Below are positions 1 to 64,000 of a stretch of DNA of 64,000 bases, one piece after another; position 1 is the first letter of the stretch; the number at the start of each line of letters is the position of its first letter. The notes beneath the pieces are model-generated. The model worked only from the letters and a program-made list of their open reading frames with translations, was not told the origin of the DNA and made no database searches. The position numbers were made by a program, and so were the translations under genes. Source of the stretch: Marinomonas sp. SBI8L (GTDB lineage: Bacteria; Pseudomonadota; Gammaproteobacteria; Pseudomonadales; Marinomonadaceae); contig NZ_JSEO01000005.1 in the NCBI RefSeq assembly GCF_001624705.1, forward strand, positions 248,001 to 312,000, given 5' to 3'.

Positions 1-291
1 TGGAGCCAAGCTGGCGGTATCGCTCGTTATGGGTTTGCTGGCATGTTTTGGAAGGCGGTACCTAAGTCTAACTGGCCAACAGACGAAGCTAGCCTAGCAG
101 CCATTAATGAGCACTGGTGTGAACCTTTTGGTGATATGCGCCAAGAGCTGGCTTTTATTGGCCAAGGTTTGAACCAAACAGCCATGATCACAGCGCTAGA
201 TAACTGCTTATTATCTGATGATGAGATAGTCGAAGGTAAAGCGTATTGGGCCAGTTTAAAAGACCCTTTCCCAGCTTGGGAGGAGAATTAA
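1..291 (+). CDS. COG0523 (CobW/P47K-type) metal-chaperone GTPase, C-terminal part only
   Basis: The frame is open from the window edge to the TAA at 289-291, giving the last 96 residues of a protein that starts upstream. The run WSQAGGIARYGFAG, followed by a W-A-V-P-K segment and EPFGDMRQELAFIG, is the typical C-terminal domain of COG0523 GTPases (CobW_C), in particular the zinc-starvation subgroup (ZigA/YciC-like). Such proteins act in the cytosol and are thought to deliver metal, usually zinc, to client enzymes. The GTPase domain and metal motif are outside the window, so the metal cannot be told. The stop overlaps the start of the DUF1826 gene by one base, so the two are co-translated. Confidence 0.85.
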   Translation, partial: WSQAGGIARYGFAGMFWKAVPKSNWPTDEASLAAINEHWCEPFGDMRQELAFIGQGLNQTAMITALDNCLLSDDEIVEGKAYWASLKDPFPAWEEN

Positions 292-1016
292 TGAGCGCAT
301 TAGCCTTAAAAAGCCGTGAAGATGAGTACCTTGAAGAAAATCTTATCGACGAGCAAGCACAAGAAAACGCACTAAAGGAACAAGTGCAAGGCAAATTCAT
401 TGTCGGGCAAGCGCCAGACATACTGACAGAAGTCTACCAGCAAGATACCAACATGGTGGTTTGGCAAAGGGATTCAGATGCAGCACTGCAACAAGCGATT
501 GATGCTTTTCTGAGTGAGAAAGATGGCTATAAACGTAATATGGCAATCACACCAGAACTCGCCTTAGACACGATACATAAAGCCTTGGGTAATACGGATG
601 ATGTCTTACCATTGAGTCAGAATATTGCTGAACTTGTTGAGATGTTCTGCTGCTTATTTGATTTGGAAAGAGCTGGGTTACGTTTAACCATTTTGGATAG
701 CGCCATGTGCCCTAGATTCCATGTAGATAGAGTGCCTTGCCGCTTGGTAACGACTTATAAGGGTGTTGCAACTCAGTGGTTGCCTCATAGCTTAATTAAC
801 CGTTCTGCCTTGGGTGTAAGAGCGGTTAAAGATGCCCGTGACCAATCTGGCCTTTATCAAAGCCAAGAAGATATTCAGCAGTTAACAGAGGGTGATGTTG
901 CCCTGTTAAAGGGCGAGTTATGGCCGGGTAATGAAAATGCAGGGCTAGTACATAGATCACCTGCGGTGGAAATCGGTGAAAAACGTTTGTTACTCACTCT
1001 CGATTTTCTCGACTAA
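291..1016 (+). CDS. DUF1826 domain protein
   Basis: 241 residues. I start at ATG 291 because AGGAG (281-285) lies just upstream and the ATG shares its first base with the previous stop codon (TAATG). An ATG 45 bases earlier in the same frame lacks this and would overlap the GTPase gene. The protein matches what I know of DUF1826: a central CPRFHVDRVPCRL segment with Cys, His and Asp that could bind a metal, and a hydrophobic C-terminus. No signal peptide or membrane segment is visible. The biochemical function of this family is unknown. Its coupling to a COG0523 GTPase suggests a role in metal (zinc) homeostasis, which is inference from context. Confidence 0.8.
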   Translation: MSALALKSREDEYLEENLIDEQAQENALKEQVQGKFIVGQAPDILTEVYQQDTNMVVWQRDSDAALQQAIDAFLSEKDGYKRNMAITPELALDTIHKALGNTDDVLPLSQNIAELVEMFCCLFDLERAGLRLTILDSAMCPRFHVDRVPCRLVTTYKGVATQWLPHSLINRSALGVRAVKDARDQSGLYQSQEDIQQLTEGDVALLKGELWPGNENAGLVHRSPAVEIGEKRLLLTLDFLD

Positions 1017-1080
1017 CTGGTTTGGCTAATCACTAAAGCTTTGTTGCCAACCCCTTTGTCATATTCATCATGATGTGACA

Positions 1081-1119
1081 CCAAGATAAAAGCAGATAAG
1101 GTTTTTGCTTTTATCTTGG
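1081..1119. other. perfect 13-bp stem-loop between DUF1826 and DUF3127 genes
   Basis: CCAAGATAAAAGC (1081-1093) pairs perfectly with GCTTTTATCTTGG (1107-1119) across a 13-base loop. No T-run follows on either strand, so it is not a textbook intrinsic terminator. It may still end the GTPase-DUF1826 transcript or act as a 3' stabilising stem. Confidence 0.5.
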
Positions 1120-1193
1120 CTTTAGCCAGAAAACCTCCTTCAAAAATGCTATGCTGCTGACAAGTTTTTAAAGCAAGTTTATAGGTACTGATT

Positions 1194-1643
1194 ATGTCTA
1201 AAAGTTTCGAAGCCCAAGGAACAATCCACAGCATAGGCGCAACGACTGAATACGGTCAAAACGGTTTTACCAAGCGTGAGTTTGTGATCCAGCTAACGGG
1301 CGAAGGTGAGAATCCAGCTTACCCAAATTATGTTGCCTTAGAGTTGATTAAAGACAAGTGTGCCTTGATGGATCAATACCAGATTGGTGATGAAATTAAT
1401 GTACATTTCAATCTAAATGGCCGTCTTTGGGCTGCTCAAGGTAAGCCAGAAAAGTGCTTCACTAGCCTACAAGCTTGGCGTATCGAAGCGCCTGGTGGTC
1501 AAGGTTTTAACCCAAACCAAGGCCAAGATTACATCCAGAATGCTAGCCAAGATAATGGCTTTCAAGCTTACGACCAAAACCAAGATCAAGGCTATAACTC
1601 AAACACAGGTAATGGTTACTCAGATTCAGACGTGCCTTTCTAA
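1194..1643 (+). CDS. DUF3127 family, SSB-like OB-fold protein
   Basis: 149 residues. Residues 1 to about 100 look like the DUF3127 OB-fold (FEAQGTIHSIGATTEYG, then FTKREFVIQ, then a Y-V-A-L-E-L strand), a family distantly related to single-stranded DNA-binding protein. Residues 100-143 are a Gln/Asn/Gly-rich disordered linker, and the protein ends in DSDVPF. This layout (OB-fold, low-complexity linker, acidic tip ending in P-F) is the same as bacterial SSB, whose D-D-D-I-P-F tail recruits repair and replication enzymes. A role in binding nucleic acid and recruiting SSB partners is inferred. It stands alone, bounded by stem-loops on both sides. Confidence 0.75.
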   Translation: MSKSFEAQGTIHSIGATTEYGQNGFTKREFVIQLTGEGENPAYPNYVALELIKDKCALMDQYQIGDEINVHFNLNGRLWAAQGKPEKCFTSLQAWRIEAPGGQGFNPNQGQDYIQNASQDNGFQAYDQNQDQGYNSNTGNGYSDSDVPF

Positions 1644-1673
1644 CGACGCACGCTTGTCTAAACCATCATAATG

Positions 1674-1733
1674 TCTTTGTCATTTACGGTTTACTCGTTC
1701 ATTAAAAACTAAGCGGACCGTAAATGCTCAAAG
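1674..1733. other. long inverted repeat downstream of the DUF3127 gene
   Basis: CATTTACGGT (1681-1690) and ACCGTAAATG (1717-1726) form a perfect 10-bp stem around a 26-base loop. The outer bases TCTTTG and CAAAGA extend it to about 16 bp with a small bulge. There is no U-tract. It could be a terminator-like structure, an operator or a small structured RNA; the sequence does not decide. Confidence 0.45.
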
Positions 1734-1852
1734 AACACTTCTAGAATAACTCACTAATGACACATCCTTGATAAAGAACATCTGAGCCTGCGCCTAATGA
1801 AGGCAATTTCAATGGTTCGATATTAGACTTTATCGATTATAGAGAGATCAGC

Positions 1853-2662
1853 ATGTCTTATTTAGCGCCCTCTGAATTTACCAAAAAAATGGTCGATGCG
1901 GGCGAATCTAAAGTCCTAATGTCCACCCGAGATACCATTATCCGCGCCTTTATGGCGGGAGCCATCTTGGCGCTAGCCGCCATTTTCGCCATTAGTATTG
2001 CGGTACAAACAGGGCAGTTTTTACTTGGTGCTTTGCTCTTCCCTGTTGGTTTTTGCATGCTTTACCTTATGGGGTTCGACCTGTTAACAGGCGTCTTTGT
2101 TTTAGCGCCGCTTGCCTTACTTGATAAACGTAAAGGCATCACAGCAAAAGGGGTGTTACGTAATTGGGGCTTGGTTTTTATTGGTAATTTTGCGGGCGCC
2201 TTAACTGTCGCTTTTTTGATGGCCTATATATTCACCTATGGCTTTAACATAGAACCAGGACCAGTTGGTGATAAAGCCGCCAGTATTGGCGAGGCTCGAA
2301 CCCTAGGTTATGCCGAACATGGTTTTGCAGGTTGGATGACTATCTTTATTCGCGGCATGTTATGCAACTGGATGGTGTCTCTAGGCGTTGTTGGCGCCAT
2401 GATATCCACCAATGTCAGTGGTAAGGTGATCGCCATGTGGATGCCTATCTTCCTTTTCTTTTACATGGGTTTTGAGCATTCAGTGGTCAACATGTTTTTG
2501 TTTCCCTTTGGCTTAATTATGGGTGGTGACTTTTCATTTATGGATTATATTATCTGGAATGAGTTGCCGACTGTTTTGGGTAACCTTGTCGGTGGCTTGG
2601 CCTTTACTGGCCTTACCCTTTATACCACGCATGTGAAGACTGCGGCCAATCGACAGATTTAA
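1853..2662 (+). CDS. formate/nitrite transporter family (FNT) channel
   Basis: 269 residues of mostly hydrophobic sequence with six likely membrane helices, the length and fold of FocA/NirC channels of the inner membrane. Family features visible are the early ALAAIFAISIAV helix, the LMGFDLLTGVFVL segment, the RGMLCNWMVSLG segment (the C-N-W motif of FNT proteins) and the FEHSVVNMFLFPFG segment that carries the central pore His. FNT channels are pentamers passing formate, nitrite or hydrosulfide with a proton. No pyruvate formate-lyase or nitrite reductase gene is next to it, so the substrate cannot be assigned. Confidence 0.9.
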   Translation: MSYLAPSEFTKKMVDAGESKVLMSTRDTIIRAFMAGAILALAAIFAISIAVQTGQFLLGALLFPVGFCMLYLMGFDLLTGVFVLAPLALLDKRKGITAKGVLRNWGLVFIGNFAGALTVAFLMAYIFTYGFNIEPGPVGDKAASIGEARTLGYAEHGFAGWMTIFIRGMLCNWMVSLGVVGAMISTNVSGKVIAMWMPIFLFFYMGFEHSVVNMFLFPFGLIMGGDFSFMDYIIWNELPTVLGNLVGGLAFTGLTLYTTHVKTAANRQI

Positions 2663-2716
2663 CCTTAACTTCCCCTTTCCTCGCCGCTTTTACTTTATCC
2701 GTCTTTCTCATCTTTT

Positions 2717-2750
2717 ATCTTGGCCTAACCTTATAAAGTTAGGCCAAGAT
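2717..2750. other. perfect 13-bp stem-loop between convergent genes
   Basis: ATCTTGGCCTAAC (2717-2729) pairs with GTTAGGCCAAGAT (2738-2750) over an 8-base loop. It lies between the FNT gene and the convergent TIGR01777 gene and probably works as a two-way transcript end, although no clear T-run follows on either strand. Confidence 0.5.
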
Positions 2751-2776
2751 GATATGAACTAGCATATTTAAAGCCT

Positions 2777-3685
2777 TTAGCTATAAACCGGATGCGGCAT
2801 TAAAAGATCGGCAAAGGCTTCTTCAATTTCTGGGAAGTCAAAATGAAACCCTGCTTCAATCAGCTTCTCTGGCACCACTCTTTGGCTATCTAACAATAAG
2901 GCCGACGCCTCACCCATAACGACTTTTAAAATCGCCTTTGGCATCGGCAAGTAAGCTCTCTTATCCAATATATGAGCTAGCTCTTCGGTAAATTGATAGT
3001 TAGTGACAGCATGAGGGCTGGTAAGGTTGAACGGCCCTTCACAGTTTTTATGACTTAGTAAAAAGGACATAGCATTTATCATGTCATGAATATGTATCCA
3101 TGGCATAAACTGCTGACCATCCCCAATTTTGCCCCCAAGGTTACATTTGAAAATAGGTAGCATCTTACCTAGTGCACCACCTTTCCCATCCAGAACGATA
3201 CCCGTACGTAGATTCACTACCCGAGTATGCTCGGAGGCTTCTTGAGAGATTTTCTCCCAACGCTGACACAGGCGACTGGCAAAGTCCTTAGAGAAGGTCG
3301 TTTGAGTTTCTGGCAGGAATCTATCATAGTGATTACCATAAATACCCACTGCTGAGCCGCTTAAAAAAACCTCCGGTGGGTTATCACTCTGAGCAAACAG
3401 CTTCACTAATTTATCCGTTGTATGCCAACGGCTTTGGCAAATCATACCTTTTTGCCTTTGTGACCAACGTTTGTCTATGATGGGCTCGCCAGCAAGATTG
3501 ATAACAGCATCAAATTCGTTCAGGTCAGACAGCTTGGATAAATCATTAATGATCTTGGTTTGTGGCGGTAAGTCCTGCTTTGCTTGATAGGGCGATCGCG
3601 TAAAAACGGTATATTCATGCTGTTCGAATTCATTAATAAATCGAGAACCTATTAGGCCGGTTCCACCTGTCATTAAGATTTTCAT
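2777..3685 (-). CDS. TIGR01777 family NAD(P)-binding epimerase-like protein (YfcH type)
   Basis: 302 residues from the ATG at 3685, chosen because AAGAGGTG lies a few bases upstream and the protein then begins MKILMTGGTGLIGSRF, placing the Rossmann TGGTGLIG motif at residues 6-13 as in the family. A longer frame adds nine residues with no support. Later signatures are VINLAGEPI, SGSAVGIYG with the Y-G of the SDR active site, PWIHIHD and a C-terminal RVVPEKLIEAGF segment. This is the extended SDR subgroup containing E. coli YfcH. The substrate is unknown; some relatives take part in cell-division or photo-oxidative-stress clusters. It follows the MerR regulator gene on the same strand after 119 bp. 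Confidence 0.85.
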   Translation of the reverse strand: MKILMTGGTGLIGSRFINEFEQHEYTVFTRSPYQAKQDLPPQTKIINDLSKLSDLNEFDAVINLAGEPIIDKRWSQRQKGMICQSRWHTTDKLVKLFAQSDNPPEVFLSGSAVGIYGNHYDRFLPETQTTFSKDFASRLCQRWEKISQEASEHTRVVNLRTGIVLDGKGGALGKMLPIFKCNLGGKIGDGQQFMPWIHIHDMINAMSFLLSHKNCEGPFNLTSPHAVTNYQFTEELAHILDKRAYLPMPKAILKVVMGEASALLLDSQRVVPEKLIEAGFHFDFPEIEEAFADLLMPHPVYS

Positions 3686-3804
3686 ATTGCACCTCTTAAA
3701 AGGCATGCCCAATCAAGATGTCGGCTAGCCTTTTGCTGAATAATTTACGTCCTTGCTGAAGTCCTATCCTTACCTTTTTCAGGCTTGAAACTCTCGTGAG
3801 AGCG

Positions 3805-4680
3805 CTATTTTTTTAGCAGATATTGGCCAAATTCTGACAAAGCAGAAAACACCTGATGGTCTCCCGTTACTTGAGAAATTATAGCTGCTGTACCACAGAT
3901 AACTAAGTTTTCATCCTCTACAAGGGCCTTTTGCGCTAAGGCGGTTTGATCATCACGCCATAGGCCATCCTGATAAAAAACAGAGACATCTTTATCTGTG
4001 TTTTGACTGATTTCTACAAAGCTTTCTAAACTAATGCTTTGATTGATAAGTTGTACGTCATAGTGAGCATCATCTAGCTCCAAACATAAGAATAAGAGTG
4101 GCCAAATCGCCGTATTATCTCCATATGTCAGCATAAGGTTTTTTTGCTCTCCCTTACCTTTTGATTTATCTCCATGGCTATTTTTAAGACGCCTCAAGGT
4201 GTACGCCAATAACTCACTTTCAATAAAACTCGCTTGGGCCTGATTTTTAGCCGAATCTTTTTGTAATGTCAGCAACACAGGCTCAAACAAATTTTGACGA
4301 CAAACAGACACAGGGTAATTTACAAAATAGTCAGCAATGAGATGTTCTAGCTGATGGGGGTGAAAGGTCTGACTAACCATGTTGATTTGAGTAATTGCAT
4401 GCTGCCATAAGGTCATATCTTGTTTATCAGATAAGTCTGGCTCTTGTTTGAGCATGGCTTTTACCTTGCCTACTGACACACCTCTGGCTATCAAGGCTAA
4501 GATTTTTTCAACCCGTATCACATCTTGCTCACTGTATAACCTATGGCCTTTATCAGTTCGCTGAGGTGTTAATAAACCATAACGACGTTCCCATGCTCTT
4601 ATTGTCACAGTATTCACTTGAGTTCTTGCACTCAATTCACGAATGGGAAACAGGTCATCAATGTTTACAGTGTCTTTCAT
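3805..4680 (-). CDS. MerR-family regulator, LitR/CarH-like with degenerate C-terminal domain
   Basis: 291 residues. Residues 10-80 form a MerR winged helix (FPIRELSARTQVNTVTIRAW, then ERRYGLL and the wing GHRLYSEQDV). The WERRYGLLTPQR segment is typical of LitR/CarH and MlrA regulators. The C-terminal 200 residues are the size of a cobalamin-binding module, but the DxHxxG motif and the usual partner motifs are not present, so direct B12-based light sensing is unlikely. It resembles the class of LitR proteins that lacks B12 contacts; this is an inference. It is divergent from the DUF547 gene across a 230-bp region holding two TTGTACAA operators, and a further set lies before the DUF523-DUF1722 gene. 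It probably represses itself and both targets. Confidence 0.8.
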   Translation of the reverse strand: MKDTVNIDDLFPIRELSARTQVNTVTIRAWERRYGLLTPQRTDKGHRLYSEQDVIRVEKILALIARGVSVGKVKAMLKQEPDLSDKQDMTLWQHAITQINMVSQTFHPHQLEHLIADYFVNYPVSVCRQNLFEPVLLTLQKDSAKNQAQASFIESELLAYTLRRLKNSHGDKSKGKGEQKNLMLTYGDNTAIWPLLFLCLELDDAHYDVQLINQSISLESFVEISQNTDKDVSVFYQDGLWRDDQTALAQKALVEDENLVICGTAAIISQVTGDHQVFSALSEFGQYLLKK

Positions 4681-4722
4681 AGGGTCTTTTTCTCTTGTTT
4701 AAGGGTCATCTTACTTCTAGAT

Positions 4723-4778
4723 GATACAAGTCTAATTCTTGTACAAGTTTTATCTATACGCAAACCTTTTTTGTACAA
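4723..4778. promoter_or_regulatory. MerR-type operator pair between the regulator and DUF547 gene
   Basis: Two TTGTACAA palindromes at 4739-4746 and 4771-4778, 32 bp apart start to start. Each has a weaker partner half-site 17 bp upstream (GATACA at 4723 and TATACG at 4755), giving an imperfect TRTACA-N11-TGTACA arrangement. The same word recurs three times at 5835-5907. They sit in the divergent promoter region, so binding there could control both genes. Confidence 0.7.
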
Positions 4779-4910
4779 GATATAAAAACAAAATTCGATT
4801 TGTTCGCTTTTCATACAAAAATAAATGGAACTTATCTGCCTATCCTTAGTTCAAATGAATTGTGATTTCGTAAACCTTAAGTGTTACCAAATAAAACAGG
4901 AGTTTGAACA

Positions 4911-5798
4911 ATGTCCCCCCTCCGCCCTGAGAGCAAAGCCCAAATACATTTTCTCGTAACTGGTTTTAAAAGCCTCTCTTCTCCCCCTGTCATGTTGCTT
5001 TTCTTCCTTCTTGTGTATGCCCAAAGTTTTCTCGTAAATGCTGCCCCAAGTAAGGATCTTGATCCTAGATGGACAGCATTTTCTATCGACTCAAATATCT
5101 CGGTAGAACATAAAGCTTGGCAGCAGTTTTTAGATAAGTATCTGATTTTTGACGATAAAGATCAGTCATATATGTCTTATGGCAAAGTAAATCAGCGCGA
5201 CAAGAAGGTGCTGAATGAGTACATCCAATACTTAGTTGAGTTAAACCCAAGTGAGCTGAGTAAAAAGCAGCAAATGGCCTATTGGATCAACCTCTACAAT
5301 GCTAAAACTGTGTCTTTGATATTGGATAATTACCCTGTTAAGAGCATTCGAAAGCTGGGTAAGTCTTGGTTCAGCTCAGGTCCATGGGATGACAAGGTAT
5401 TACTGATTAATGACATTGAAGTCTCTTTAAATGACATAGAACATAGGATTCTCAGACCCATTTATAATCAAGCCAGCCTGCATTATGCTCTCAATTGTGC
5501 CTCTATCAGTTGCCCTAATTTAAGTGCCACAGCTTATACCAGCTCTAATGCCCAAACTCAGTTGGCTGAAGGTGCGAGAAATTACATCAACCATGCAAGA
5601 GGAGTAAGCTTTGACGAGGATGGCGAACTTGTCCTATCCACTATTTATAAATGGTATAGAGAAGATTTTGGTGTCACTCGCCTGGATCTATTGACTCATC
5701 TCATTGGTTATTCTGACAAGGCCCTAGGTGATAAATTAAGAGCCTATAAAGGCTCTATCAGTTATGAATATGATTGGGATTTAAACGAGCTTAAGTAA
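4911..5798 (+). CDS. DUF547 domain protein, exported
   Basis: 295 residues, ATG at 4911 with AGGAG eight bases upstream. The N-terminus is long for a signal peptide: a polar stretch of about 25 residues, then the hydrophobic MLLFFLLVYAQSFLVNA ending in an A-A-P cleavage-like site near residue 45. The mature part carries DUF547 hallmarks: a MAYWINLYNAKTV segment, NDIEHRILRP, and HYALNCASISCPNLS with a Cys pair, then RGVSF and KWYREDFG. The family resembles papain-like or glutaredoxin-like folds, but its activity is not established. It lies between two operator clusters for the adjacent MerR-type regulator, so it is a likely target. A role in stress or light response is inferred. Confidence 0.85.
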   Translation: MSPLRPESKAQIHFLVTGFKSLSSPPVMLLFFLLVYAQSFLVNAAPSKDLDPRWTAFSIDSNISVEHKAWQQFLDKYLIFDDKDQSYMSYGKVNQRDKKVLNEYIQYLVELNPSELSKKQQMAYWINLYNAKTVSLILDNYPVKSIRKLGKSWFSSGPWDDKVLLINDIEVSLNDIEHRILRPIYNQASLHYALNCASISCPNLSATAYTSSNAQTQLAEGARNYINHARGVSFDEDGELVLSTIYKWYREDFGVTRLDLLTHLIGYSDKALGDKLRAYKGSISYEYDWDLNELK

Positions 5799-5818
5799 GT
5801 CTTCTTGAACTTAAAAAG

Positions 5819-5907
5819 CGTACAAAATATTTTTTTGTACAAGTTTTTTCTTGCCTATTGTTCAAACTTGTACAAAAATTAGTTATATAAAATTAATTCT
5901 TGTACAA
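5819..5907. promoter_or_regulatory. Triple TTGTACAA operator array before the DUF523-DUF1722 gene
   Basis: Three TTGTACAA words at 5835-5842, 5868-5875 and 5900-5907, spaced 33 and 32 bp. Two have a partner 17 bp upstream (CGTACA at 5819 and TATATA at 5884). A possible -10 box TATAAA (5886-5891) lies inside the last unit, so a bound regulator would cover the promoter. The ATG of the target is at 5931. Confidence 0.7.
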
Positions 5908-5930
5908 GTTTTTATACTTAGGAGTAGAAG

Positions 5931-6929
5931 ATGACAGATTCCAACATCATTCCAACCTTGACCCTTGAACACCCACAAGAGCATGAGATTACTCTAGGTC
6001 TAAGCGCTTGCTTAGCAGGACATAATGTTCGCTTTAACGGCGGCCATACCCAATCAAAACTTTGCCTTAATACTTTGAGCGAGCATTTTAATTACATGAC
6101 CTTTTGTCCTGAAGTCGCTGCGGGCTTTAGTACACCAAGACCAACCATGCGCTTACAAGAAGATGAAAACAAAGCAGTGAAGTTAAGCTATAGCACGGAC
6201 CCAGATTCAGATGTTACTCAGCAGCTAGTCGATGGTTTTACCCCTGCACTAAACAGCTTTGACCAACTTGATGGTTACATCTTAATGAAAAACTCACCAA
6301 GCTGTGGCATGTCTCGTATCAAGGTATATCAGGAAAATGGCATGCCTAAGCGTGAGATGAGCCAAGGTTTATTTGCCGCAGCCTTGCAAGAAGCCTATCC
6401 TCTCATGCCAATTGAAGAAGAAGGCAGATTGAATGATGCCCACTTGTACGAAAATTTTATATTGAGGGTCTACGCGCATCACAATTTCCGTAAAGAAGTG
6501 CTGGAGCAACCTAGCTTAAATAATTTGATGCGTTTTCATGCCAGTTATAAGTACATTCTACTTTCTCAAAACCAAGTACTTTATAAGCAACTAGGGCAGC
6601 TGTTAGCCAATGCTAAAAAAGACCAACTCGCATCACTTGTGAATGAGTATTTTACTCTGTTTATGAAAGCATTATCGAGACCGGCCCCTAGAAAAGGCCA
6701 TGTGAATACCTTATTCCATGTGTTTGGCTACTTTAAACGTCAGCTATCAAAAAGTGCTAAGCAAAGTATTTTAAGAACGATTAAGCAGTATCAAGCTGGG
6801 CAACTGCCCCTTGTTACACCTTTAACTCTGCTACAGCACTACATAGAACAATTTGGTAATGACTACTTACGCCAGCAAAGATACTTTGCACCTTACCCAC
6901 AAACCTTAGGGCTTGCTAATCACGTTTAG
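5931..6929 (+). CDS. DUF523-DUF1722 fusion protein (YbgA-type C-terminus)
   Basis: 332 residues, ATG with TAGGAG upstream. Residues 10-165 are DUF523: LGLSACLAGHNVRFNGGH, then FCPEVAAGFSTPRP and an NSPSCGMSRIKVY segment with the conserved Cys. Residues 180-325 are DUF1722, the domain of E. coli YbgA, which sits upstream of the photolyase gene phr. In many Proteobacteria this fusion belongs to light or singlet-oxygen regulons together with MerR-type LitR proteins and photolyase. Here the regulator, its operators and this gene are present but no photolyase follows; a terminator and a MITE end the unit. The biochemical function is unknown. Confidence 0.88.
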   Translation: MTDSNIIPTLTLEHPQEHEITLGLSACLAGHNVRFNGGHTQSKLCLNTLSEHFNYMTFCPEVAAGFSTPRPTMRLQEDENKAVKLSYSTDPDSDVTQQLVDGFTPALNSFDQLDGYILMKNSPSCGMSRIKVYQENGMPKREMSQGLFAAALQEAYPLMPIEEEGRLNDAHLYENFILRVYAHHNFRKEVLEQPSLNNLMRFHASYKYILLSQNQVLYKQLGQLLANAKKDQLASLVNEYFTLFMKALSRPAPRKGHVNTLFHVFGYFKRQLSKSAKQSILRTIKQYQAGQLPLVTPLTLLQHYIEQFGNDYLRQQRYFAPYPQTLGLANHV

Positions 6930-6979
6930 TATCCAAGCTAAGCGACAGACAAGGTCATAACAAAGAAGATAGAAAAGAA

Positions 6980-7014
6980 AAAAGGCACTAGATTGGATCA
7001 ATCTAGTGCCTTTT
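6980..7014 (+). terminator. intrinsic terminator after the DUF523-DUF1722 gene
   Basis: GGCACTAGATT (6984-6994) and AATCTAGTGCC (7000-7010) pair perfectly around five bases and are followed by TTTT. A-runs precede the stem, so it could also act leftward. Confidence 0.85.
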
Positions 7015-7034
7015 ACATGAATAGGTATGTGTAT

Positions 7035-7304
7035 TTAAGGAACCTGTGAATAAGTCCTCCCCCTCAGCGTATGGATAAAAGCGCCTAGATTTATGGCGAG
7101 GAGCGTAACTTAATAGTTATTCTATTGATAAGGCCCTCAACGTAAAGATAGGGCTTTTAAAACACGCCCTTTGGGTCTTTCAGAAAAAGCGCCACCCTGT
7201 GTTGTCCCTTTTCGAAAGGTGCCTACATTACGTCAAAGTGACGCCTTGCTTGACGCTTTTTCTGAAAAGACTGAAAAGAGGTGACTTAATCGCAGGTTCC
7301 TTAG
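7035..7304 (+). mobile_element. IS5-type MITE, copy 1 (262 bp plus target sites)
   Basis: The element runs from GGAACC at 7039 to GGTTCC at 7300 between TTAA (7035-7038) and TTAG (7301-7304), a YTAR target pair with one mismatch. Its ends are inverted repeats of about 20 bp with one change (GGAACCTGTGAATAAGT here). It differs from copy 5 at about a dozen positions, and the right-hand 100 bp are almost identical. An internal inverted repeat TTTCAGAAAAAGCG / CGCTTTTTCTGAAAA makes a large hairpin. It contains no coding frame. Its right edge touches the stop codon of the chemoreceptor gene (7305-7307, minus strand). The DnaA-box word here is TATGGATAA, one base off consensus. Confidence 0.85.
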
Positions 7305-8864
7305 CTAGTGCGTCGAGAAACGTCTAATAATAGAGTGCACATTACCCACGGTTTCTTCCAACTCAACCCCAGAAGCTAAAGTCTGTTCGGCAATACCTTT
7401 GGTGTGATTCGCCCCATTAGAGATATCAGTTACCTGTTGGTTGATGTGATCTGTCATGGCACTTTGCTCTTCAACCGAGGCTGAGATTTGCAATGTCATA
7501 TCCAAAATTTCTTTCACTGCGCCATTAATTTGGTTTAGAGAAGAACGTGTTTCACCCACTATGCTGACACCTTGCTTGGCAACTTCTTCACCTTGCTGAG
7601 AAACCGTGACAGCACTTTGTGCTCGTGATGAAAGTACTTGAATAACTTCATGTATTTTCTCTGTGGATTCTCTGGTTTTAAGAGATAAAGACCGTACTTC
7701 ATCCGCCACCACACTAAAGCCTCGGCCATGCTCGCCGGCTCTCGCAGCCTCAATGGCTGCATTTAATGCCAGTAAATTAGTTTGGTCAGCAATCATAGAA
7801 ATGAGATCTGCCGCTTCGCCAATTTCTTCTGTGGATTGCGCTAACTCTTTAATGGTTATCGCGATGTCTTCTACGGATTGGCTAAGTTTATCTATGACTT
7901 GCAGTGCATCGGTTGCCAACTGACTCCCCGTATCAACATGCGTCAACGCGCCTTGGGCATTAACCGTATTGCTTTGCACTATATTGGTGATTTCTTCGAT
8001 GGCGCTCGCCATTTGATCAATGGCACTGGCGACTTCTTGAGTGGCTGTGTTTTGCTGGTAAATGGCAACATTGGTTTGATTAACCTGATCTTTCGCTTCG
8101 TGGGCTATCTTGCCCAATCCTGCCGCTGAATCTTCTATACGAGTTAAAGAGGTGCGATTACGGGCAATTTCACAGGCAAAAGCCAATTTGGCTCTGGCTT
8201 GGTGACCGCTTTCATCAAAGTAGGTTTGCGCGACTAAAGCGTTGCTATAAGTACCTTGGTTCATGTCACATAATTGCTGCCACTGAGATTTAGCTTTAAG
8301 CCCCTGCCAAACGCTCGCGATCAAGGTTCCAGCAAGTGCAATGCCAGCCGCTCCTGTACCTGAAGTTGTATATAAAAGCCCAGCACTGGCCAAACCTGGC
8401 ACTAGCATAGGTAAGCTTTTTGCCAATCCCATTTGTAGGCTGTGCAACAGGCTGCGAGCGGCTTTACCTTGACTTAATCTTTTATAAACTTTTGTCGCTC
8501 GAGCCTTTTCTGCTTCACTGGCATTAATACGAACGGACTCATAACCCACAACTTTATCGCCTTCGTAAACAGGCGTCACAAAGGCACTTACCCAATAATA
8601 ATCACCATTTTTACGCTTATTCTTAACCAAGCCCATCCAGACTTTTCCCTCTTTAAGGGTACGCCACATTTCAGCAAAAGCAGCTTTAGGCATATCTGCA
8701 TGACGAATTAGATTATGTGGTTGGCCTATCAATTCTTCTCTTTCATAACCGCTGACAGCAGCAAAAGCATCGTTACAATAAACGATATAGCCTTTTGTAT
8801 CTGTGGCTGAAATAAGCCTATCTTGCTCAGAAAAGCGATATTCTTGTGGGGATTGAGCTGTCAT
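7305..8864 (-). CDS. methyl-accepting chemotaxis protein, Aer-like with N-terminal PAS domain
   Basis: 519 residues. Residues 10-120 are a PAS domain of the Aer type ([16 protein letters not shown], then [14 protein letters not shown], then KNRKRNG-like [12 protein letters not shown]). A short hydrophobic hairpin of two segments follows near residues 150-190, with no large periplasmic domain. The last 250 residues are the cytoplasmic signalling domain with the conserved tip [20 protein letters not shown]. Aer-type receptors sense redox or energy state through FAD bound to the PAS domain and steer the flagellar motor through CheA/CheW; FAD binding here is inferred. The stop codon abuts MITE copy 1. 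No other chemotaxis gene is nearby. Confidence 0.92.
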
Positions 8865-9180
8865 CTATCTACCTGCAATTAAAATAATATCCATAATCAA
8901 TTTCTGCGCTATCCATACTTAACTAAATAGTTGATTTGCTTGATTGTAATAGCGACAAAAGCCACTAGATCCACGACAAAGCGCTATTAAACTTATTGAT
9001 ATAACACAAAGAAATCGTCTTTATTTTTATAACTGGCGATTATATATGATGAAATATTAGCCACATAATTCACAAAATTTATAGTGAATGTCATACAGGT
9101 TTATCTAAATGATTTAGTTAAATCAGAAACACAATCCATGTGTATTTGTAGATAAATTAAGAAAGGATATTTATTTTTCT
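8865..9180. other. 316-bp AT-rich gap, upstream of the chemoreceptor gene
   Basis: This should hold the promoter of the leftward chemoreceptor gene and the 3' end of the GNAT transcript. I see no convincing hairpin, repeat, operator or small coding frame in it. Confidence 0.5.
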
Positions 9181-9672
9181 CTAATCAATTGATTGGATTT
9201 GGTGACGCATTCTATAAGCGTGCAATACATCAAAACCTGCGCCTTCATAAAAGCCCAGATTTTCTTTTAGCTTTGAAATTCTAGGGGCAGAGAAATCAAT
9301 ACAAGACCAGCCTTTTTGTTGCCCGTACTGCTTCACTTCTTCCATCAGTTTAGCCCCTATTCCAGTGGATCTGACAACAGGTGAAACATAGAACTCTTGG
9401 ATCATGCCAACCTGCCCTCCTCCGTTGAGAGAGTAGGATTCACTTAGGGTAGCGACAGCAGAGAGTACGCCATCTACAAAGCCTAAAATGGCAAAATATT
9501 GGCCAGCTCTAATCATTTCATAACAACGATTAGAGGTGCTTTCTATATTAATATCAATGCGTTTTGTTTTGGTCAGATCACTTAATTCAATGGTTAATAA
9601 AATGACTAAGAGACCTATATTTTCTGCGTCTTCAGTCGTGGCAGGCCTAAAGTAAATCTTCCTATGATCCAT
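9181..9672 (-). CDS. GNAT-family N-acetyltransferase
   Basis: 163 residues. The fold is recognisable from the N-terminal FRPATTEDAENIG, the central strand MIQEFYVSPVVRSTGIGAKL, which carries the acetyl-CoA pyrophosphate loop (R-S-T-G-I-G), and the C-terminal FYEGAGFDV segment. It transfers an acetyl group from acetyl-CoA to an amine, but the substrate cannot be read from sequence. AGGAC precedes the ATG. It is a single-gene unit between two long AT-rich gaps, and the context gives no hint of partners. Confidence 0.85.
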   Translation of the reverse strand: MDHRKIYFRPATTEDAENIGLLVILLTIELSDLTKTKRIDINIESTSNRCYEMIRAGQYFAILGFVDGVLSAVATLSESYSLNGGGQVGMIQEFYVSPVVRSTGIGAKLMEEVKQYGQQKGWSCIDFSAPRISKLKENLGFYEGAGFDVLHAYRMRHQIQSID

Positions 9673-10070
9673 AGTAAGCAGTCCTAACAGATAAACTAAT
9701 GCGGATATAAGTACCTAAATAACAGGTATCTATTTGAGATATAAAAAGTCTGACAAAGGCAAGGAGGCTAATCAATAGTTTCGTTATTTTCCCGTCTTCT
9801 CACTACATTTTTTTACAGTTTCGCTTTATTAATCGACGCAAATAGACAGATTAATATTCTAAAAACGACAATTGTTGAAATAGTTCTAAATTCATAAAAT
9901 TTTTTAGTCTCATTAAATAGGCTAGTTCAGTTTCACTTATTCAACAGCTTAATTTAGTTTCAATAAAATTTAATGCATAAAATATATATCAGTATTCGGG
10001 CACTAATTTTATAATTCTGGATCATAGTAAAAGTACAGTTTGTGAATTAATTAACAGTAAATGAGTATGT
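9673..10070. other. 398-bp AT-rich gap between divergent genes
   Basis: The region should carry the promoters of the leftward GNAT gene and of the rightward thioredoxin-like gene. An AAGGAGG-like word near 9760 has no start codon behind it. No hairpin, repeat or conserved RNA was recognised. Confidence 0.45.
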
Positions 10071-10628
10071 ATGATTTTAACCGCTAAGATACGCAACATA
10101 TTTAACCAAGTATTACCTACCTCTTTACTCGCTTTTTTGCTGTTACATGCAACGCCTTCTAAAGCAGATGTTTTTGCAGCAGCAGACGCGCCTATGGCTC
10201 CTAAAGCGGAGGTATCTTTACCTTTAGTGACCGACGCAAAACTCACTGAAAAGAGCATGCGCTTAGTTGACTATAAAGGTAAGACGCTATTAGTGGATTT
10301 TTGGGCATCTTGGTGTGGTCCTTGTCGTGCATCTTTCCCTTGGATGAACGAAATGCAGGCAAAATATCAGGACCAAGGTTTTGAAGTGGTGGCAATTAAT
10401 CTGGATTTACGCCCTGAACTGGCACTTGGTTTCTTAACCAAGATTCCAGCGAACTTTCCCGTTTTACTTGATGAAGATGCTCAACTACCTGACGCTTTTA
10501 ACGTAATAGGAATGCCCACCAGCTATTTAATCGACAAAGAAGGTCGCCTTAGAGCTCAACATGTCGGCTTCCAAGAAGCGAGAGTGGCAGAGTATGAAGC
10601 GGCAATACAAATGCTGTTAGCAGAATAA
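10071..10628 (+). CDS. TlpA/ResA-like thioredoxin-fold protein, periplasmic
   Basis: 185 residues. A signal peptide or anchor covers residues 1-33 (hydrophobic VLPTSLLAFLLLHATPSKA, likely cleaved after A-K-A or S-K-A). The thioredoxin domain contains LVDFWASWCGPCRASFPWM with the redox-active W-C-G-P-C and the cis-Pro segment VIGMPTSYLID. Such proteins reduce or oxidise disulfides in the periplasm, for example in cytochrome c maturation or for copper centres; the client is unknown. It stands alone, followed by a strong terminator. Confidence 0.9.
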   Translation: MILTAKIRNIFNQVLPTSLLAFLLLHATPSKADVFAAADAPMAPKAEVSLPLVTDAKLTEKSMRLVDYKGKTLLVDFWASWCGPCRASFPWMNEMQAKYQDQGFEVVAINLDLRPELALGFLTKIPANFPVLLDEDAQLPDAFNVIGMPTSYLIDKEGRLRAQHVGFQEARVAEYEAAIQMLLAE

Positions 10629-10680
10629 TTCTTAGCAAAACAAGGACAAGCCGTTTAAAGCTTAAAACTGATGACTAAAA

Positions 10681-10715
10681 ATACCGATATGTTTTATGCA
10701 TATCGGTATTTTTTT
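10681..10715 (+). terminator. intrinsic terminator after the thioredoxin-like gene
   Basis: ATACCGATATG (10681-10691) pairs perfectly with CATATCGGTAT (10699-10709) across seven bases, followed by a T7 run. Confidence 0.92.
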
Positions 10716-10833
10716 GGCTAAGACACACTTTCTTGCTTGTTTTTTAACCAGAATAGACTATTAATCGACATTCTTTGGTTGTTTTTTAGTCAATTAGGTT
10801 CGATACTTAAAAAGTGTACCCTGAGGTTGCGTT

Positions 10834-11148
10834 ATGGAAATTAACTCTTCATCAAGTTCAATGAATCAATATTTCTCACCTAGACAGCAGCCTAGTGAGA
10901 AGATAGCTTATGGTATCGGCCAAGCGAATCGAGACGAGGTGTCTCTGTCAGATAAGGCTAAGTTTATGCAGATGCGTGAACAAAATAGGCAGGATGACAT
11001 TAGTTTGCTAAATGGTAACGAACCTGAAGACGAGCCTTCTGATGAGGCTATCCGTGTCACTAGTACAATAGGAAGAAATGCAGCAGCCGGCAATTACACC
11101 CGAGCTGAAGCGATGGAAATTTACCGCTCAATTCAAAATCTTCTTTAA
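10834..11148 (+). CDS. hypothetical protein, small and polar
   Basis: 104 residues that I do not recognise as a family. The N-terminus is Ser-rich and looks disordered (residues 1-30), the middle contains DEVSLSDKAKFMQMRE, and the last 30 residues (NYTRAEAMEIYRSIQNLL) are likely helical. The V-S-L-S-D-K-A pattern recalls small flagellar regulators such as FlgM, but the match is too short to name it. Codon use and flanking terminators on both sides (10681-10715 and 11176-11211) support a real, monocistronic gene. It is soluble, with no signal peptide or membrane segment. Confidence 0.65.
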   Translation: MEINSSSSSMNQYFSPRQQPSEKIAYGIGQANRDEVSLSDKAKFMQMREQNRQDDISLLNGNEPEDEPSDEAIRVTSTIGRNAAAGNYTRAEAMEIYRSIQNLL

Positions 11149-11175
11149 TCTCTACAAGCTATATAAGATATTTTT

Positions 11176-11211
11176 AAAAAGTGATCTTAACCATTCTAAG
11201 ATCACTTTTTT
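11176..11211. terminator. bidirectional terminator between convergent genes
   Basis: AAAAAGTGATCTTA (11176-11189) and TAAGATCACTTTTT (11197-11210) pair perfectly, with A- and T-runs at both sides, so it can stop both the small hypothetical gene and ubiK. Confidence 0.92.
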
Positions 11212-11226
11212 GTGAGACTGACACTA

Positions 11227-11475
11227 TTACTTGTCTTGCAGCTGCTCTTCTAGTTTCTTCATTCTTTCTTCTAGCTCAATCACACGGTCTCTGTATTTTG
11301 CCAACATAGCCGCTTGAATCTCGAAATCTTCACGGGAAACAAGGTCCATTTTGTCTAATGTCGATTTAGCAAGTTGCTGTACTTGAGCTTGGATTTCTTT
11401 GCTCGGTAACTTGCTAAGTTGTGAAGCGGTTTCCCCTAGGGTGCTTCCTACTTGCTTAATAAAATCATCGATCAC
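11227..11475 (-). CDS. ubiK: ubiquinone biosynthesis accessory factor UbiK (YqiC family)
   Basis: 82 residues starting at GTG 11475. I prefer this to the ATG at 11490 because AAGGAG sits six bases before the GTG, the ATG has no well-spaced site, and the protein then begins M-I-D-D like other UbiK/YqiC proteins. The second half (LDLVSREDFEIQ-like MDLVSREDFEIQAAML, then a heptad coiled coil to the C-terminus) is diagnostic of the family. UbiK forms a homotrimer or a complex with UbiJ that supports aerobic ubiquinone synthesis, probably by presenting lipid intermediates. It is divergent from glnK, a pairing also seen in pseudomonads. Confidence 0.88.
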   Translation of the reverse strand: MIDDFIKQVGSTLGETASQLSKLPSKEIQAQVQQLAKSTLDKMDLVSREDFEIQAAMLAKYRDRVIELEERMKKLEEQLQDK

Positions 11476-12248
<773 letters not shown>

Positions 12249-12301
12249 ACCGCCGCGCATCATCTTTAGCAGTCTTATATTAGCCTTTAGGGGGGCGAAA
12301 C

Positions 12302-13567
12302 ATGCAAGATCAAATATTTCATTTACAATATGCCATGGACACTTTTTACTTCTTAGTCTGTGGTGCACTCGTTATGTGGATGGCAGCAGGCTTTGCCATG
12401 TTAGAAGCAGGCCTAGTCCGCTCAAAAAACACCACAGAAATTCTAACTAAAAACGTCGCGTTATTTGCTATCTCTTGCATTATGTATCTGGTTTGCGGTT
12501 ACGCCATCATGTACGGCGGCGACATATTCTTATCAGGTATTCAAAATGTAGATGTAGATGCCACACTAGGTGACTTCTCAGGCCGTGAAGATGGCTTTGA
12601 AGGCGGCTCTATCTACTCAGGCGCTTCTGACTTCTTCTTCCAAGTCGTATTCGTTGCAACCGCTATGTCAATTGTCTCTGGTGCTGTGGCTGAACGTATG
12701 AAGCTTTGGGCATTCCTCGCTTTCGCTGTTGTTATGACAGGTGTTATCTACCCTATGGAAGGTAACTGGACTTGGGGTGGCGGTTCTGTATTCGGTCTTT
12801 ATAGCCTTGGCGACATCGGCTTCACTGACTTTGCAGGCTCAGGCATTGTACACATGGCAGGTGCTGCAGCAGCATTAGCGGGTGTATTGGTACTAGGCGC
12901 TCGTAAAGGTAAGTATGGCCCTAAAGGTGAAGTACGAGCGATTCCTGGTGCGAACCTACCACTTGCAACACTAGGTACATTCATCCTATGGATGGGTTGG
13001 TTCGGCTTTAACGGTGGTTCTGTACTTAAGCTTGGCGATATTGCGAGTGCAAACTCTGTTGCCATGGTTTTCCTTAATACCAATACAGCGGCTGCTGGTG
13101 GCGCTGTTGCAGCCATGTTACTAGCACGTATTTTATTCGGCAAAGCGGATTTAACCATGCTGTTAAACGGTGCATTAGCAGGTCTAGTTGCTATCACAGC
13201 CGGTCCTGATACTCCTACAGCACTCGGTGCAACCTTGATTGGTGCAGTCGGTGGTTTGATTGTTGTTGTCTCTATTCTGACGCTAGATAAGCTGAAAATT
13301 GATGATCCAGTTGGTGCTATCTCAGTTCACGGTGTAGCAGGTCTTTGGGGTCTTCTAGCAGTGCCTCTAACAAACGACGGCGTTACCTTTGGTGCTCAGC
13401 TAATTGGTGCAGCCACTATCTTCACTTGGGTATTTGGTACTAGCCTAGTGGTTTGGTTCGTTATCAAAGCGGTTATCGGTATCCGTGTCACAGAGGAAGA
13501 AGAATACGAAGGTGTTGATCTATCTGAATGTGGTATGGAAGCTTACCCAGAGTTCACAAAGAACTAA
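12302..13567 (+). CDS. amtB: ammonium transporter AmtB
   Basis: 421 residues with about 11 membrane helices and no cleavable signal peptide; it starts at MDTFYFLVCGALVMWMA-like sequence after ten residues. The twin pore histidines are present, at about residue 184 (SGIVHMAGAA) and 343 (AISVHGVAGLWG). The early FAMLEAGLVRSKN signature is present. It lacks the N-terminal signal sequence found in E. coli AmtB, as in some relatives. It conducts ammonium or ammonia across the inner membrane and is gated by GlnK, encoded just upstream. A GGGGGG-rich ribosome site precedes the ATG. Confidence 0.97.
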   Translation: MQDQIFHLQYAMDTFYFLVCGALVMWMAAGFAMLEAGLVRSKNTTEILTKNVALFAISCIMYLVCGYAIMYGGDIFLSGIQNVDVDATLGDFSGREDGFEGGSIYSGASDFFFQVVFVATAMSIVSGAVAERMKLWAFLAFAVVMTGVIYPMEGNWTWGGGSVFGLYSLGDIGFTDFAGSGIVHMAGAAAALAGVLVLGARKGKYGPKGEVRAIPGANLPLATLGTFILWMGWFGFNGGSVLKLGDIASANSVAMVFLNTNTAAAGGAVAAMLLARILFGKADLTMLLNGALAGLVAITAGPDTPTALGATLIGAVGGLIVVVSILTLDKLKIDDPVGAISVHGVAGLWGLLAVPLTNDGVTFGAQLIGAATIFTWVFGTSLVVWFVIKAVIGIRVTEEEEYEGVDLSECGMEAYPEFTKN

Positions 13568-13599
13568 TCGCTTCTCAAGTTAAGTCTCAACATGTGTTT

Positions 13600-13629
13600 A
13601 GAGTGACTCTGCCTCATTAGGGTTACTCT
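13600..13629. other. stem-loop containing a 21-nt sequence repeated near 24285
   Basis: AGAGTGAC (13600-13607) pairs with GTTACTCT (13622-13629), one G-T pair. The loop side contains TGACTCTGCCTCATTAGGG, which recurs with one change at 24285-24305. It is the first hairpin after amtB. Confidence 0.4.
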
Positions 13630-13631
13630 TC

Positions 13632-13660
13632 ACAAAAGCACAAAGCACAAAGCACAAAAG
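13632..13660 (+). repeat. short tandem repeat of AGCACAA
   Basis: Four imperfect units of CACAAAG/AGCACAA lie head to tail between amtB and urtA. Seven-base units of this kind can slip during replication; no function is evident. Confidence 0.6.
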
Positions 13661-13691
13661 TTAAAGCCCAGCTTTCATGGGTGGGCTTTAA
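13661..13691. terminator. probable terminator hairpin between amtB and urtA
   Basis: TTAAAGCCCA (13661-13670) and TGGGCTTTAA (13682-13691) pair perfectly over an 11-base loop. The T-tract is weak, so confidence is moderate. Confidence 0.55.
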
Positions 13692-13757
13692 CCTCTCTTC
13701 TATTAGCTTTAAAACGTAGTTTTTCTTTTCCTTTTAATTACTTAGGACGTATTACTC

Positions 13758-15041
13758 ATGCAAGTTAAAAACCTAATCACAAGTTTAACCTTAGTTGCTT
13801 CTAGTGTTTTTTCGATCAATGCATTAGCAAGCGATACCATCAAGGTCGGCGTACTTCACTCCTTATCTGGCACCATGGCTATCAGTGAAACCACGCTGAA
13901 AGACACAGTGCTCATGATGGTAGAAGAGCAAAATAAAAAAGGCGGTTTATTGGGTAAGAAGCTTGAAGCTGTGGTGGTAGACCCGGCTTCAAATTGGCCT
14001 TTATTTGCGGAGAAAGCACGCGAGCTTCTCACAGAAGCTGAAGTGGATGTCATCTTTGGTGGCTGGACTTCTGTTTCTCGAAAATCCGTATTACCTGTTA
14101 TCGAAGAGCTAAATGGTTTGATGTTTTACCCGGTTCAATACGAAGGGGAAGAGTCCTCTAAAAATGTATTTTACACAGGCGCATCACCTAACCAGCAAGC
14201 CATTCCAGCCGTTAATTACTTGAAAGATGAATTGGAAGTTGAACGTTGGGTATTAGCTGGCACCGATTACGTTTACCCAAGAACCACTAACAAAATACTA
14301 GAAGCTTATTTGACTAGCCTTGGGGTTGCCAAAGAAGACATCATGATCAACTACACGCCATTTGGTCACTCTGATTGGCAGTCGATCGTGTCTGATATTA
14401 AGAAGTTTGGTAGCCAAGGTAAGAAAACCGCGGTTGTCTCCACTATCAATGGCGATGCCAACCTCCCTTTCTATAAAGAACTAGGTAATCAGGGCCTTAA
14501 CTCAGAAGACATTCCGGTAGTGGCATTCTCCGTGGGTGAAGAAGAGCTTTCTGGCTTGGATACCACACCATTAGTAGGACACCTAGCCGCTTGGAACTAC
14601 TTCCAAAGTGTCGAGACAGATTCTAACGATGAGTTTATCGAGCTTTGGCGTGCCTTCACGAAGAACCCAGAACGTGTCACCAACGACCCAATGGAAGCCA
14701 CTTATATTGGCTTTAACATGTGGGCGAATGCCGTGACAGAAGCGGGCACAACAGATGTGAATGCAGTTGAACAAGCCATGATAGGCCAAGAAGCAAGTAA
14801 CCTAACTGGGGGTACTGCGCTAATGAATAAAAACCATCATTTGAGCAAGCCCGTACTCATTGGTGAAATCCAAGATGATGGTCAATTTGAGGTTGTGTGG
14901 GAAACAGACAGTACCGTTGCAGGGGACGCATGGTCTGACTTTTTACCCGGCTCAAAAGATCTTATTTCCGACTGGACAGCCCCACTTAAGTGCGGCAATT
15001 ACAATGTCCAAACTAAAACCTGCTCAGGTAAGACACTATAA
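13758..15041 (+). CDS. urtA: urea ABC transporter substrate-binding protein UrtA
   Basis: 427 residues with a signal peptide at 1-25 (LITSLTLVASSVFSINALA^SD). The mature part is a branched-chain amino-acid-type binding protein: IKVGVLHSLSGTMAISE, then GGWTSVSRKSVLPVIE, LMFYPVQYEGEESS and NYFQSVET, all typical of UrtA/AmiC-like urea receptors. It binds urea in the periplasm and hands it to UrtBC. It is first in the cluster urtABCDE and directly follows glnK-amtB, so regulation by nitrogen status is likely. A terminator hairpin lies between urtA and urtB, which would let the receptor be made in excess. Confidence 0.95.
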   Translation: MQVKNLITSLTLVASSVFSINALASDTIKVGVLHSLSGTMAISETTLKDTVLMMVEEQNKKGGLLGKKLEAVVVDPASNWPLFAEKARELLTEAEVDVIFGGWTSVSRKSVLPVIEELNGLMFYPVQYEGEESSKNVFYTGASPNQQAIPAVNYLKDELEVERWVLAGTDYVYPRTTNKILEAYLTSLGVAKEDIMINYTPFGHSDWQSIVSDIKKFGSQGKKTAVVSTINGDANLPFYKELGNQGLNSEDIPVVAFSVGEEELSGLDTTPLVGHLAAWNYFQSVETDSNDEFIELWRAFTKNPERVTNDPMEATYIGFNMWANAVTEAGTTDVNAVEQAMIGQEASNLTGGTALMNKNHHLSKPVLIGEIQDDGQFEVVWETDSTVAGDAWSDFLPGSKDLISDWTAPLKCGNYNVQTKTCSGKTL

Positions 15042-15100
15042 ATTTACCAACAGGCATGAGCAGTCATGATGCTGGCTAACGCCTAATTCATGCTTTTTAA

Positions 15101-15148
15101 GCCACAAGCCCTTAAACCACCATCTGCGGTGGGCTTGTGGCCTTTTTT
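15101..15148 (+). terminator. intrinsic terminator or attenuator between urtA and urtB
   Basis: GCCACAAGCCC (15101-15111) pairs with GGGCTTGTGGC (15131-15141), with an inner ACC/GGT stem in the loop, followed by TTTTTT (15143-15148). It sits upstream of the urtB start, so partial read-through would set the urtA:urtBCDE ratio. Confidence 0.9.
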
Positions 15149-15179
15149 ACTCTCTTCACTTTTTCAAAGGAGTGATTTT

Positions 15180-16811
15180 TTGAAGCAGTTCCAGAACCTC
15201 ATTTACGGTTTAATAGCCTGTTTTAGTTTTGCTTTTTTTTCAGTTTATGCCGTTGCCAATGATAGCCAATCTGCTAAGGCGAAATCAGACACTGAATTAC
15301 TTGTCGCGTTAACCCAAGTAAAACTAAAACAAATGAACCCGCTGTTAGACCAAATTAAAAGTAGCCAAGCCCAAACCGCTCTCCCTATATTTAAAACCCT
15401 TTTAGAAGGACGCTTGTATTATGTTAGGTCAGGTAAACACCTGATCCAAATGCAAAAGATAGGGAAAGAAAAACACTATTTTGAATTAGAAAGCGCTACC
15501 GCCTTACCTCACTTAACGAAAAAACTTGTCAAAAAAGTCAAACTCAACAATAGCGTACGCCGTTATCTGAGAAGCGCGATTGCCGAACTTGAATTAAGCC
15601 ATCCTGACGCAAAAATAAGAGCCGCGGCGCTACAGAGCTTATTAAGCAACCTAGAGACAAACCTACAAGTAACAATTGAGAAAAGACGAGCACTCGAAAC
15701 AGACAACAAGGTCATCGACTTATTAGATGTTGCCCTTAACCTCTACCAACTCAAGCAATCTGAGTCAGCCGCACTGCAAATTAAAGCCATAGAACAACTC
15801 GCCTCACGCCTTGAAATCCCGGTTAAAAACCAACTCACAACAGTCGCTGAGACAAGCCCTGATCCGGCCGTTAAACAAGCTGCGTTTGATGCTCTAAAAG
15901 AAATAGAACATAGCACTAATCGATATGAACTCGTGGATCAGCTGTTTTTCGGCTTAAGTCTTGGTTCAGTACTCTTACTGGCCTCTATTGGTCTTGCCAT
16001 TACCTTTGGTGTCATGGGTGTCATTAATATGGCCCATGGAGAAATGATCATGCTTGGGGCTTACACTACTTATGTGGTGCAGTTACTCATGCCAAACCAT
16101 ATCGATTATTCACTTTGGGTCGCTATTCCTGCGGCTTTCATGGTGTCGGGTTTAATGGGCGTCATTATAGAAAGGGGTGTTATACGCCACCTACATGGCC
16201 GACCTCTTGAAACCTTACTGGCTACCTTTGGTATTAGCCTTATTTTGCAACAGCTAGTGCGTTCTGTTTTTAGTCCGCTTAATAGACAAGTTTTTAGTCC
16301 CAGCTGGATGACTGGCTCATTAGAAATCAACCCGATTCTTTCGCTCACTCTCAACCGCTTATACATACTCGCATTTGCCTTAATTGTCTTCTTTGCCCTA
16401 CTCACTCTACTACGCAAAACCTCCTTAGGTTTGAATGTGAGAGCGGTTTCTCAAAACCGTAATATGGCAAAAGCCATGGGCGTCAAAACGGGCTGGGTAG
16501 ATGCCATGACCTTTGGCTTAGGCTCAGGCATTGCTGGCATTGCCGGAGTGGCCCTATCTCAACTGACCAACGTAGGCCCAAATTTAGGCCAAGCCTATAT
16601 TATCGACTCCTTTATGGTGGTGGTCTTTGGTGGCGTAGGTAACTTATTTGGTACCTTAGTAGCGGCCTTCTCCTTAGGCATCGCGACCAAGTTTTTAGAG
16701 CCTGTGACAGGTGCTGTTTTAGCCGCCATTATTGTCTTGGTCTTTATCATCCTCTTTATTCAGAAGCGCCCTAAAGGTCTCTTCCCTCAAAAAGGGAGGG
16801 CAGCAGAATGA
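15180..16811 (+). CDS. urtB: urea ABC transporter permease UrtB
   Basis: 543 residues from a TTG at 15180. AAAGGAG lies seven bases upstream, and the protein then opens with a proper signal peptide (MKQFQNLIYGLIACFSFAFF, cleavage near V-A-N). The in-frame ATG at 15090 would place a terminator hairpin inside the coding region, so I reject it. Residues 30-250 form the large helical periplasmic domain found in UrtB; residues about 250-540 are the LivH-type permease with the segment GVMGVINMAHGEMIMLGAY. It pairs with UrtC in the inner membrane. It overlaps urtC by four bases (ATGA). Confidence 0.93.
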   Translation: MKQFQNLIYGLIACFSFAFFSVYAVANDSQSAKAKSDTELLVALTQVKLKQMNPLLDQIKSSQAQTALPIFKTLLEGRLYYVRSGKHLIQMQKIGKEKHYFELESATALPHLTKKLVKKVKLNNSVRRYLRSAIAELELSHPDAKIRAAALQSLLSNLETNLQVTIEKRRALETDNKVIDLLDVALNLYQLKQSESAALQIKAIEQLASRLEIPVKNQLTTVAETSPDPAVKQAAFDALKEIEHSTNRYELVDQLFFGLSLGSVLLLASIGLAITFGVMGVINMAHGEMIMLGAYTTYVVQLLMPNHIDYSLWVAIPAAFMVSGLMGVIIERGVIRHLHGRPLETLLATFGISLILQQLVRSVFSPLNRQVFSPSWMTGSLEINPILSLTLNRLYILAFALIVFFALLTLLRKTSLGLNVRAVSQNRNMAKAMGVKTGWVDAMTFGLGSGIAGIAGVALSQLTNVGPNLGQAYIIDSFMVVVFGGVGNLFGTLVAAFSLGIATKFLEPVTGAVLAAIIVLVFIILFIQKRPKGLFPQKGRAAE

Positions 16812-17983
16812 CATTGATAAATACCTTATTTGGACAAGGTAAAAACAAGCTTGATTCACGCCAACAGCCAGGGCAAAAAACACTGCCTTTTGTCGCTATT
16901 CTCGTAATCAGCACCTTGTTAGCCTGTGGCGCTAACTTACTCTTACCAGAAAGCTCTGCTTTGTATGTGAGTACTCACACTATAACCTTGTTAGGTAAGT
17001 ATTTATGCTATGCCATGCTGGCCTTAGCAGTGGATATTATCTGGGGTTATTGCGGTATTTTAAGTCTAGGTCATGGAGCCTTTTTTGCGCTTGGAGGTTA
17101 TGCCATGGGGATGTACTTGATGCGCCAAATAGGTGATCGAGGTGTCTATGGTGACCCTGTCTTACCTGACTTTATGGTCTTTCTTGATTGGAAAACCTTA
17201 CCTTGGTTTTGGCAAGGTATGGATCAGTTTTGGTTTGCCATCTTAATGGCCGTTGTCATTCCTGGGTTATTAGCCTTCATCTTTGGTTGGTTGGCATTTC
17301 GCTCCCGTGTGACAGGCGTGTATTTATCTATTATGACCCAAGCCCTGACTTATGCTTTGTTACTGGCATTCTTTAGAAATGAAATGGGCTTTGGTGGGAA
17401 CAATGGCCTGACAGATTTTAAAGAAATTTTAGGCTTTGATTTACAAGCGGATTCAACCCGAGTATCTCTCTTTGCTATTACGGCCTTTTTGTTAGCCGTT
17501 ATTTTCATCATTAGCCAATACTTAATGAACTCACGTATGGGCAAAGTCATTCTAGCGATACGTGATGGAGAAAGCCGAGCACGTTTTATTGGCTATCGAA
17601 CTGAACGCTATAAAGTTTGGTTATTCGTTTATTCTGCCATTATTGCAGGCATAGCTGGAGCGCTTTATGTGCCACAGGTTGGCATTATCAACCCTGGGGA
17701 ATTCTCGCCGATTAACTCGATCGAAATAGTGATTTGGGTGGCTGTCGGCGGTCGTGGCACCTTGATTGGCGCGATTATTGGTGCCCTTATTATCAACTAT
17801 GCCAAAACCCGTTTTACTGCCCTTTTCCCTGAAGCTTGGTTATTCGCATTAGGTGGCTTGTTTGTTCTAGTCACGCTTTATTTGCCAAAAGGGCTCATGG
17901 GACTGTGGGAGACAATCCAAGCAAAAATCAACAAACCAGTACCAGAAGCAAAGGATGAAATGAAGACAGGAGTGTCATCATGA
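16808..17983 (+). CDS. urtC: urea ABC transporter permease UrtC
   Basis: 391 residues, ATG overlapping the urtB stop by four bases. It is a LivM-type permease with about 8-10 membrane helices. Signatures include the WGYCGILSLGHGAFFALGGY segment and the cytoplasmic coupling loop SRMGKVILAIRDGESRARFI. It pairs with UrtB to form the channel for urea. The C-terminus is a short charged tail. The next gene, urtD, again overlaps by four bases, so translation of the block is coupled. Confidence 0.95.
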   Translation: MTLINTLFGQGKNKLDSRQQPGQKTLPFVAILVISTLLACGANLLLPESSALYVSTHTITLLGKYLCYAMLALAVDIIWGYCGILSLGHGAFFALGGYAMGMYLMRQIGDRGVYGDPVLPDFMVFLDWKTLPWFWQGMDQFWFAILMAVVIPGLLAFIFGWLAFRSRVTGVYLSIMTQALTYALLLAFFRNEMGFGGNNGLTDFKEILGFDLQADSTRVSLFAITAFLLAVIFIISQYLMNSRMGKVILAIRDGESRARFIGYRTERYKVWLFVYSAIIAGIAGALYVPQVGIINPGEFSPINSIEIVIWVAVGGRGTLIGAIIGALIINYAKTRFTALFPEAWLFALGGLFVLVTLYLPKGLMGLWETIQAKINKPVPEAKDEMKTGVSS

Positions 17984-18960
17984 GCCAAAACAACGCCAAC
18001 CAGTTTAGCGATTTAAAACGCTTTGAAGCCAAGTTGAACGCCCCTTTTCAGGCTATTCGCTCAGGCTTACGTCGAGATCAGGTCTGGCCTTTTCTCTTGC
18101 CTGATGAATCTAAGGTCAATATTGATAAGGACATCCTCCTTTACATCGAAGGGTTAAATCTAAGCTTTGATGGTTTTAAAGCCTTAAACGAACTCAACCT
18201 TTATATTAATAAAGGGGAGTTACGCTGCTTAATTGGCGCTAATGGCGCAGGTAAAAGCACCTTGATGGATGTCATTACAGGCAAAACGCAATGTGATTCT
18301 GGGCAAGTTTTCTTTGGCCAAAACATTGATCTGCTCAAACAGGATGAAGCCAGTATTGCCAATCTTGGTATAGGCCGTAAATTTCAAAAACCTACCGTGT
18401 TTGAACAACAAAGTGTGTTTGATAACTTAGAGCTTTCACTTAAAGCCAATAAGTCTGTGTTACCCACACTCTGGGCCAAACTCACGCCGTTACAGCTAGA
18501 TAAAATACAACATGTACTCAGTATTATTGGTTTGTCTAAGCAAGCTTATCAGCTAGCAGGCGCGCTCTCTCACGGGCAAAAACAATGGTTAGAGATAGGT
18601 ATGTTACTTGTCTCAGAGCCTAGGCTCTTGCTTGTAGATGAACCTGTAGCAGGTATGACACCGCAGGAAACCGAACGTACCGCTGAATTACTCACCTCAT
18701 TAGCAGGCGAGCGAACCGTCATTGTGGTGGAGCATGATATGGAATTTGTGCGCAGTATTGCCAATAAAGTGACCGTATTACACCAAGGCAGCGTTTTGGC
18801 AGAAGGCAGCATGCAAGAAGTGCAATCTAACCCAGAAGTCATTGAAGTCTACCTAGGTGAAGAAGCTGCCACACCCACGCCACCAGCCACAAAGAAAACC
18901 ATCTCTGCCCCTAACATCAGCAAAGTCAGCTTAATTAACAACAAGGAAGAAAAAGCATGA
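17980..18960 (+). CDS. urtD: urea ABC transporter ATP-binding protein UrtD, extended at both ends
   Basis: 326 residues, longer than the usual 250-280. The ATPase core covers about residues 50-290: Walker A IGANGAGKSTLMDVITG, Q-loop GRKFQKPTVFE, signature LSHGQKQWLEIG, Walker B LLLVDEPVAGMT and the switch His in VVEHDMEFV. The first 45 residues (ending LLPDESKVN) and the last 30 (Pro/Thr/Lys-rich) are extra. It hydrolyses ATP with UrtE to drive urea import. The start is fixed by the four-base overlap with urtC. Confidence 0.95.
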   Translation: MSQNNANQFSDLKRFEAKLNAPFQAIRSGLRRDQVWPFLLPDESKVNIDKDILLYIEGLNLSFDGFKALNELNLYINKGELRCLIGANGAGKSTLMDVITGKTQCDSGQVFFGQNIDLLKQDEASIANLGIGRKFQKPTVFEQQSVFDNLELSLKANKSVLPTLWAKLTPLQLDKIQHVLSIIGLSKQAYQLAGALSHGQKQWLEIGMLLVSEPRLLLVDEPVAGMTPQETERTAELLTSLAGERTVIVVEHDMEFVRSIANKVTVLHQGSVLAEGSMQEVQSNPEVIEVYLGEEAATPTPPATKKTISAPNISKVSLINNKEEKA

Positions 18961-19664
18961 TATCAATGCAAAATATCAATCAACATTATGCTTCAAGCCA
19001 GATTTTGTGGGACCTTAACCTAGAGATTAAAGCGGGCAGTATCACCTGTATCATGGGGCGAAATGGCGTAGGTAAAACCACCTTGCTTAAAGCCTTAATG
19101 GGATTATTGCCGATTAGTTCTGGTGAAATTTTATTAGGGGAGCAAGATAAACCTGAGGCATTACATACCAAAAGCGCCGAAAAAAGAGCCTTTTCAGGTA
19201 TAGGTTATGTGCCCCAAGGTCGCGACATTTTCCCCATGTTAACAGTGGAAGAAAATCTCAAAATTGGCTTGCCAGTAAGAAAAGATAAACTTAAGCAGAT
19301 TCCTGAAAAGATCTTCGAACTCTTCCCCGCTTTAAAGGACATGCTACACAGGCGTGGTGGTGATTTATCCGGTGGCCAGCAACAACAGCTCGCTATAGGC
19401 AGAGCCTTAGTTTTGGACCCAAAAGTACTGATTCTGGATGAACCTAACGAAGGGATTCAGCCTAATATTGTGCAGCAAATTGGTGATGTGATTTTAAAAC
19501 TCAATCAAGAAGAAGGCTTGACGGTTATCCTAGTAGAACAAAAACTGGGATTTGCCCGCCGTGTGGGCCAAGAATTTAGACTCATGGAGAAAGGTCGCAT
19601 TGTGTGTAGCGATAAGATGTCTGAGCTCAGTGATGACTTAATCAAACAGTATTTGGCGGTTTAA
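18957..19664 (+). CDS. urtE: urea ABC transporter ATP-binding protein UrtE
   Basis: 235 residues, the usual length for the LivF-type subunit. Walker A is MGRNGVGKTTLLKALMG, the Q-loop is YVPQGRDIFPMLTVEENL, the signature is LSGGQQQQLAIGRAL, and Walker B is VLILDEPNEGIQ. It overlaps urtD by four bases (ATGA) and is last in the operon, ending before a hairpin at 19676. No urease genes are in the window, so urea breakdown must be encoded elsewhere or urea carboxylase used. Confidence 0.96.
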   Translation: MISMQNINQHYASSQILWDLNLEIKAGSITCIMGRNGVGKTTLLKALMGLLPISSGEILLGEQDKPEALHTKSAEKRAFSGIGYVPQGRDIFPMLTVEENLKIGLPVRKDKLKQIPEKIFELFPALKDMLHRRGGDLSGGQQQQLAIGRALVLDPKVLILDEPNEGIQPNIVQQIGDVILKLNQEEGLTVILVEQKLGFARRVGQEFRLMEKGRIVCSDKMSELSDDLIKQYLAV

Positions 19665-19675
19665 AATTCATTAAC

Positions 19676-19715
19676 AGAGGTTGAATCAAAAAACAGACAA
19701 CCTCTTCTAATTTTT
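19676..19715 (+). terminator. terminator of the urt operon
   Basis: AGAGGTTG (19676-19683) pairs with CAACCTCT (19698-19705), followed shortly by TTTTT. The stem is eight base pairs with a 14-base loop. Confidence 0.7.
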
Positions 19716-19834
19716 AATTAAATTACTGTTTTTTTATACAGTTAATTGCTTATCAAATTCTTTTCCCTAAAATAGCCTTTCAAGAGGACAACTAGATATC
19801 CTGTGTCCGCCCGCGAATTTTATGGAGAACCAAG

Positions 19835-21223
19835 ATGGCTAAAGCCAAAACTGCCTTTGTTTGCACTGAGTGCGGCACTGATTACGCTAAATGGCAGGGC
19901 CAATGCCAAGCCTGTAAAGCTTGGAACTCCTTATCTGAAATCAAGCTAACCTCTTCTAAGACGTCAGCTCGTGTCGCCGCCACACAGGATGCCAAACTCA
20001 GTGGCTATGCTGGTGCGACGACAGGGATTCAAGACCTTGCAGATATCGACTTAAGTGATGTGCCTAGATTCAGCTCTGGTGCCAGTGAATTTGACCGTGT
20101 ACTAGGTGGCGGTTTAGTGCCAGGTGGTGTGGTGCTAATCGGTGGTCACCCAGGTGCTGGTAAAAGTACCCTGTTATTGCAAACCATGTGTTATCTAGCA
20201 CAACAGCAAGCCGCTCTTTATGTAACAGGTGAGGAATCTCTACAGCAGGTTGCCATGCGTGCTAAACGTCTCGGACTGCCAACCCAAAACCTGAAAATGC
20301 TATCTGAAACCAATGTTGAATCCATCATGCAGGTGGCACAGCAGATGTTACCTAAAATAATCGTTATCGACTCGATTCAGGTGATGCACCTTGATGGGGT
20401 GGAATCAGCACCCGGTAGTGTCTCTCAAGTAAGAGAAAGCGCGGCCGTATTAACTCGATTCGCTAAACAAACTCAAACAGCGGTTTTGTTAGTAGGCCAC
20501 GTAACCAAAGACGGCACCTTGGCAGGCCCGAAGGTACTTGAGCATATGGTGGATTGTTCTGTCTTATTAGAAGGTTCTGAAGACTCTCGTTTTAGAACCT
20601 TGCGCGGCATGAAGAACCGTTTTGGCGCGGTAAATGAGTTAGGTGTGTTTGCCATGTTAGAAAATGGCCTTAGAGAAGTAAAAAACCCAAGCTCTATTTT
20701 CTTGAACCGTTCTAAACAGCCAGCGGCAGGTAGCTTGGTAATGGTGGTTTGGGAGGGGACTCGCCCTCTTTTGGTTGAGCTGCAAGCCTTGGTTGATGAT
20801 TCCGCCTTTAGTAACCCTAAACGCGTCACAGTCGGCTTTGATCACAATCGATTGGCCATGCTACTTGCTGTATTACACAAGCATGGAGGCCTATTAACCT
20901 CAGACCAAGATGTCTATTTAAACGTGGTTGGTGGCGTTAAAGTCATGGAAACCAGTGGTGACCTTGCTGCTATTGCTGCAGTTGTTTCTAGCTTTAGAGA
21001 CCAAGCCTTACCTGACAATCTTGTAGTATTAGGTGAAGTAGGTTTATCTGGAGAAATTCGCCCAGTACCTTCAGGTCAGGAGCGTATTATCGAAGCCGCT
21101 AAACACGGCTTTATTAAAGCGGTTGTGCCTAAAGGGAATTGTCCGAAGAAGAAAATTGAGGGAATGGAAGTAATAGGCGTTGATAGGCTTTCAGAAGCAC
21201 TAGATGCCATTTTCGAGCGCTAA
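19835..21223 (+). CDS. radA: DNA repair protein RadA
   Basis: 462 residues. The N-terminal zinc finger has two CxxC pairs (FVCTECGTDYAKWQGQCQAC). Walker A, GGHPGAGKST, lies at about residue 105, the RadA-specific KNRFG motif at about 260, and the C-terminal third is the Lon-protease-like domain with the segment GEVGLSGEIRPV. RadA is a hexameric DNA helicase that extends branches during recombination. AGAACC precedes the ATG weakly. It is monocistronic, facing the convergent DUF1289 gene with a nine-base gap. Confidence 0.97.
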   Translation: MAKAKTAFVCTECGTDYAKWQGQCQACKAWNSLSEIKLTSSKTSARVAATQDAKLSGYAGATTGIQDLADIDLSDVPRFSSGASEFDRVLGGGLVPGGVVLIGGHPGAGKSTLLLQTMCYLAQQQAALYVTGEESLQQVAMRAKRLGLPTQNLKMLSETNVESIMQVAQQMLPKIIVIDSIQVMHLDGVESAPGSVSQVRESAAVLTRFAKQTQTAVLLVGHVTKDGTLAGPKVLEHMVDCSVLLEGSEDSRFRTLRGMKNRFGAVNELGVFAMLENGLREVKNPSSIFLNRSKQPAAGSLVMVVWEGTRPLLVELQALVDDSAFSNPKRVTVGFDHNRLAMLLAVLHKHGGLLTSDQDVYLNVVGGVKVMETSGDLAAIAAVVSSFRDQALPDNLVVLGEVGLSGEIRPVPSGQERIIEAAKHGFIKAVVPKGNCPKKKIEGMEVIGVDRLSEALDAIFER

Positions 21224-21232
21224 GAAATAGCG

Positions 21233-21565
21233 TTACTCTTTTACAGGGACTTTTTCAGCTGCGTCTTTAGCGACAAACCCAAAAAGATCTCCCGATGGCT
21301 CAGCTTCTGGGCCATCATCCGCTAGCATACCATAAGGTAAACTGGCCTGAGATTCTGCCGCCAGCCTTTCTTGCTTTGCTTTGAGTAGCCTTTGCCATCT
21401 GTTCTTACACAAGGTCAGCACTTTGCGCTTATCTTCATCTGGCATTTCATGCCAATGAAAGCGTTCTTCTCGGCTTCGCAGGCAACCTTTGCAAAAGCCT
21501 TTATTGCTTGATTGGCAAATGCCTCGACAGGGACTTTGCACATGAAACAATTCTATCTGTTCCAT
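21233..21565 (-). CDS. DUF1289 domain protein
   Basis: 110 residues. The DUF1289 motif is at residues 11-60: SPCRGICQSSNKGFCKGCLR, with four Cys in C-x3-C-x7-C-x2-C spacing that could hold a metal or Fe-S cluster, followed by EERFHWHEMPDEDKRKVL. The remaining C-terminal 45 residues are variable and acidic. The function of the family is unknown. AGGAG lies before the ATG. It runs toward radA on the opposite strand and is separate from the upstream lipoprotein gene by 58 bp, so both may share a transcript. Confidence 0.85.
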   Translation of the reverse strand: MEQIELFHVQSPCRGICQSSNKGFCKGCLRSREERFHWHEMPDEDKRKVLTLCKNRWQRLLKAKQERLAAESQASLPYGMLADDGPEAEPSGDLFGFVAKDAAEKVPVKE

Positions 21566-21623
21566 TTTCGTCTCCTATTATTTTAATTTATCAGACGATC
21601 ATTAAGCCGTGAAATGCGCTGCG

Positions 21624-22247
21624 CTAATCTGTAGCTAACTGGAAATCATAAATTTCTTCTGGTGACATAAAGTATATACGCTCAGCGGGGGCAGCATCTA
21701 AAGAAAACCAATAAAAGCGTTCAGGCACACCCATTTCTAGGTAAAAGTTCACATACGTCGCATGGATAGGGTCGGCAAGGTTCAGCTCTTCTGGTTCTAT
21801 TCCTAGTTGGTCATACCATGAATGCACACCAACACCAGCACCCGGGCCTATATTACGTTTTACTCCACCTAAAAACAGATCAACACCACCAGAGAGCACA
21901 TAGCCTGTCCTTGCAATCATGGTGTTTAGGCCTAAGCGGCGAATAAGTCGAGCAGCCTGCATAGTTGCTTCTTGGTCGATAGAGCCTGGAATATCTACCA
22001 AGACTAACGTTTGAATATTAGGGCTTTGGCGCACCATGTTACTCAGCTGTTCTGGTAAATCAGAGCCCAATACACCAGATATAAATGCCACATCCTTTTC
22101 AATATAAATTTCAAGTTGCGTATTATCTCGATTAGCTATCCCTGCCTTTTGGGTTGGTCCATCCATACCAGCACAACCCGCTAATACAAGCATGGCTAGC
22201 AAGAGGCTGATTTGCTTAAAACCAACAACAAATCGACGATAATTCAT
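21624..22247 (-). CDS. lipoprotein with ClpP/crotonase-like fold, function unknown
   Basis: 207 residues. A lipobox is present at LVLAGC (Cys near residue 26), so the protein is exported and lipid-anchored. The rest recalls the COG3904 group of periplasmic ClpP-like proteins: a strand TLVLVDIPGS, a helix QEATMQAARLIRRLGLNTMI, then TGYVLSGGVDLFLGGVKRNI and GVGVHSWYD. In ClpP-like enzymes the Ser after the helix and the His in the G-x-H-S region form the active site; here S-G-G-V-D replaces the usual S-A/C context, so catalysis is uncertain. AAGGA precedes the ATG by eight bases. Confidence 0.65.
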   Translation of the reverse strand: MNYRRFVVGFKQISLLLAMLVLAGCAGMDGPTQKAGIANRDNTQLEIYIEKDVAFISGVLGSDLPEQLSNMVRQSPNIQTLVLVDIPGSIDQEATMQAARLIRRLGLNTMIARTGYVLSGGVDLFLGGVKRNIGPGAGVGVHSWYDQLGIEPEELNLADPIHATYVNFYLEMGVPERFYWFSLDAAPAERIYFMSPEEIYDFQLATD

Positions 22248-22454
22248 TCACTTAATCCTTTTCACAACTTTTAAAGGTGTCTTAACTAAGATATTGGATA
22301 CTAGATTCATTCTAGTGTCGCGCTAAAGTAAAGCCTAATAAAAGAGCCATGTCATTAACATACATAAGAATAACCCCTAAGCTCCATAATAATTGCATGT
22401 TTATTAGGCTAGTTTGCGGGTGAACAGCATTTTACAGCTTAATATCTTAGGCAC

Positions 22455-22492
22455 AAAAAAAACCATGCACTCATTAAAGAGTGTCATGGTTT
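22455..22492 (-). terminator. intrinsic terminator of mmsA
   Basis: Read on the minus strand, AACCATGACACTC (22491-22479) pairs with GAGTGCATGGTT (22472-22461) with one bulge and is followed by a run of eight T. It lies 116 bp after the mmsA stop. Confidence 0.85.
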
Positions 22493-22607
22493 GAGTTGAT
22501 ATAACGAACTAAGTCTCACTTTTCTCGTTTTTCTTAAGGGTTGACTAAGCGTTATCTCATTGTGAATCACGACCTAGGGGCTTTCGTGATTCACTATTAA
22601 GCCAATT

Positions 22608-24098
22608 CTAAGAAGGGAAAGAGAAATGCGCGCCTTCACGCACACCAGCCGAAGGCCAGCGCTGAGTAATGGTCTTACGCTTAGTATAAAAACGCACCGC
22701 ATCAGGACCATAAGCGTGTAGATCACCAAACAAAGAACGCTTCCAACCGCCAAAACTATGGTAAGCCACTGGCACAGGTAGCGGCACATTGATACCTACC
22801 ATGCCCACTTCGATGTTATCTGAGAAATAACGCGCCGCTTCGCCATCACGGGTAAAGATACAAGTACCATTGCCGTATTCATGATCGTCTATCATGTCCA
22901 TGGCTTCTTGCATGCTATTCACACGCACTACTTGAAGCACAGGGCCGAAGATCTCTTCTTGATAGCTCTGCATTTCAGTGGTGACATTATCAATTAGGGT
23001 GCCACCGACAAAGAAGCCTTGGTCATAGCCTTCAACCGCCACATTACGACCATCGACAACCACTTTAGCGCCTTGTTCTTCAGCGCTAGAGATATAACCG
23101 CACACCTTCTCTTGATGTGCTTTAGTGATTACAGGGCCAAAATCATTATTGGCATCCGTTGCTGCACCGACTTTTAAGTTTTTCATGGCGTCTTGCATCT
23201 TAGTGACTAAAGCATCTGCCGCTTGGTCGCCGACAGCAACCGCAACAGATAAAGCCATGCAACGTTCGCCAGAAGAACCAAAAGCCGCGCCTAATAATTG
23301 GCTAACCACATTATCCATGTCTGCATCTGGCATCACGATAGCGTGGTTTTTCGCGCCGCCTAGTGCTTGGCAACGTTTACCATGTGCATTGGCTTGGGTA
23401 TAAATGTATTCAGCAATTGGGGTAGAACCAACAAAACTCACCGCTTTTACGTCTTTGTGTTCAAGTAAGGTATCAACCGCTTCTTTATCACCGTTAACCA
23501 CGTTAAACACACCATCAGGCAAACCCGCTTCTTGCAATAGTTGGCCAATATACAAGGTAGCGCTTGGGTCTCTTTCGGATGGTTTAAGTACAAAGGTATT
23601 ACCGCAAACAAGTGCCATAGGGAACATCCATAAAGGCACCATCACAGGGAAGTTAAAAGGCGTAATACCGGCAACAACACCTAGCGGTTGAAACTCACTC
23701 CAAGAATCGATATTAGGACCAACATTCTTACTGTGTTCGCCTTTTAGTAACTCAGGTGCGCCACAGGCGTATTCAACATTCTCGATACCACGTTGCAACT
23801 CACCTGCTGCATCATGGGAGATCTTGCCATGCTCTTCACCGATCAAGGCACAGATAGTGTCTGCATTATCTTCTAGCAATTGCTTAAACTTAAACATGAC
23901 TCTGGCACGTTTGATGGCAGGGGTATTACGCCATTCTGGATAAGCCGCTTTCGCTGCGGCAATCGCTTCTTCAACGGTTTCTTTACTTGCTAGCGCAACC
24001 TGCTTGCTAACTTCTCCAGAAGCTGGGTTATATACATCTTGAGTGCGTTTCGCATCATCACGTGACTTGCCATTAATTAAATGTCCGACCAAGCTCAT
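22608..24098 (-). CDS. mmsA: CoA-acylating methylmalonate-semialdehyde dehydrogenase
   Basis: 496 residues, typical length. It is an aldehyde dehydrogenase of the MmsA/IolA group: GVVAGITPFNFPVMVPLWMF near residue 140, FVGSTPIAEYIY, catalytic Cys in SSGERCMALSV near residue 280, and the C-terminal GWKRSLFGDLHAYG. It converts methylmalonate semialdehyde (from valine, thymine or inositol breakdown) to propionyl-CoA, or malonate semialdehyde to acetyl-CoA, using NAD and CoA. The usual neighbours (mmsB, beta-alanine transaminase) are absent here; the divergent LysR gene may control it. Confidence 0.95.
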   Translation of the reverse strand: MSLVGHLINGKSRDDAKRTQDVYNPASGEVSKQVALASKETVEEAIAAAKAAYPEWRNTPAIKRARVMFKFKQLLEDNADTICALIGEEHGKISHDAAGELQRGIENVEYACGAPELLKGEHSKNVGPNIDSWSEFQPLGVVAGITPFNFPVMVPLWMFPMALVCGNTFVLKPSERDPSATLYIGQLLQEAGLPDGVFNVVNGDKEAVDTLLEHKDVKAVSFVGSTPIAEYIYTQANAHGKRCQALGGAKNHAIVMPDADMDNVVSQLLGAAFGSSGERCMALSVAVAVGDQAADALVTKMQDAMKNLKVGAATDANNDFGPVITKAHQEKVCGYISSAEEQGAKVVVDGRNVAVEGYDQGFFVGGTLIDNVTTEMQSYQEEIFGPVLQVVRVNSMQEAMDMIDDHEYGNGTCIFTRDGEAARYFSDNIEVGMVGINVPLPVPVAYHSFGGWKRSLFGDLHAYGPDAVRFYTKRKTITQRWPSAGVREGAHFSFPS

Positions 24099-24337
24099 TT
24101 GCTTCCCCTATATTTGAAGTGTCGTAAATACTGCTTTTGTGCATTGGTTACGACCGAATTAGAAATCTTATTGACAGACTTTGCCTGTCACAATAAATTA
24201 AATAAATTCTCATCTATTAAACCTTAGTTAAGCATTTGCTAACCATTTTATTGGACCAAATGCAGGGACAAGTTAGGTCAGCCTTGACTCTGCCCCATTA
24301 GGGTTTAATCCATAAAACAAGAATAAGGGGAGGCAAG

Positions 24338-25261
24338 GTGAAACAGTTTAAAGGGCAAGTCAGTGATGCAGATTTACGCTTATTGAGGATTTATAAAACC
24401 GTAGTGGAATCCGGCGGCTTTTCAGCCGCAGAAGTCGAACTCAATATAAGCCGAGCTGCAATTAGTATCTCTATGGCAGATTTAGAAACTCGCTTAGGCT
24501 TTCGTTTGTGTCAAAGAGGGCGCTCTGGCTTTTCCCTAACCGAAGAAGGCAGCAAGGTATATCAATACACCTTACAGCTCCTCTCCTCTATTGAAGACTT
24601 TAGAACCCAGATAAATGGCCTACATGAAAAGCTAAAAGGGGATCTCAACATAGGAATTACCGACAACCTAGTCACAATGCCACGCATGGTTATCACCAAC
24701 TCGGTCAGTAATTTGAAACAAAAAGGACCAGATATAACCATTAATATCAGCATGATACCGCCAAATGACATAGAAAAAGGCGTTTTAGACGGTAGTTTGC
24801 ACATAGGCATGGTGCCAGACCTTAGATTATTGGCCGGTTTGGAATATCTGCCCTTATACAGGGAAAACTCTCAATTATACTGTAGCAACAGCCACCCTTT
24901 GTTTGCCCTAGAAGACAAAGAAATCACCAAAGAAGATATTTTCAAACTCGACGCAGTCGTGCCTGCATATGCGCAAACCCCTGAAATTAAAGCAAAATTA
25001 CAGCAACTCAATGCAACAGCAACAGCTACTGACAGGGAAGGCATTGCTTTTTTAATTCTCACAGGAAATTACATAGGTTATCTCCCAGATCATGTGGCAG
25101 ATGTCTGGGTTAAAGACGGAAAAATGCGCTCCTTATTAGATTCACAATTCAACTTTGATACTGGATTCTCTGCAATTACTCGAAAAGGGGCATCAAGCAA
25201 CCTAGTTTTAGAGACATATTTGTCAGAGTTAAAACTTGAAATAACCAACAAATTAAATTAA
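24338..25261 (+). CDS. LysR-family transcriptional regulator
   Basis: 307 residues from GTG 24338 with AAGGGGAGG just upstream. Residues 10-70 form the LysR helix-turn-helix (LLRIYKTVVESGGFSAAEVE, then ISRAAISISMADLETRLGF and RGRSGFSLTEEG). The rest is a two-lobe periplasmic-binding-like effector domain. It is divergent from mmsA, 239 bp apart, so mmsA is the likely target. The co-inducer is unknown. A 21-nt sequence also found after amtB lies just before its ribosome site (24285-24305). Confidence 0.9.
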   Translation: MKQFKGQVSDADLRLLRIYKTVVESGGFSAAEVELNISRAAISISMADLETRLGFRLCQRGRSGFSLTEEGSKVYQYTLQLLSSIEDFRTQINGLHEKLKGDLNIGITDNLVTMPRMVITNSVSNLKQKGPDITINISMIPPNDIEKGVLDGSLHIGMVPDLRLLAGLEYLPLYRENSQLYCSNSHPLFALEDKEITKEDIFKLDAVVPAYAQTPEIKAKLQQLNATATATDREGIAFLILTGNYIGYLPDHVADVWVKDGKMRSLLDSQFNFDTGFSAITRKGASSNLVLETYLSELKLEITNKLN

Positions 25262-25491
25262 AAATCAATAAGTTAAAAGTACTCCAATAAACAGTTTGAT
25301 CTTTGTCAGTCGAATATTAACAGCAAAGATATATGGTATTTTTTATCAATCCTTTGAGAGATATGAATTTTAAGACTATCATTCATATGCTTTCATATAT
25401 TCTAATATGGAATATCTGGTTATAAAATTTCGCCAACTTAGACTTTGACAGTTGAACTTAGTTCACTTTAACAAGTACATTGGAGTACTGA

Positions 25492-26601
25492 ATGACCTCT
25501 TCTTCTCTTAAATTATTTAGCACTGGCGCAATCCTAGCCACAAGCTTATTGATAAGTGCCTGCTCCCCAGAACAAGAAACCAACCAAGTAGCTGAAGCGG
25601 TTGTACGCCCAGTTAAATTGGTTACGGTAACCTCAAACCTAGCTGAAAACATTCGTAGCTTCCCAGCTGAATTAAAAGCAAGTAATGAGGCAGATTTAGC
25701 CTTTCGTGTTGGTGGTCAGCTAAATGAATTAGCCGTCACTTCAGGCCAAGAAGTTAAGAAAGGCCAACTACTCGCAGCACTTGACCCAACAGATTTCGAG
25801 CTAGACCTTGAGCTTGCTAAAGCGGATCACCGTTTTGCAAAATCCGAGTTTGATCGTAACAAAGCAACTTATGAGAAGAGAGTGAGCAGCCGTGCCAGCT
25901 ATGAAGCAAGTCGCGCTAGCCTAGATCAAGCAGAGAACGCTTTGCAAAGAGCGAAAAACAACTTGGCATATACTCGCTTATACGCTCCTTTTGATGGCGT
26001 GATTGCCGATGTTGAAACTGAGAACTTCCAATATATCAGTGCCACTCAAAGTCTGATCCATATTCAAGACAACAAGACAATTGATCTTGAGTTCTTTATT
26101 CCTGAAAGCTTAATCGCAAATATTCAAGCAAGTGCGGTTAACTACAAACCTGATGTCATCATCAATGTGTTGAACGACAAGGTTTATAAAGCTCATTACA
26201 AGGAATACAACACCACGCCAGATGACGAAACCAAGACCTATGAAATCACCATGGGTATTGAGCGTGAAGCAGATGACTCAGCGAGATTATTACCCGGTAT
26301 GACAGCTGATGTCGTGATCGACCTAGGCCTGCTGATTAACCAAACTCGTAATATTCTATTACCGGTTGAAGCCATTTTCGAAACCACAGCGGCAGGTGGT
26401 CAACCTGAACAGAAAGTATGGGTTTATGATGATGCCAACCAAAGAGCGGTAATGCGTAAAGTAGAAGTCGGCTCTCTACAGGGCGATCAGATTGTCATAA
26501 TGTCTGGCCTTGAAGAAGGTGAGCAAGTTATTGCAGCAGGTGTTCACAGCCTGACCAGTGAAACTAAGGTTCGTCCTTGGGTTAGAGAGCGAGGTCTATA
26601 A
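25492..26601 (+). CDS. RND efflux periplasmic adaptor (HlyD/MFP family), lipoprotein
   Basis: 369 residues. A lipoprotein signal ends at LLISAC (Cys near 24). The barrel-sandwich domain begins at FRVGGQLNELAV; an alpha-hairpin follows at residues about 100-165; the second lipoyl half has NNLAYTRLYAPFDGVIADV; the C-terminal beta-barrel and MP domain include LLPGMTADVVIDLG and VAAGVHSLT-like sequence. It links the inner-membrane pump to an outer-membrane channel of the TolC type, which is not encoded here. Its stop is directly followed by the pump's start codon. Confidence 0.93.
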   Translation: MTSSSLKLFSTGAILATSLLISACSPEQETNQVAEAVVRPVKLVTVTSNLAENIRSFPAELKASNEADLAFRVGGQLNELAVTSGQEVKKGQLLAALDPTDFELDLELAKADHRFAKSEFDRNKATYEKRVSSRASYEASRASLDQAENALQRAKNNLAYTRLYAPFDGVIADVETENFQYISATQSLIHIQDNKTIDLEFFIPESLIANIQASAVNYKPDVIINVLNDKVYKAHYKEYNTTPDDETKTYEITMGIEREADDSARLLPGMTADVVIDLGLLINQTRNILLPVEAIFETTAAGGQPEQKVWVYDDANQRAVMRKVEVGSLQGDQIVIMSGLEEGEQVIAAGVHSLTSETKVRPWVRERGL

Positions 26602-29600
26602 GTGAATATCGCAGCTTATTTTATCGAACGTAAGGTCACCAGCTGGATGCTGACCCTGATCTTGCTTGTTGGGGGTGTGATTGCCTTCACAGGTTTAGGT
26701 CAGCTAGAAGATCCTGAATTCACTATCAAAGATGCGCTTATCATTACCCACTATCCGGGTGCATCACCAGAGCAGGTTGAAGAAGAAGTCACCTATCCTA
26801 TTGAGATAGCACTGCAAAATTTAGCCTATGTGGATGAGATTAAATCCACCACAAAATCTGGCTATTCACAAGTCACGCTTACGATCAAAGAAACCTATCG
26901 TAAGCAAGAGCTAAAGCAGATTTGGGATGAAGTGCGTAAAACCGTTTCTGATATTGAAGGCAACTTCCCGACAGGTGTTACCACACCCGTTGTCGTAGAT
27001 GACTTTGGTGATGTATACGGGGTTATGCTGGCGGTTAATGGTGAAGGCTATCCTTACAAGGATCTTGAAACCTACATAGATTATCTCAAACGTGAGCTTG
27101 TACTTGTCGATGGTGTGAGTAAAGTTCAGGTGGCTGGTGAGCAGAGTGAACAGATCACAATTGAGATTTCACGTACTCGCTTAGCAACTATGGGTATCGA
27201 CCCTTCTAGCCTAGCAAACCTATTAAGCACACAAAATACTGTATCTAACGCAGGCTCTGTGCGTGTGGGTGACGAATATATTCGTATTAGCCCGACAGGT
27301 GAATTCCAAGACATTTCTGAGCTTGAGAACCTAATCGTTGGCACACCTACTTCTGGTGAAATGATTCGTCTAAGCGACATTGCCACCATTAAACGTGAAT
27401 ATGTAGACCCACAAACTAACCCAATTAACTTCAATGGCCATACCTCATTATTGTTAGGCATTTCATTTGCCTCTGGGGTAAACGTGGTTGAAGCGGGTAA
27501 ATCTATCGAAGCACGTATCGATGAGCTGAAATACCAACAGCCTATTGGTATTAACCTAGATACGGTTTATTTCCAATCGAAAGAAGTAGAACGCTCTGTT
27601 AGTAACTTCCTACTTAACCTAGCCGAAGCTGTGGGTATCGTTGTCTTAGTACTGCTTGTATTTATGGGTATTAAGTCAGGCATTTTGATTGGTTTAATCT
27701 TGTTATTAACCATTTTAGGTACCTTTATCATAATGGAGTACTTCTCCATTAACCTACAACGTATCTCGCTTGGTGGTTTGATTATTGCCTTAGGTATGCT
27801 GGTGGATAACGCCATAGTGGTGACTGAGGGAGTCTTGATAGGCCTTAAACGTGGCATGTCTAAACTAGAAGCGGCTTCGTCTGTTGTAAACCAAACTAAA
27901 TGGCCCCTGTTAGGCGCAACCATTATTGCGATTACAGCGTTTGCACCAATTGGTCTGTCGCCAGACTCTGTTGGTGAGTTTGTTGGCTCTCTTTTCTATG
28001 TACTCCTTATTTCGCTTTTCTTAAGTTGGGTGACAGCCGTTACGCTAACCCCATTCTTCTGCGACTTATTCTTTAAAGAAGAAATCAAAGAAGGTGAAGC
28101 GGAAGGCGAAGATCCATACAAGGGTGCTTTCTTTGTCGCTTATAAGTGGTTGTTAGATAAAGCATTGCACTATCGCTGGTTAACGGTTCTGCTTTTAATT
28201 GCAAGCTTAATGACAGCAGGTTGGGCCTTTCAATTCGTGAAGCAATCTTTCTTCCCACCTTCTACAACAGCTATGTTCTATCTAGATGTTGAGGGCCCTT
28301 CTGGTACTCATATTGATGCCAGCTATGAGCTAACAAAAAACATAGAACAGCGCCTATTGAAAGAAGATGGTGTTAGCACTATTACTTCGACTACAGGACA
28401 AGGCGTGCCACGCTTTATCCTGACATATAACCAAGAGCAGTCTAATTCTAGTTATGCACAATTCATTATTCGTACAGACAATGCCGAAGTCATTCCTGAC
28501 TTAATTGAACGTACTTATTACATAATGAAAGATGAGTTCCCTGATGTTGAAGCTAAGCTACAACGCCTTGAACTCGGACCTGGCTCTGGTTCGAAAATTG
28601 AAGCTCGTATCACAGGCCCAGATCCAAAAGTGCTACGTAGCATCAGTGAGCAAATTAAAGAAATCTACCGTGCTGATGGTGGCCTTGAAAATATCAAGGA
28701 TGACTGGCGTCAACGCACTAAAGTACTAAGACCTCAGTTTGATGAAGAACAAGCCCGTCGTCTTGGTATTAGTAAAGCCGACCTAGATCAGGTGCTACTA
28801 GCTAACTTTAACGGTTCACGTATTGGGCTCTATCGCGATGGTGCAGATATCTTGCCTATCGTACAAAAAGCGCCTGAGAATGAGCGTCGCTCAATTGATC
28901 AGATCCGTGATCTACAAATCTATAGCCCAGCCACTGGCGCTTACATCACGCTAACGAGCTTGGTGAAAGGCTTTGATGTGATTTGGGAAGATCCGATCAT
29001 TAAGCGTCATGACCGTAAACGTACCATTACCGTTATGTCTGATAACAAGATATTAGGTGGCGAAACTGCCATGGCTGTATTTGGCCGTGTCCGTGCCCCA
29101 ATAGAAGCAATTCCACTACCTCCAGGTTATACCCTAGAGTGGGGTGGCGAATATGAAAATAGTACCGATGCGCAAGCGAATATCTTTACCGCTTTACCTA
29201 TGGGCTATCTATTCATGTTCATCATCACGGTGCTTCTGTTTAACTCGGTCCGTGTGCCGCTGGTTATTTGGTTCTGCGTGCCTCTAGCCTTAATTGGTGT
29301 GTCATCAGGCTTACTGGCGATGAATACAGCATTTGGCTTCATGTCTCTATTAGGCTTCTTGAGTCTCTCAGGCATGATTGTCAAAAACGGGATAGTCTTG
29401 GCCGACCAGATCAATGTGGAACTAGGCCAAGGCGTTGAAACCTATAAAGCGGTTTTCCATTCAGCCGTGAGTCGTGTTAGACCTGTTTGTATGGCAGCTA
29501 TCACAACTATCTTGGGTATGATTCCGCTACTGTCCGACGCCTTCTTTGAAGGTATGGCTGTGGTTATCTCATTCGGTTTAGGCTTTGCCACTATTTTGAC

Positions 29601-29670
29601 TCTGATTGCAGTCCCTGTTTTCTATGTCATGTTGTTCCGAGTGAAGTATCGTCCTATGAAAGAGCTTTAA
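26602..29670 (+). CDS. RND efflux pump permease (AcrB-like)
   Basis: 1022 residues, starting at GTG 26602 immediately after the adaptor stop codon. The HAE-type layout is clear: TM1 near residue 15, two periplasmic porter loops, and TM helices about 335-490 and 860-1010. In TM4 the proton-relay segment is GMLVDNAIVVTEG, with Asp then Asn where AcrB has Asp-Asp. The TM10 Lys is present (SGMIVKNGIVLADQ). It exports drugs, solvents or metabolites by proton antiport. No outer-membrane factor follows. Substrates cannot be told from sequence. Confidence 0.95.
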   Translation: MNIAAYFIERKVTSWMLTLILLVGGVIAFTGLGQLEDPEFTIKDALIITHYPGASPEQVEEEVTYPIEIALQNLAYVDEIKSTTKSGYSQVTLTIKETYRKQELKQIWDEVRKTVSDIEGNFPTGVTTPVVVDDFGDVYGVMLAVNGEGYPYKDLETYIDYLKRELVLVDGVSKVQVAGEQSEQITIEISRTRLATMGIDPSSLANLLSTQNTVSNAGSVRVGDEYIRISPTGEFQDISELENLIVGTPTSGEMIRLSDIATIKREYVDPQTNPINFNGHTSLLLGISFASGVNVVEAGKSIEARIDELKYQQPIGINLDTVYFQSKEVERSVSNFLLNLAEAVGIVVLVLLVFMGIKSGILIGLILLLTILGTFIIMEYFSINLQRISLGGLIIALGMLVDNAIVVTEGVLIGLKRGMSKLEAASSVVNQTKWPLLGATIIAITAFAPIGLSPDSVGEFVGSLFYVLLISLFLSWVTAVTLTPFFCDLFFKEEIKEGEAEGEDPYKGAFFVAYKWLLDKALHYRWLTVLLLIASLMTAGWAFQFVKQSFFPPSTTAMFYLDVEGPSGTHIDASYELTKNIEQRLLKEDGVSTITSTTGQGVPRFILTYNQEQSNSSYAQFIIRTDNAEVIPDLIERTYYIMKDEFPDVEAKLQRLELGPGSGSKIEARITGPDPKVLRSISEQIKEIYRADGGLENIKDDWRQRTKVLRPQFDEEQARRLGISKADLDQVLLANFNGSRIGLYRDGADILPIVQKAPENERRSIDQIRDLQIYSPATGAYITLTSLVKGFDVIWEDPIIKRHDRKRTITVMSDNKILGGETAMAVFGRVRAPIEAIPLPPGYTLEWGGEYENSTDAQANIFTALPMGYLFMFIITVLLFNSVRVPLVIWFCVPLALIGVSSGLLAMNTAFGFMSLLGFLSLSGMIVKNGIVLADQINVELGQGVETYKAVFHSAVSRVRPVCMAAITTILGMIPLLSDAFFEGMAVVISFGLGFATILTLIAVPVFYVMLFRVKYRPMKEL

Positions 29671-29720
29671 TCATCTGATTTAAGCGCTATATAAGACAGT
29701 CACTTTATTCTGACTGATAT

Positions 29721-29757
29721 AGCCCAATAAGCATTCAATGACGGCTTATTGGGCTTC
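29721..29757 (+). terminator. terminator after the RND pump gene
   Basis: AGCCCAATAAGC (29721-29732) and GCTTATTGGGCT (29744-29755) form a perfect 12-bp stem followed by TCTTATAT. The T-tract is modest. Confidence 0.75.
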
Positions 29758-29823
29758 TTATATCCACCTATTATTGTCACCTTTTTAAAGCTGATTAATT
29801 TAAAGCTGAAACAAGAGAAAGCC

Positions 29824-30813
29824 ATGCGTACTGATGAATTATTACAACTAGATATTAAACTCCTTGTCGCTTTTCATACCATTATTGAAGAAGGCAGCGT
29901 ATCTAGAGCAGCAGAACGTCTAGGTGTCACTCAACCCGCCTTAAGTAAAAGTTTGCAGAAACTTCGCTCTGTTTTTAATGATGCACTTTTCTCTCGCCAA
30001 GCTTATGGTCTTAGCCCGACCGCCCGGGCATCTGAATTACATTTACAAATTGAACCGATACTGCATTCGCTTTCCTCTCTAACAAGCCCACCTAAGTTAG
30101 ACTTATCTGAATTACACAGGCATTTTTGCCTGCATATTCACGAAAGTGTGCTTGCCAGTTTTATTGAGCCTCTGTTATCTGAAATATATAACGAAGCCCC
30201 CAATGTTAAGCTTTCCATTTCCAATTGGGGTACACAAAGTTTTTATGAGCTAAACCAGTCTACGGTTGATTTGGGCATAGGTATGATTAACGGCACCCCC
30301 AATAATGTGCGCTCAAAGTTAATTGGCCATATTGAAGGCTGTATCTTAATTAGCCGAACTCACCCTCTTTTCCATAAGGATAAGTTTGAAACGGAAGACT
30401 TAGTGAATTACCCGTTAGCTTCGCACCATATTCAGCGCCATGCTATGAGCCCTTCCATCACTCTACAAAAGTTACAGCAGCAAGGGTTTGATATCATGCC
30501 AAACCTAGAAACGGAGAGCTTGTTGGCCGCCATGAAGGCAATCAAAAATGGTATGACCTTGGTAACAGGTTATGCAACCGCCAATCTAATGATGGATTTT
30601 ATGGCGAGCTCAGGTAGAGGAGATGATATTAAGCTCATGCCTCTTCCAGAAGACATAGTTAAGTTAGACCCATACGATAATCAGCACCCAGTGCAAATGT
30701 GTTGGCATGAAAGAAACAACAATGATTTGTCTCACAAATGGCTAAGAGAGAAAATTGCCAACCATATGAAGAACTCACCTTGGATGATTAACAAGCTGAT
30801 AAAGCATATCTAA
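29824..30813 (+). CDS. LysR-family transcriptional regulator
   Basis: 329 residues from ATG 29824. The frame is open further left, but that start lies inside the preceding terminator hairpin and adds residues not seen in the family. The HTH reads LLVAFHTIIEEGSVSRAAER, then LGVTQPALSKSLQKLR, which is a canonical LysR N-terminus. The effector domain follows from about residue 95. It sits after the RND pump on the same strand, and upstream of the DUF606 transporter pair; either could be a target. The stop TAA (30811-30813) is immediately followed by a MITE remnant. Confidence 0.92.
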   Translation: MRTDELLQLDIKLLVAFHTIIEEGSVSRAAERLGVTQPALSKSLQKLRSVFNDALFSRQAYGLSPTARASELHLQIEPILHSLSSLTSPPKLDLSELHRHFCLHIHESVLASFIEPLLSEIYNEAPNVKLSISNWGTQSFYELNQSTVDLGIGMINGTPNNVRSKLIGHIEGCILISRTHPLFHKDKFETEDLVNYPLASHHIQRHAMSPSITLQKLQQQGFDIMPNLETESLLAAMKAIKNGMTLVTGYATANLMMDFMASSGRGDDIKLMPLPEDIVKLDPYDNQHPVQMCWHERNNNDLSHKWLREKIANHMKNSPWMINKLIKHI

Positions 30814-30900
30814 CTAGGGAACCTGCGAATAAACCCTCCCACCTCAGCGTGTGGATAAAAGCCCCTATATTTATGATGAGGGACATTTAACAATTTATAT
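30814..30900 (+). mobile_element. IS5-type MITE, copy 2 (left-end fragment)
   Basis: CTAG (30814-30817) is followed by GGAACCTGCGAATAAA and about 80 bp that match the left part of the complete copies, including a perfect DnaA-box word TGTGGATAA at 30850-30858. Similarity fades near 30900 and the right end is missing, so this is a decayed or deleted copy. It begins on the base after the LysR stop codon. Confidence 0.8.
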
Positions 30901-30908
30901 AAAATTCG

Positions 30909-30939
30909 ACTTACTGTTTCCCAAATGGCAACAGTAAGT
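30909..30939 (+). terminator. hairpin after the LysR gene and MITE remnant
   Basis: ACTTACTGTT (30909-30918) pairs perfectly with AACAGTAAGT (30930-30939) across eleven bases and is followed by a T-rich stretch. It probably ends the LysR transcript before the DUF606 pair. Confidence 0.55.
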
Positions 30940-31012
30940 TATCTCTTTTCTGGCTTATCCTACCTTACTAATCCACTTACAATTCACCTATTCAAACATA
31001 GGATGTAACAAG

Positions 31013-31480
31013 GTGAACAAAACATACTCTTACGCTACGATAGCGTTATTTTCGGGTGCCCTTCTAGCGCTCATGATCCAGTTAAATTCACAGCTTGCCT
31101 TACTCAATTCCCCCCTTGAGGCATCATGGATTGCTCATGGATTAGGGGCTTTTTGTGCATACGCTATATTGCTAATCATTGGCACAAAAAAGCTTAATGC
31201 AGGCGCAATAAAAGACGAAAAAGCTAAATGGTACAGTTACTTAGGTGGTTTGCCTGGCGCTATGACAGTCATGCTTGCAGCTGTTACTGTGAATTCCGAA
31301 TTAGGCCTTGCTGGCACTTTATCCTTGGCCTTATTAGGGCAAATTCTATTTAGTTTAATAGTGGATAGTTTTGGCCTATTCAATAGCCCAAAAAGGCGGC
31401 TTGGTTGGCACGATGTAAAAGTAATTTTCCTCATTTTAAGCGGCAGTATGCTCATCATTTTTGCAGGTAATTCTTTATGA
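31013..31480 (+). CDS. DUF606 (YdcZ-type) small DMT transporter subunit 1
   Basis: 155 residues, GTG start at 31013 behind a weak AAGG. About five membrane helices are visible, beginning YATIALFSGALLALMIQLNSQ. Half-size DUF606 proteins are related to the DMT/EamA superfamily and often come as tandem paralogous pairs that may assemble as a heterodimer. The second member follows with a four-base overlap (ATGA at 31477). The substrate is unknown. Confidence 0.85.
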   Translation: MNKTYSYATIALFSGALLALMIQLNSQLALLNSPLEASWIAHGLGAFCAYAILLIIGTKKLNAGAIKDEKAKWYSYLGGLPGAMTVMLAAVTVNSELGLAGTLSLALLGQILFSLIVDSFGLFNSPKRRLGWHDVKVIFLILSGSMLIIFAGNSL

Positions 31481-31971
31481 GTTTATTGATCCTCTTAGCC
31501 TTAACTAATGGTCTCTGCATTGGTTTAAGTCGCAGCCTCAATGGCCAATTAAGCCTACATAAAGGGCCATTTAAGGCATCATTTTATAACCATATTTTTG
31601 GCTTTCTATTTTTAAGCTTGATTCTTATTTGCCTAGATACTGAGTTGAGTAGCCTAACACCAGCATGGCACAAGGAAACCTGGTATTTATTTTTAGGCGG
31701 TGTCATTGGTGCTTTTTATGTGGCACTCAATAGTTATGTTTTAAATCAGCTAGGGGCGATGAAGGCGGCACTACTTGTCATTAGTGGGCAGATGGTGACG
31801 GGAGTATTATTAGATATTGTATTTAGTGCTAGTCTAGATAAGCTTTTCCCTTATGTTCTGCAAGGGCTAGGTATCATATTCATTATTTTGGGAGTGAGAC
31901 TTTCTCAAAAAAAGCCGAAGGAGATAATTAAGGAACCTGCGAATAAGTCCTCCGCCTCAGCGTGTGGATAA
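31477..31971 (+). CDS. DUF606 (YdcZ-type) small DMT transporter subunit 2, C-terminus altered by a MITE
   Basis: 164 residues with about five helices; LALTNGLCIGLSRSLNGQLS resembles the first helix of subunit 1. The frame enters MITE copy 3 at 31932, so its last 13 residues (KEPANKSSASACG) come from the element and the TAA lies in the DnaA-box word. Removing the element and one TTAA restores a frame ending N-K-R-H-P-C-H-S then TAA. The change is confined to the cytoplasmic tail, so the transporter may still function. Confidence 0.85.
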   Translation: MSLLILLALTNGLCIGLSRSLNGQLSLHKGPFKASFYNHIFGFLFLSLILICLDTELSSLTPAWHKETWYLFLGGVIGAFYVALNSYVLNQLGAMKAALLVISGQMVTGVLLDIVFSASLDKLFPYVLQGLGIIFIILGVRLSQKKPKEIIKEPANKSSASACG

Positions 31972-32233
31972 AAGCCGCTAGATTTATGGCGAGGAGCGCA
32001 ACTTAATAGTGATTCTATTGATAAGGTTCTCAACATAAAGATAGGGCTTTTAGACCACGCCCTTCGGGTCTTTGAAGAATACCTAAACGGCATTTCAGAA
32101 AAAGTAGCACCCTGTGTTGTCACTTCTCGAAAGGTACCTACATTACGTCAAAATAACTCCTTGCGTGATACGTTTTCCCATATACCTTAGAAGAGCAGAC
32201 TGAGAAGAGGTGACTTAATCGCAGGTTCCTTAA
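31928..32233 (+). mobile_element. IS5-type MITE, copy 3 (298 bp plus TTAA duplication)
   Basis: The element spans 31932-32229 with perfect TTAA on both sides (31928-31931 and 32230-32233). Terminal inverted repeats are GGAACCTGCGAATAAGTC and its complement with one change. It is longer than copies 1 and 5 because of extra bases around 32080-32100 and 32170-32195. A perfect DnaA-box word lies at 31963-31971. It separates the rightward DUF606 gene from the leftward DUF1653 gene. Confidence 0.88.
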
Positions 32234-32262
32234 CAAGCGACATCCTTGTCACTCATAACAAG

Positions 32263-32502
32263 TTAATCTTGGCTCTCGTCTTCTAGCTCTCTAATCCAAT
32301 GAAAGCGTGGTATCTCTTCACCACCCACTTCCACGCTTTCTACAAACATGGATAAAGGGCGAGCCCACCAACCATAATCACCATAAAGTGCCTGATAAAT
32401 CACCAGTGACTCTTCTGTCTCACTGTGTTTTACCACCTTATCCACTTTATACTCGGCGCCTTTATAATGACGATAAATGCCTGCTTTAATCTCTGCACTC
32501 AT
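32263..32502 (-). CDS. DUF1653 domain protein
   Basis: 79 residues from the ATG at 32502; a TTG three codons earlier in frame is possible, but AGAAGAG is better placed for the ATG. The DUF1653 core is [16 protein letters not shown], then [17 protein letters not shown] and FHWI. This small SH3-like domain of unknown function is often stand-alone or fused to other domains. It is convergent with the DUF606 pair, with MITE copy 3 between, and divergent from aruF. Confidence 0.85.
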
Positions 32503-32582
32503 GCTTTTCAATCTCTTCTAATTTATATTTCAGCAATTAATTATGTATTTAAGACAAAAAAAGTCCCTTTTTAAGAAAATTT

Positions 32583-32598
32583 TGTCGCAAAAACAAAA
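32583..32598 (+). promoter_or_regulatory. possible single ArgR half-site upstream of aruF
   Basis: TGTCGC followed by eight bases and AA resembles the half-site described for pseudomonad ArgR. Only one half is seen and the region is A-rich, so this is weak. Its place 98 bp before aruF is what makes it worth recording. Confidence 0.2.
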
Positions 32599-32695
32599 TT
32601 AGCCATCTTCTTTACTTCAGCCATTTCATCAATAATAAAATAACTAATCTGCTCTTTTACCCTATTGATCTTGTTTTTCACAATAAGGAAAATTT

Positions 32696-33715
32696 ATGTA
32701 CCTAGTTCGTCCAGTCGACTTTGCTGATTTACCAGCATTAGAAAGATTAGCGCAACAAGCGGGTATTGGAATCACCAATTTTCCGGCTAATCGTGACAGA
32801 CTCAATGACAAAATAGCGTCCTCACGTCGTTCTATGCAACAAGAGGTGGTACAACCGGGCGAAGAATCCTACTGCTTTGTGTTGGTAAACACCAGTAATG
32901 ATGAAATTGTAGGTGTCTGCGGTATCGATGCCATGGTGGGAACAGATGCCCCATTTTACAGCTACCGTATTGACGAAGTTGTCCATGCCTCACCGCAATT
33001 ACAAATCCACAATCGTATTCCGGCTCTCTTTTTATGCCACGACTATAGTGGAACAAGCCGCCTAGTCGCATTGATTGTTGACCAGCAGCACCAAACGCAT
33101 GAAACCATGTCGCTTTTATCTCGTGCTCGTTTGCTTTTCATTGCACAACACCAAGAGCGTTTCACTTCCAAGCTATTTGTTGAGCTAAGAGGTGAAAGTG
33201 ATCAAGCAGGCTACTCTCCATTTTGGGACTCACTAGGCAAGTACTTCTTTAGCATGGACTTTCAAAAAGCCGATTATTTATCCGGTGTGAGTAATAAACA
33301 CTTCATCGCTGATCTAATGCCAAGATACCCAATTTATGTCCCTACCTTGCCAGATGCTGCACAGCAGGTAATAGGTGTTGTACATGAAGATTCAGAAAAA
33401 ACTAGCGACATACTTTTAGAAGAAGGATTCAGCTTTAAAGGTTATGTGGACATTTTTGACGCCGGCCCAAGTGTTGAAGCAAGAGCTAGCGACTTAAGAA
33501 CCATAAGTAACAGTCAGTCCACTGGCTTTAACACGGATGTCATAAAAAATGATTCATCCTTACACATAATAGCCAGTGGTGAACTAGAAGAATTCAAGGT
33601 AACTCTGGCAAACGCCAATTACCAAAAAGATACCGAGTCACTCTCTATCTCTTCAAAGGTGCAACAAACCTTGCAAATGAAGGAAGGAGATGAAGTGCAC
33701 TGGGTACCGATTTAA
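32696..33715 (+). CDS. aruF: arginine N-succinyltransferase, alpha subunit (AruF type)
   Basis: 339 residues, ATG with AAGGA upstream. It starts MYLVRPVDFADLPALERLAQ, followed by EESYCFVLVNT, FYSYRIDEVVHASPQL and RFTSKLFVELRGESD, which define AstA/AruF. Together with the beta subunit it moves succinyl from succinyl-CoA to arginine, the first step of the AST pathway. The two subunits are paralogues encoded side by side. The fold is related to GNAT acyltransferases. Confidence 0.9.
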   Translation: MYLVRPVDFADLPALERLAQQAGIGITNFPANRDRLNDKIASSRRSMQQEVVQPGEESYCFVLVNTSNDEIVGVCGIDAMVGTDAPFYSYRIDEVVHASPQLQIHNRIPALFLCHDYSGTSRLVALIVDQQHQTHETMSLLSRARLLFIAQHQERFTSKLFVELRGESDQAGYSPFWDSLGKYFFSMDFQKADYLSGVSNKHFIADLMPRYPIYVPTLPDAAQQVIGVVHEDSEKTSDILLEEGFSFKGYVDIFDAGPSVEARASDLRTISNSQSTGFNTDVIKNDSSLHIIASGELEEFKVTLANANYQKDTESLSISSKVQQTLQMKEGDEVHWVPI

Positions 33716-33789
33716 TAAAGTTTCTTTAGATAAAAAAATTTACCGAATCCCTTTTTAACCCATGATTAAATTTATAGAGGCCTAATCTT

Positions 33790-34830
33790 ATGATGGTCAT
33801 ACGCCCAATCGCTAAAACAGAGCTAGATTCCCTATACCAGCTTGCAGATAAAACTGGTGTTGGTTTTACTTCTCTAGTACCTGATGAAGCGATTCTGAAA
33901 AATAAAATCGAAGTATCGAACCAATCATTTGCTAAAGAGACCATTGAAGGTCCAACAGACGAGAGTTACTTGTTTGTTCTAGAAGATACTGAAACTGGTG
34001 CTATCGTGGGTACCAGTGGACTGTTAGCAACCGTCGGCCTAGACGAGCCTTTCTACAGCTACCACCTAGGTAAACTGGTTCACTCTTCACGTGAACTTGG
34101 TGTGCACAACATAATGCCAACCTTGGTATTAAACAATGACTACACAGGTTTGAGTGAAATCTGCACCTTGTTTTTAGAAGAAGGCTACCGTCATTCTAAA
34201 AATGGCCAACTGCTATCTAAAGCACGCTTCTTGTTCTTAGCACAATTCCCTGAGCGCTTTACTAACAAGATTTTCGCCGAAATGCGTGGTGTCAGTGATG
34301 ACGAAGGCCGCTCACCACTTTGGGAGTCTTTGGGTCGTCATTTCTTCTCCCTTGATTTTAAAAAGGCAGATGAGCTTACCTCACTAGGTAGCAAACAATT
34401 TATCGCTGAATTGATGCCAAGTAACCCAGTTTACACCGCTTTCTTAAGTCAAGAAGCGCAAGACTGCCTAGGCCAAGTACACCATAAAACAGCGCCTGCT
34501 TTACGTTTGCTACAGCAAGAAGGCTTCTGCTACGAGAACTATGTAGACATCTTTGATGGTGGCCCAACCGTTGAAGCCCATGTTCCAAACATTCGTGCTG
34601 TACGCGAGAGTCGTCTATGTCTAGCGACAATTACAGATGAAGCACAAGAAAAAGAAGGCACCTACTACCTAGTATCTAACTCTAAGTTAGCTGACTTCCG
34701 TTGTATTTTGATTCAACGCAACAGCACCCCTGGAAGCACACTAACACTGAGCCAAGAAGAAGCTGAACATCTATGTGTTAATAACAAAGAAGCCGTTCGT
34801 ATTGTCGAGCTGTCTCCTGCTAAACCATAA
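33790..34830 (+). CDS. aruG: arginine N-succinyltransferase, beta subunit (AruG/AstA type)
   Basis: 346 residues; start ATG 33790 or the ATG at 33793, with GAGG about nine bases before. The same landmarks as in AruF recur: MVIRPIAKTELDSLYQLADK, FYSYHLGKLVHSSREL and RFTNKIFAEMRGVSD, but with clear divergence. The C-terminal VDIFDGGPTVEAH segment is the most conserved part of AstA. It lies 74 bp after aruF and 21 bp before astD, so the four genes form one operon. The name AruG is used because of the paired arrangement; a single-gene AstA would be named astA. Confidence 0.92.
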   Translation: MMVIRPIAKTELDSLYQLADKTGVGFTSLVPDEAILKNKIEVSNQSFAKETIEGPTDESYLFVLEDTETGAIVGTSGLLATVGLDEPFYSYHLGKLVHSSRELGVHNIMPTLVLNNDYTGLSEICTLFLEEGYRHSKNGQLLSKARFLFLAQFPERFTNKIFAEMRGVSDDEGRSPLWESLGRHFFSLDFKKADELTSLGSKQFIAELMPSNPVYTAFLSQEAQDCLGQVHHKTAPALRLLQQEGFCYENYVDIFDGGPTVEAHVPNIRAVRESRLCLATITDEAQEKEGTYYLVSNSKLADFRCILIQRNSTPGSTLTLSQEEAEHLCVNNKEAVRIVELSPAKP

Positions 34831-34851
34831 CAATTTATAAGGATTAAGATA

Positions 34852-36351
34852 ATGACTATGAAACAAGAACACTTTATCAATGGCCAATGGGTTGCAGGTA
34901 CAGGTAATGCTTTTCAATCGATTGATCCAGCCGATGCCAGCCTAGTATGGGAAGCAAAAGCAGCAGGTCCAGAACAAGTAGATGCAGCACTTAAAGCAGC
35001 CCGTAAAGCGTTTCCAGCATGGGCAAATTCAAGCCTTGAATACCGTTTAGATATCATTAAAAAATTTGCTGAGAAAGTAAAAGAGAACACAGACCTTTTG
35101 GCGACATTGATCAGCCGCGAAACAGGTAAGCCTTTTTGGGAAACAAAAACAGAAGTTGCGACAACCATAGGTAAAGTGGGTATTTCTGAGAAGTCTTACC
35201 ACGAACGTACTGGCTCAAAAGAAACGGCTATGCCAGCAATCGGCGGTTCTAATGTAAGTGCTCACCTACGCCATAGACCACACGGTGTTGTTGCTGTATT
35301 TGGCCCTTACAACTTCCCTGCGCATCTGCCAAATGGTCATATCGTACCCGCTCTCATCGCTGGTAATACCATAGTGCTTAAGCCAAGTGAGCAGACACCA
35401 GCGGTGTCAGATTTGATCATCCAACTATGGCAATCTGCTGGCCTACCTGATGGCGTACTTAACCTAGTACAAGGTGAAAAAGAAACCAGTATTGCGCTAG
35501 CGAACCATGATGAGCTTGATGGCCTATTCTTCACAGGTAGCCCAGAAGTAGGACATATTCTACATAAAGCATATGCAGGTCACCCAGGTAAGATCCTAGC
35601 CTTAGAAATGGGTGGTAATAACCCACTGCTTGTATCTGATAAAACCCAAGACCTAGATGCTGTCATTCATGAAATCGTTCAGTCTGCTTTCCTATCTGCA
35701 GGCCAACGTTGTACTTGTGCACGTCGCCTTCTAGTACCAAACAATGCGCACGGTGAAGCAATTCTAGCTAAGCTAGTTGAGGTCACTAAAGGCTTGAAAA
35801 TTGATCGTTTTGACGCTGAAGACCAACCTTTCATGGGGCCATTGGTTTCTGTTCAAGCGGCTGACAATATAGCGACAGCCTTTGCTCGTTTAGTTAGCCT
35901 TGGTGCTAGCACACTCTTAAAAGCTGAGCGTGGTGAAGAGAATACAGGCTTTATCTCTCCAGGTATTTTAGATGTCACTGAGCTTGCCGCTAAAGGTGAA
36001 CTACCTGATGAAGAGTACTTCGGCCCGCTACTAACTGTTGTACGTTATGAGGATATGGATCAGGCAATGAGCTTAGCGAATGCCACTAAATTTGGTCTAT
36101 CTGCCGGTATTTTGTCTGATGATAAAGCTGAATATGAGTGGTTCTTACAGCACTCTCGTGCTGGCATCATCAACTGGAACCGTCAAACAACAGGTGCTGC
36201 GGGTACTGCGCCATTTGGTGGAACGGGTGCCAGTGGTAACCACAGATCAAGTGCATATTATGCGGCTGATTACTGCTCTTACCCAGTTTCAAGTATTGAA
36301 GTAGATGCGCTGACCGTGCCAGAGAAACTTGTACCAGGCATTGCCCTTTAA
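34852..36351 (+). CDS. astD: succinylglutamate-semialdehyde dehydrogenase
   Basis: 499 residues; ATG 34852 with AAGGA seven bases upstream. It is an aldehyde dehydrogenase with VVAVFGPYNFPAHLPNGHIV near residue 145, LALEMGGNNPLL and the catalytic Cys in SAGQRCTCARR near residue 287. The QKTTGAAGTAPFGG-like C-terminal region (RQTTGAAGTAPFGGTGASGN) is characteristic of AstD. It oxidises N-succinylglutamate semialdehyde to N-succinylglutamate with NAD, the fourth step of the pathway. Confidence 0.96.
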   Translation: MTMKQEHFINGQWVAGTGNAFQSIDPADASLVWEAKAAGPEQVDAALKAARKAFPAWANSSLEYRLDIIKKFAEKVKENTDLLATLISRETGKPFWETKTEVATTIGKVGISEKSYHERTGSKETAMPAIGGSNVSAHLRHRPHGVVAVFGPYNFPAHLPNGHIVPALIAGNTIVLKPSEQTPAVSDLIIQLWQSAGLPDGVLNLVQGEKETSIALANHDELDGLFFTGSPEVGHILHKAYAGHPGKILALEMGGNNPLLVSDKTQDLDAVIHEIVQSAFLSAGQRCTCARRLLVPNNAHGEAILAKLVEVTKGLKIDRFDAEDQPFMGPLVSVQAADNIATAFARLVSLGASTLLKAERGEENTGFISPGILDVTELAAKGELPDEEYFGPLLTVVRYEDMDQAMSLANATKFGLSAGILSDDKAEYEWFLQHSRAGIINWNRQTTGAAGTAPFGGTGASGNHRSSAYYAADYCSYPVSSIEVDALTVPEKLVPGIAL

Positions 36352-36431
36352 GGGCAGTGCAGGTTTGACAGATAAGACATAACAAACAAGTGTTATTAAA
36401 CACAGAAAAGAATTAAGCAAAGGTAATTAGC

Positions 36432-37778
36432 ATGTCGGCAATTGAAGCAAATTTTGATGGTCTAGTGGGGCCAACTCACAACTATGGCGGTTTATCATTT
36501 GGTAATGTGGCCTCTTTAAACAATCAGGCTCAAGCCTCTAACCCAAAAGCGGCGGCTAAACAGGGCTTGGTAAAAATGAAAGCTTTGGCAGATATGGGCT
36601 TTGTTCAGGGTGTACTTGCTCCTCATGAACGACCTCATATTCCGACACTAAAATCACTTGGCTTTACAGGCACTGATGCTCAGATTTTGGCACAAGCAGC
36701 CAAAGAAGCGCCTCACCTATTAGCCGGTGTCAGTTCTGCCTCTTGCATGTGGACAGCCAATGCGGCAACGGTATCACCCAGTGCCGACAGCGCTGATGGT
36801 AGAATTCACTTTTCACCTGCAAACTTGGTGAACAAGTTCCACCGTGCTATTGAGCACCCTGTAACAGGCGCTATTTTGCAGGCGACTTTCCCTGGCGATA
36901 AGCACTTTGCTCACCACAAAGCCTTGCCTAGCATGGATCACTTTGGTGATGAAGGTGCCGCTAACCACACGCGTTTTTGTGATGAGTATGGCAATCAAGG
37001 GGTTGAGTTCTTTGTTTATGGTCAAGAAGCTTTCAATGCTGCAGCAGTAAAGCCAAGCCGCTTCCCTGCAAGACACACGCTTGAAGCGTCTCAAGCTGTG
37101 GTACGTCGCCACGGTTTAAATACGACAAATACTGTTTATGCTCAGCAAAACCCTGCTGTCATCGATGCGGGTGTATTCCACAATGACGTGATTGCTGTGG
37201 GTAACCGTAACGTGCACTTCTACCATGAAGAAGCCTTCCTTTCGAGCGCGCAAATGCGTCAAGATTTAGAAGCTGCGTGGGCAGGTAAAGCAGGCAAACT
37301 ACACTTTGTTGAAGTAAAAAGCAGTGAAGTCAGTGTTGAAGACTGTGTTAAATCTTACCTATTTAATAGCCAGTTAATCAGCCGTGGTACTGACGATATG
37401 ATTATTATCGTACCAGGTGAATGTCAAAACAATTCCAATGTTTGGGCTTACCTTGAAGCGTTAAAAGCAGGCCCTAGCCCAATTAACGAAGTACAAGTTT
37501 ACGACCTTAAACAAAGTATGAGTAATGGTGGTGGTCCTGCATGTTTGCGTCTGCGTGTCGTTTTAAACGAAGCAGAAAGAGCGGCAGTCAATCAGTCTTG
37601 CTTGATGAATGACGATCTATTTAATCGTTTGAATACTTGGGTAGATAGTCATTATCGTGACAGTTTATTAGAAGCGGATCTTGCTGATCCTCAACTATTA
37701 ATCGAAACACGTACCGCTTTAGATGAGCTCACTCAGATCATGCAACTTGGGTCTGTTTACGACTTCCAAAAAGCTTAA
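36432..37778 (+). CDS. astB: N-succinylarginine dihydrolase
   Basis: 448 residues, family length. It opens with [20 protein letters not shown], the AstB N-terminus, and ends with [17 protein letters not shown], where Cys371 is the nucleophile of the Cys-His-Glu triad. The enzyme takes N-succinylarginine to N-succinylornithine, releasing two ammonia and CO2, the second step. AAAGG lies before the ATG. It is the last gene of the operon; astE and astC are not found around it. A terminator follows at 37800. Confidence 0.97.
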
Positions 37779-37799
37779 TCTCGTTTTTCCTCTCATCAG

Positions 37800-37834
37800 A
37801 AAAGGCACAATTTCTAAGAAGTTGTGCCTTTTTT
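37800..37834. terminator. bidirectional terminator after astB, overlapping the DUF1904 3' end
   Basis: AAAAGGCACAA (37800-37810) and TTGTGCC plus TTTTTT (37822-37834) form a strong stem with a partly paired loop. The stop codon of the leftward DUF1904 gene (37814-37816) lies inside the loop. Confidence 0.88.
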
Positions 37835-38149
37835 GTAGAAGTAATCATCCGATTGCATCGTATGAAACAGCACACAAATATCGGTATCTGAGGCAATATT
37901 AGGTGTCACTAATTCGGTAATAATACGTGCTACCTCTTCTTTCTGCTCTTGGGTGCGTTCGAACCATGAAACATCAAAAAATGGGTAAGCGGTACTCGCG
38001 CCACCAGCAGCTAAATAGGTGGTAGCTTGATACTCTAATGTGAAGTGTGAAGCGGGTATATTAAGATAATGAGAAATGGCTTTAATAAGAGGCTCAGAGA
38101 TATACTCAAGATCCTCAAATGCCATTCCTCTAACACGTATATGGGGCAT
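37814..38149 (-). CDS. DUF1904 domain protein (tautomerase-like)
   Basis: 111 residues. PHIRVRGMAFEDLEYISEPL at the start and FFDVSWFERTQEQKEEVARI in the middle identify DUF1904, a small alpha/beta family related in fold to tautomerases (an N-terminal Pro after Met, P2). No activity is established. Its last codons overlap the hairpin that terminates astB on the other strand. It is 64 bp downstream of the DUF2914 gene and may be co-transcribed with it. Confidence 0.85.
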   Translation of the reverse strand: MPHIRVRGMAFEDLEYISEPLIKAISHYLNIPASHFTLEYQATTYLAAGGASTAYPFFDVSWFERTQEQKEEVARIITELVTPNIASDTDICVLFHTMQSDDYFYKKGTTS

Positions 38150-38212
38150 GAAATTCCTTTAATAGAGCCTTATTAGACTCTTACTTGATAGAGAAACAAC
38201 ACAATAAGTTAA

Positions 38213-38611
38213 CTAATCGATATACTCAAATGAATGGGATTCAATCACACTGCCATTTTGCACTATATCAACCGCCCAAGTGCCATCAAAACCTGGCAAT
38301 AAACGTTTACTTGACCAAACACGCCAGCGATCACCGCCAATATTGAACGGGATTTCAGCCATAACATCACCGTCTAATGTCCAACGGTGGACAACCTGAT
38401 CACCAGACATATCTCTTAAATCTGTATAAAAATAAACCTTCTGAATACCACCATATTGAACTTGGATAGTAGGCCCAATCTTATCAATTGGTTCACGCTC
38501 AATAACATCATTAGTAAATTGCGCTCTCGCAATCGAAGCGGCCCAAGAAGGCATGGGTAGGGTTAATAACACACCACTCAACACCACAAGCTTTACGATT
38601 GTACGTAACAT
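38213..38611 (-). CDS. DUF2914 domain protein, exported
   Basis: 132 residues from the ATG at 38611 with AAAGGA upstream; a longer frame adds 15 residues before the signal peptide and is rejected. The signal peptide is LRTIVKLVVLSGVLLTLPMP, with cleavage near S-W-A-A. The mature part holds DUF2914 features: RAQFTNDVIEREPIDKIG, VYFYTDLRDMSGDQVVHRW and SKRLLPGFDGTWAVDIV. The fold is an immunoglobulin-like sandwich in the periplasm; function unknown. Confidence 0.85.
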   Translation of the reverse strand: MLRTIVKLVVLSGVLLTLPMPSWAASIARAQFTNDVIEREPIDKIGPTIQVQYGGIQKVYFYTDLRDMSGDQVVHRWTLDGDVMAEIPFNIGGDRWRVWSSKRLLPGFDGTWAVDIVQNGSVIESHSFEYID

Positions 38612-38829
38612 AATCAATCCTTTTGTAGAAGAAAAAAGAAGGTTAAAAAATGTCAAAGAAAAAGGGTAAGACCATTAGAATTTAAACCTAATAGCAGTTT
38701 AATCGTCTTGGTGAGTAGAAGTCTAGCTGAAAGATGCCTCATTTAGTCTCTTTTGTTTACACTCAGTTACGAGATCAAAAAATACAAGAAACTAAAGGAG
38801 GCTCTAAGAAAGTTTAAATATGCAGAATA

Positions 38830-39318
38830 TTACGCGTTTCTATCCGCAAGAGGTGTTGAAAAGGTGTATTCCATATCCCAAGGAAAGCGAATCCAAGTAT
38901 CTTGGCTCACTTCGGTCACAAAGGTATCAACCAGTGGTTTACCAGCAGGTTTAGCAAAAATAGTGGCAAAGTGTGCTTTTGGTAGCATCTCTCTCACCAC
39001 TTGTGCAGTACGACCCGTATCCACTAGGTCGTCAATTAGCAGCATGCCTTCACCATCACCTTCAACCCCTTTCAAGATTGTCAGCTCACCTTGTTCGTTA
39101 GCTTCCTTACCAGAAGAGTCATAACTTGCGATACAAAGAGTATCGATTAGACGTACATCCAGTTCACGACAAATAATTGCAGCAGGCACTAAACCTCCTC
39201 GGGTAATGGCAATAATGCCTTTCCAAGGTCCTTGCTCTAATAAGCGCCAAGCCAATGCTCTAGCATTACGGTGTAGTTCATCCCAAGACACTGGGTAATC
39301 TTTTGAATACGGGTTCAT
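38830..39318 (-). CDS. gpt: xanthine-guanine phosphoribosyltransferase
   Basis: 162 residues. The PRPP-binding motif [17 protein letters not shown] and the N-terminal [20 protein letters not shown] place it with Gpt; the hood segment FPWDMEYTF is also typical. It salvages xanthine and guanine with PRPP to XMP and GMP, at the inner face of the membrane. TAGGAG precedes the ATG. It lies 116 bp after cobU on the same strand but serves a different pathway. Confidence 0.93.
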
Positions 39319-39434
39319 GCTTAGCTCCTACCAATCTAGGTTGTCAATTAAGGGAAATAAGTTTTCATTTCACCTCATAAAATGAAGAGCGCATTCTACC
39401 CAATTGGCTGGCTAATTTGTATTCTTTTAAAGCC

Positions 39435-39956
39435 TCATTTGAGCTTTAACGGCAAGCCAGCGCAGACAAGCTCTACCTGTTCACTTAGGCGAGCTAACTC
39501 TTGATTTAATAAGCCAGCTTCATCACCAAAGCGTCGCGCCATGGAATTCATAGGCATAATGCCAGCACCTACCTCACTTGTAATACAAACAAGTTTCGCC
39601 TTGCTAGTATGAATCGCCTCTAAAAACGCGGACTTATGCTTATCAAAAGCAATATCATCTTCTAGGCAAATCAAGTTGGTTAGCCAGAGTGTCATGCATT
39701 CAATTAAAATCACCTTATTTTGATTTTCTGGAGCAAGTAGCACGGAAGCAAGATCAAAACTTTCCTCCACCAGCAACCAATGTTCAGGTCGGCTATTTTG
39801 ATGCTTTTCAATGCGCTCCTGCATCCCCTTGTCTAGCGCTTGAGCCGTTGCTAGATAAACCACTTCTCTAGCTTCAGCATCTGCTAAATTTTGCGCTAAA
39901 ATTTGTCCATGAGCGCTCTTGCCACTGCGCACACCACCAATGACTAAATACTTCAC
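39435..39956 (-). CDS. cobU: bifunctional adenosylcobinamide kinase / adenosylcobinamide-phosphate guanylyltransferase
   Basis: 173 residues. The P-loop VIGGVRSGKSAHG is near the N-terminus, HQNSRPEHWLLVEE carries the catalytic His region, and IECMTLWLTNLI matches the family D-x-L-T-L-W segment. CobU phosphorylates adenosylcobinamide and then attaches GMP, activating it for the lower ligand. The ATG overlaps the cobC stop by four bases, so both are co-translated. The partner cobS is not in the window. Confidence 0.93.
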   Translation of the reverse strand: MKYLVIGGVRSGKSAHGQILAQNLADAEAREVVYLATAQALDKGMQERIEKHQNSRPEHWLLVEESFDLASVLLAPENQNKVILIECMTLWLTNLICLEDDIAFDKHKSAFLEAIHTSKAKLVCITSEVGAGIMPMNSMARRFGDEAGLLNQELARLSEQVELVCAGLPLKLK

Positions 39957-41059
39957 TCTACTTCCTCCACTTGGCTGGCACTTTGAGCTTGTCCATTTAA
40001 TAAAGCTTGCTGAACACGCGTGTTAATTAAATCGAACTCAGCATCAGCTGGTAAGGCAAACCTTATCCAAGCATCACCCAAACGCACATGTATGGACAAA
40101 GCTTGTAACCACTCAAACAAGACCTCTGCTTCATCACTAAACAAGGTATAAAAAAGTTCACTTTGCTGCCAGCGAACGGGCAAAGATAGGGAGCTAAAGA
40201 ACTGATTTATTAAAGGCTTAATCTCTTGTTCAAAGCGTTTGCTACGACTCGCTAAATCTCTACTAGCTTGTATTTGCCAAGCAACATCTTTAAGAGCTTG
40301 GCTTAGTAACCAAGCAGCAGGTGTCGCAATAGGCCAAGGACCAGTGACGGAAGCCAACCCTTTTAAAATTGACTGGCTAGCAAAACAAAAGCCGACTCTG
40401 GCTCCTGGCAAACCAAAAAACTTGCCCACTGAACGCAAAACAATCAAGCAAGCTGGCCATGCTTTATCTTGATAGTACGAAAGCAAACTCGCACCGACCA
40501 CACCATCAATAAAAGCTTCATCAATAATGATATAGGATTCACGCACTTGTGCTGTTTCAATCAAGCTTAGTAATTCAGCTAAGGTTAATTTATTGGCACT
40601 TGGGTTATTAGGTTGAATCAAGACTAATACTTGCCAACTTTTTACAGCGAGATCCTGAGTATTATTGTAGGTATCTACTGCATACTGCCATTTAGTCCAA
40701 GCAAAGCCATGTTCTTGATAGCCTACCTCTGGCACTAGAATCTGAGTTTCTGTACGTGCATTAGCGGCAAATAATAAGCTAGGTAAAGCCTCAATCGCCT
40801 GTTGTGTACCAGCAATGGGCACAAAGTTATTCACACCATAATAACTTGCCGCCGCTTGGTTCAAACCATCAAGATCTGGTAACTCATGCCAAAGAGAAAC
40901 AGGCACCTCAGGCACAGGCCAAGGGTGTCGATTTACCGCAGAGGATAGGTCTATCCAAGAGCTTTTAATATGTGAAGAGTCACCTAAAGAGCGACGAAGC
41001 GCCAAGAGATTACCACCATGTTTAGGCTTCTCTAAGCTCAGATCTAGTTCATTATTCAT
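39953..41059 (-). CDS. cobC: threonine-phosphate decarboxylase / cobalamin aminotransferase-like (CobC/CobD)
   Basis: 368 residues, a fold-type I PLP enzyme. The PLP Lys is in VLRSVGKFFGLPGARVGF; VLIQPNNPSANKLT and YIIIDEAFID are the usual cofactor segments. The N-terminal KPKHGGNLLALRRSLGD fits the cobalamin branch (CobD of Salmonella, CobC of pseudomonads). It makes aminopropanol phosphate for the nucleotide loop of cobalamin. It lies between cbiB (50 bp upstream) and cobU (overlap). Naming of cobC/cobD differs between species. Confidence 0.9.
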   Translation of the reverse strand: MNNELDLSLEKPKHGGNLLALRRSLGDSSHIKSSWIDLSSAVNRHPWPVPEVPVSLWHELPDLDGLNQAAASYYGVNNFVPIAGTQQAIEALPSLLFAANARTETQILVPEVGYQEHGFAWTKWQYAVDTYNNTQDLAVKSWQVLVLIQPNNPSANKLTLAELLSLIETAQVRESYIIIDEAFIDGVVGASLLSYYQDKAWPACLIVLRSVGKFFGLPGARVGFCFASQSILKGLASVTGPWPIATPAAWLLSQALKDVAWQIQASRDLASRSKRFEQEIKPLINQFFSSLSLPVRWQQSELFYTLFSDEAEVLFEWLQALSIHVRLGDAWIRFALPADAEFDLINTRVQQALLNGQAQSASQVEEVE

Positions 41060-41109
41060 ATCTTCTACTGACCAAAGGTCGAATTAAAACTTATAAGGGG
41101 AAAGCGATA

Positions 41110-42045
41110 TTAAAAAAGCGCAATAAAGGCAACAAACAAAAACCAAAGGTAGAGGGTCTTATCAACCAGAGCGATAGATCTTGCAAGATCTTTAGCTTGA
41201 GGTGCTTGTCCTTTGCCTAAAACAGGGCGAGATTCAGTTTTACCAAAATAAACAGCCTCACCACCAACAGCCAAGCCTAAAGAAGCAGCGCCCGCCGCCA
41301 TGACAGGGCCTGCATTAGGGCTTTTCCAACTGGCTTCTGGCGCGCTTGCCGCCTGCATTGCATTCGAGTATTTACCACACAAAGCATAGCTAAATACCAC
41401 CAGCTTGGCGGGAATATAATTAAGCACATCATCTACTCTTGCAGCACACCAACCAAAATGTAATAGCTTACTTGTTTTGTAGCCCCACATGGCATCTAGG
41501 GTGTTAGCAAGGCGATACAAAATTGCCCCCGGCACGCCTAAAATCAAAAACCAAAAAATAGGAGCGAACACAGCATCACTGCCATTTTCTAAAACAGATT
41601 CAATGCCTGCTTTGGCTACTTGTTCTTCATTCAGTGTTTGAGTATCTCGACTCACAATATAAGAAACGGCAATACGTGCCTGCACTAGGTCTCCTTTCAT
41701 CAAAGGCTTGGCAATAGCAAGTCCATGCTCCCTTAAGCTTTGCCAGCCAATGCTAAAGTAAACAATGACAACCGCTAAAGCATTTAGAATCAATGTCGGC
41801 AGTAGGTGCTCAAGCAGACTCCAAAGCAGTAATAAAGGCACCACAGCCAACAGCCAAGCAAAGACACCAAATAACCTTTGACTGAATACGGACCAACTTA
41901 GGGGTAATTGACACCAAGCTTGGCATTGATCAACCCAACGGCCAAAAGTAATAAGAGGATGCCAAGATTTTGGTTCGCCCAAAACTCGGTCAATGATAAG
42001 AGCAAGTAAGAGAATAATAGCGCTAGTAAAAAAGGTATCTGTCAT
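41110..42045 (-). CDS. cbiB: adenosylcobinamide-phosphate synthase CbiB
   Basis: 311 residues, membrane protein with four to five helices. Family marks are IIDRVLGEPKSWHPLITFGR at the N-terminus, SRDTQTLNEEQVAKAGIESV, ENGSDAVFAPIFWF and DDVLNYIPAKLVV. It joins aminopropanol phosphate to adenosylcobyric acid at the inner membrane. It starts the leftward cbiB-cobC-cobU transcript and is divergent from cobQ, with a perfect 14-bp palindrome between them. Confidence 0.94.
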   Translation of the reverse strand: MTDTFFTSAIILLLALIIDRVLGEPKSWHPLITFGRWVDQCQAWCQLPLSWSVFSQRLFGVFAWLLAVVPLLLLWSLLEHLLPTLILNALAVVIVYFSIGWQSLREHGLAIAKPLMKGDLVQARIAVSYIVSRDTQTLNEEQVAKAGIESVLENGSDAVFAPIFWFLILGVPGAILYRLANTLDAMWGYKTSKLLHFGWCAARVDDVLNYIPAKLVVFSYALCGKYSNAMQAASAPEASWKSPNAGPVMAAGAASLGLAVGGEAVYFGKTESRPVLGKGQAPQAKDLARSIALVDKTLYLWFLFVAFIALF

Positions 42046-42130
42046 CTTTCAATCTTAATAGACCCCTGTGCGATTCTTAAAATGGGTCATGGGAATAGGT
42101 GATTTTTTCAATCAGGAACATACGTTAGAT

Positions 42131-42144
42131 GGTAGAATTCTACC
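42131..42144. promoter_or_regulatory. perfect 14-bp palindrome between divergent cbiB and cobQ
   Basis: GGTAGAATTCTACC is fully self-complementary. It lies 33 bp before the cobQ ATG and 86 bp before the cbiB ATG, the place expected for an operator serving both. The protein that would bind it is unknown. Confidence 0.45.
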
Positions 42145-42176
42145 ACCTTATTACCCTGAATAGTGATTCAAAGATA

Positions 42177-43658
42177 ATGACAGCATTTAGCCTAATGATT
42201 CAAGGCACTACCTCTGACGCAGGTAAAAGCACTCTTGCCACGGCCCTATGTCGTTTACTTAAACGCCGTAATCTCGCTATTGCGCCATTTAAGCCACAGA
42301 ACATGGCGCTTAATAGTGCGGTCACTGCATCAGGCGGTGAGATAGGCCGTGCTCAGGCAGTTCAAGCCTATGCCGCTGGCATAGAACCTCATATTCATAT
42401 GAATCCTATTCTGCTTAAACCAAATACAGACATAGGCGCTCAAGTCATTATTCAAGGTAAAGCCATAGGTAATATGAATGCGCGCTCTTACCATGACTAC
42501 AAAGAGACAGCTAAAGTTGCTGCTCTAGATTCTTTTAAACGCCTTAGCGAAACCTATGACGGCATCATTATTGAAGGCGCAGGTAGTCCAGCAGAAATCA
42601 ACCTAAGAGCCAAAGACATTGCCAATATGGGCTTTGCAGAAAGTGTGAACGCGCCTGTCATTATTATCGCCGATATTGATAAAGGCGGCGTTTTCGCTCA
42701 CCTTGTTGGTACGCTCGCCCTACTCAGCCAAAGCGAACAAGACAGAGTCATCGGCTTTGTGATTAACCGCTTTCGTGGTGATGTGAGTTTACTGCAATCT
42801 GGCCTTGATTGGCTGGAAGAGCACACAGGCAAGCCTGTGTTAGGCGTCTTACCTTACCTCAAAGGTTTTCACCTAGAATCTGAAGATGCTGTCGCTGATT
42901 CTACCCCTGTTGAAAAACAAGCAACTAAATTAAAAGTCGTCATTCCTATCTACCCAAGAGTCAGTAACCATACTGATTGGGACGCTTTACGTTTGCACCC
43001 AGAGGTTGAAGTCATACTGGTTAAAGAAAACCAGCCCTTCCCTGCTGCTGACCTGATTATCTTACCTGGCTCTAAAAGCGTACAGTCAGATTTAGCTTAT
43101 TTGAAACAACAGGGGTTTGAGCCTTATCTAAATCACCACTTAAGATATGGTGGCAAAGTGATTGGTATTTGTGGCGGCTATCAGATGCTAGGAGATTGCC
43201 TTAACGATGCACTTGCGTTGGAGAATCATACACCAACAACTAGCCAAGGTTTTGGCCTGATTCCCATGCAAACGGACTTATCTCCAGATAAACAACTGAC
43301 ACAACAAACAGCAAAGCTTGCTTGGGGAGAAAACGCTGCTATTACTGGTTATGAAATTCACGCTGGTGTTGCCTCTTTCACTCAAGAGCATCAGGCATTC
43401 TGTACTTTCGCATCCGGTGAAAACGAAGGTTATTTGGCCGATGACAATGCGATTATTGGCACCTACTTACATGGCCTGTTTGATCACCCAGAGGCATTAG
43501 CTGCTTTATTAAATTGGGCGGGGTTAGATGCCGCAGCCGCTTTTGATTACAATGAATATAAAAACAAAGAAATAGATAGGCTTGCAGATAGTTGTGAGGA
43601 GCACATGAATATTGATGCGCTTATCGATAAGGCCAAAGCATTTAAGCTTACTCTTTAG
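42177..43658 (+). CDS. cobQ: cobyric acid synthase CobQ (CbiP)
   Basis: 493 residues from ATG 42177, where the protein begins MTAFSLMIQGTTSDAGKST with the P-loop close to the N-terminus as in the family; a frame extension of 16 residues upstream is not supported. Next are AIAPFKPQNMALNSAVT and EGAGSPAEINLR. The C-terminal class-I-like amidotransferase domain has the Cys in VIGICGGYQMLG and a final His in GTYLHGLFDHPE. It amidates four side chains of adenosylcobyrinic diamide using glutamine. Confidence 0.95.
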   Translation: MTAFSLMIQGTTSDAGKSTLATALCRLLKRRNLAIAPFKPQNMALNSAVTASGGEIGRAQAVQAYAAGIEPHIHMNPILLKPNTDIGAQVIIQGKAIGNMNARSYHDYKETAKVAALDSFKRLSETYDGIIIEGAGSPAEINLRAKDIANMGFAESVNAPVIIIADIDKGGVFAHLVGTLALLSQSEQDRVIGFVINRFRGDVSLLQSGLDWLEEHTGKPVLGVLPYLKGFHLESEDAVADSTPVEKQATKLKVVIPIYPRVSNHTDWDALRLHPEVEVILVKENQPFPAADLIILPGSKSVQSDLAYLKQQGFEPYLNHHLRYGGKVIGICGGYQMLGDCLNDALALENHTPTTSQGFGLIPMQTDLSPDKQLTQQTAKLAWGENAAITGYEIHAGVASFTQEHQAFCTFASGENEGYLADDNAIIGTYLHGLFDHPEALAALLNWAGLDAAAAFDYNEYKNKEIDRLADSCEEHMNIDALIDKAKAFKLTL

Positions 43659-43729
43659 CCTCTCTCGCATTTTAGAAAATAGATACAAGTCAGGCTAAAC
43701 ATTCTATTGTTTAGCCAGATACATTTTAT

Positions 43730-43967
43730 TTAAGGAACCTGCGATTAAGTAACCTCTTCTCAGTCTTTTCAGAAAAAGCGTCAAGCAAGGCGTCACTTTG
43801 ATGTAATTTAGGCATTCTTCAAAGACCCGAAGGGCGTGATCTAAAAGCCCTATCTTTAAGTTGAGGGCCTTATCAATAGAATAACGATTAAGTTTCGCCC
43901 CTCGCCATAAATCTAGAGACTTTTATCCACACGCTGAGGCGAGTGGGCTTATTCACAGATTCCTTAA
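43730..43967 (-). mobile_element. IS5-type MITE, copy 4 (inverted, 230 bp plus TTAA duplication)
   Basis: The element spans 43734-43963 in the opposite orientation, flanked by TTAA at 43730-43733 and 43964-43967. One end is GGAACCTGCGATTAAGT, the other has GATTCC instead of GGTTCC. About 35 bp of the full-length form are missing near the 5' side. A perfect DnaA box TTATCCACA is at 43923-43931. The TAA stop of the leftward MATE gene is inside the right TTAA. Confidence 0.87.
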
Positions 43968-45340
43968 GCAACAACCCCTGCTTCTTCGTATTTTATCTTA
44001 CGCTTCAATGCACGGTTAACGACAAAACGGAATCTCAGTATTAACAACAAAGACAAGAGCGCGAGACCTGAGCCTAGGCCGATATAAAACCCTCTTACAT
44101 TCAATTCTGTCGCCCATGGGCTGAAGTGTGCTAACCAATAACCTAGCGGTAGGCAAAGCACAAATAATGAGATGGCAAAGGCGATCATGGAAAAGCGAGT
44201 ATCCCTAAAGCCACGCAAACCACCGGTAAAGACGGTCTGTAGCATGTCGGCCACTTGATAAGCCGAGGAAATTATCAACAAGCCTGCAGCCATAGCAATA
44301 ATATCAGGATCTGAGCTAAAGAAAGTTGGAATAGTTTCATTAAAGGTTTGAGTCACCACAAAGCAAATAAAGACATAGCTTAACCCTAAGCCAACAATCA
44401 CTCGCATGCGTTTACGCACCCCTTCCACGCCCTCTTTTGATAATGATTTTGCTACCACTATCGCCGTCACAGCACTCATCGCCATTAACGGCGTGAAAAG
44501 CAAAGAAGTATAAGACATGATAATTTGCCCAGCACCAATGGCCAAATCCCCAAAGCTAGAGATTAACCAAGTCATTGACGAGAAAAGGCCAATCTCAAAG
44601 GAGAATGCAAGGCCTGCTGGTAAACCAACATTAAGTAAGATGCCAAACCTGAATAGGTATTTCGTTTTGATCTTGGTAAATAAGGTCTTAGGACTAAAAA
44701 ACTTATCGTATACAAAGAACAAAGTAATACTGAAATAAATTGAGATAGTTGAAGCTAAAGCGGCACCCGCTGCTCCCATTTCAGGGAAGCCAAAGTTACC
44801 AAAAATAAAGAGATAGTTAAGCCCAGCATTCATTAACAAACCAATAGCTGCCGCAATCAAAGGAAAGTTAGGTCTACCCGCTGCTTCAAATAAGTTCTTA
44901 TAACCAACAGTAAAAGCAAGAGCAGGAATCGCGGGCGCAAGTATCTGTAGATATTGAGCACTCACTCTTTGGGTTTCTTCTTCAGTTGCCATCATGATAG
45001 CGAAATACGGCAAGATGAAAGCCACAGTTAATGCTGCTAATAAACCAACGGTTAAACACACACCTAAGGTTTGCGACATGTAAATATTAACCATCTTCAT
45101 TTGGCGACCATGAAGATGACGGGTTACTAATGGGGTTAGGCCAAAAGTGATGCCCATTAAGAAGCAACCCACAGGTGTCCACAAACTCGAGGCCAACCCT
45201 ACGGCGGCCAAATGATAAGGGCTATAGTTCCCTAGCATGAGAGTGTCGACCATGCTTATAGACAATTCTAAAGTCAAGGTTAGTACCATTGGCATTAATA
45301 AATGCAGCACTTCTTTTAACACCGGCCAACGATCTAACAT
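43964..45340 (-). CDS. MATE-family multidrug efflux transporter (NorM-like)
   Basis: 458 residues with 12 predicted helices. I start at the ATG at 45340 (AAGGA seven bases upstream); a GTG directly before it is an alternative. MATE features: VDTLMLGNYSPYHLAAVGLA in the first half and TGGLRGFRDTRFSMIA in the second, each from one of the two six-helix bundles. Such proteins export cationic drugs by sodium or proton antiport. The stop codon is formed within the target duplication of MITE copy 4, and no residue is lost. Confidence 0.92.
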   Translation of the reverse strand: MLDRWPVLKEVLHLLMPMVLTLTLELSISMVDTLMLGNYSPYHLAAVGLASSLWTPVGCFLMGITFGLTPLVTRHLHGRQMKMVNIYMSQTLGVCLTVGLLAALTVAFILPYFAIMMATEEETQRVSAQYLQILAPAIPALAFTVGYKNLFEAAGRPNFPLIAAAIGLLMNAGLNYLFIFGNFGFPEMGAAGAALASTISIYFSITLFFVYDKFFSPKTLFTKIKTKYLFRFGILLNVGLPAGLAFSFEIGLFSSMTWLISSFGDLAIGAGQIIMSYTSLLFTPLMAMSAVTAIVVAKSLSKEGVEGVRKRMRVIVGLGLSYVFICFVVTQTFNETIPTFFSSDPDIIAMAAGLLIISSAYQVADMLQTVFTGGLRGFRDTRFSMIAFAISLFVLCLPLGYWLAHFSPWATELNVRGFYIGLGSGLALLSLLLILRFRFVVNRALKRKIKYEEAGVVA

Positions 45341-45383
45341 CACTTAATCCTTATAAATTTACGCCTATCAAGGTCATCCTGAA

Positions 45384-45403
45384 ACGCCCTAAAAAGGGGC
45401 GTA
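45384..45403. other. small hairpin upstream of lysO
   Basis: ACGCCC and GGGGCGT pair around an A-rich loop near 45384-45402. It lies between the divergent MATE and lysO genes, without a T-run. Its role is unclear. Confidence 0.3.
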
Positions 45404-45581
45404 TTGAGATAATCGGGCCTAATGTATCACTTTATTTTAGGAATGGCAGCAGATCCTTTTCAATCTGCGCCACCTGATTTTCACTATATGATTTAGTGCT
45501 TGCTAAGCCATTGAAATAACATGAGAATTGCCGATCAGTTCGATTTTAGAAATTCACGCATGTAGCGACACGGACAGCAAA

Positions 45582-46502
45582 ATGACAATACTCGTAACAC
45601 TTGGCCCATTACTTTTAGCTCTACTAGCGGGTTATTGGCTAAAGATTCATTTTTTCTCAGAAAAATTTATCCAAACAAGCCTTACTTGGCTGACTTACCT
45701 TATTTTAGGCATGATAGGTTTTAGTATTGGAGCGTTAGAGAATTTACCTGAAAAATTGGTCACTGCGGGTGCCCAAGCTCTAGTCTTCTTCGCAGCGATT
45801 TCACTTCTGGCAATTACCGCCCTTTGGTATACAGGCAAACACTTTAACCCAAGTGAAAAATCACTTCATACTCAAGCAAAAGCTGAGGATGTGAAAATCA
45901 GTTTTGCGGTATTTTCTGATGCCATTAAAACCCTAGCCTTTGTATTGATTGGGCTTATCATTGGCATTTTTGCTTCTGACGGCTTAACTCATGTCGATAC
46001 CATAGTGACTTATCTGCTTTACCTACTGCTCTTTTTAATCGGCCACCAGTTACAGCAAGGCAACTATCGGTTACGCAAACTTTTCTTAAATACCCAAGGT
46101 CTCATTATTGCGTTTACTACGGTAGCGACCACTCTTTTAGGCGGATTGATTGGCGCTTTAGCTCTGGATTTACCAGTCAGCCATGGTCTTGCTGTCGTGT
46201 CTGGCTTTGGCTGGTACAGCTTATCCGGCATACTCATCACAGGTCTTGGAAACCCGGTATTAGGAACCACTGCATTCTTATTGGATATAGGGCGTGAGAT
46301 TCTAGCCTTACTCCTCATTCCAGTCTTTTGTCGCATTAACAGCCATGTTTCCGTTGGTTATTCAGGAGCCACCGCCATGGATTTTACACTGCCTATGTTA
46401 GGCAAGTTTCATGGGGCTGATATTATCCCGACAGCCATTGCAAGCGGCTTTATTATGAGTTTACTTGTGCCTATTCTCATTCCACTCTTTATGGGTCTTT
46501 AA
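45582..46502 (+). CDS. lysO: lysine exporter LysO family protein (YbjE type)
   Basis: 306 residues from ATG 45582, where a membrane helix begins at once (ILVTLGPLLLALLAGYWLK). The frame is open another 18 codons upstream, but those residues are polar and not part of the family. Eight to ten helices are visible; the C-terminal SGFGWYSLSGILITGLGNPV and GHADIIPTAIASGF-like HGADIIPTAIASGFIMS segments mark LysO (DUF340). It exports L-lysine or its toxic analogue thialysine. Weak ribosome site. Confidence 0.88.
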   Translation: MTILVTLGPLLLALLAGYWLKIHFFSEKFIQTSLTWLTYLILGMIGFSIGALENLPEKLVTAGAQALVFFAAISLLAITALWYTGKHFNPSEKSLHTQAKAEDVKISFAVFSDAIKTLAFVLIGLIIGIFASDGLTHVDTIVTYLLYLLLFLIGHQLQQGNYRLRKLFLNTQGLIIAFTTVATTLLGGLIGALALDLPVSHGLAVVSGFGWYSLSGILITGLGNPVLGTTAFLLDIGREILALLLIPVFCRINSHVSVGYSGATAMDFTLPMLGKFHGADIIPTAIASGFIMSLLVPILIPLFMGL

Positions 46503-46541
46503 TTCCTCTACAACCTTTTATCTACAAAGAAAGCGCCAAAT

Positions 46542-46581
46542 AAAAAACCGCTTTTAGATATTCTCTAAAAGCGGTTTTTTT
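46542..46581. terminator. bidirectional terminator between lysO and fre
   Basis: AAAAAACCGCTTTTAGA (46542-46558) and TCTAAAAGCGGTTTTTT (46564-46580) pair perfectly over five bases. Both genes run toward it. Confidence 0.93.
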
Positions 46582-46598
46582 AGATCTTTTGCTGGTGT

Positions 46599-47312
46599 TT
46601 AAAGTTGTGGTTTCTCTGGACGAGGTGCGTAAGCAAATACATCAGAGAAGCTAGCATCATGAGCAAGCCCTGCTTCTTCTAGTTTATCCAGTGTGCCATA
46701 TACCATACCTGGCGAACCGCTCACATAAGCCACAGAACGACTTAGATCTGGGTTATCAGCAACAATCTTTTCATATAACCAGCCAGTTGTACCTTGCCAA
46801 TCATTATCCGCTTCATTAGCAACCAGACTGATATTTTCTTTACTTTCAATCCAATCAACTAAAAAACTATCGTCCGGTGTACGCACACCCCAGTATAAAG
46901 ACACCTTACCCTGATAATTTTGCTCAGTAAGAGCATCATACATACTCTTCATTTGCGCAAAACCAGTTCCACCAGCCACTAATAAAACTTGATCCACTGA
47001 ATCCTGCAAAGCGCCGTTTTCGATATGACAATCACCACCTGGAATCTTAAGGCTCACTGTTTCATTATCTTTTAGATAAGAAATCACTTTAAACGCCAAA
47101 GACTCTTCATCTGCGACCAAAATATAAAGCTGTAAACTGGGTAGCTCATGGGCAGCACTGCCTATGGAGTAAGGGACACTTTCACCACTTGGCAAATGAA
47201 TCATCAAATATTGCCCAGCAATAAAGCTATCAACAGGCACATCAAGGCTAACCTGATACACATTTTGGTTAATTAGCTCAACCTTGCTTACCTTTGCGAT
47301 TACTTCGTTCAC
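46599..47312 (-). CDS. fre: NAD(P)H-flavin reductase
   Basis: 237 residues, GTG start at 47312 with ACGGAG upstream. It is a ferredoxin-reductase-like two-domain protein: YLMIHLPSGESVPYSIGSAA is the flavin-binding R-x-Y-S-like region (here PYSIGSA), LLVAGGTGFAQMKSMYDAL is the NAD(P)H-binding glycine loop, and YVSGSPGMVYG ends the fold. It reduces free FMN, FAD or riboflavin. As in E. coli it lies next to ubiD, and older work called it UbiB. It is 81 bp downstream of ubiD on the same strand. Confidence 0.92.
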   Translation of the reverse strand: MNEVIAKVSKVELINQNVYQVSLDVPVDSFIAGQYLMIHLPSGESVPYSIGSAAHELPSLQLYILVADEESLAFKVISYLKDNETVSLKIPGGDCHIENGALQDSVDQVLLVAGGTGFAQMKSMYDALTEQNYQGKVSLYWGVRTPDDSFLVDWIESKENISLVANEADNDWQGTTGWLYEKIVADNPDLSRSVAYVSGSPGMVYGTLDKLEEAGLAHDASFSDVFAYAPRPEKPQL

Positions 47313-47393
47313 GCTATTACTCCGTTCTCTCGAGTCTGCCCTTCTGGGCTTATTTTTTAATTTTGCGTTGTGATGACTAGGTATAAGGCAAAT

Positions 47394-48887
47394 TTACTTT
47401 GCAGATTTACCTGAAATCGCCTCTTCGATACCTAAAGAAGACCAAATATCATCTACTTTGTTTTTCACTTCCGATGTCATTTCAATGGGAACGCCCCACT
47501 CTCTATCGGTTTCACCCGGCCACTTGTTCGTCGCGTCCATCCCCATTTTGGAACCTAACCCAGAAACAGGTGAGGCAAAATCCAAATAGTCTATCGGGGT
47601 ATTTTCAATCAAGGTGGTATCCCTTGCTGGGTCCATACGAGTGGTAATTGCCCAAATCACATCATTCCAATCTCTGGCATTAACGTCATCATCACAGACA
47701 ATCACAAACTTGGTGTACATAAACTGACGCAAGAAAGACCAAACACCTAACATGACACGTTTAGCATGACCTGGATATTGCTTCTTCATGGTCACCACCG
47801 CCATACGATACGAACAGCCCTCAGGTGGTAAATAGAAATCGACAATTTCTGGAAACTGCTTTCTAAGTATAGGTACAAATACTTCATTTAAAGCAACACC
47901 CAAAATAGCGGGTTCATCAGGTGGACGCCCTGTATAAGTACTATGATAAATAGGATTCTTACGCTGAGTAATACGCTCTACCGTAAAGACAGGGAAGGTA
48001 TCTTGCTCATTATAGTAACCCGTATGATCGCCAAAAGGCCCTTCGACAGCTTCATCATCTGGATAGATAAAGCCTTCCAATACGATTTCCGCACTGGCAG
48101 GTACTTGTAAATCATTACCAATACATTTGATAAGTTCTGTTTTACTGCCTCTTAACAAGCCAGCAAACGCATATTCAGACAAGGTATCTGGCACAGGTGT
48201 TACCGCGCCTAAAATAGTCGCTGGATCGGCTCCCAATACCACAGCGACAGGGAAAGGCTCACCTGAATGCTCCTGTTGCCACTCACGAAAATCTAATGCA
48301 CCACCACGATGAGATAACCAGCGCATAATAAGGCGGTTTTTACCAATCAGCTGCTGGCGATAAATGCCCAGATTTTGACGTGATTTATGCGGACCTTTGG
48401 TAATTACTAACGGCCAAGTCACTAACGGCGCAGCATCACCAGGCCAGCAAGTTTGAATCGGTATCTTATTAAGGTCAACTTGGTCACCTTCGAGCACTTC
48501 TTGCTGACAAGGTGCTGATTTAACTACTTTTGGCCCCATGTTCATGACTTGCTTGAAAATAGGCAGTTTTTGCCAAGCGTCTTTCATGCCTTTTGGCGGC
48601 TCAGGCTCTTTCAAGAAAGCTAACAACTCACCGATTTCACGAAGTGCAGTAACAGACTCTTTTCCCATTCCCATAGCAACGCGTTTTGGCGTACCAAACA
48701 AGTTAGCCAATACAGGCATGTCATGACCTTTAGGGTTCTCAAATAACAAAGCAGGCCCTTCACTACGTAAGGTTCTATCACTGATCTCTGTCATTTCAAG
48801 ATAAGGGTCAACTTCGGCTTGTATACGAATCAGCTCCCCTTTTTCCTCAAGGACAGCTATAAAGTCTCGAAGGTCTTTGTATTTCAT
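47394..48887 (-). CDS. ubiD: 4-hydroxy-3-polyprenylbenzoate decarboxylase UbiD
   Basis: 497 residues, full length. Signatures are [20 protein letters not shown] at the start, the prenylated-FMN region [20 protein letters not shown], and [20 protein letters not shown] with the metal-ligating and catalytic acids. It decarboxylates octaprenyl-hydroxybenzoate in ubiquinone synthesis, using prenyl-FMN made by UbiX (not here). The gene is downstream of rho, separated by a terminator, and upstream of fre. Confidence 0.96.
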
Positions 48888-48948
48888 GACGACTCTCTTA
48901 GGACATAGTTTCGCCTAGGTTATGGCCAAACTAAATAAAAAATGAGGC

Positions 48949-48978
48949 AAAAAAAACCACTATAAAAGTGGTTTTTTT
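48949..48978. terminator. terminator between rho and ubiD
   Basis: AAAAAACCACT and AGTGGTTTTTT form a short strong stem with a four- to five-base loop and T-runs on both strands. It ends the leftward rho transcript. Confidence 0.88.
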
Positions 48979-48993
48979 AACTAGGGTTTAGGC

Positions 48994-50259
48994 TTATTTA
49001 CCTTTACCCTTCATAGCATCAAAGAACTCATCATTGGTCTTGGTTACTTTCAGACGGTCAATCAAGAATTCAGTTGCGGCAACATCTTCCATCGGATTAA
49101 GCAGCTTACGCAAAATCCACATACGTTGTAGTTCGTCTTCAGATGTTAGTAAGTCTTCACGACGAGTACCAGAGCGACGGATGTTAATCGCAGGGAAAGT
49201 ACGCTTTTCAGCAATCTTACGATCTAGGTGAAGTTCACAGTTACCTGTTCCTTTGAATTCCTCAAAGATAACTTCATCCATTTTAGAGCCAGTATCTACC
49301 AGAGCAGTCGCTATGATAGTTAAGCTACCACCTTCTTCGATATTACGAGCGGCACCAAAGAAACGCTTAGGACGTTCAAGAGCATTGGCATCAACACCAC
49401 CTGTTAATACCTTACCAGATGAAGGAATGACAGTGTTGTAAGCACGGGCTAGACGAGTAATAGAGTCTAATAGGATAACGACATCACGTTTGTGTTCTAC
49501 CAAACGTTTCGCTTTCTCTATAACCATTTCAGCCACTTGTACATGACGGCTTGGCGGCTCATCGAAAGTAGAAGCAACCACTTCGCCACGTACAGTACGT
49601 GACATTTCAGTTACTTCCTCAGGACGCTCATCGATAAGTAATACAATTAGGTGTGTTTCTGGGTTATTGCGGGTAATCGCATTAGCGATATTTTGTAGCA
49701 TGAAGGTTTTACCTGCTTTTGGCGGAGAAACCACCAAGGCACGTTGCCCTTTACCCATTGGAGCAACAAGGTCAATGATTCGTGACGTGACATCTTCAGT
49801 AGAACCATTACCTGCTTCCATTACCAAACGCTGATCAGCGAATAGCGGCGTTAAGTTTTCAAAAAGAATTTTGTTACGAACGCTGTCAGGCTTATCAAAG
49901 TTAATTTCATTAACTTTTAGCAACGCAAAATAACGCTCGCCATCTTTAGGTGGACGAATCTTACCGGCAATTGTGTCACCTGTACGCAAGTTGAATCGGC
50001 GTATTTGGCTAGGTGATACATAAATATCATCAGGACCTGCTAAGTAAGAACTATCTGGTGAACGCAAGAAGCCAAAGCCATCTTGTAAGATTTCCAAGAT
50101 ACCATCGCCGTAAATGTCTTCGCCGCTTTTAGCGTGTCGCTTAAGAATAGCGAAAATAACATCTTGTTTACGGGATCGAGCAAGGTTATCTAACCCCATT
50201 TCAGCTGCGATGTTTAATAGTTCTTGTACTGATTTCTGTTTTAATTCGGTAAGGTTCAT
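48994..50259 (-). CDS. rho: transcription termination factor Rho
   Basis: 421 residues. The N-terminal helix bundle and cold-shock-like RNA domain carry [20 protein letters not shown], the P-loop is [20 protein letters not shown], and the Walker B/arginine finger region is [16 protein letters not shown]. The Q- and R-loop segments are intact. Rho is a hexameric RNA-DNA helicase. A 508-bp leader region lies before it, consistent with the autogenous control known for rho. The trxA gene that usually precedes rho in relatives is absent. Confidence 0.98.
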
Positions 50260-50767
50260 AAACGGATTTTTACGATTTCTAATTGAGGAAAATTGACAGG
50301 ACTACTCTAATTTGACAATACGTTGATATATACATATTTAATCTTAATCAGGAAGCTTCTTAATAATAATTTGACCGAGACACAATTTCTGAAACAATGT
50401 TGAAAAATAGCGCGTAACGATTTGATTGGAACTCTTGTTCTCAAAGCCTATAACCTATTGCTTAAGCGCAATAAATAAAAGAAATAAACGCATTTGAATG
50501 ATCAAGAACACACCTACTATAGTTGGTGTTATTGTTAAGGTCTATAGAAAAAAAATGGAAAAATCACTTTTTTGATCAATTTTTAGCAAATTTTACATTT
50601 TAAGCCTGTTAGACCGCGTTATTGAGTCCCTCAGGAGGAATTAAGCGTAACTAAAAGTCGCATAAATTCACTAAAACTATGCCCATAATTACGCAAATTC
50701 ATGACTTATCAGCTCATCTAAGATAACCTGCACCTGTATTAACCAAGCACAATAAGGTTCCTTTTGC
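50260..50767. other. 508-bp divergent leader region between rho and ppx, no gene seen
   Basis: It should contain the promoter and long untranslated leader of rho and the ppx promoter. A hairpin ACACCTAC-TATA-GTTGGTGT lies at 50510-50529 with one mismatch. An AGGAGG word near 50634 on the plus strand has no start codon behind it. No coding frame for a thioredoxin or its remnant could be found. Confidence 0.5.
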
Positions 50768-52285
50768 ATGCAGTCACTTTTTCAACAACCTGCTCACAAT
50801 CTTCCTTTTGAAAAAATTGCCGCGATCGATCTAGGCTCAAACAGCTTTCACATGGTCATAGCTCAAGTCACCCATGGACAACTCAGAGTCGTGGGAGAGT
50901 ATGGAGAAAAAGTACAACTGGCTGCGGGTCTGCAAAATAATATTTTAGATGATGACTCCCAACAAAGGGGCTTAGCTTGCTTAACACGCTTTGCTCAAGT
51001 AATTGAGAACATGCCCTTAGGCTCAGTTCGAATCGTCGGCACCAATGCGCTTAGGGTTGCTAAGAACCGTTATGACTTTATTGGCGAAGCCATGGATATC
51101 ATTCCACATCCTGTAGAAGTCATTGCGGGACGAGAAGAAGCCCGACTAATTTATGTGGGCGTTGCTAATACCATGGACCATGGGGAGCAAAAACGTTTAG
51201 TTGTCGATATAGGGGGCGGTAGTACAGAGTTCATTATAGGTAGTCAGCAAAAGCCTATCCTAACCGAAAGCTTGCATATGGGTTGTGTTGGTTTTAGGCA
51301 ACGCTTCTTCAAAGATGGCAGCATTACTAAATCGAACTTCCAAAAAGCGGTGACAGCGGCAAGACTTGAAATGCTCAGTATTCAAGATGATTATCTTGAA
51401 GAAAACTGGGACCTAGCCATAGGTTCCTCCGGCACGATTAAAGCAGCTTTCAATATTATTAAGGAAAATAACTGGGGTAAAAAAGGCATTACACTCAAAG
51501 GCATCAAGATTATTCAAAAAGCACTATTTGATGCAGGCCATGCCGACAACCTTGATCTTGCAGGCCTTAAACCTGAACGTAAAACCACCTTTGCCGCCGG
51601 CCTTGCTATTTTGACAGCCGTATTTGAATGCTTTCAGATTAAAAGCATGGACTTATCCGTTGGCGCATTACGTGAAGGTGTACTCTTTGATGTGATGGGG
51701 CGCTACGCAGAGAAAGACATTCGCGAAACGACAGTTCAATACCTTTTAAACCAATACCACATAGATAAAGAGCAAGCGAAACTTGTTGCCCACACTGGCC
51801 TATCTGCTTTGGCTCAAGTAAAAGAAGATTGGCAAATAAACAGCATTTCTAGTGAGAACTTCTTACGCTGGTCAAGTTTGCTTCATGAGGTAGGTATGGG
51901 AATATCCCATAGTCGATACCACAAGCATGGGGCTTATATTATCAGTGAATCTGATTTACCGGGATTTTCTCAACAAGAGCAACAGGCATTAGCGAACTTA
52001 ATTTTGCGCCACCGCCGCAAGTTTACTCAATCCTTAAATTACCGCTTTACTCGAAGAGACCAGCAGGAGTTAGATCACTTAGCTGTCTTACTTCGTTTTG
52101 CCATCAACCTTCACCATGACAGAAAAGAAGGTGATATGCCTATCTTTTCAATGAAGGCAAAAGATAACACCCTACACATAGAGTTCTTACCCGGCTGGCT
52201 TGAAGCGCGGCCATTAACTTACGCTAATTTACAGCTTGAAGCCGATTACCTATTAGCTAAGAACTTTACCCTTACCTTTAGTTAA
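50768..52285 (+). CDS. ppx: exopolyphosphatase
   Basis: 505 residues, close to E. coli Ppx (513). The ASKHA ATPase-like fold is clear: phosphate loops IAAIDLGSNSFHMVIAQ near residue 17 and VVDIGGGSTEFIIG near residue 145; the C-terminal half is the HD-like domain (LLHEVGMGISHSRYHKHGAY). It removes terminal phosphate from long polyphosphate. It converges on ppk, with a shared terminator between, giving opposing enzymes side by side. Confidence 0.96.
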   Translation: MQSLFQQPAHNLPFEKIAAIDLGSNSFHMVIAQVTHGQLRVVGEYGEKVQLAAGLQNNILDDDSQQRGLACLTRFAQVIENMPLGSVRIVGTNALRVAKNRYDFIGEAMDIIPHPVEVIAGREEARLIYVGVANTMDHGEQKRLVVDIGGGSTEFIIGSQQKPILTESLHMGCVGFRQRFFKDGSITKSNFQKAVTAARLEMLSIQDDYLEENWDLAIGSSGTIKAAFNIIKENNWGKKGITLKGIKIIQKALFDAGHADNLDLAGLKPERKTTFAAGLAILTAVFECFQIKSMDLSVGALREGVLFDVMGRYAEKDIRETTVQYLLNQYHIDKEQAKLVAHTGLSALAQVKEDWQINSISSENFLRWSSLLHEVGMGISHSRYHKHGAYIISESDLPGFSQQEQQALANLILRHRRKFTQSLNYRFTRRDQQELDHLAVLLRFAINLHHDRKEGDMPIFSMKAKDNTLHIEFLPGWLEARPLTYANLQLEADYLLAKNFTLTFS

Positions 52286-52301
52286 TAAAAAAGCTAGATA
52301 C

Positions 52302-52333
52302 AAAAAGGCCGAGAATGATTCTCGGCCTTTTTA
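52302..52333. terminator. bidirectional terminator between ppx and ppk
   Basis: AAAAAGGCCGAGAAT and its complement ATTCTCGGCCTTTTT form a near-perfect stem with T-runs on both strands. Confidence 0.94.
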
Positions 52334-52355
52334 TTCCAACGATTAAATAATCAAA

Positions 52356-54698
52356 CTAGTCAGCCAAATTACTTAACAAGGTACGCTGTGCACTTCTGTA
52401 CTCACCCTTACGAGGTTTATTAAGTTGGTATGAACCATCGTTTTGTAGCACCCAGCTTTGAGTATTATCCGTAATATAGGTTTCTAACTCTTTCTTAACA
52501 CGTCTTGCTAGTTTTGGATCTTGAATAGGGAAAGCAACTTCAATTCGGTTATTCAAGTTTCTATCCATACCATCAGCACTTGATAGGTATACCAAAGGAG
52601 AACGGTTATTGTAGAAGTAATAAACCCTTGTATGCTCCAAGAATCGCCCAATAATTGAACGCACTCTGATATTGGAAGACACACCTTTGATACCTGGACG
52701 TAAGGTACAAATACCACGCACAATCAGGTCAATTTTAACCCCTGCTTGAGACGCTTTATAAAGCGCCTGCACTAGCCTTTGCTCGGTAAGCGAGTTCACT
52801 TTAATAATGATTCTAGATGGATTACCACTTCTCGCACTTTCAGCTTCTTTGGCAATCATATCCAGCAAACGGTCTCTTAACGTAAAAGGTGCGTGAAGAA
52901 TTTTCTTCACTTTCAACTCTTTACTCATACCAGTTAACTGCTGGAATACCTTATGGATATCTTCACCAATATCGCTGTCACAGGTTAGCAAGCTATAGTC
53001 AGTATAAAGACGCGCATTACCAGCATGGTAGTTACCTGTTCCTAGGTGAACGTAGCGTCTTAAAACGCTGCCTTCACGACGTACTATCAATATCATCTTA
53101 GCGTGTGTTTTATGACGTACAACGCCATAAACAACAATGGCTCCAGCATCTTGAAGCCTACTTGCTAAGGCAAGGTTTTCCGCTTCATCAAATCGCGCCC
53201 TTAATTCGATAACTACTGTCACCTCTTTACCATTACGCGCAGCATCTACTAGCGCATTAGCAATAGGAGAGCGAGCACCAGTTCGGTAAAGAGTTTGACG
53301 AATGGCCACCACATTTGGGTCTTTCGCGGCATTACTTAAGAAATCAATCACTGGGGCGAAAGATTCATAAGGATGCATCAAGAGGTAATCTTTTTGCCTT
53401 ATCGCCTCAAACATATCATCTCCTTTGGAGGTAGACAGTTTGCGTGGCAACCCTGGAGAGAATGGCGAGTACAGGAGATCAGGACGATCAACGAGATCAA
53501 GAACAGCGAGCAATCGACTTAAGTTAACAGGGCCATCAATCAAGTAAAGGTCATTTTCATGTAGATCAAACTGATCAAGCAAGGAGGTGATCACGCTTTT
53601 TGGACAGTTCTCAGCAACCTCTAAACGTACCGAGCTACCATAATGACGTGTTTGTAACTCAGTCCTTAAAGCACCTGCCAAATCTAAACCAATATCGTCT
53701 GAGTCAACTTCCAAGTCAGCATTACGTGTCAGACGGAATTGATAACTCCCTTTCACCGTCATGCCAGGGAAAAGCTGATCCGCATGGGCATGAATGATAG
53801 AAGATAAGAAAACTAAGTTATCACCATCTTCACTCACTTCTGCAGGCATTTTTACCAAACGCGGCAAAGAACTCGGTGCAGGCACGATAGCAAGACCATT
53901 CTCACGCCCAAAAGCATCTCGCCCTTCTAGTTCAACAACGAAGTTGAAGGTTTTATTAGCAAGACGAGGGAAAGGGTGAGCTGGGTCTAAGCCAATCGGA
54001 CTAATAATAGGCAAGACATTTTCGCGGAAATACTTTTTAACCCAAGCCGCTTGTGACTCAGTCCATAAACTACGGCGTATAAAGTGAACATTATGTTCAG
54101 ATAGTTTAGGAAAGATAATGTCATTTAAAATACGATACTGGCGACGAACTAGCTTATGGGCCTGATCACTGATTTGACGTAAAACTTCTTTTGGATAAAG
54201 GCCATCAGGACCGGTTTGTTCACGGCTAAATTCTAATTGGCTTTTTAGGCCTGCGACACGAATCTCAAAGAACTCATCCATATTGCTGCTAAAGATGCAT
54301 AAGAACATTAGGCGATTTAATACAGGATGGTTCTCATCCATCGCCTGCTCAAGCACACGAGCATGGAAAGCAAGGTTGCTTAACTCTCGGTTAAAGTATA
54401 ATTCCGAGTCATTTAAATCTATTTCTTCCGGTTTGCGTTTTTCGATCGCAACTTTTTTCTGATCCTGCGGTTGTTCTGGGATGGTTTCCAACGCAGGTTC
54501 ATTTACTTCAACAACATCAGAAGCCGGAGCCTCTTTTTTTTCAGTCGGTTCCTTTTTATCTGATGTCTTTTTCTCTAATGTCTTTTTTTCTGGGACTTTT
54601 TTGTCTGCTACTTTCTTCTCAGTCACGCTTTTATCCACCAGCTTCTTATCTAGTATTGTCGTTGTATCTGGTGCAATTTTTCCTGCTAGGTCAGCCAT
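52356..54698 (-). CDS. ppk1: polyphosphate kinase 1 with a Lys-rich N-terminal extension
   Basis: 780 residues, about 90 more than usual. The catalytic core begins near residue 100 (ELYFNRELSNLAFHARVLE) and includes LLMHPYESFAPVIDFL, YRTGARSPIANALVDAA and VVRHKTHAKMILIVRR with the HxK motif of the autophosphorylated His. The first 95 residues are a low-complexity tail of Lys and Glu: five tandem pentapeptides of the form (E/D)KKxx at residues 27-51, then Pro/Glu/Gln-rich sequence. It makes polyphosphate from ATP at the membrane. The tail is of unknown function. Confidence 0.96.
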   Translation of the reverse strand: MADLAGKIAPDTTTILDKKLVDKSVTEKKVADKKVPEKKTLEKKTSDKKEPTEKKEAPASDVVEVNEPALETIPEQPQDQKKVAIEKRKPEEIDLNDSELYFNRELSNLAFHARVLEQAMDENHPVLNRLMFLCIFSSNMDEFFEIRVAGLKSQLEFSREQTGPDGLYPKEVLRQISDQAHKLVRRQYRILNDIIFPKLSEHNVHFIRRSLWTESQAAWVKKYFRENVLPIISPIGLDPAHPFPRLANKTFNFVVELEGRDAFGRENGLAIVPAPSSLPRLVKMPAEVSEDGDNLVFLSSIIHAHADQLFPGMTVKGSYQFRLTRNADLEVDSDDIGLDLAGALRTELQTRHYGSSVRLEVAENCPKSVITSLLDQFDLHENDLYLIDGPVNLSRLLAVLDLVDRPDLLYSPFSPGLPRKLSTSKGDDMFEAIRQKDYLLMHPYESFAPVIDFLSNAAKDPNVVAIRQTLYRTGARSPIANALVDAARNGKEVTVVIELRARFDEAENLALASRLQDAGAIVVYGVVRHKTHAKMILIVRREGSVLRRYVHLGTGNYHAGNARLYTDYSLLTCDSDIGEDIHKVFQQLTGMSKELKVKKILHAPFTLRDRLLDMIAKEAESARSGNPSRIIIKVNSLTEQRLVQALYKASQAGVKIDLIVRGICTLRPGIKGVSSNIRVRSIIGRFLEHTRVYYFYNNRSPLVYLSSADGMDRNLNNRIEVAFPIQDPKLARRVKKELETYITDNTQSWVLQNDGSYQLNKPRKGEYRSAQRTLLSNLAD
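54546..54620 (-). repeat. 15-bp tandem repeat inside ppk1
   Basis: Five imperfect 15-base units encode the pentapeptides EKKVA, DKKVP, EKKTL, EKKTS and DKKEP. The unit keeps the reading frame, so gain or loss by slippage would lengthen or shorten the tail without a frameshift. Confidence 0.75.
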
Positions 54699-54907
54699 GA
54701 GTTTTACTACCCCAATTCAACAAAGGTGCAATTGCTTAACTCTTTTTCTATATCAAAAAGAGTTTATTTTTTAAAACTACTCTTACCTGTATAACACAAT
54801 TTTATGAAGTTAACGTACATCCTTGTGCTAACTCACATTTTTATTGCAAATTTATTCAAGCTTGAGCAGTTTCACACTCATGGTCGCAAGTTAAGATGAC
54901 TTTTTGA

Positions 54908-55933
<1,026 letters not shown>

Positions 55934-55937
55934 TTAC

Positions 55938-57860
55938 TTAACTGAGAGACGCTTCCGCTTCTTCTAGGCTTTCTTGTGCCTCGAACCAAGCTTCTTCATT
56001 GTCTTCCAATTCTTTTTTCCATTTAGCCTCATCCGCTAACAAGGCCTGCAACTTATCTTTGTTCTTTGCCTCATAAAGCTCACCATCAGCCATTTTCTCA
56101 CTGATATCATCGAGTTTCTCTTGTGCTTTATGCACGGCTTTTTCATGTTTCTCTATGAGTTTTCTCAGTGGTCTAAGTTGTTGCCTTAGCTCTGCGGCTT
56201 TACGCCTTTCTTCTTTCTTATCAACTTTCTCAAGATTAACACTGGCATTAGCTTTTTCTTGTTGGCGCCCAGCTAACTGTCGTTTTTGCAGCCAATCATA
56301 ATAAGCAGCTAGATCACCATCAAACTCAGCGACCTGATTATCTGCCACCAAATAAAACTCATCCACAGTACTATTAAGTAGATGACGATCGTGAGATACC
56401 AATAAGATAGATCCTGGGAATTCTTGCAAGGCTTCAGTCAGCGCCTGGCGCATCTCTAAATCTAAGTGGTTAGTCGGTTCATCGAGAATCAATAAATTAG
56501 GCTTGGTCCAGGCAATTAGTGACAGAGCTAAGCGGGCTTTTTCTCCACCAGAAAAGTCACGCACTGTACGCAATGCATCATCACCGATAAAGCCAAAACC
56601 ACCTAAATAACGACGTATGTCACTTTCTAGAGCTGTCGCAGTTAACCTTTGAATATGTAGTACTGGGCTGGCATCAAGGTCTAAGGCACTTAACTGATGT
56701 TGCGAGAAGTAGCCTATTTTTAGATTCTCTCCACATACCCTATCACCACTCAGCAAATCGAGTTCACCCACCAGTGACTTAATGAGTGTTGATTTACCGG
56801 CACCATTTGGCCCCAACAAACCGATACGCTGGCCATCTCGCAAATTGAAGTTACAATGCGGCAATTGAGATGTTGGGCCAGCCCCTTCCACTTGATAGCC
56901 TAAATCAGCTTCGACCAAATTCACTAACTGGGCAGAGGTTTTATCCGCTACAGGAATACTAAACTGGAACTGGGAATCAATATGAGCAGGGGCGATATCG
57001 CCCATTTTCTCCAGCATTTTTAAGCGACTTTGCGCCTGCTTAGCTTTTGTCGCCTTATATCTGAATCTATCTACATAGGTTTGCAAATGGGCTTTACGTG
57101 TTTGCTGGCGCTCATAGTTGGCTTGCTGTTGAGCCAGATGAGCGGCACGCTGACGCTCATAATCCGAGTAGTTCCCTTTATAAACAGTCAGCTTTTTCTG
57201 ATAAAGATGAATAATGTGGGTCGTGATGGCATCTAAAAAATCCCTGTCATGGGAAATAAGAATGAGAGTGCCAGGGTATTGGCGTAGCCAAGACTCGAGC
57301 CACATCACCGCATCGAGATCCAAGTGGTTAGTTGGCTCATCAAGTAATAGCACATCAGAAGGGCACATAAGCGCTTTGGCAAGGTTCAAACGTATGCGCC
57401 AGCCACCAGAAAAGTCTGTTACTGGTTTCGCCATGTCTGCCATTTTAAAACCCAGTCCCTGCAACAAGGTTTCGGCTCTCGACCTTGAACTGTAACCATG
57501 AGCCGTCTCGAACTCACCTAACCAATGGGCATGAGCACTGGCATCATTTTTCTGTTCCGCTTGCTCTATCTTGGCTTCTATTTCTCTTAGCCATTCATCT
57601 CCATCAAGACAATAATCCAGTGCACTGCGATCAGTATCTGTCACTTCTTGCGCCATAAAGGCAATACGTCTTTGTTGAGGAAAGACCACTTCGCCAGTAT
57701 CAGCATGAAGGTCACCACGCAACATGGCAAAAAGTGATGATTTACCTGCGCCATTAGCGCCAATCAAGCCTACTTTTTGGCCTTCATATATGGTCAAATC
57801 AGCCATTTCTAGCAGAAATTGACGGCCTCGCTGTAAACTTACTTGGGTAAACTGGATCAT
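55938..57860 (-). CDS. yheS: ABC-F family ATPase, YheS-like
   Basis: 640 residues with two ABC cassettes and no membrane segment. First cassette: Walker A IGANGAGKSSLFAMLRG, signature DFSGGWRIRLNLAKAL, Walker B VLLLDEPTNHLDLD. Linker near residues 235-300 is helical and basic. Second cassette: LLGPNGAGKSTLIKSLVG, FSGGEKARLALSLI. The last 90 residues are a coiled coil. ABC-F proteins act on the ribosome; the N-terminus MIQFTQVSLQRGRQFLLEMA fits the YheS branch. It is divergent from the TIGR02444 gene. Confidence 0.93.
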   Translation of the reverse strand: MIQFTQVSLQRGRQFLLEMADLTIYEGQKVGLIGANGAGKSSLFAMLRGDLHADTGEVVFPQQRRIAFMAQEVTDTDRSALDYCLDGDEWLREIEAKIEQAEQKNDASAHAHWLGEFETAHGYSSRSRAETLLQGLGFKMADMAKPVTDFSGGWRIRLNLAKALMCPSDVLLLDEPTNHLDLDAVMWLESWLRQYPGTLILISHDRDFLDAITTHIIHLYQKKLTVYKGNYSDYERQRAAHLAQQQANYERQQTRKAHLQTYVDRFRYKATKAKQAQSRLKMLEKMGDIAPAHIDSQFQFSIPVADKTSAQLVNLVEADLGYQVEGAGPTSQLPHCNFNLRDGQRIGLLGPNGAGKSTLIKSLVGELDLLSGDRVCGENLKIGYFSQHQLSALDLDASPVLHIQRLTATALESDIRRYLGGFGFIGDDALRTVRDFSGGEKARLALSLIAWTKPNLLILDEPTNHLDLEMRQALTEALQEFPGSILLVSHDRHLLNSTVDEFYLVADNQVAEFDGDLAAYYDWLQKRQLAGRQQEKANASVNLEKVDKKEERRKAAELRQQLRPLRKLIEKHEKAVHKAQEKLDDISEKMADGELYEAKNKDKLQALLADEAKWKKELEDNEEAWFEAQESLEEAEASLS

Positions 57861-57973
57861 GTTTCAATTATTCTCTAGTCATGCAGTGCTGTGTTTTTAC
57901 AGCAGTTAGATTATAAGGGTCATTACGCGCTGACTATTAGCTAAGATAAATAGCGCGAACTATAAGGTGTTCT

Positions 57974-58570
57974 ATGTGTTCAGCTCATTCAAAAGCCATC
58001 ACTAACCAAGCCTCAGAAGAAGAAGATTTTCACTTGTTGGAGAATGTATTTTGGCAATTTTCTCTCGATTTATATGTTAAACCTGAGGTTGCAAACTATT
58101 GCCTGGCTTTGCAAGACCAGCACAATATGCAGGTTAATCTTCTGCTTTATAGTATTTGGCTTAGTGCTGAAGGCTGCATTCTAGAGCCTCAACTCATAAA
58201 ACAAAATAGCCAATTACAAAACTGGTTGAGTGAGATTATTCCTTCTATCAGGCTGGCACGAAAAAATGTTGGCGAAAATTCTAAACAAGACCCTCTTTAT
58301 AAGCAATTAAAAGCCTGTGAACTTAAGGCAGAGCAAAAAGCACAAGCCATACTCTATGCAATAAAGCGCACCTATATCAGCGAGCTAACTCTTATTGAAC
58401 AGAAAAATCATGGCGACGTTAAAGCTCTTCTTGAATTCAACTTAAGCCTTTGCTGGCAAGCATTCTCTGATTGTGGTGAAAAAAAACCTGAACCTAAGCT
58501 AATAAAAGAATTTAGCCAGTGGATGATTATGGATAGCGAGCGTAAAATAGAAGGTAAATTTAAACATTAA
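57974..58570 (+). CDS. TIGR02444 family protein (DUF2390)
   Basis: 198 residues, AAGGTG upstream of the ATG. The family core is NVFWQFSLDLYVKPEVANYC, followed by LQDQHNMQVNLLLYSIWLSA. The protein is soluble and mostly helical. No function is established for the family; in relatives it also sits beside yheS, opposite in strand. It is 51 bp upstream of hslO and probably co-transcribed with it. Confidence 0.85.
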   Translation: MCSAHSKAITNQASEEEDFHLLENVFWQFSLDLYVKPEVANYCLALQDQHNMQVNLLLYSIWLSAEGCILEPQLIKQNSQLQNWLSEIIPSIRLARKNVGENSKQDPLYKQLKACELKAEQKAQAILYAIKRTYISELTLIEQKNHGDVKALLEFNLSLCWQAFSDCGEKKPEPKLIKEFSQWMIMDSERKIEGKFKH

Positions 58571-58621
58571 GTAATGAGACAAGTTTAAGCCTGCCTCCTT
58601 ACAAGCTAAGGTAATACGACC

Positions 58622-59515
58622 GTGAACGACACAAGCCAACTCAGTGCGAATCAATTAAACGAAATACAACGCTTTTCTTTTGATAATACTAATGTACGCG
58701 GTGAGCGCGTTATTTTGAATCAAGCTTACCAAGAGATCATTCAACGCAAAAACTACCCTGCACCTCTAGAGAACCTATTAGGTGAATTTGTGGCAGCAAT
58801 TGCACTTCTCAGAGACATTATCAAGATTGATGGCGTCCTTTCTCTACAAGCAAAGGGAGAAGGAGATCTATCCGCTATCATGGTGGAATGTGATGAGTTG
58901 CAAAACTTACGCGGCATTGCTCAGTGGCAAGATGGTGCAGCCTTCCCTGAGCAGATATCACTAAAAGAAACGTTAGCAGGCGGCTACCTTGTTATTACCA
59001 TTACACCAACCAATGGCCGCAGATACCAAGGGGTTGTTGAACTAGTGGGTAACTCGCTTGCAGAATGCCTTGAGCAATACTTTACTCAATCCGAACAGTT
59101 ACCTAGCCGCGTTTGGTTAGCCGCTGACGGTGCAAGCTGCGCAGGTCTATTTCTACAGAGATTACCTGCAGAACAAGCTAAAGAAGACGATGAAGATGCC
59201 TGGGAAAGATTCGTTCACTTGGCTTCAACCGTAAAAGATGACGAGCTTTTAAAGCTTGATACGCTTGAGCTTCTTCACCGCTTATATCATGAAGAAGAGT
59301 TACGCTTTTATGACGCTAAAGCAATGCAGTTCAATTGTTCTTGCTCTCGCCAAAGAACACTTGAAGCGTTAATTTCAATTGGTGCAGAGGAAATCAAAGA
59401 GATTTTATTAGAACAAGGCTCTATCAATATTGACTGCCAATTCTGCGCTGAGCATTACCAATTTTTAGAAGCAGATTTGGTCAATGTTCTAGGTGAGCAC
59501 GCAAAAACTCACTAG
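58622..59515 (+). CDS. hslO: redox-regulated chaperone Hsp33
   Basis: 297 residues, GTG start at 58622; no strong ribosome site is seen. The N-terminal domain begins ENQIQRF-like (NEIQRFSFDNTNVRGERVIL). The C-terminal zinc switch has Cys near 239 and 241 (FNCSCSRQR) and near 272 and 275 (DCQFCAEHY), the CxCx..CxxC motif. Zinc release after oxidation turns it into an ATP-independent holdase. It is followed by MITE copy 5. Confidence 0.95.
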   Translation: MNDTSQLSANQLNEIQRFSFDNTNVRGERVILNQAYQEIIQRKNYPAPLENLLGEFVAAIALLRDIIKIDGVLSLQAKGEGDLSAIMVECDELQNLRGIAQWQDGAAFPEQISLKETLAGGYLVITITPTNGRRYQGVVELVGNSLAECLEQYFTQSEQLPSRVWLAADGASCAGLFLQRLPAEQAKEDDEDAWERFVHLASTVKDDELLKLDTLELLHRLYHEEELRFYDAKAMQFNCSCSRQRTLEALISIGAEEIKEILLEQGSINIDCQFCAEHYQFLEADLVNVLGEHAKTH

Positions 59516-59551
59516 TATTTGAAGCCAATTCAGAATACTTGCTAAATTAAT

Positions 59552-59576
59552 CTAGGGGAAAAAGACTTTTTCCTAG
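59552..59576 (+). terminator. possible terminator after hslO, split by a MITE
   Basis: CTAGG (59552-59556) pairs with CCTAG (59572-59576), with AAAA and TTTT inside. The second CTAG is also the left target site of MITE copy 5, so the element sits at the edge of this hairpin. Confidence 0.4.
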
Positions 59577-59843
59577 GGAACCTGCGAATAAGTCCTCCCG
59601 CCTCAGCGTGTGGATAAAAGCGCCTAGGTTTATGGCGAGGGACGTAACTTAATAGTTATTCTATTGATAAGGCCCTCAACTTAAAGATAGGGCTTTTAGA
59701 CCACGCCCTTCGGGTCTTTCAGAAAAAGCGCCACCCTGTGTTGTCCCTTTTCGAAAGGTGCCTACATTACGTCAAAGTGACGCCTTGCTTGACGCTTTTT
59801 CTGAAAAGACTGAGAAGAGGTGACTTAATCGCAGGTTCCCTAG
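59573..59843 (+). mobile_element. IS5-type MITE, copy 5 (263 bp plus CTAG duplication)
   Basis: The best-preserved copy: GGAACC at 59577 to GGTTCC at 59839, perfect CTAG on both sides (59573-59576 and 59840-59843). Terminal repeats GGAACCTGCGAATAAGT and ACTTAATCGCAGGTTCC match but for one base. It contains the internal inverted repeat TTTCAGAAAAAGCG / CGCTTTTTCTGAAAA and a perfect DnaA-box word TGTGGATAA at 59609-59617. It has no coding frame. The next gene's stop codon is one base from the right CTAG. Confidence 0.92.
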
Positions 59844-59844
59844 A

Positions 59845-60258
59845 TTAATTGACAAACTCCAACAAAGAAACCAAATCTCTCCAAGTAATTATTCCCACGA
59901 GACGCCCCTTATCTAAAACAGGTATACAAGATATACGTGCATTTAGCATCCACTCAACAACCTTGTTTAAAGAGTCATCTAGTGACACACAAATAGGTTG
60001 TCGTGTCATAACTTGATGAGCCGCTTTATCAAGGACATCAAGGTCTCTTGTCATCTCGGCTGCAGTATCTAAAAAAGGGCTCACTAACCTCAGAATATCT
60101 CTATCAGAAATAATACCCACTAGCTCCTCCCCATCTAATACTGGTAGATGGTGAAAGCCATGTTTTTCAAGCAAGCTTCTCACCTCCCCCAAACGCGTAT
60201 CCATATCAACACTAATAGGAGCCGTCTTCATCACCTGAGCAATTGTTAAATTCTTCAT
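59845..60258 (-). CDS. CBS-domain protein
   Basis: 137 residues made of two CBS motifs in tandem: residues 5-60 (QVMKTAPISVDMDTRLGEVR, ending GIISDRDILR) and 80-135 (QVMTRQPICVSLDDSLNKVV, ending GIITWRDLVSLL). CBS pairs usually bind adenine nucleotides and sense energy state. It is a stand-alone pair with no effector domain. It converges on hslO across MITE copy 5. Its partner or target is unknown. Confidence 0.92.
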   Translation of the reverse strand: MKNLTIAQVMKTAPISVDMDTRLGEVRSLLEKHGFHHLPVLDGEELVGIISDRDILRLVSPFLDTAAEMTRDLDVLDKAAHQVMTRQPICVSLDDSLNKVVEWMLNARISCIPVLDKGRLVGIITWRDLVSLLEFVN

Positions 60259-60672
60259 TTGATATACTTCATCCTTTGATAATCGCTAGAAACATATATT
60301 TCACAAATAGCAAAAAAGAAAAATTAGTATCTAAACTTTGTTGCTAAAATACGTAAAATCTTAGTCAAAATCTGACATCTTCTGAGTTTTATCAAGATAC
60401 TCAAGCTGATAATAAACATAACAGAGATAAATGCGCCTCATACCGATGTCTAACAAGACATTGATCATAAAATCCGTATAATTTAGTCCATCCACGCAAC
60501 AGAAAGTTACATACTGGTCAAAACCTGACCTGAATTATCATACTGTTGAGAGAAGCAACTTTAAGTAAAATTATCCATTTTTACTCACAATAATAAGTAC
60601 TAAAACGTACAAAATAGATGTTAAAGATTGCTCTCAATCCACCAAAATTGGCGATGAAATGGCGATACAGTA
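60259..60672. other. 414-bp gap between divergent CBS gene and mqo
   Basis: The region is AT-rich and should hold both promoters. A TATAAT word lies at 60477-60482 but without a well-placed -35. I saw no repeat, hairpin or clear operator; FNR/ArcA-type control of mqo cannot be judged. Confidence 0.4.
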
Positions 60673-62166
60673 ATGACCCAGAAATCTGTAGATGTACTAT
60701 TAGTAGGGGCAGGTGCGATGAGCACAACCCTTGGCACGCTGCTAAAGCAGCTTGACCCTTCATTAAAAATCACATTGGTTGAACGTTTAGACAGTGTGGC
60801 ACAAGAAAGTACGGATGGCTGGAATAACGCTGGCACAGGCCATGCGGCCTATTGCGAATTAAACTACACACCTGAAAACCAAGACGGTAGCGTCAGCACA
60901 AATAAAGCATTAGAAATTAACGCCGCATTTGAAGTGAGCTTACAATTTTGGTCTTACCTTGTTGAACAAGGTGTACTACCTGAAGCAAGCAAATTCATCA
61001 ATTCAGTTCCGCACCAAAGTTTAGTCTGGGGCGAAAAGAACGTTAACTTTTTACGCACACGATACGCGGCGCTAAAAGAGCATCACTTATTTGCGGGTAT
61101 GGAATACTCAGAAGACCCTGATGTTCTCGCTAAGTGGATGCCTCTTATCATGAAAGACCGCGATATCAATGAAGCCTGTGCGGCAACCCGTATTGCCCAT
61201 GGCTCAGATGTCAACTTTGGCGCCTTAGCTCGTAACATGAGCCTTTTCCTTGATAATGATGAAAATGTCGATTTACTTCTTAGCACTAGTGTTACTGGTT
61301 TCTCTAAACAAGAAAACGGCAGCTGGAATGTAGATCTTGAAGATAAAAATCAAAAACATACTATTAACAGCAAATTTGTCTTCCTCGGTGCTGGTGGTGG
61401 GGCATTACCTCTTTTACAAATGTCAGGCATTGAAGAAAGTAAAGGTTATGGTGGCTTCCCTGTAAGTGGACAGTGGCTTGTATGTGATAAGCCTGAAATT
61501 GTTGAGCAACACTTTGCCAAAGTTTATGGAGCTGCACCTATAGGCGCACCGCCTATGTCTGTCCCTCATTTGGATACCCGCATTATTGATGGTAAAAAAG
61601 CCATTTTGTTTGGCCCTTTTGCTGGTTTTACCACTAAATTCTTGAAAAACGGTTCTTTCCTAGATTTACCAAAAAGCATCAAACTGAATAACCTTAAACA
61701 GATGCTTTCTGTAGGTAAAAATAACATGGACCTGACCCGCTACCTTGTCAGTGAAGTAAGGCAAACTCAAGCAGATAGAGTTGATGCTCTTAGAAGCTTT
61801 TACCCTAATGCCAAAGATGAAGATTGGGAGCTAGCCTATGCCGGGCAACGCGTTCAGATCATCAAGCAAGATAAAGAAACGGGCGGTGGTAAACTTGAGT
61901 TTGGTACCGAAGCGATTGCTTCGAGTGATGGTAGTCTAGCCGCTTTATTAGGTGCTTCTCCTGGTGCTTCAACCACAGTTAATACCATGATAGGCATTCT
62001 TGAACGTTGCTTTGCAGATAAGATGAGCAGCCCAGAATGGCAGGTTAAACTGAAAGAAATGGTACCTTCTTATGGCCAGTCCCTGATTCAAGATAAAGAG
62101 TTGCTGAAACAAGTAAGAAGCCGTACTCTTAGCACATTAAAGCTTGGTGACATGCCAGAAATTTAG
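60673..62166 (+). CDS. mqo: malate:quinone oxidoreductase
   Basis: 497 residues. The FAD-binding N-terminus is VDVLLVGAGAMSTTLGTLL, then WNNAGTGHAAYCELNYTPE, a signature of Mqo. Other parts are SVPHQSLVWGEKNVNFLRTR and LLGASPGASTTVNTMIGIL at the C-terminus. It is a peripheral inner-membrane flavoprotein that oxidises malate to oxaloacetate and passes electrons to quinone. It replaces or complements soluble malate dehydrogenase. Start ATG 60673, ribosome site weak. Confidence 0.97.
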   Translation: MTQKSVDVLLVGAGAMSTTLGTLLKQLDPSLKITLVERLDSVAQESTDGWNNAGTGHAAYCELNYTPENQDGSVSTNKALEINAAFEVSLQFWSYLVEQGVLPEASKFINSVPHQSLVWGEKNVNFLRTRYAALKEHHLFAGMEYSEDPDVLAKWMPLIMKDRDINEACAATRIAHGSDVNFGALARNMSLFLDNDENVDLLLSTSVTGFSKQENGSWNVDLEDKNQKHTINSKFVFLGAGGGALPLLQMSGIEESKGYGGFPVSGQWLVCDKPEIVEQHFAKVYGAAPIGAPPMSVPHLDTRIIDGKKAILFGPFAGFTTKFLKNGSFLDLPKSIKLNNLKQMLSVGKNNMDLTRYLVSEVRQTQADRVDALRSFYPNAKDEDWELAYAGQRVQIIKQDKETGGGKLEFGTEAIASSDGSLAALLGASPGASTTVNTMIGILERCFADKMSSPEWQVKLKEMVPSYGQSLIQDKELLKQVRSRTLSTLKLGDMPEI

Positions 62167-62189
62167 CTCTAAGTTAACCCCATAAAATC

Positions 62190-62221
62190 AAACAAAGCCG
62201 CTTATATAGCGGCTTTGTTTT
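62190..62221 (+). terminator. intrinsic terminator after mqo
   Basis: AAACAAAGCCGC (62190-62201) and GCGGCTTTGTTT (62209-62220) pair perfectly with a 7-base loop and a T-rich end. Confidence 0.92.
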
Positions 62222-62261
62222 ATAAAATTATTAGTAAAAAAATAAAGACAGGATACCTTTT

Positions 62262-62525
62262 ATGACAATGTCATTTGCCCAACGCGCAGATCAAATTTGC
62301 GATCAATTAAGAGAAATTGAACATGCTACAGAAGATAGCGACACCCTATTTTTCTGCGCCTATCTATTAGGCTTATTAGGTGTGCATGGCGGTATTGATG
62401 CTCATGGTCAAACAGAGTTCGACGAAAACTTTGAAGCAGCTCTCAAAGATGCATTTGCTAATGAGAATATGAGTGAAGAAGATCAAGCTCAAATTCTTGC
62501 CCTTTGGAACAAGGTGATCGCTTAA
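62262..62525 (+). CDS. YfcL-family small protein
   Basis: 87 residues, ACAGGA before the ATG. The sequence resembles E. coli YfcL: a helical acidic protein with TLFFCAYLLGLLGVHGGID and a C-terminal LSEEDQAQI-like EEDQAQILALWNKV. Function unknown. It lies 96 bp after mqo, past its terminator, and is monocistronic. Similarity to YfcL is by eye over short segments, so the family call is moderate. Confidence 0.6.
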   Translation: MTMSFAQRADQICDQLREIEHATEDSDTLFFCAYLLGLLGVHGGIDAHGQTEFDENFEAALKDAFANENMSEEDQAQILALWNKVIA

Positions 62526-62745
62526 GCTTCAAGGTGATAAACAAGTTTATTTTTAAATACACCTTGAATTATCTCTTAATGGGCCTCAGCTCTTATAAAG
62601 ACTCTTAATTTTGTTAGTAAATGATTATTTTTTTGTAAAGTTAAAGATGCTGGTCTAGCATTTTGGAACTTTAAATCATTCTATTGATCTGACTGATAAA
62701 CAAACACTAACATATTGATAACACCTTATTGAATGGAACGCTTTT

Positions 62746-63453
62746 ATGAAAAAAACATTGATTGCAGCATTAACGCTATCTACATCACTAGCATTTGCTG
62801 CTGATACAGCTTATACCCCAGAAACAGAGTCACAAAAACTTGGTTATACCTTTGGCACCATGGTAGGCGCTCAATTAAGCATGGGTGTTGAGGATCTAGA
62901 CATTGATTCTTTTATGAAAGGTTTCGAATCAGCCTATAAAGGTGAAACGCCAGCGATTCCTGAAGAAGAGCTAAAAGGTATTTTCCAAGCCTTCCAACAG
63001 CAAAAAATGGAAGAAGCACGTTTAGCTCAAGAAAAAGAAGCGGAACAAGCGAAGGCAGGCTCAGTTGAATGGTTAGCATCGATTGAAGCACAAGAAGGCA
63101 TCATGAAAACTGACTCTGGTCTGCTTTATAAAGCAGTGACGGAAGGTACTGGCGAAAAACCAGTTGCAACCGATACAGTAAAAGTAAACTATGAAGGCTC
63201 ATTAGCTAACGGCACCGTATTTGATAGTTCATACGAGCGTGGCGAGCCAATTAGCTTTCCTCTGAATCAAGTTATTCCTGGCTGGACCGAAGGTCTACAA
63301 CTTATGTCAGTTGGTTCTAAGTACGAACTATACATCCCATCTGAGCTAGCATATGGGCCAGGCGGTACAGGCCCTATCCCACCACATTCAGCACTTAAGT
63401 TTGTTGTGGAGCTATTAGCGATCGAAACACCGGCAGTCGCTGAAGCTCAGTAA
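62746..63453 (+). CDS. fkpA: FKBP-type peptidyl-prolyl isomerase (FkpA/Mip-like), periplasmic
   Basis: 235 residues. Signal peptide KKTLIAALTLSTSLAFA^AD. Residues 30-115 are the helical dimerisation domain (QKLGYTFGTMVGAQLSMGV, then a Glu/Gln-rich helix). The FKBP domain follows at about 130-230: VKVNYEGSLANGTVFDSSYE, PLNQVIPGWTEGLQLM and IPSELAYGPGGTGPIPPHSA. It speeds proline isomerisation and acts as a chaperone for outer-membrane proteins. The symbol is by family; Mip-type naming is equally possible. Confidence 0.92.
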   Translation: MKKTLIAALTLSTSLAFAADTAYTPETESQKLGYTFGTMVGAQLSMGVEDLDIDSFMKGFESAYKGETPAIPEEELKGIFQAFQQQKMEEARLAQEKEAEQAKAGSVEWLASIEAQEGIMKTDSGLLYKAVTEGTGEKPVATDTVKVNYEGSLANGTVFDSSYERGEPISFPLNQVIPGWTEGLQLMSVGSKYELYIPSELAYGPGGTGPIPPHSALKFVVELLAIETPAVAEAQ

Positions 63454-63468
63454 GCTTATTGTTTAAAC

Positions 63469-63496
63469 AAAAAACCCACCATTTGGTGGGTTTTTT
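63469..63496. terminator. bidirectional terminator after the FKBP gene
   Basis: AAAAAACCCACC and GGTGGGTTTTTT pair perfectly over a 4-base loop, with T-runs on both strands. Confidence 0.93.
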
Positions 63497-63534
63497 ATTA
63501 TCTATAAAATACCTAAAAGCTAAGCCATAATAAA

Positions 63535-64000
63535 CTAAGCTATATTCCCCAGCTCTCGCTCTTCCCTTTCAGCCCAACGCGTAGCGGCCCAGAAAAACAC
63601 TATAGGAAATGCGTACATCATTACACCTATATTATGCCCAAACATAACTTGCGTTAATGAAAAATCCATATAAGACATTGGAACCAATACTCCAGCCATA
63701 GCATAAGACTTAATTTTCCAATTATTAGAGTACTTTTTCATTTTACGTAAGAAAAGCTTTAAAGGTACAATATAAACTAAAATAAGAAAAAATAGACCTA
63801 TTATCCCTCTCTTACTAAGTGCTTCAAAATATTCATTATGCGCATGACTATATTTAAGGGTTTTTTCTGATATTTTATTACTTTCTACCATCCTTTTCTT
63901 AATATCTAAGCTACCTTGATTACCAACACCTATGATTGGAGACTCTTCAAACATAACAAAAGCTGCTTTCCACATATCAAACCGATAACCTACAGGTGTC
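63535..64000 (-). CDS. O-antigen ligase/polymerase family (Wzy_C) membrane protein, C-terminal part
   Basis: The frame is open to the window edge; the last 155 residues are seen. Sequence RFDMWKAAFVMFEESPIIGV and then YSHAHNEYFEALSKRGIIG is the Wzy_C signature with the conserved H-x-H-N. Three to four membrane helices follow. Such proteins ligate or polymerise O-antigen or similar glycans in the inner membrane. The N-terminal half lies beyond 64000. A Met inside the frame near 63975 is unlikely to be the true start because the motif begins before it. Confidence 0.88.
   Translation of the reverse strand, partial: TPVGYRFDMWKAAFVMFEESPIIGVGNQGSLDIKKRMVESNKISEKTLKYSHAHNEYFEALSKRGIIGLFFLILVYIVPLKLFLRKMKKYSNNWKIKSYAMAGVLVPMSYMDFSLTQVMFGHNIGVMMYAFPIVFFWAATRWAEREERELGNIA

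Follow-up and report, generated by a model that had tools for sequence, protein, structure and literature searches.

The usual picture of MITEs is one of IS deletion products of recent origin that are limited to a species and constrained at their ends only, and they are generally viewed as short-lived leftovers of bigger transposons. The Correia/NEMIS repeats of Neisseria are likewise small, gene-less and present in many copies, and they are transcribed as hairpins; their target is TA and their ends are unlike those of the family described here. The IS5 subgroup (transpos_IS5_4, NF033581) has ends and a YTAR target in common with our family, these being the two features compared. Members of the subgroup carry a transposase gene, whereas the family carries none, and it is therefore a derivative of the IS5 subgroup rather than a member of it.

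The closest known element is MITEPsy1 of Pseudomonas syringae pv. phaseolicola, which has IS5-type 18-nt ends beginning GGAAGGTCTGA, duplicates CTAG or YTAA, contains no gene, is 100 nt long and has been observed to move (PMC3189936). Similar sequences are reported from Marinobacter and elsewhere, and close copies are reported to be restricted in distribution (PMC3189936). The end type, the CTAG/YTAA target and the absence of a gene are common to MITEPsy1 and our family, the usual length of which is about 263 nt; the available part of the MITEPsy1 description includes no conserved fold. In Coxiella burnetii, QMITE1 and QMITE2 occur in approximately 50 copies per genome, have stable predicted folds and are bordered by direct repeats of 2-3 or 7-11 nt, and QMITE1 is reported to have no relatives elsewhere (PMC5896051). 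They resemble our family in copy number and in the stability of their folds and differ from it in their direct repeats, and the portion of their description available to us contains no covariation.

A literature search, with most subscription papers outside its scope, yielded no description of the family. Its MITE ends, YTAR target and IS5 type are of a known kind; the interior is the new part. What is unexpected for MITEs is an interior fold that is kept by paired mutations while the ends change, in many mostly marine bacteria.

Copies in the window and in the draft genome

The window, by which we mean the whole 64-kb stretch of DNA analysed, had been described as holding five repeats with common ends and defined flanks, four of them complete and one truncated, and we recovered exactly this arrangement. 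When up to 3 mismatches are allowed, 9 sites in the window match the 17-bp end, compared with a mean of 0.13 and a maximum of 2 in shuffled sequences. Copy 1 (7035..7304, plus strand; element 7039-7300) is flanked by TTAA and TTAG, and copy 5 (59573..59843, plus strand; element 59577-59839) by CTAG on each side; these two differ in 11 of 263 aligned columns, in agreement with an earlier estimate of about a dozen sites. The usual element length is 262-263 bp. Copy 3 (31928..32233, plus strand) is a 298-bp form with two insertions (31932-32229), and copy 4 (43730..43967, minus strand) is a 230-bp deletion form (43734-43963), each with TTAA on both sides. Copy 2 (30814..30900, plus strand) is truncated; its left end starts at 30818 after CTAG, and a right end was looked for and is absent. 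In copy 5, the terminal inverted repeats lie at 59577..59593 on the plus strand and 59823..59839 on the minus strand. A model of the interior core, described below, matches copies 1, 3, 4 and 5 at 7152-7275, 32067-32190, 43759-43849 and 59691-59814, respectively.

The copies had been thought to hold no coding frame. This is correct in that they contain no transposase gene, and incorrect in that copy 3 contributes coding sequence to an open reading frame at 31477-31971. The frame ends within copy 3, such that approximately the last dozen codons and the stop come from the element, and the C-terminus of the protein is re-written by the insertion. As stated earlier, there is no transposase partner in the window, where neither PF01609 nor PF05598 has a match.

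We extended the search to the draft genome, which comprises 5.19 Mb in 69 contigs. A 19-base end pattern with at most 2 mismatches gave 65 forward and 67 reverse matches, and the backwards control gave 0. A model of the right-hairpin core gave at least 68 matches, with 150 of 1945 candidates scored. Extraction around the core matches gave 71 intervals with an end at each side; in two cases a pair of intervals has an end in common, leaving about 69 elements. The commonest interval length is 263 bp (29 of 71). The flanks are TTAA/TTAA in 25 and CTAG/CTAG in 16 of the 71 intervals, are identical in 44 and conform to YTAR at both sides in 52. The five copies in the window therefore belong to a much larger family of approximately 70 copies genome-wide. 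Its spread, originally judged fairly recent, is partly older, because copy 5 has 86-97% identity with the remaining full-length matches.

The best-scoring named core matches are from Marinomonas transparens, Marinomonas sp. MED121 and an uncultured Marinomonas. MED121 and this genome share a 5-kb colinear stretch with approximately 81% identity in its best pieces, and together these data make Marinomonas the probable genus. In this stretch we found an empty site, the sole one in our comparison of retrieved loci: CTAG-element-CTAA of this genome corresponds to a lone TTAG in MED121, and the flanks are 81% identical. The elements are short, contain no transposase gene and have terminal inverted repeats, and the identical flanks, together with the empty site, indicate target-site duplication, all as expected for a MITE. 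The YTAR flanks, the empty site and the existence in relatives of IS5-family elements whose ends are alike support the original reading of an IS5-type MITE.

Partner transposases

The existence of a full IS5-family element with matching ends in a related genome had been proposed, alongside an empty site such as that in MED121, as a check on this reading, and such an element is present in G010, a related genome of the genus. This element (L110) is 1141 bp long with CTAG at each side, and each of its 17-bp ends is 1 mismatch from the MITE end. Its protein matches the NCBIfam model transpos_IS5_4 (NF033581) at 6.9e-96 and 320.9 bits, compared with a cut-off of 140, and contains the Pfam domains DDE_Tnp_1 and DUF772. 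The frame is uninterrupted at 311 aa, as against 337 aa for open frames in relatives, so that its activity is uncertain. Interrupted IS5-family relatives with like ends occur, again within the genus, in G010 and G021 (L093, L096), and IS5-family elements with like ends occur outside the taxonomic family, in G031 (L379, L080). In G010, at 2407-2450 of the L110 locus, the IS5 element adjoins a second, GGAAGG-ended copy of the repeat, and the CTAG between them is common to both. In G029, from another family of the order (loci L374 and L142), the end of an IS5-like fragment, GGGACCTCTGAATTAATC, resembles the end of the local repeat, GGAATCTCTGAATTAATC, as if the ends followed the local transposase.

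A search with the L110 protein gave no match at E of 1e-10 or below in this genome, a 69-contig draft, and none in G013, G018 or G020. G013 and G018 are single-contig assemblies in which the repeat is still present, with 22 core matches in G013, and the repeat thus persists where a transposase of the L110 type is not found. The search leaves other transposases possible as movers. In this genome, PF01609 has 5 and PF05598 has 3 profile matches, corresponding to 7-8 loci in total (including L061 at 812-2154, L114 and L115), which by eye are IS1182-like and several of which are cut by contig ends. In the retrieved stretches around the PF01609 loci, no MITE-like end was found at up to 5 mismatches apart from one 5-mismatch chance match, and those around the remaining loci contain none at up to 4 mismatches.

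The interior fold

The core model recognizes the gene-less interior well beyond the genus. At E up to 1e-4, 43 of the 244 genomes sampled from the order have a match, in 27 of 112 genera and 18 families; at E up to 1e-5, it matches 26 of 369 genomes of the class in 24 of 272 genera, with 25 of these genomes outside the order. In the phylum, the model matches 8 of 398 genomes, and just one match, a weak one, falls outside the class. This genome is included in the figures, and stricter filtering makes them lower bounds. Among the matches listed in a DNA pattern scan are Alcanivorax, Marinobacterium, Amphritea, Gilvimarinus, Porticoccus, Pseudomaricurvus, Motiliproteus, Marinobacter, Pseudomonas saliphila and Alteromonas antoniana. 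Copy 5 has no match in the plasmid collection, and one other core has none in the plasmid and phage collections. In Rfam 15, no covariance model matches the window at gathering scores and none matches copy 5 at E up to 1; the three matches obtained with five further loci scored far below the gathering values. The core model could be used to annotate unlabelled repeats in many mostly marine genomes.

Copy 5 folds much more stably than its shuffles, with z scores of -7.49 and -7.45 on the two strands. Its predicted fold has a left hairpin lobe at 59606..59706, for which cross-species strand counts favour folding of the plus strand, and a right hairpin lobe at 59713..59811, the modelled core, for which they favour the minus strand. 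Matches within the genus come from 13 of 24 other genomes, whose copies are approximately 70-75% identical and have GGAAGG in place of GGAACC at both ends, and an alignment of 24 sequences contains 73 pairs, of which 29 show double changes. Of the 36 stem pairs compared in 30 cores (15 families), 32 have changed on both sides in a compensatory manner, and 93.0% of cells are paired. These counts lean towards structure, since the cores were found by a model already holding 28 pairs and the 36-pair structure was derived from the same alignment. The covariation score is 0.662, as compared with 0.183 for shuffled and at most 0.112 for slid alignments. Conservation is higher in the inner unpaired columns than in the paired columns (1.02 versus 0.57 bits), and the former contain the motifs cAAGGCg, GCAGG-AATG, CCTTtc-AA and cAACgc. 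These comparisons show compensatory changes in the stems and conserved unpaired motifs, and the interior is predicted to be a conserved three-way-junction fold.

The left lobe has the same motifs as the right lobe on the opposite strand, and the right-lobe model matches left lobes on the opposite strand at no fewer than 12 of 33 loci and at 9 more in a further set; these counts leave out 5 opposite-strand matches in the first set and 1 in the second that re-read the same hairpin. For strand counts, G-U pairs were forbidden in folding because one-strand folding biases pair choice; the right unit retained 51 of 118 cores and the left unit 46. Read on the minus strand, the right lobe has 61 GT against 28 AC mismatches (26 sequences versus 10); read on the plus strand, the left lobe has 33 against 10 (22 sequences versus 3). 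Sign tests that ignore kinship give 0.011 for the right lobe and 0.00016 for the left. One apical pair runs opposite to this bias, with 9 AC and 0 GT. The counts suggest that the folding strand of each unit may be the one with its 5' end at the terminus closer to that unit. This would fit a transcript that comes in from one or the other side, or else the 5'-ended strand at each terminus.

We compared substitutions private to one copy with those shared among copies. In this genome (38 copies), private substitutions are equally frequent in paired (0.440 per column) and unpaired columns (0.442) and break 52 pairs versus 60.3 expected, whereas 77 cells with shared variants retain a Watson-Crick pair versus 11.6 expected. 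Likewise, private changes in G013 (12 copies) break 15 pairs versus 16.0 expected and shared variants keep 8 versus 0.5, and in G210, from another family (16 copies), private changes break 31 versus 36.9 and shared variants keep 49 versus 3.9. Private changes in G210 are rarer in paired than in unpaired columns (0.27 versus 0.44). In each of the three genomes, private changes by which a Watson-Crick pair is preserved are more numerous than expected, with 9 observed and 3.0 expected in this genome, 2 and 1.0 in G013, and 9 and 2.4 in G210. Pooled, the comparison stands at 134 of 329 shared versus 20 of 151 private, the shared cells being non-independent events. Resident copies thus seem to decay almost freely, and the fold was retained in those from which other copies arose. 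Because private breakage is near chance and shared variants retain pairing, the fold seems to be selected in transposing rather than resident copies. The gene-less interior is recognizable across many families of Gammaproteobacteria and bears a signature of selection on transposing copies.

Explanations of the folded interior

The reading we favour, with moderate confidence, is that of a non-autonomous IS5-type MITE with a conserved interior fold that aids mobilisation, and with ends that drift with the partner. IS5-family transposases would recognize the MITE ends, move the element in trans and insert it at YTAR. In the presumed three-way junction, the paired ends would form one stem and two related, mutually inverted hairpin units the other two. 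Selection on the fold would act during transposition, with the fold aiding mobilisation or amplification. From sequence comparisons, we infer that it might do so as RNA or as single-stranded DNA, perhaps through pairing of the ends in single-stranded DNA, through a bound factor or through termination of transcripts that arrive from either side. The MITE ends would drift along with the partner transposase. If this is true, a non-coding interior is a working part of a transposon.

The ends of core-bearing elements elsewhere bear on this reading. All 27 of the order loci examined have inverted ends, one of them (L148) weakly, and 24 measure 265-286 bp between the arms; of the named and class loci, 76 of 86 have inverted ends, 74 of them 262-297 bp long, in a set that includes a few duplicates of the same DNA and in which contig ends account for the position of some of the ten loci lacking such ends. 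Some end sequences are IS5-like (GGAACCTGCG, GGAGCCTCTGAATAA, GGGCACCTCTAATAATT) and others are very different from these (GCAGGCTGCTGAAAAA, TATACCCAAG), and related cores often have unalignable ends. Median end identity is 0.94, 0.83, 0.72 and 0.61 at core identities of 0.9-1.0, 0.8-0.9, 0.7-0.8 and 0.6-0.7, respectively, and in the last of these classes it is at the random level in about half of the pairs. Abrupt end exchange as a general rule is ruled out by this gradual fall; it is possible in a few pairs.

More tentatively, since we rather doubt it in this full form, the family could be a long-lived, class-wide mobile element with a two-unit folded core that is read from either end, as RNA or as single-stranded DNA, and needed for transposition, the ends following the local IS5-type transposase or being exchanged to suit it, and the core outliving its partners. 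Among the points against the favoured reading, core-less forms with both ends, mostly with YTAR-like flanks, exist at 87 bp (L215, L222, L223), 54 bp (L217, L224) and 53 bp (L221), and the core would not be required if the 53-54-bp and 87-bp forms transposed as such. The three 87-bp copies are different subtypes and could have arisen, as if repeatedly, by in-place deletion between repeated ACTTAAT; they neither show nor exclude movement of core-less elements.

It is unlikely, in our view, that this is an ordinary MITE lineage in which quasi-palindrome correction between the arms passively keeps palindromes and the fold has no function. Such a process would account for the stem variation among the 30 cores, nearly all of which is two-sided Watson-Crick exchange, and plain co-divergence would account for the fall of terminal inverted repeat identity with core identity. 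However, resident copies are uncorrected, as their private mutations break pairs nearly as often as expected; the unpaired inner columns are the better conserved ones; and the mismatch strand bias is not predicted by correction.

Less probable again is an element useful to its host, such as a bidirectional terminator or a stabiliser of mRNA 3' ends, that is kept where it landed. According to a simple script gene caller, 39 of the 71 intervals lie between tandem genes, 17 between convergent and 13 between divergent genes, and 2 at edges; none lies wholly within a predicted gene and 3 overlap one. The scarcity of intervals in genes would suit such a role, as would the 31 of 69 copies within 30 nt of a stop codon (versus 30.8% of TTAA/CTAG sites, p 0.013) and the low number of copies, 3 of 69, at the same distance from a start (versus 25.4%, p 6e-6). 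However, gene-start avoidance is expected from tolerated insertion alone, orientation within tandem gene pairs is unbiased (20 same, 15 opposite), and private mutations in this genome are equally frequent in paired and unpaired columns. A preference for stop codons as such was set aside, being mostly explained by the positions of TTAA and CTAG. The context looks like tolerated insertion rather than host function.

Least probable is that the folded core is itself mobile, with its own recruitment as RNA or single-stranded DNA, ends borrowed from different transposons and jumps between partners: related cores do lie within very different ends, some non-IS5 by eye (L137, L354, L341), and 6 pairs combine a core identity of at least 0.80 with an end identity of at most 0.56, but end identity generally declines gradually with core identity, and the occurrence of YTAR close to the two borders of 33 of 75 elements from named genomes, versus 1.3% by chance, argues for one kind of transposase. 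This YTAR excess and the YTAR flanks of the intervals in this genome are what duplication at an IS5-subgroup target would give, as the favoured MITE reading expects.

Core-bearing elements with ends that are not of the IS5 type comprise L137, L354, L337, L355, L341 and L351. By eye, some elements lacking YTAR borders have duplications of CTGG or CAAG, and the TATACCCAAG-ended elements may use a TA target.
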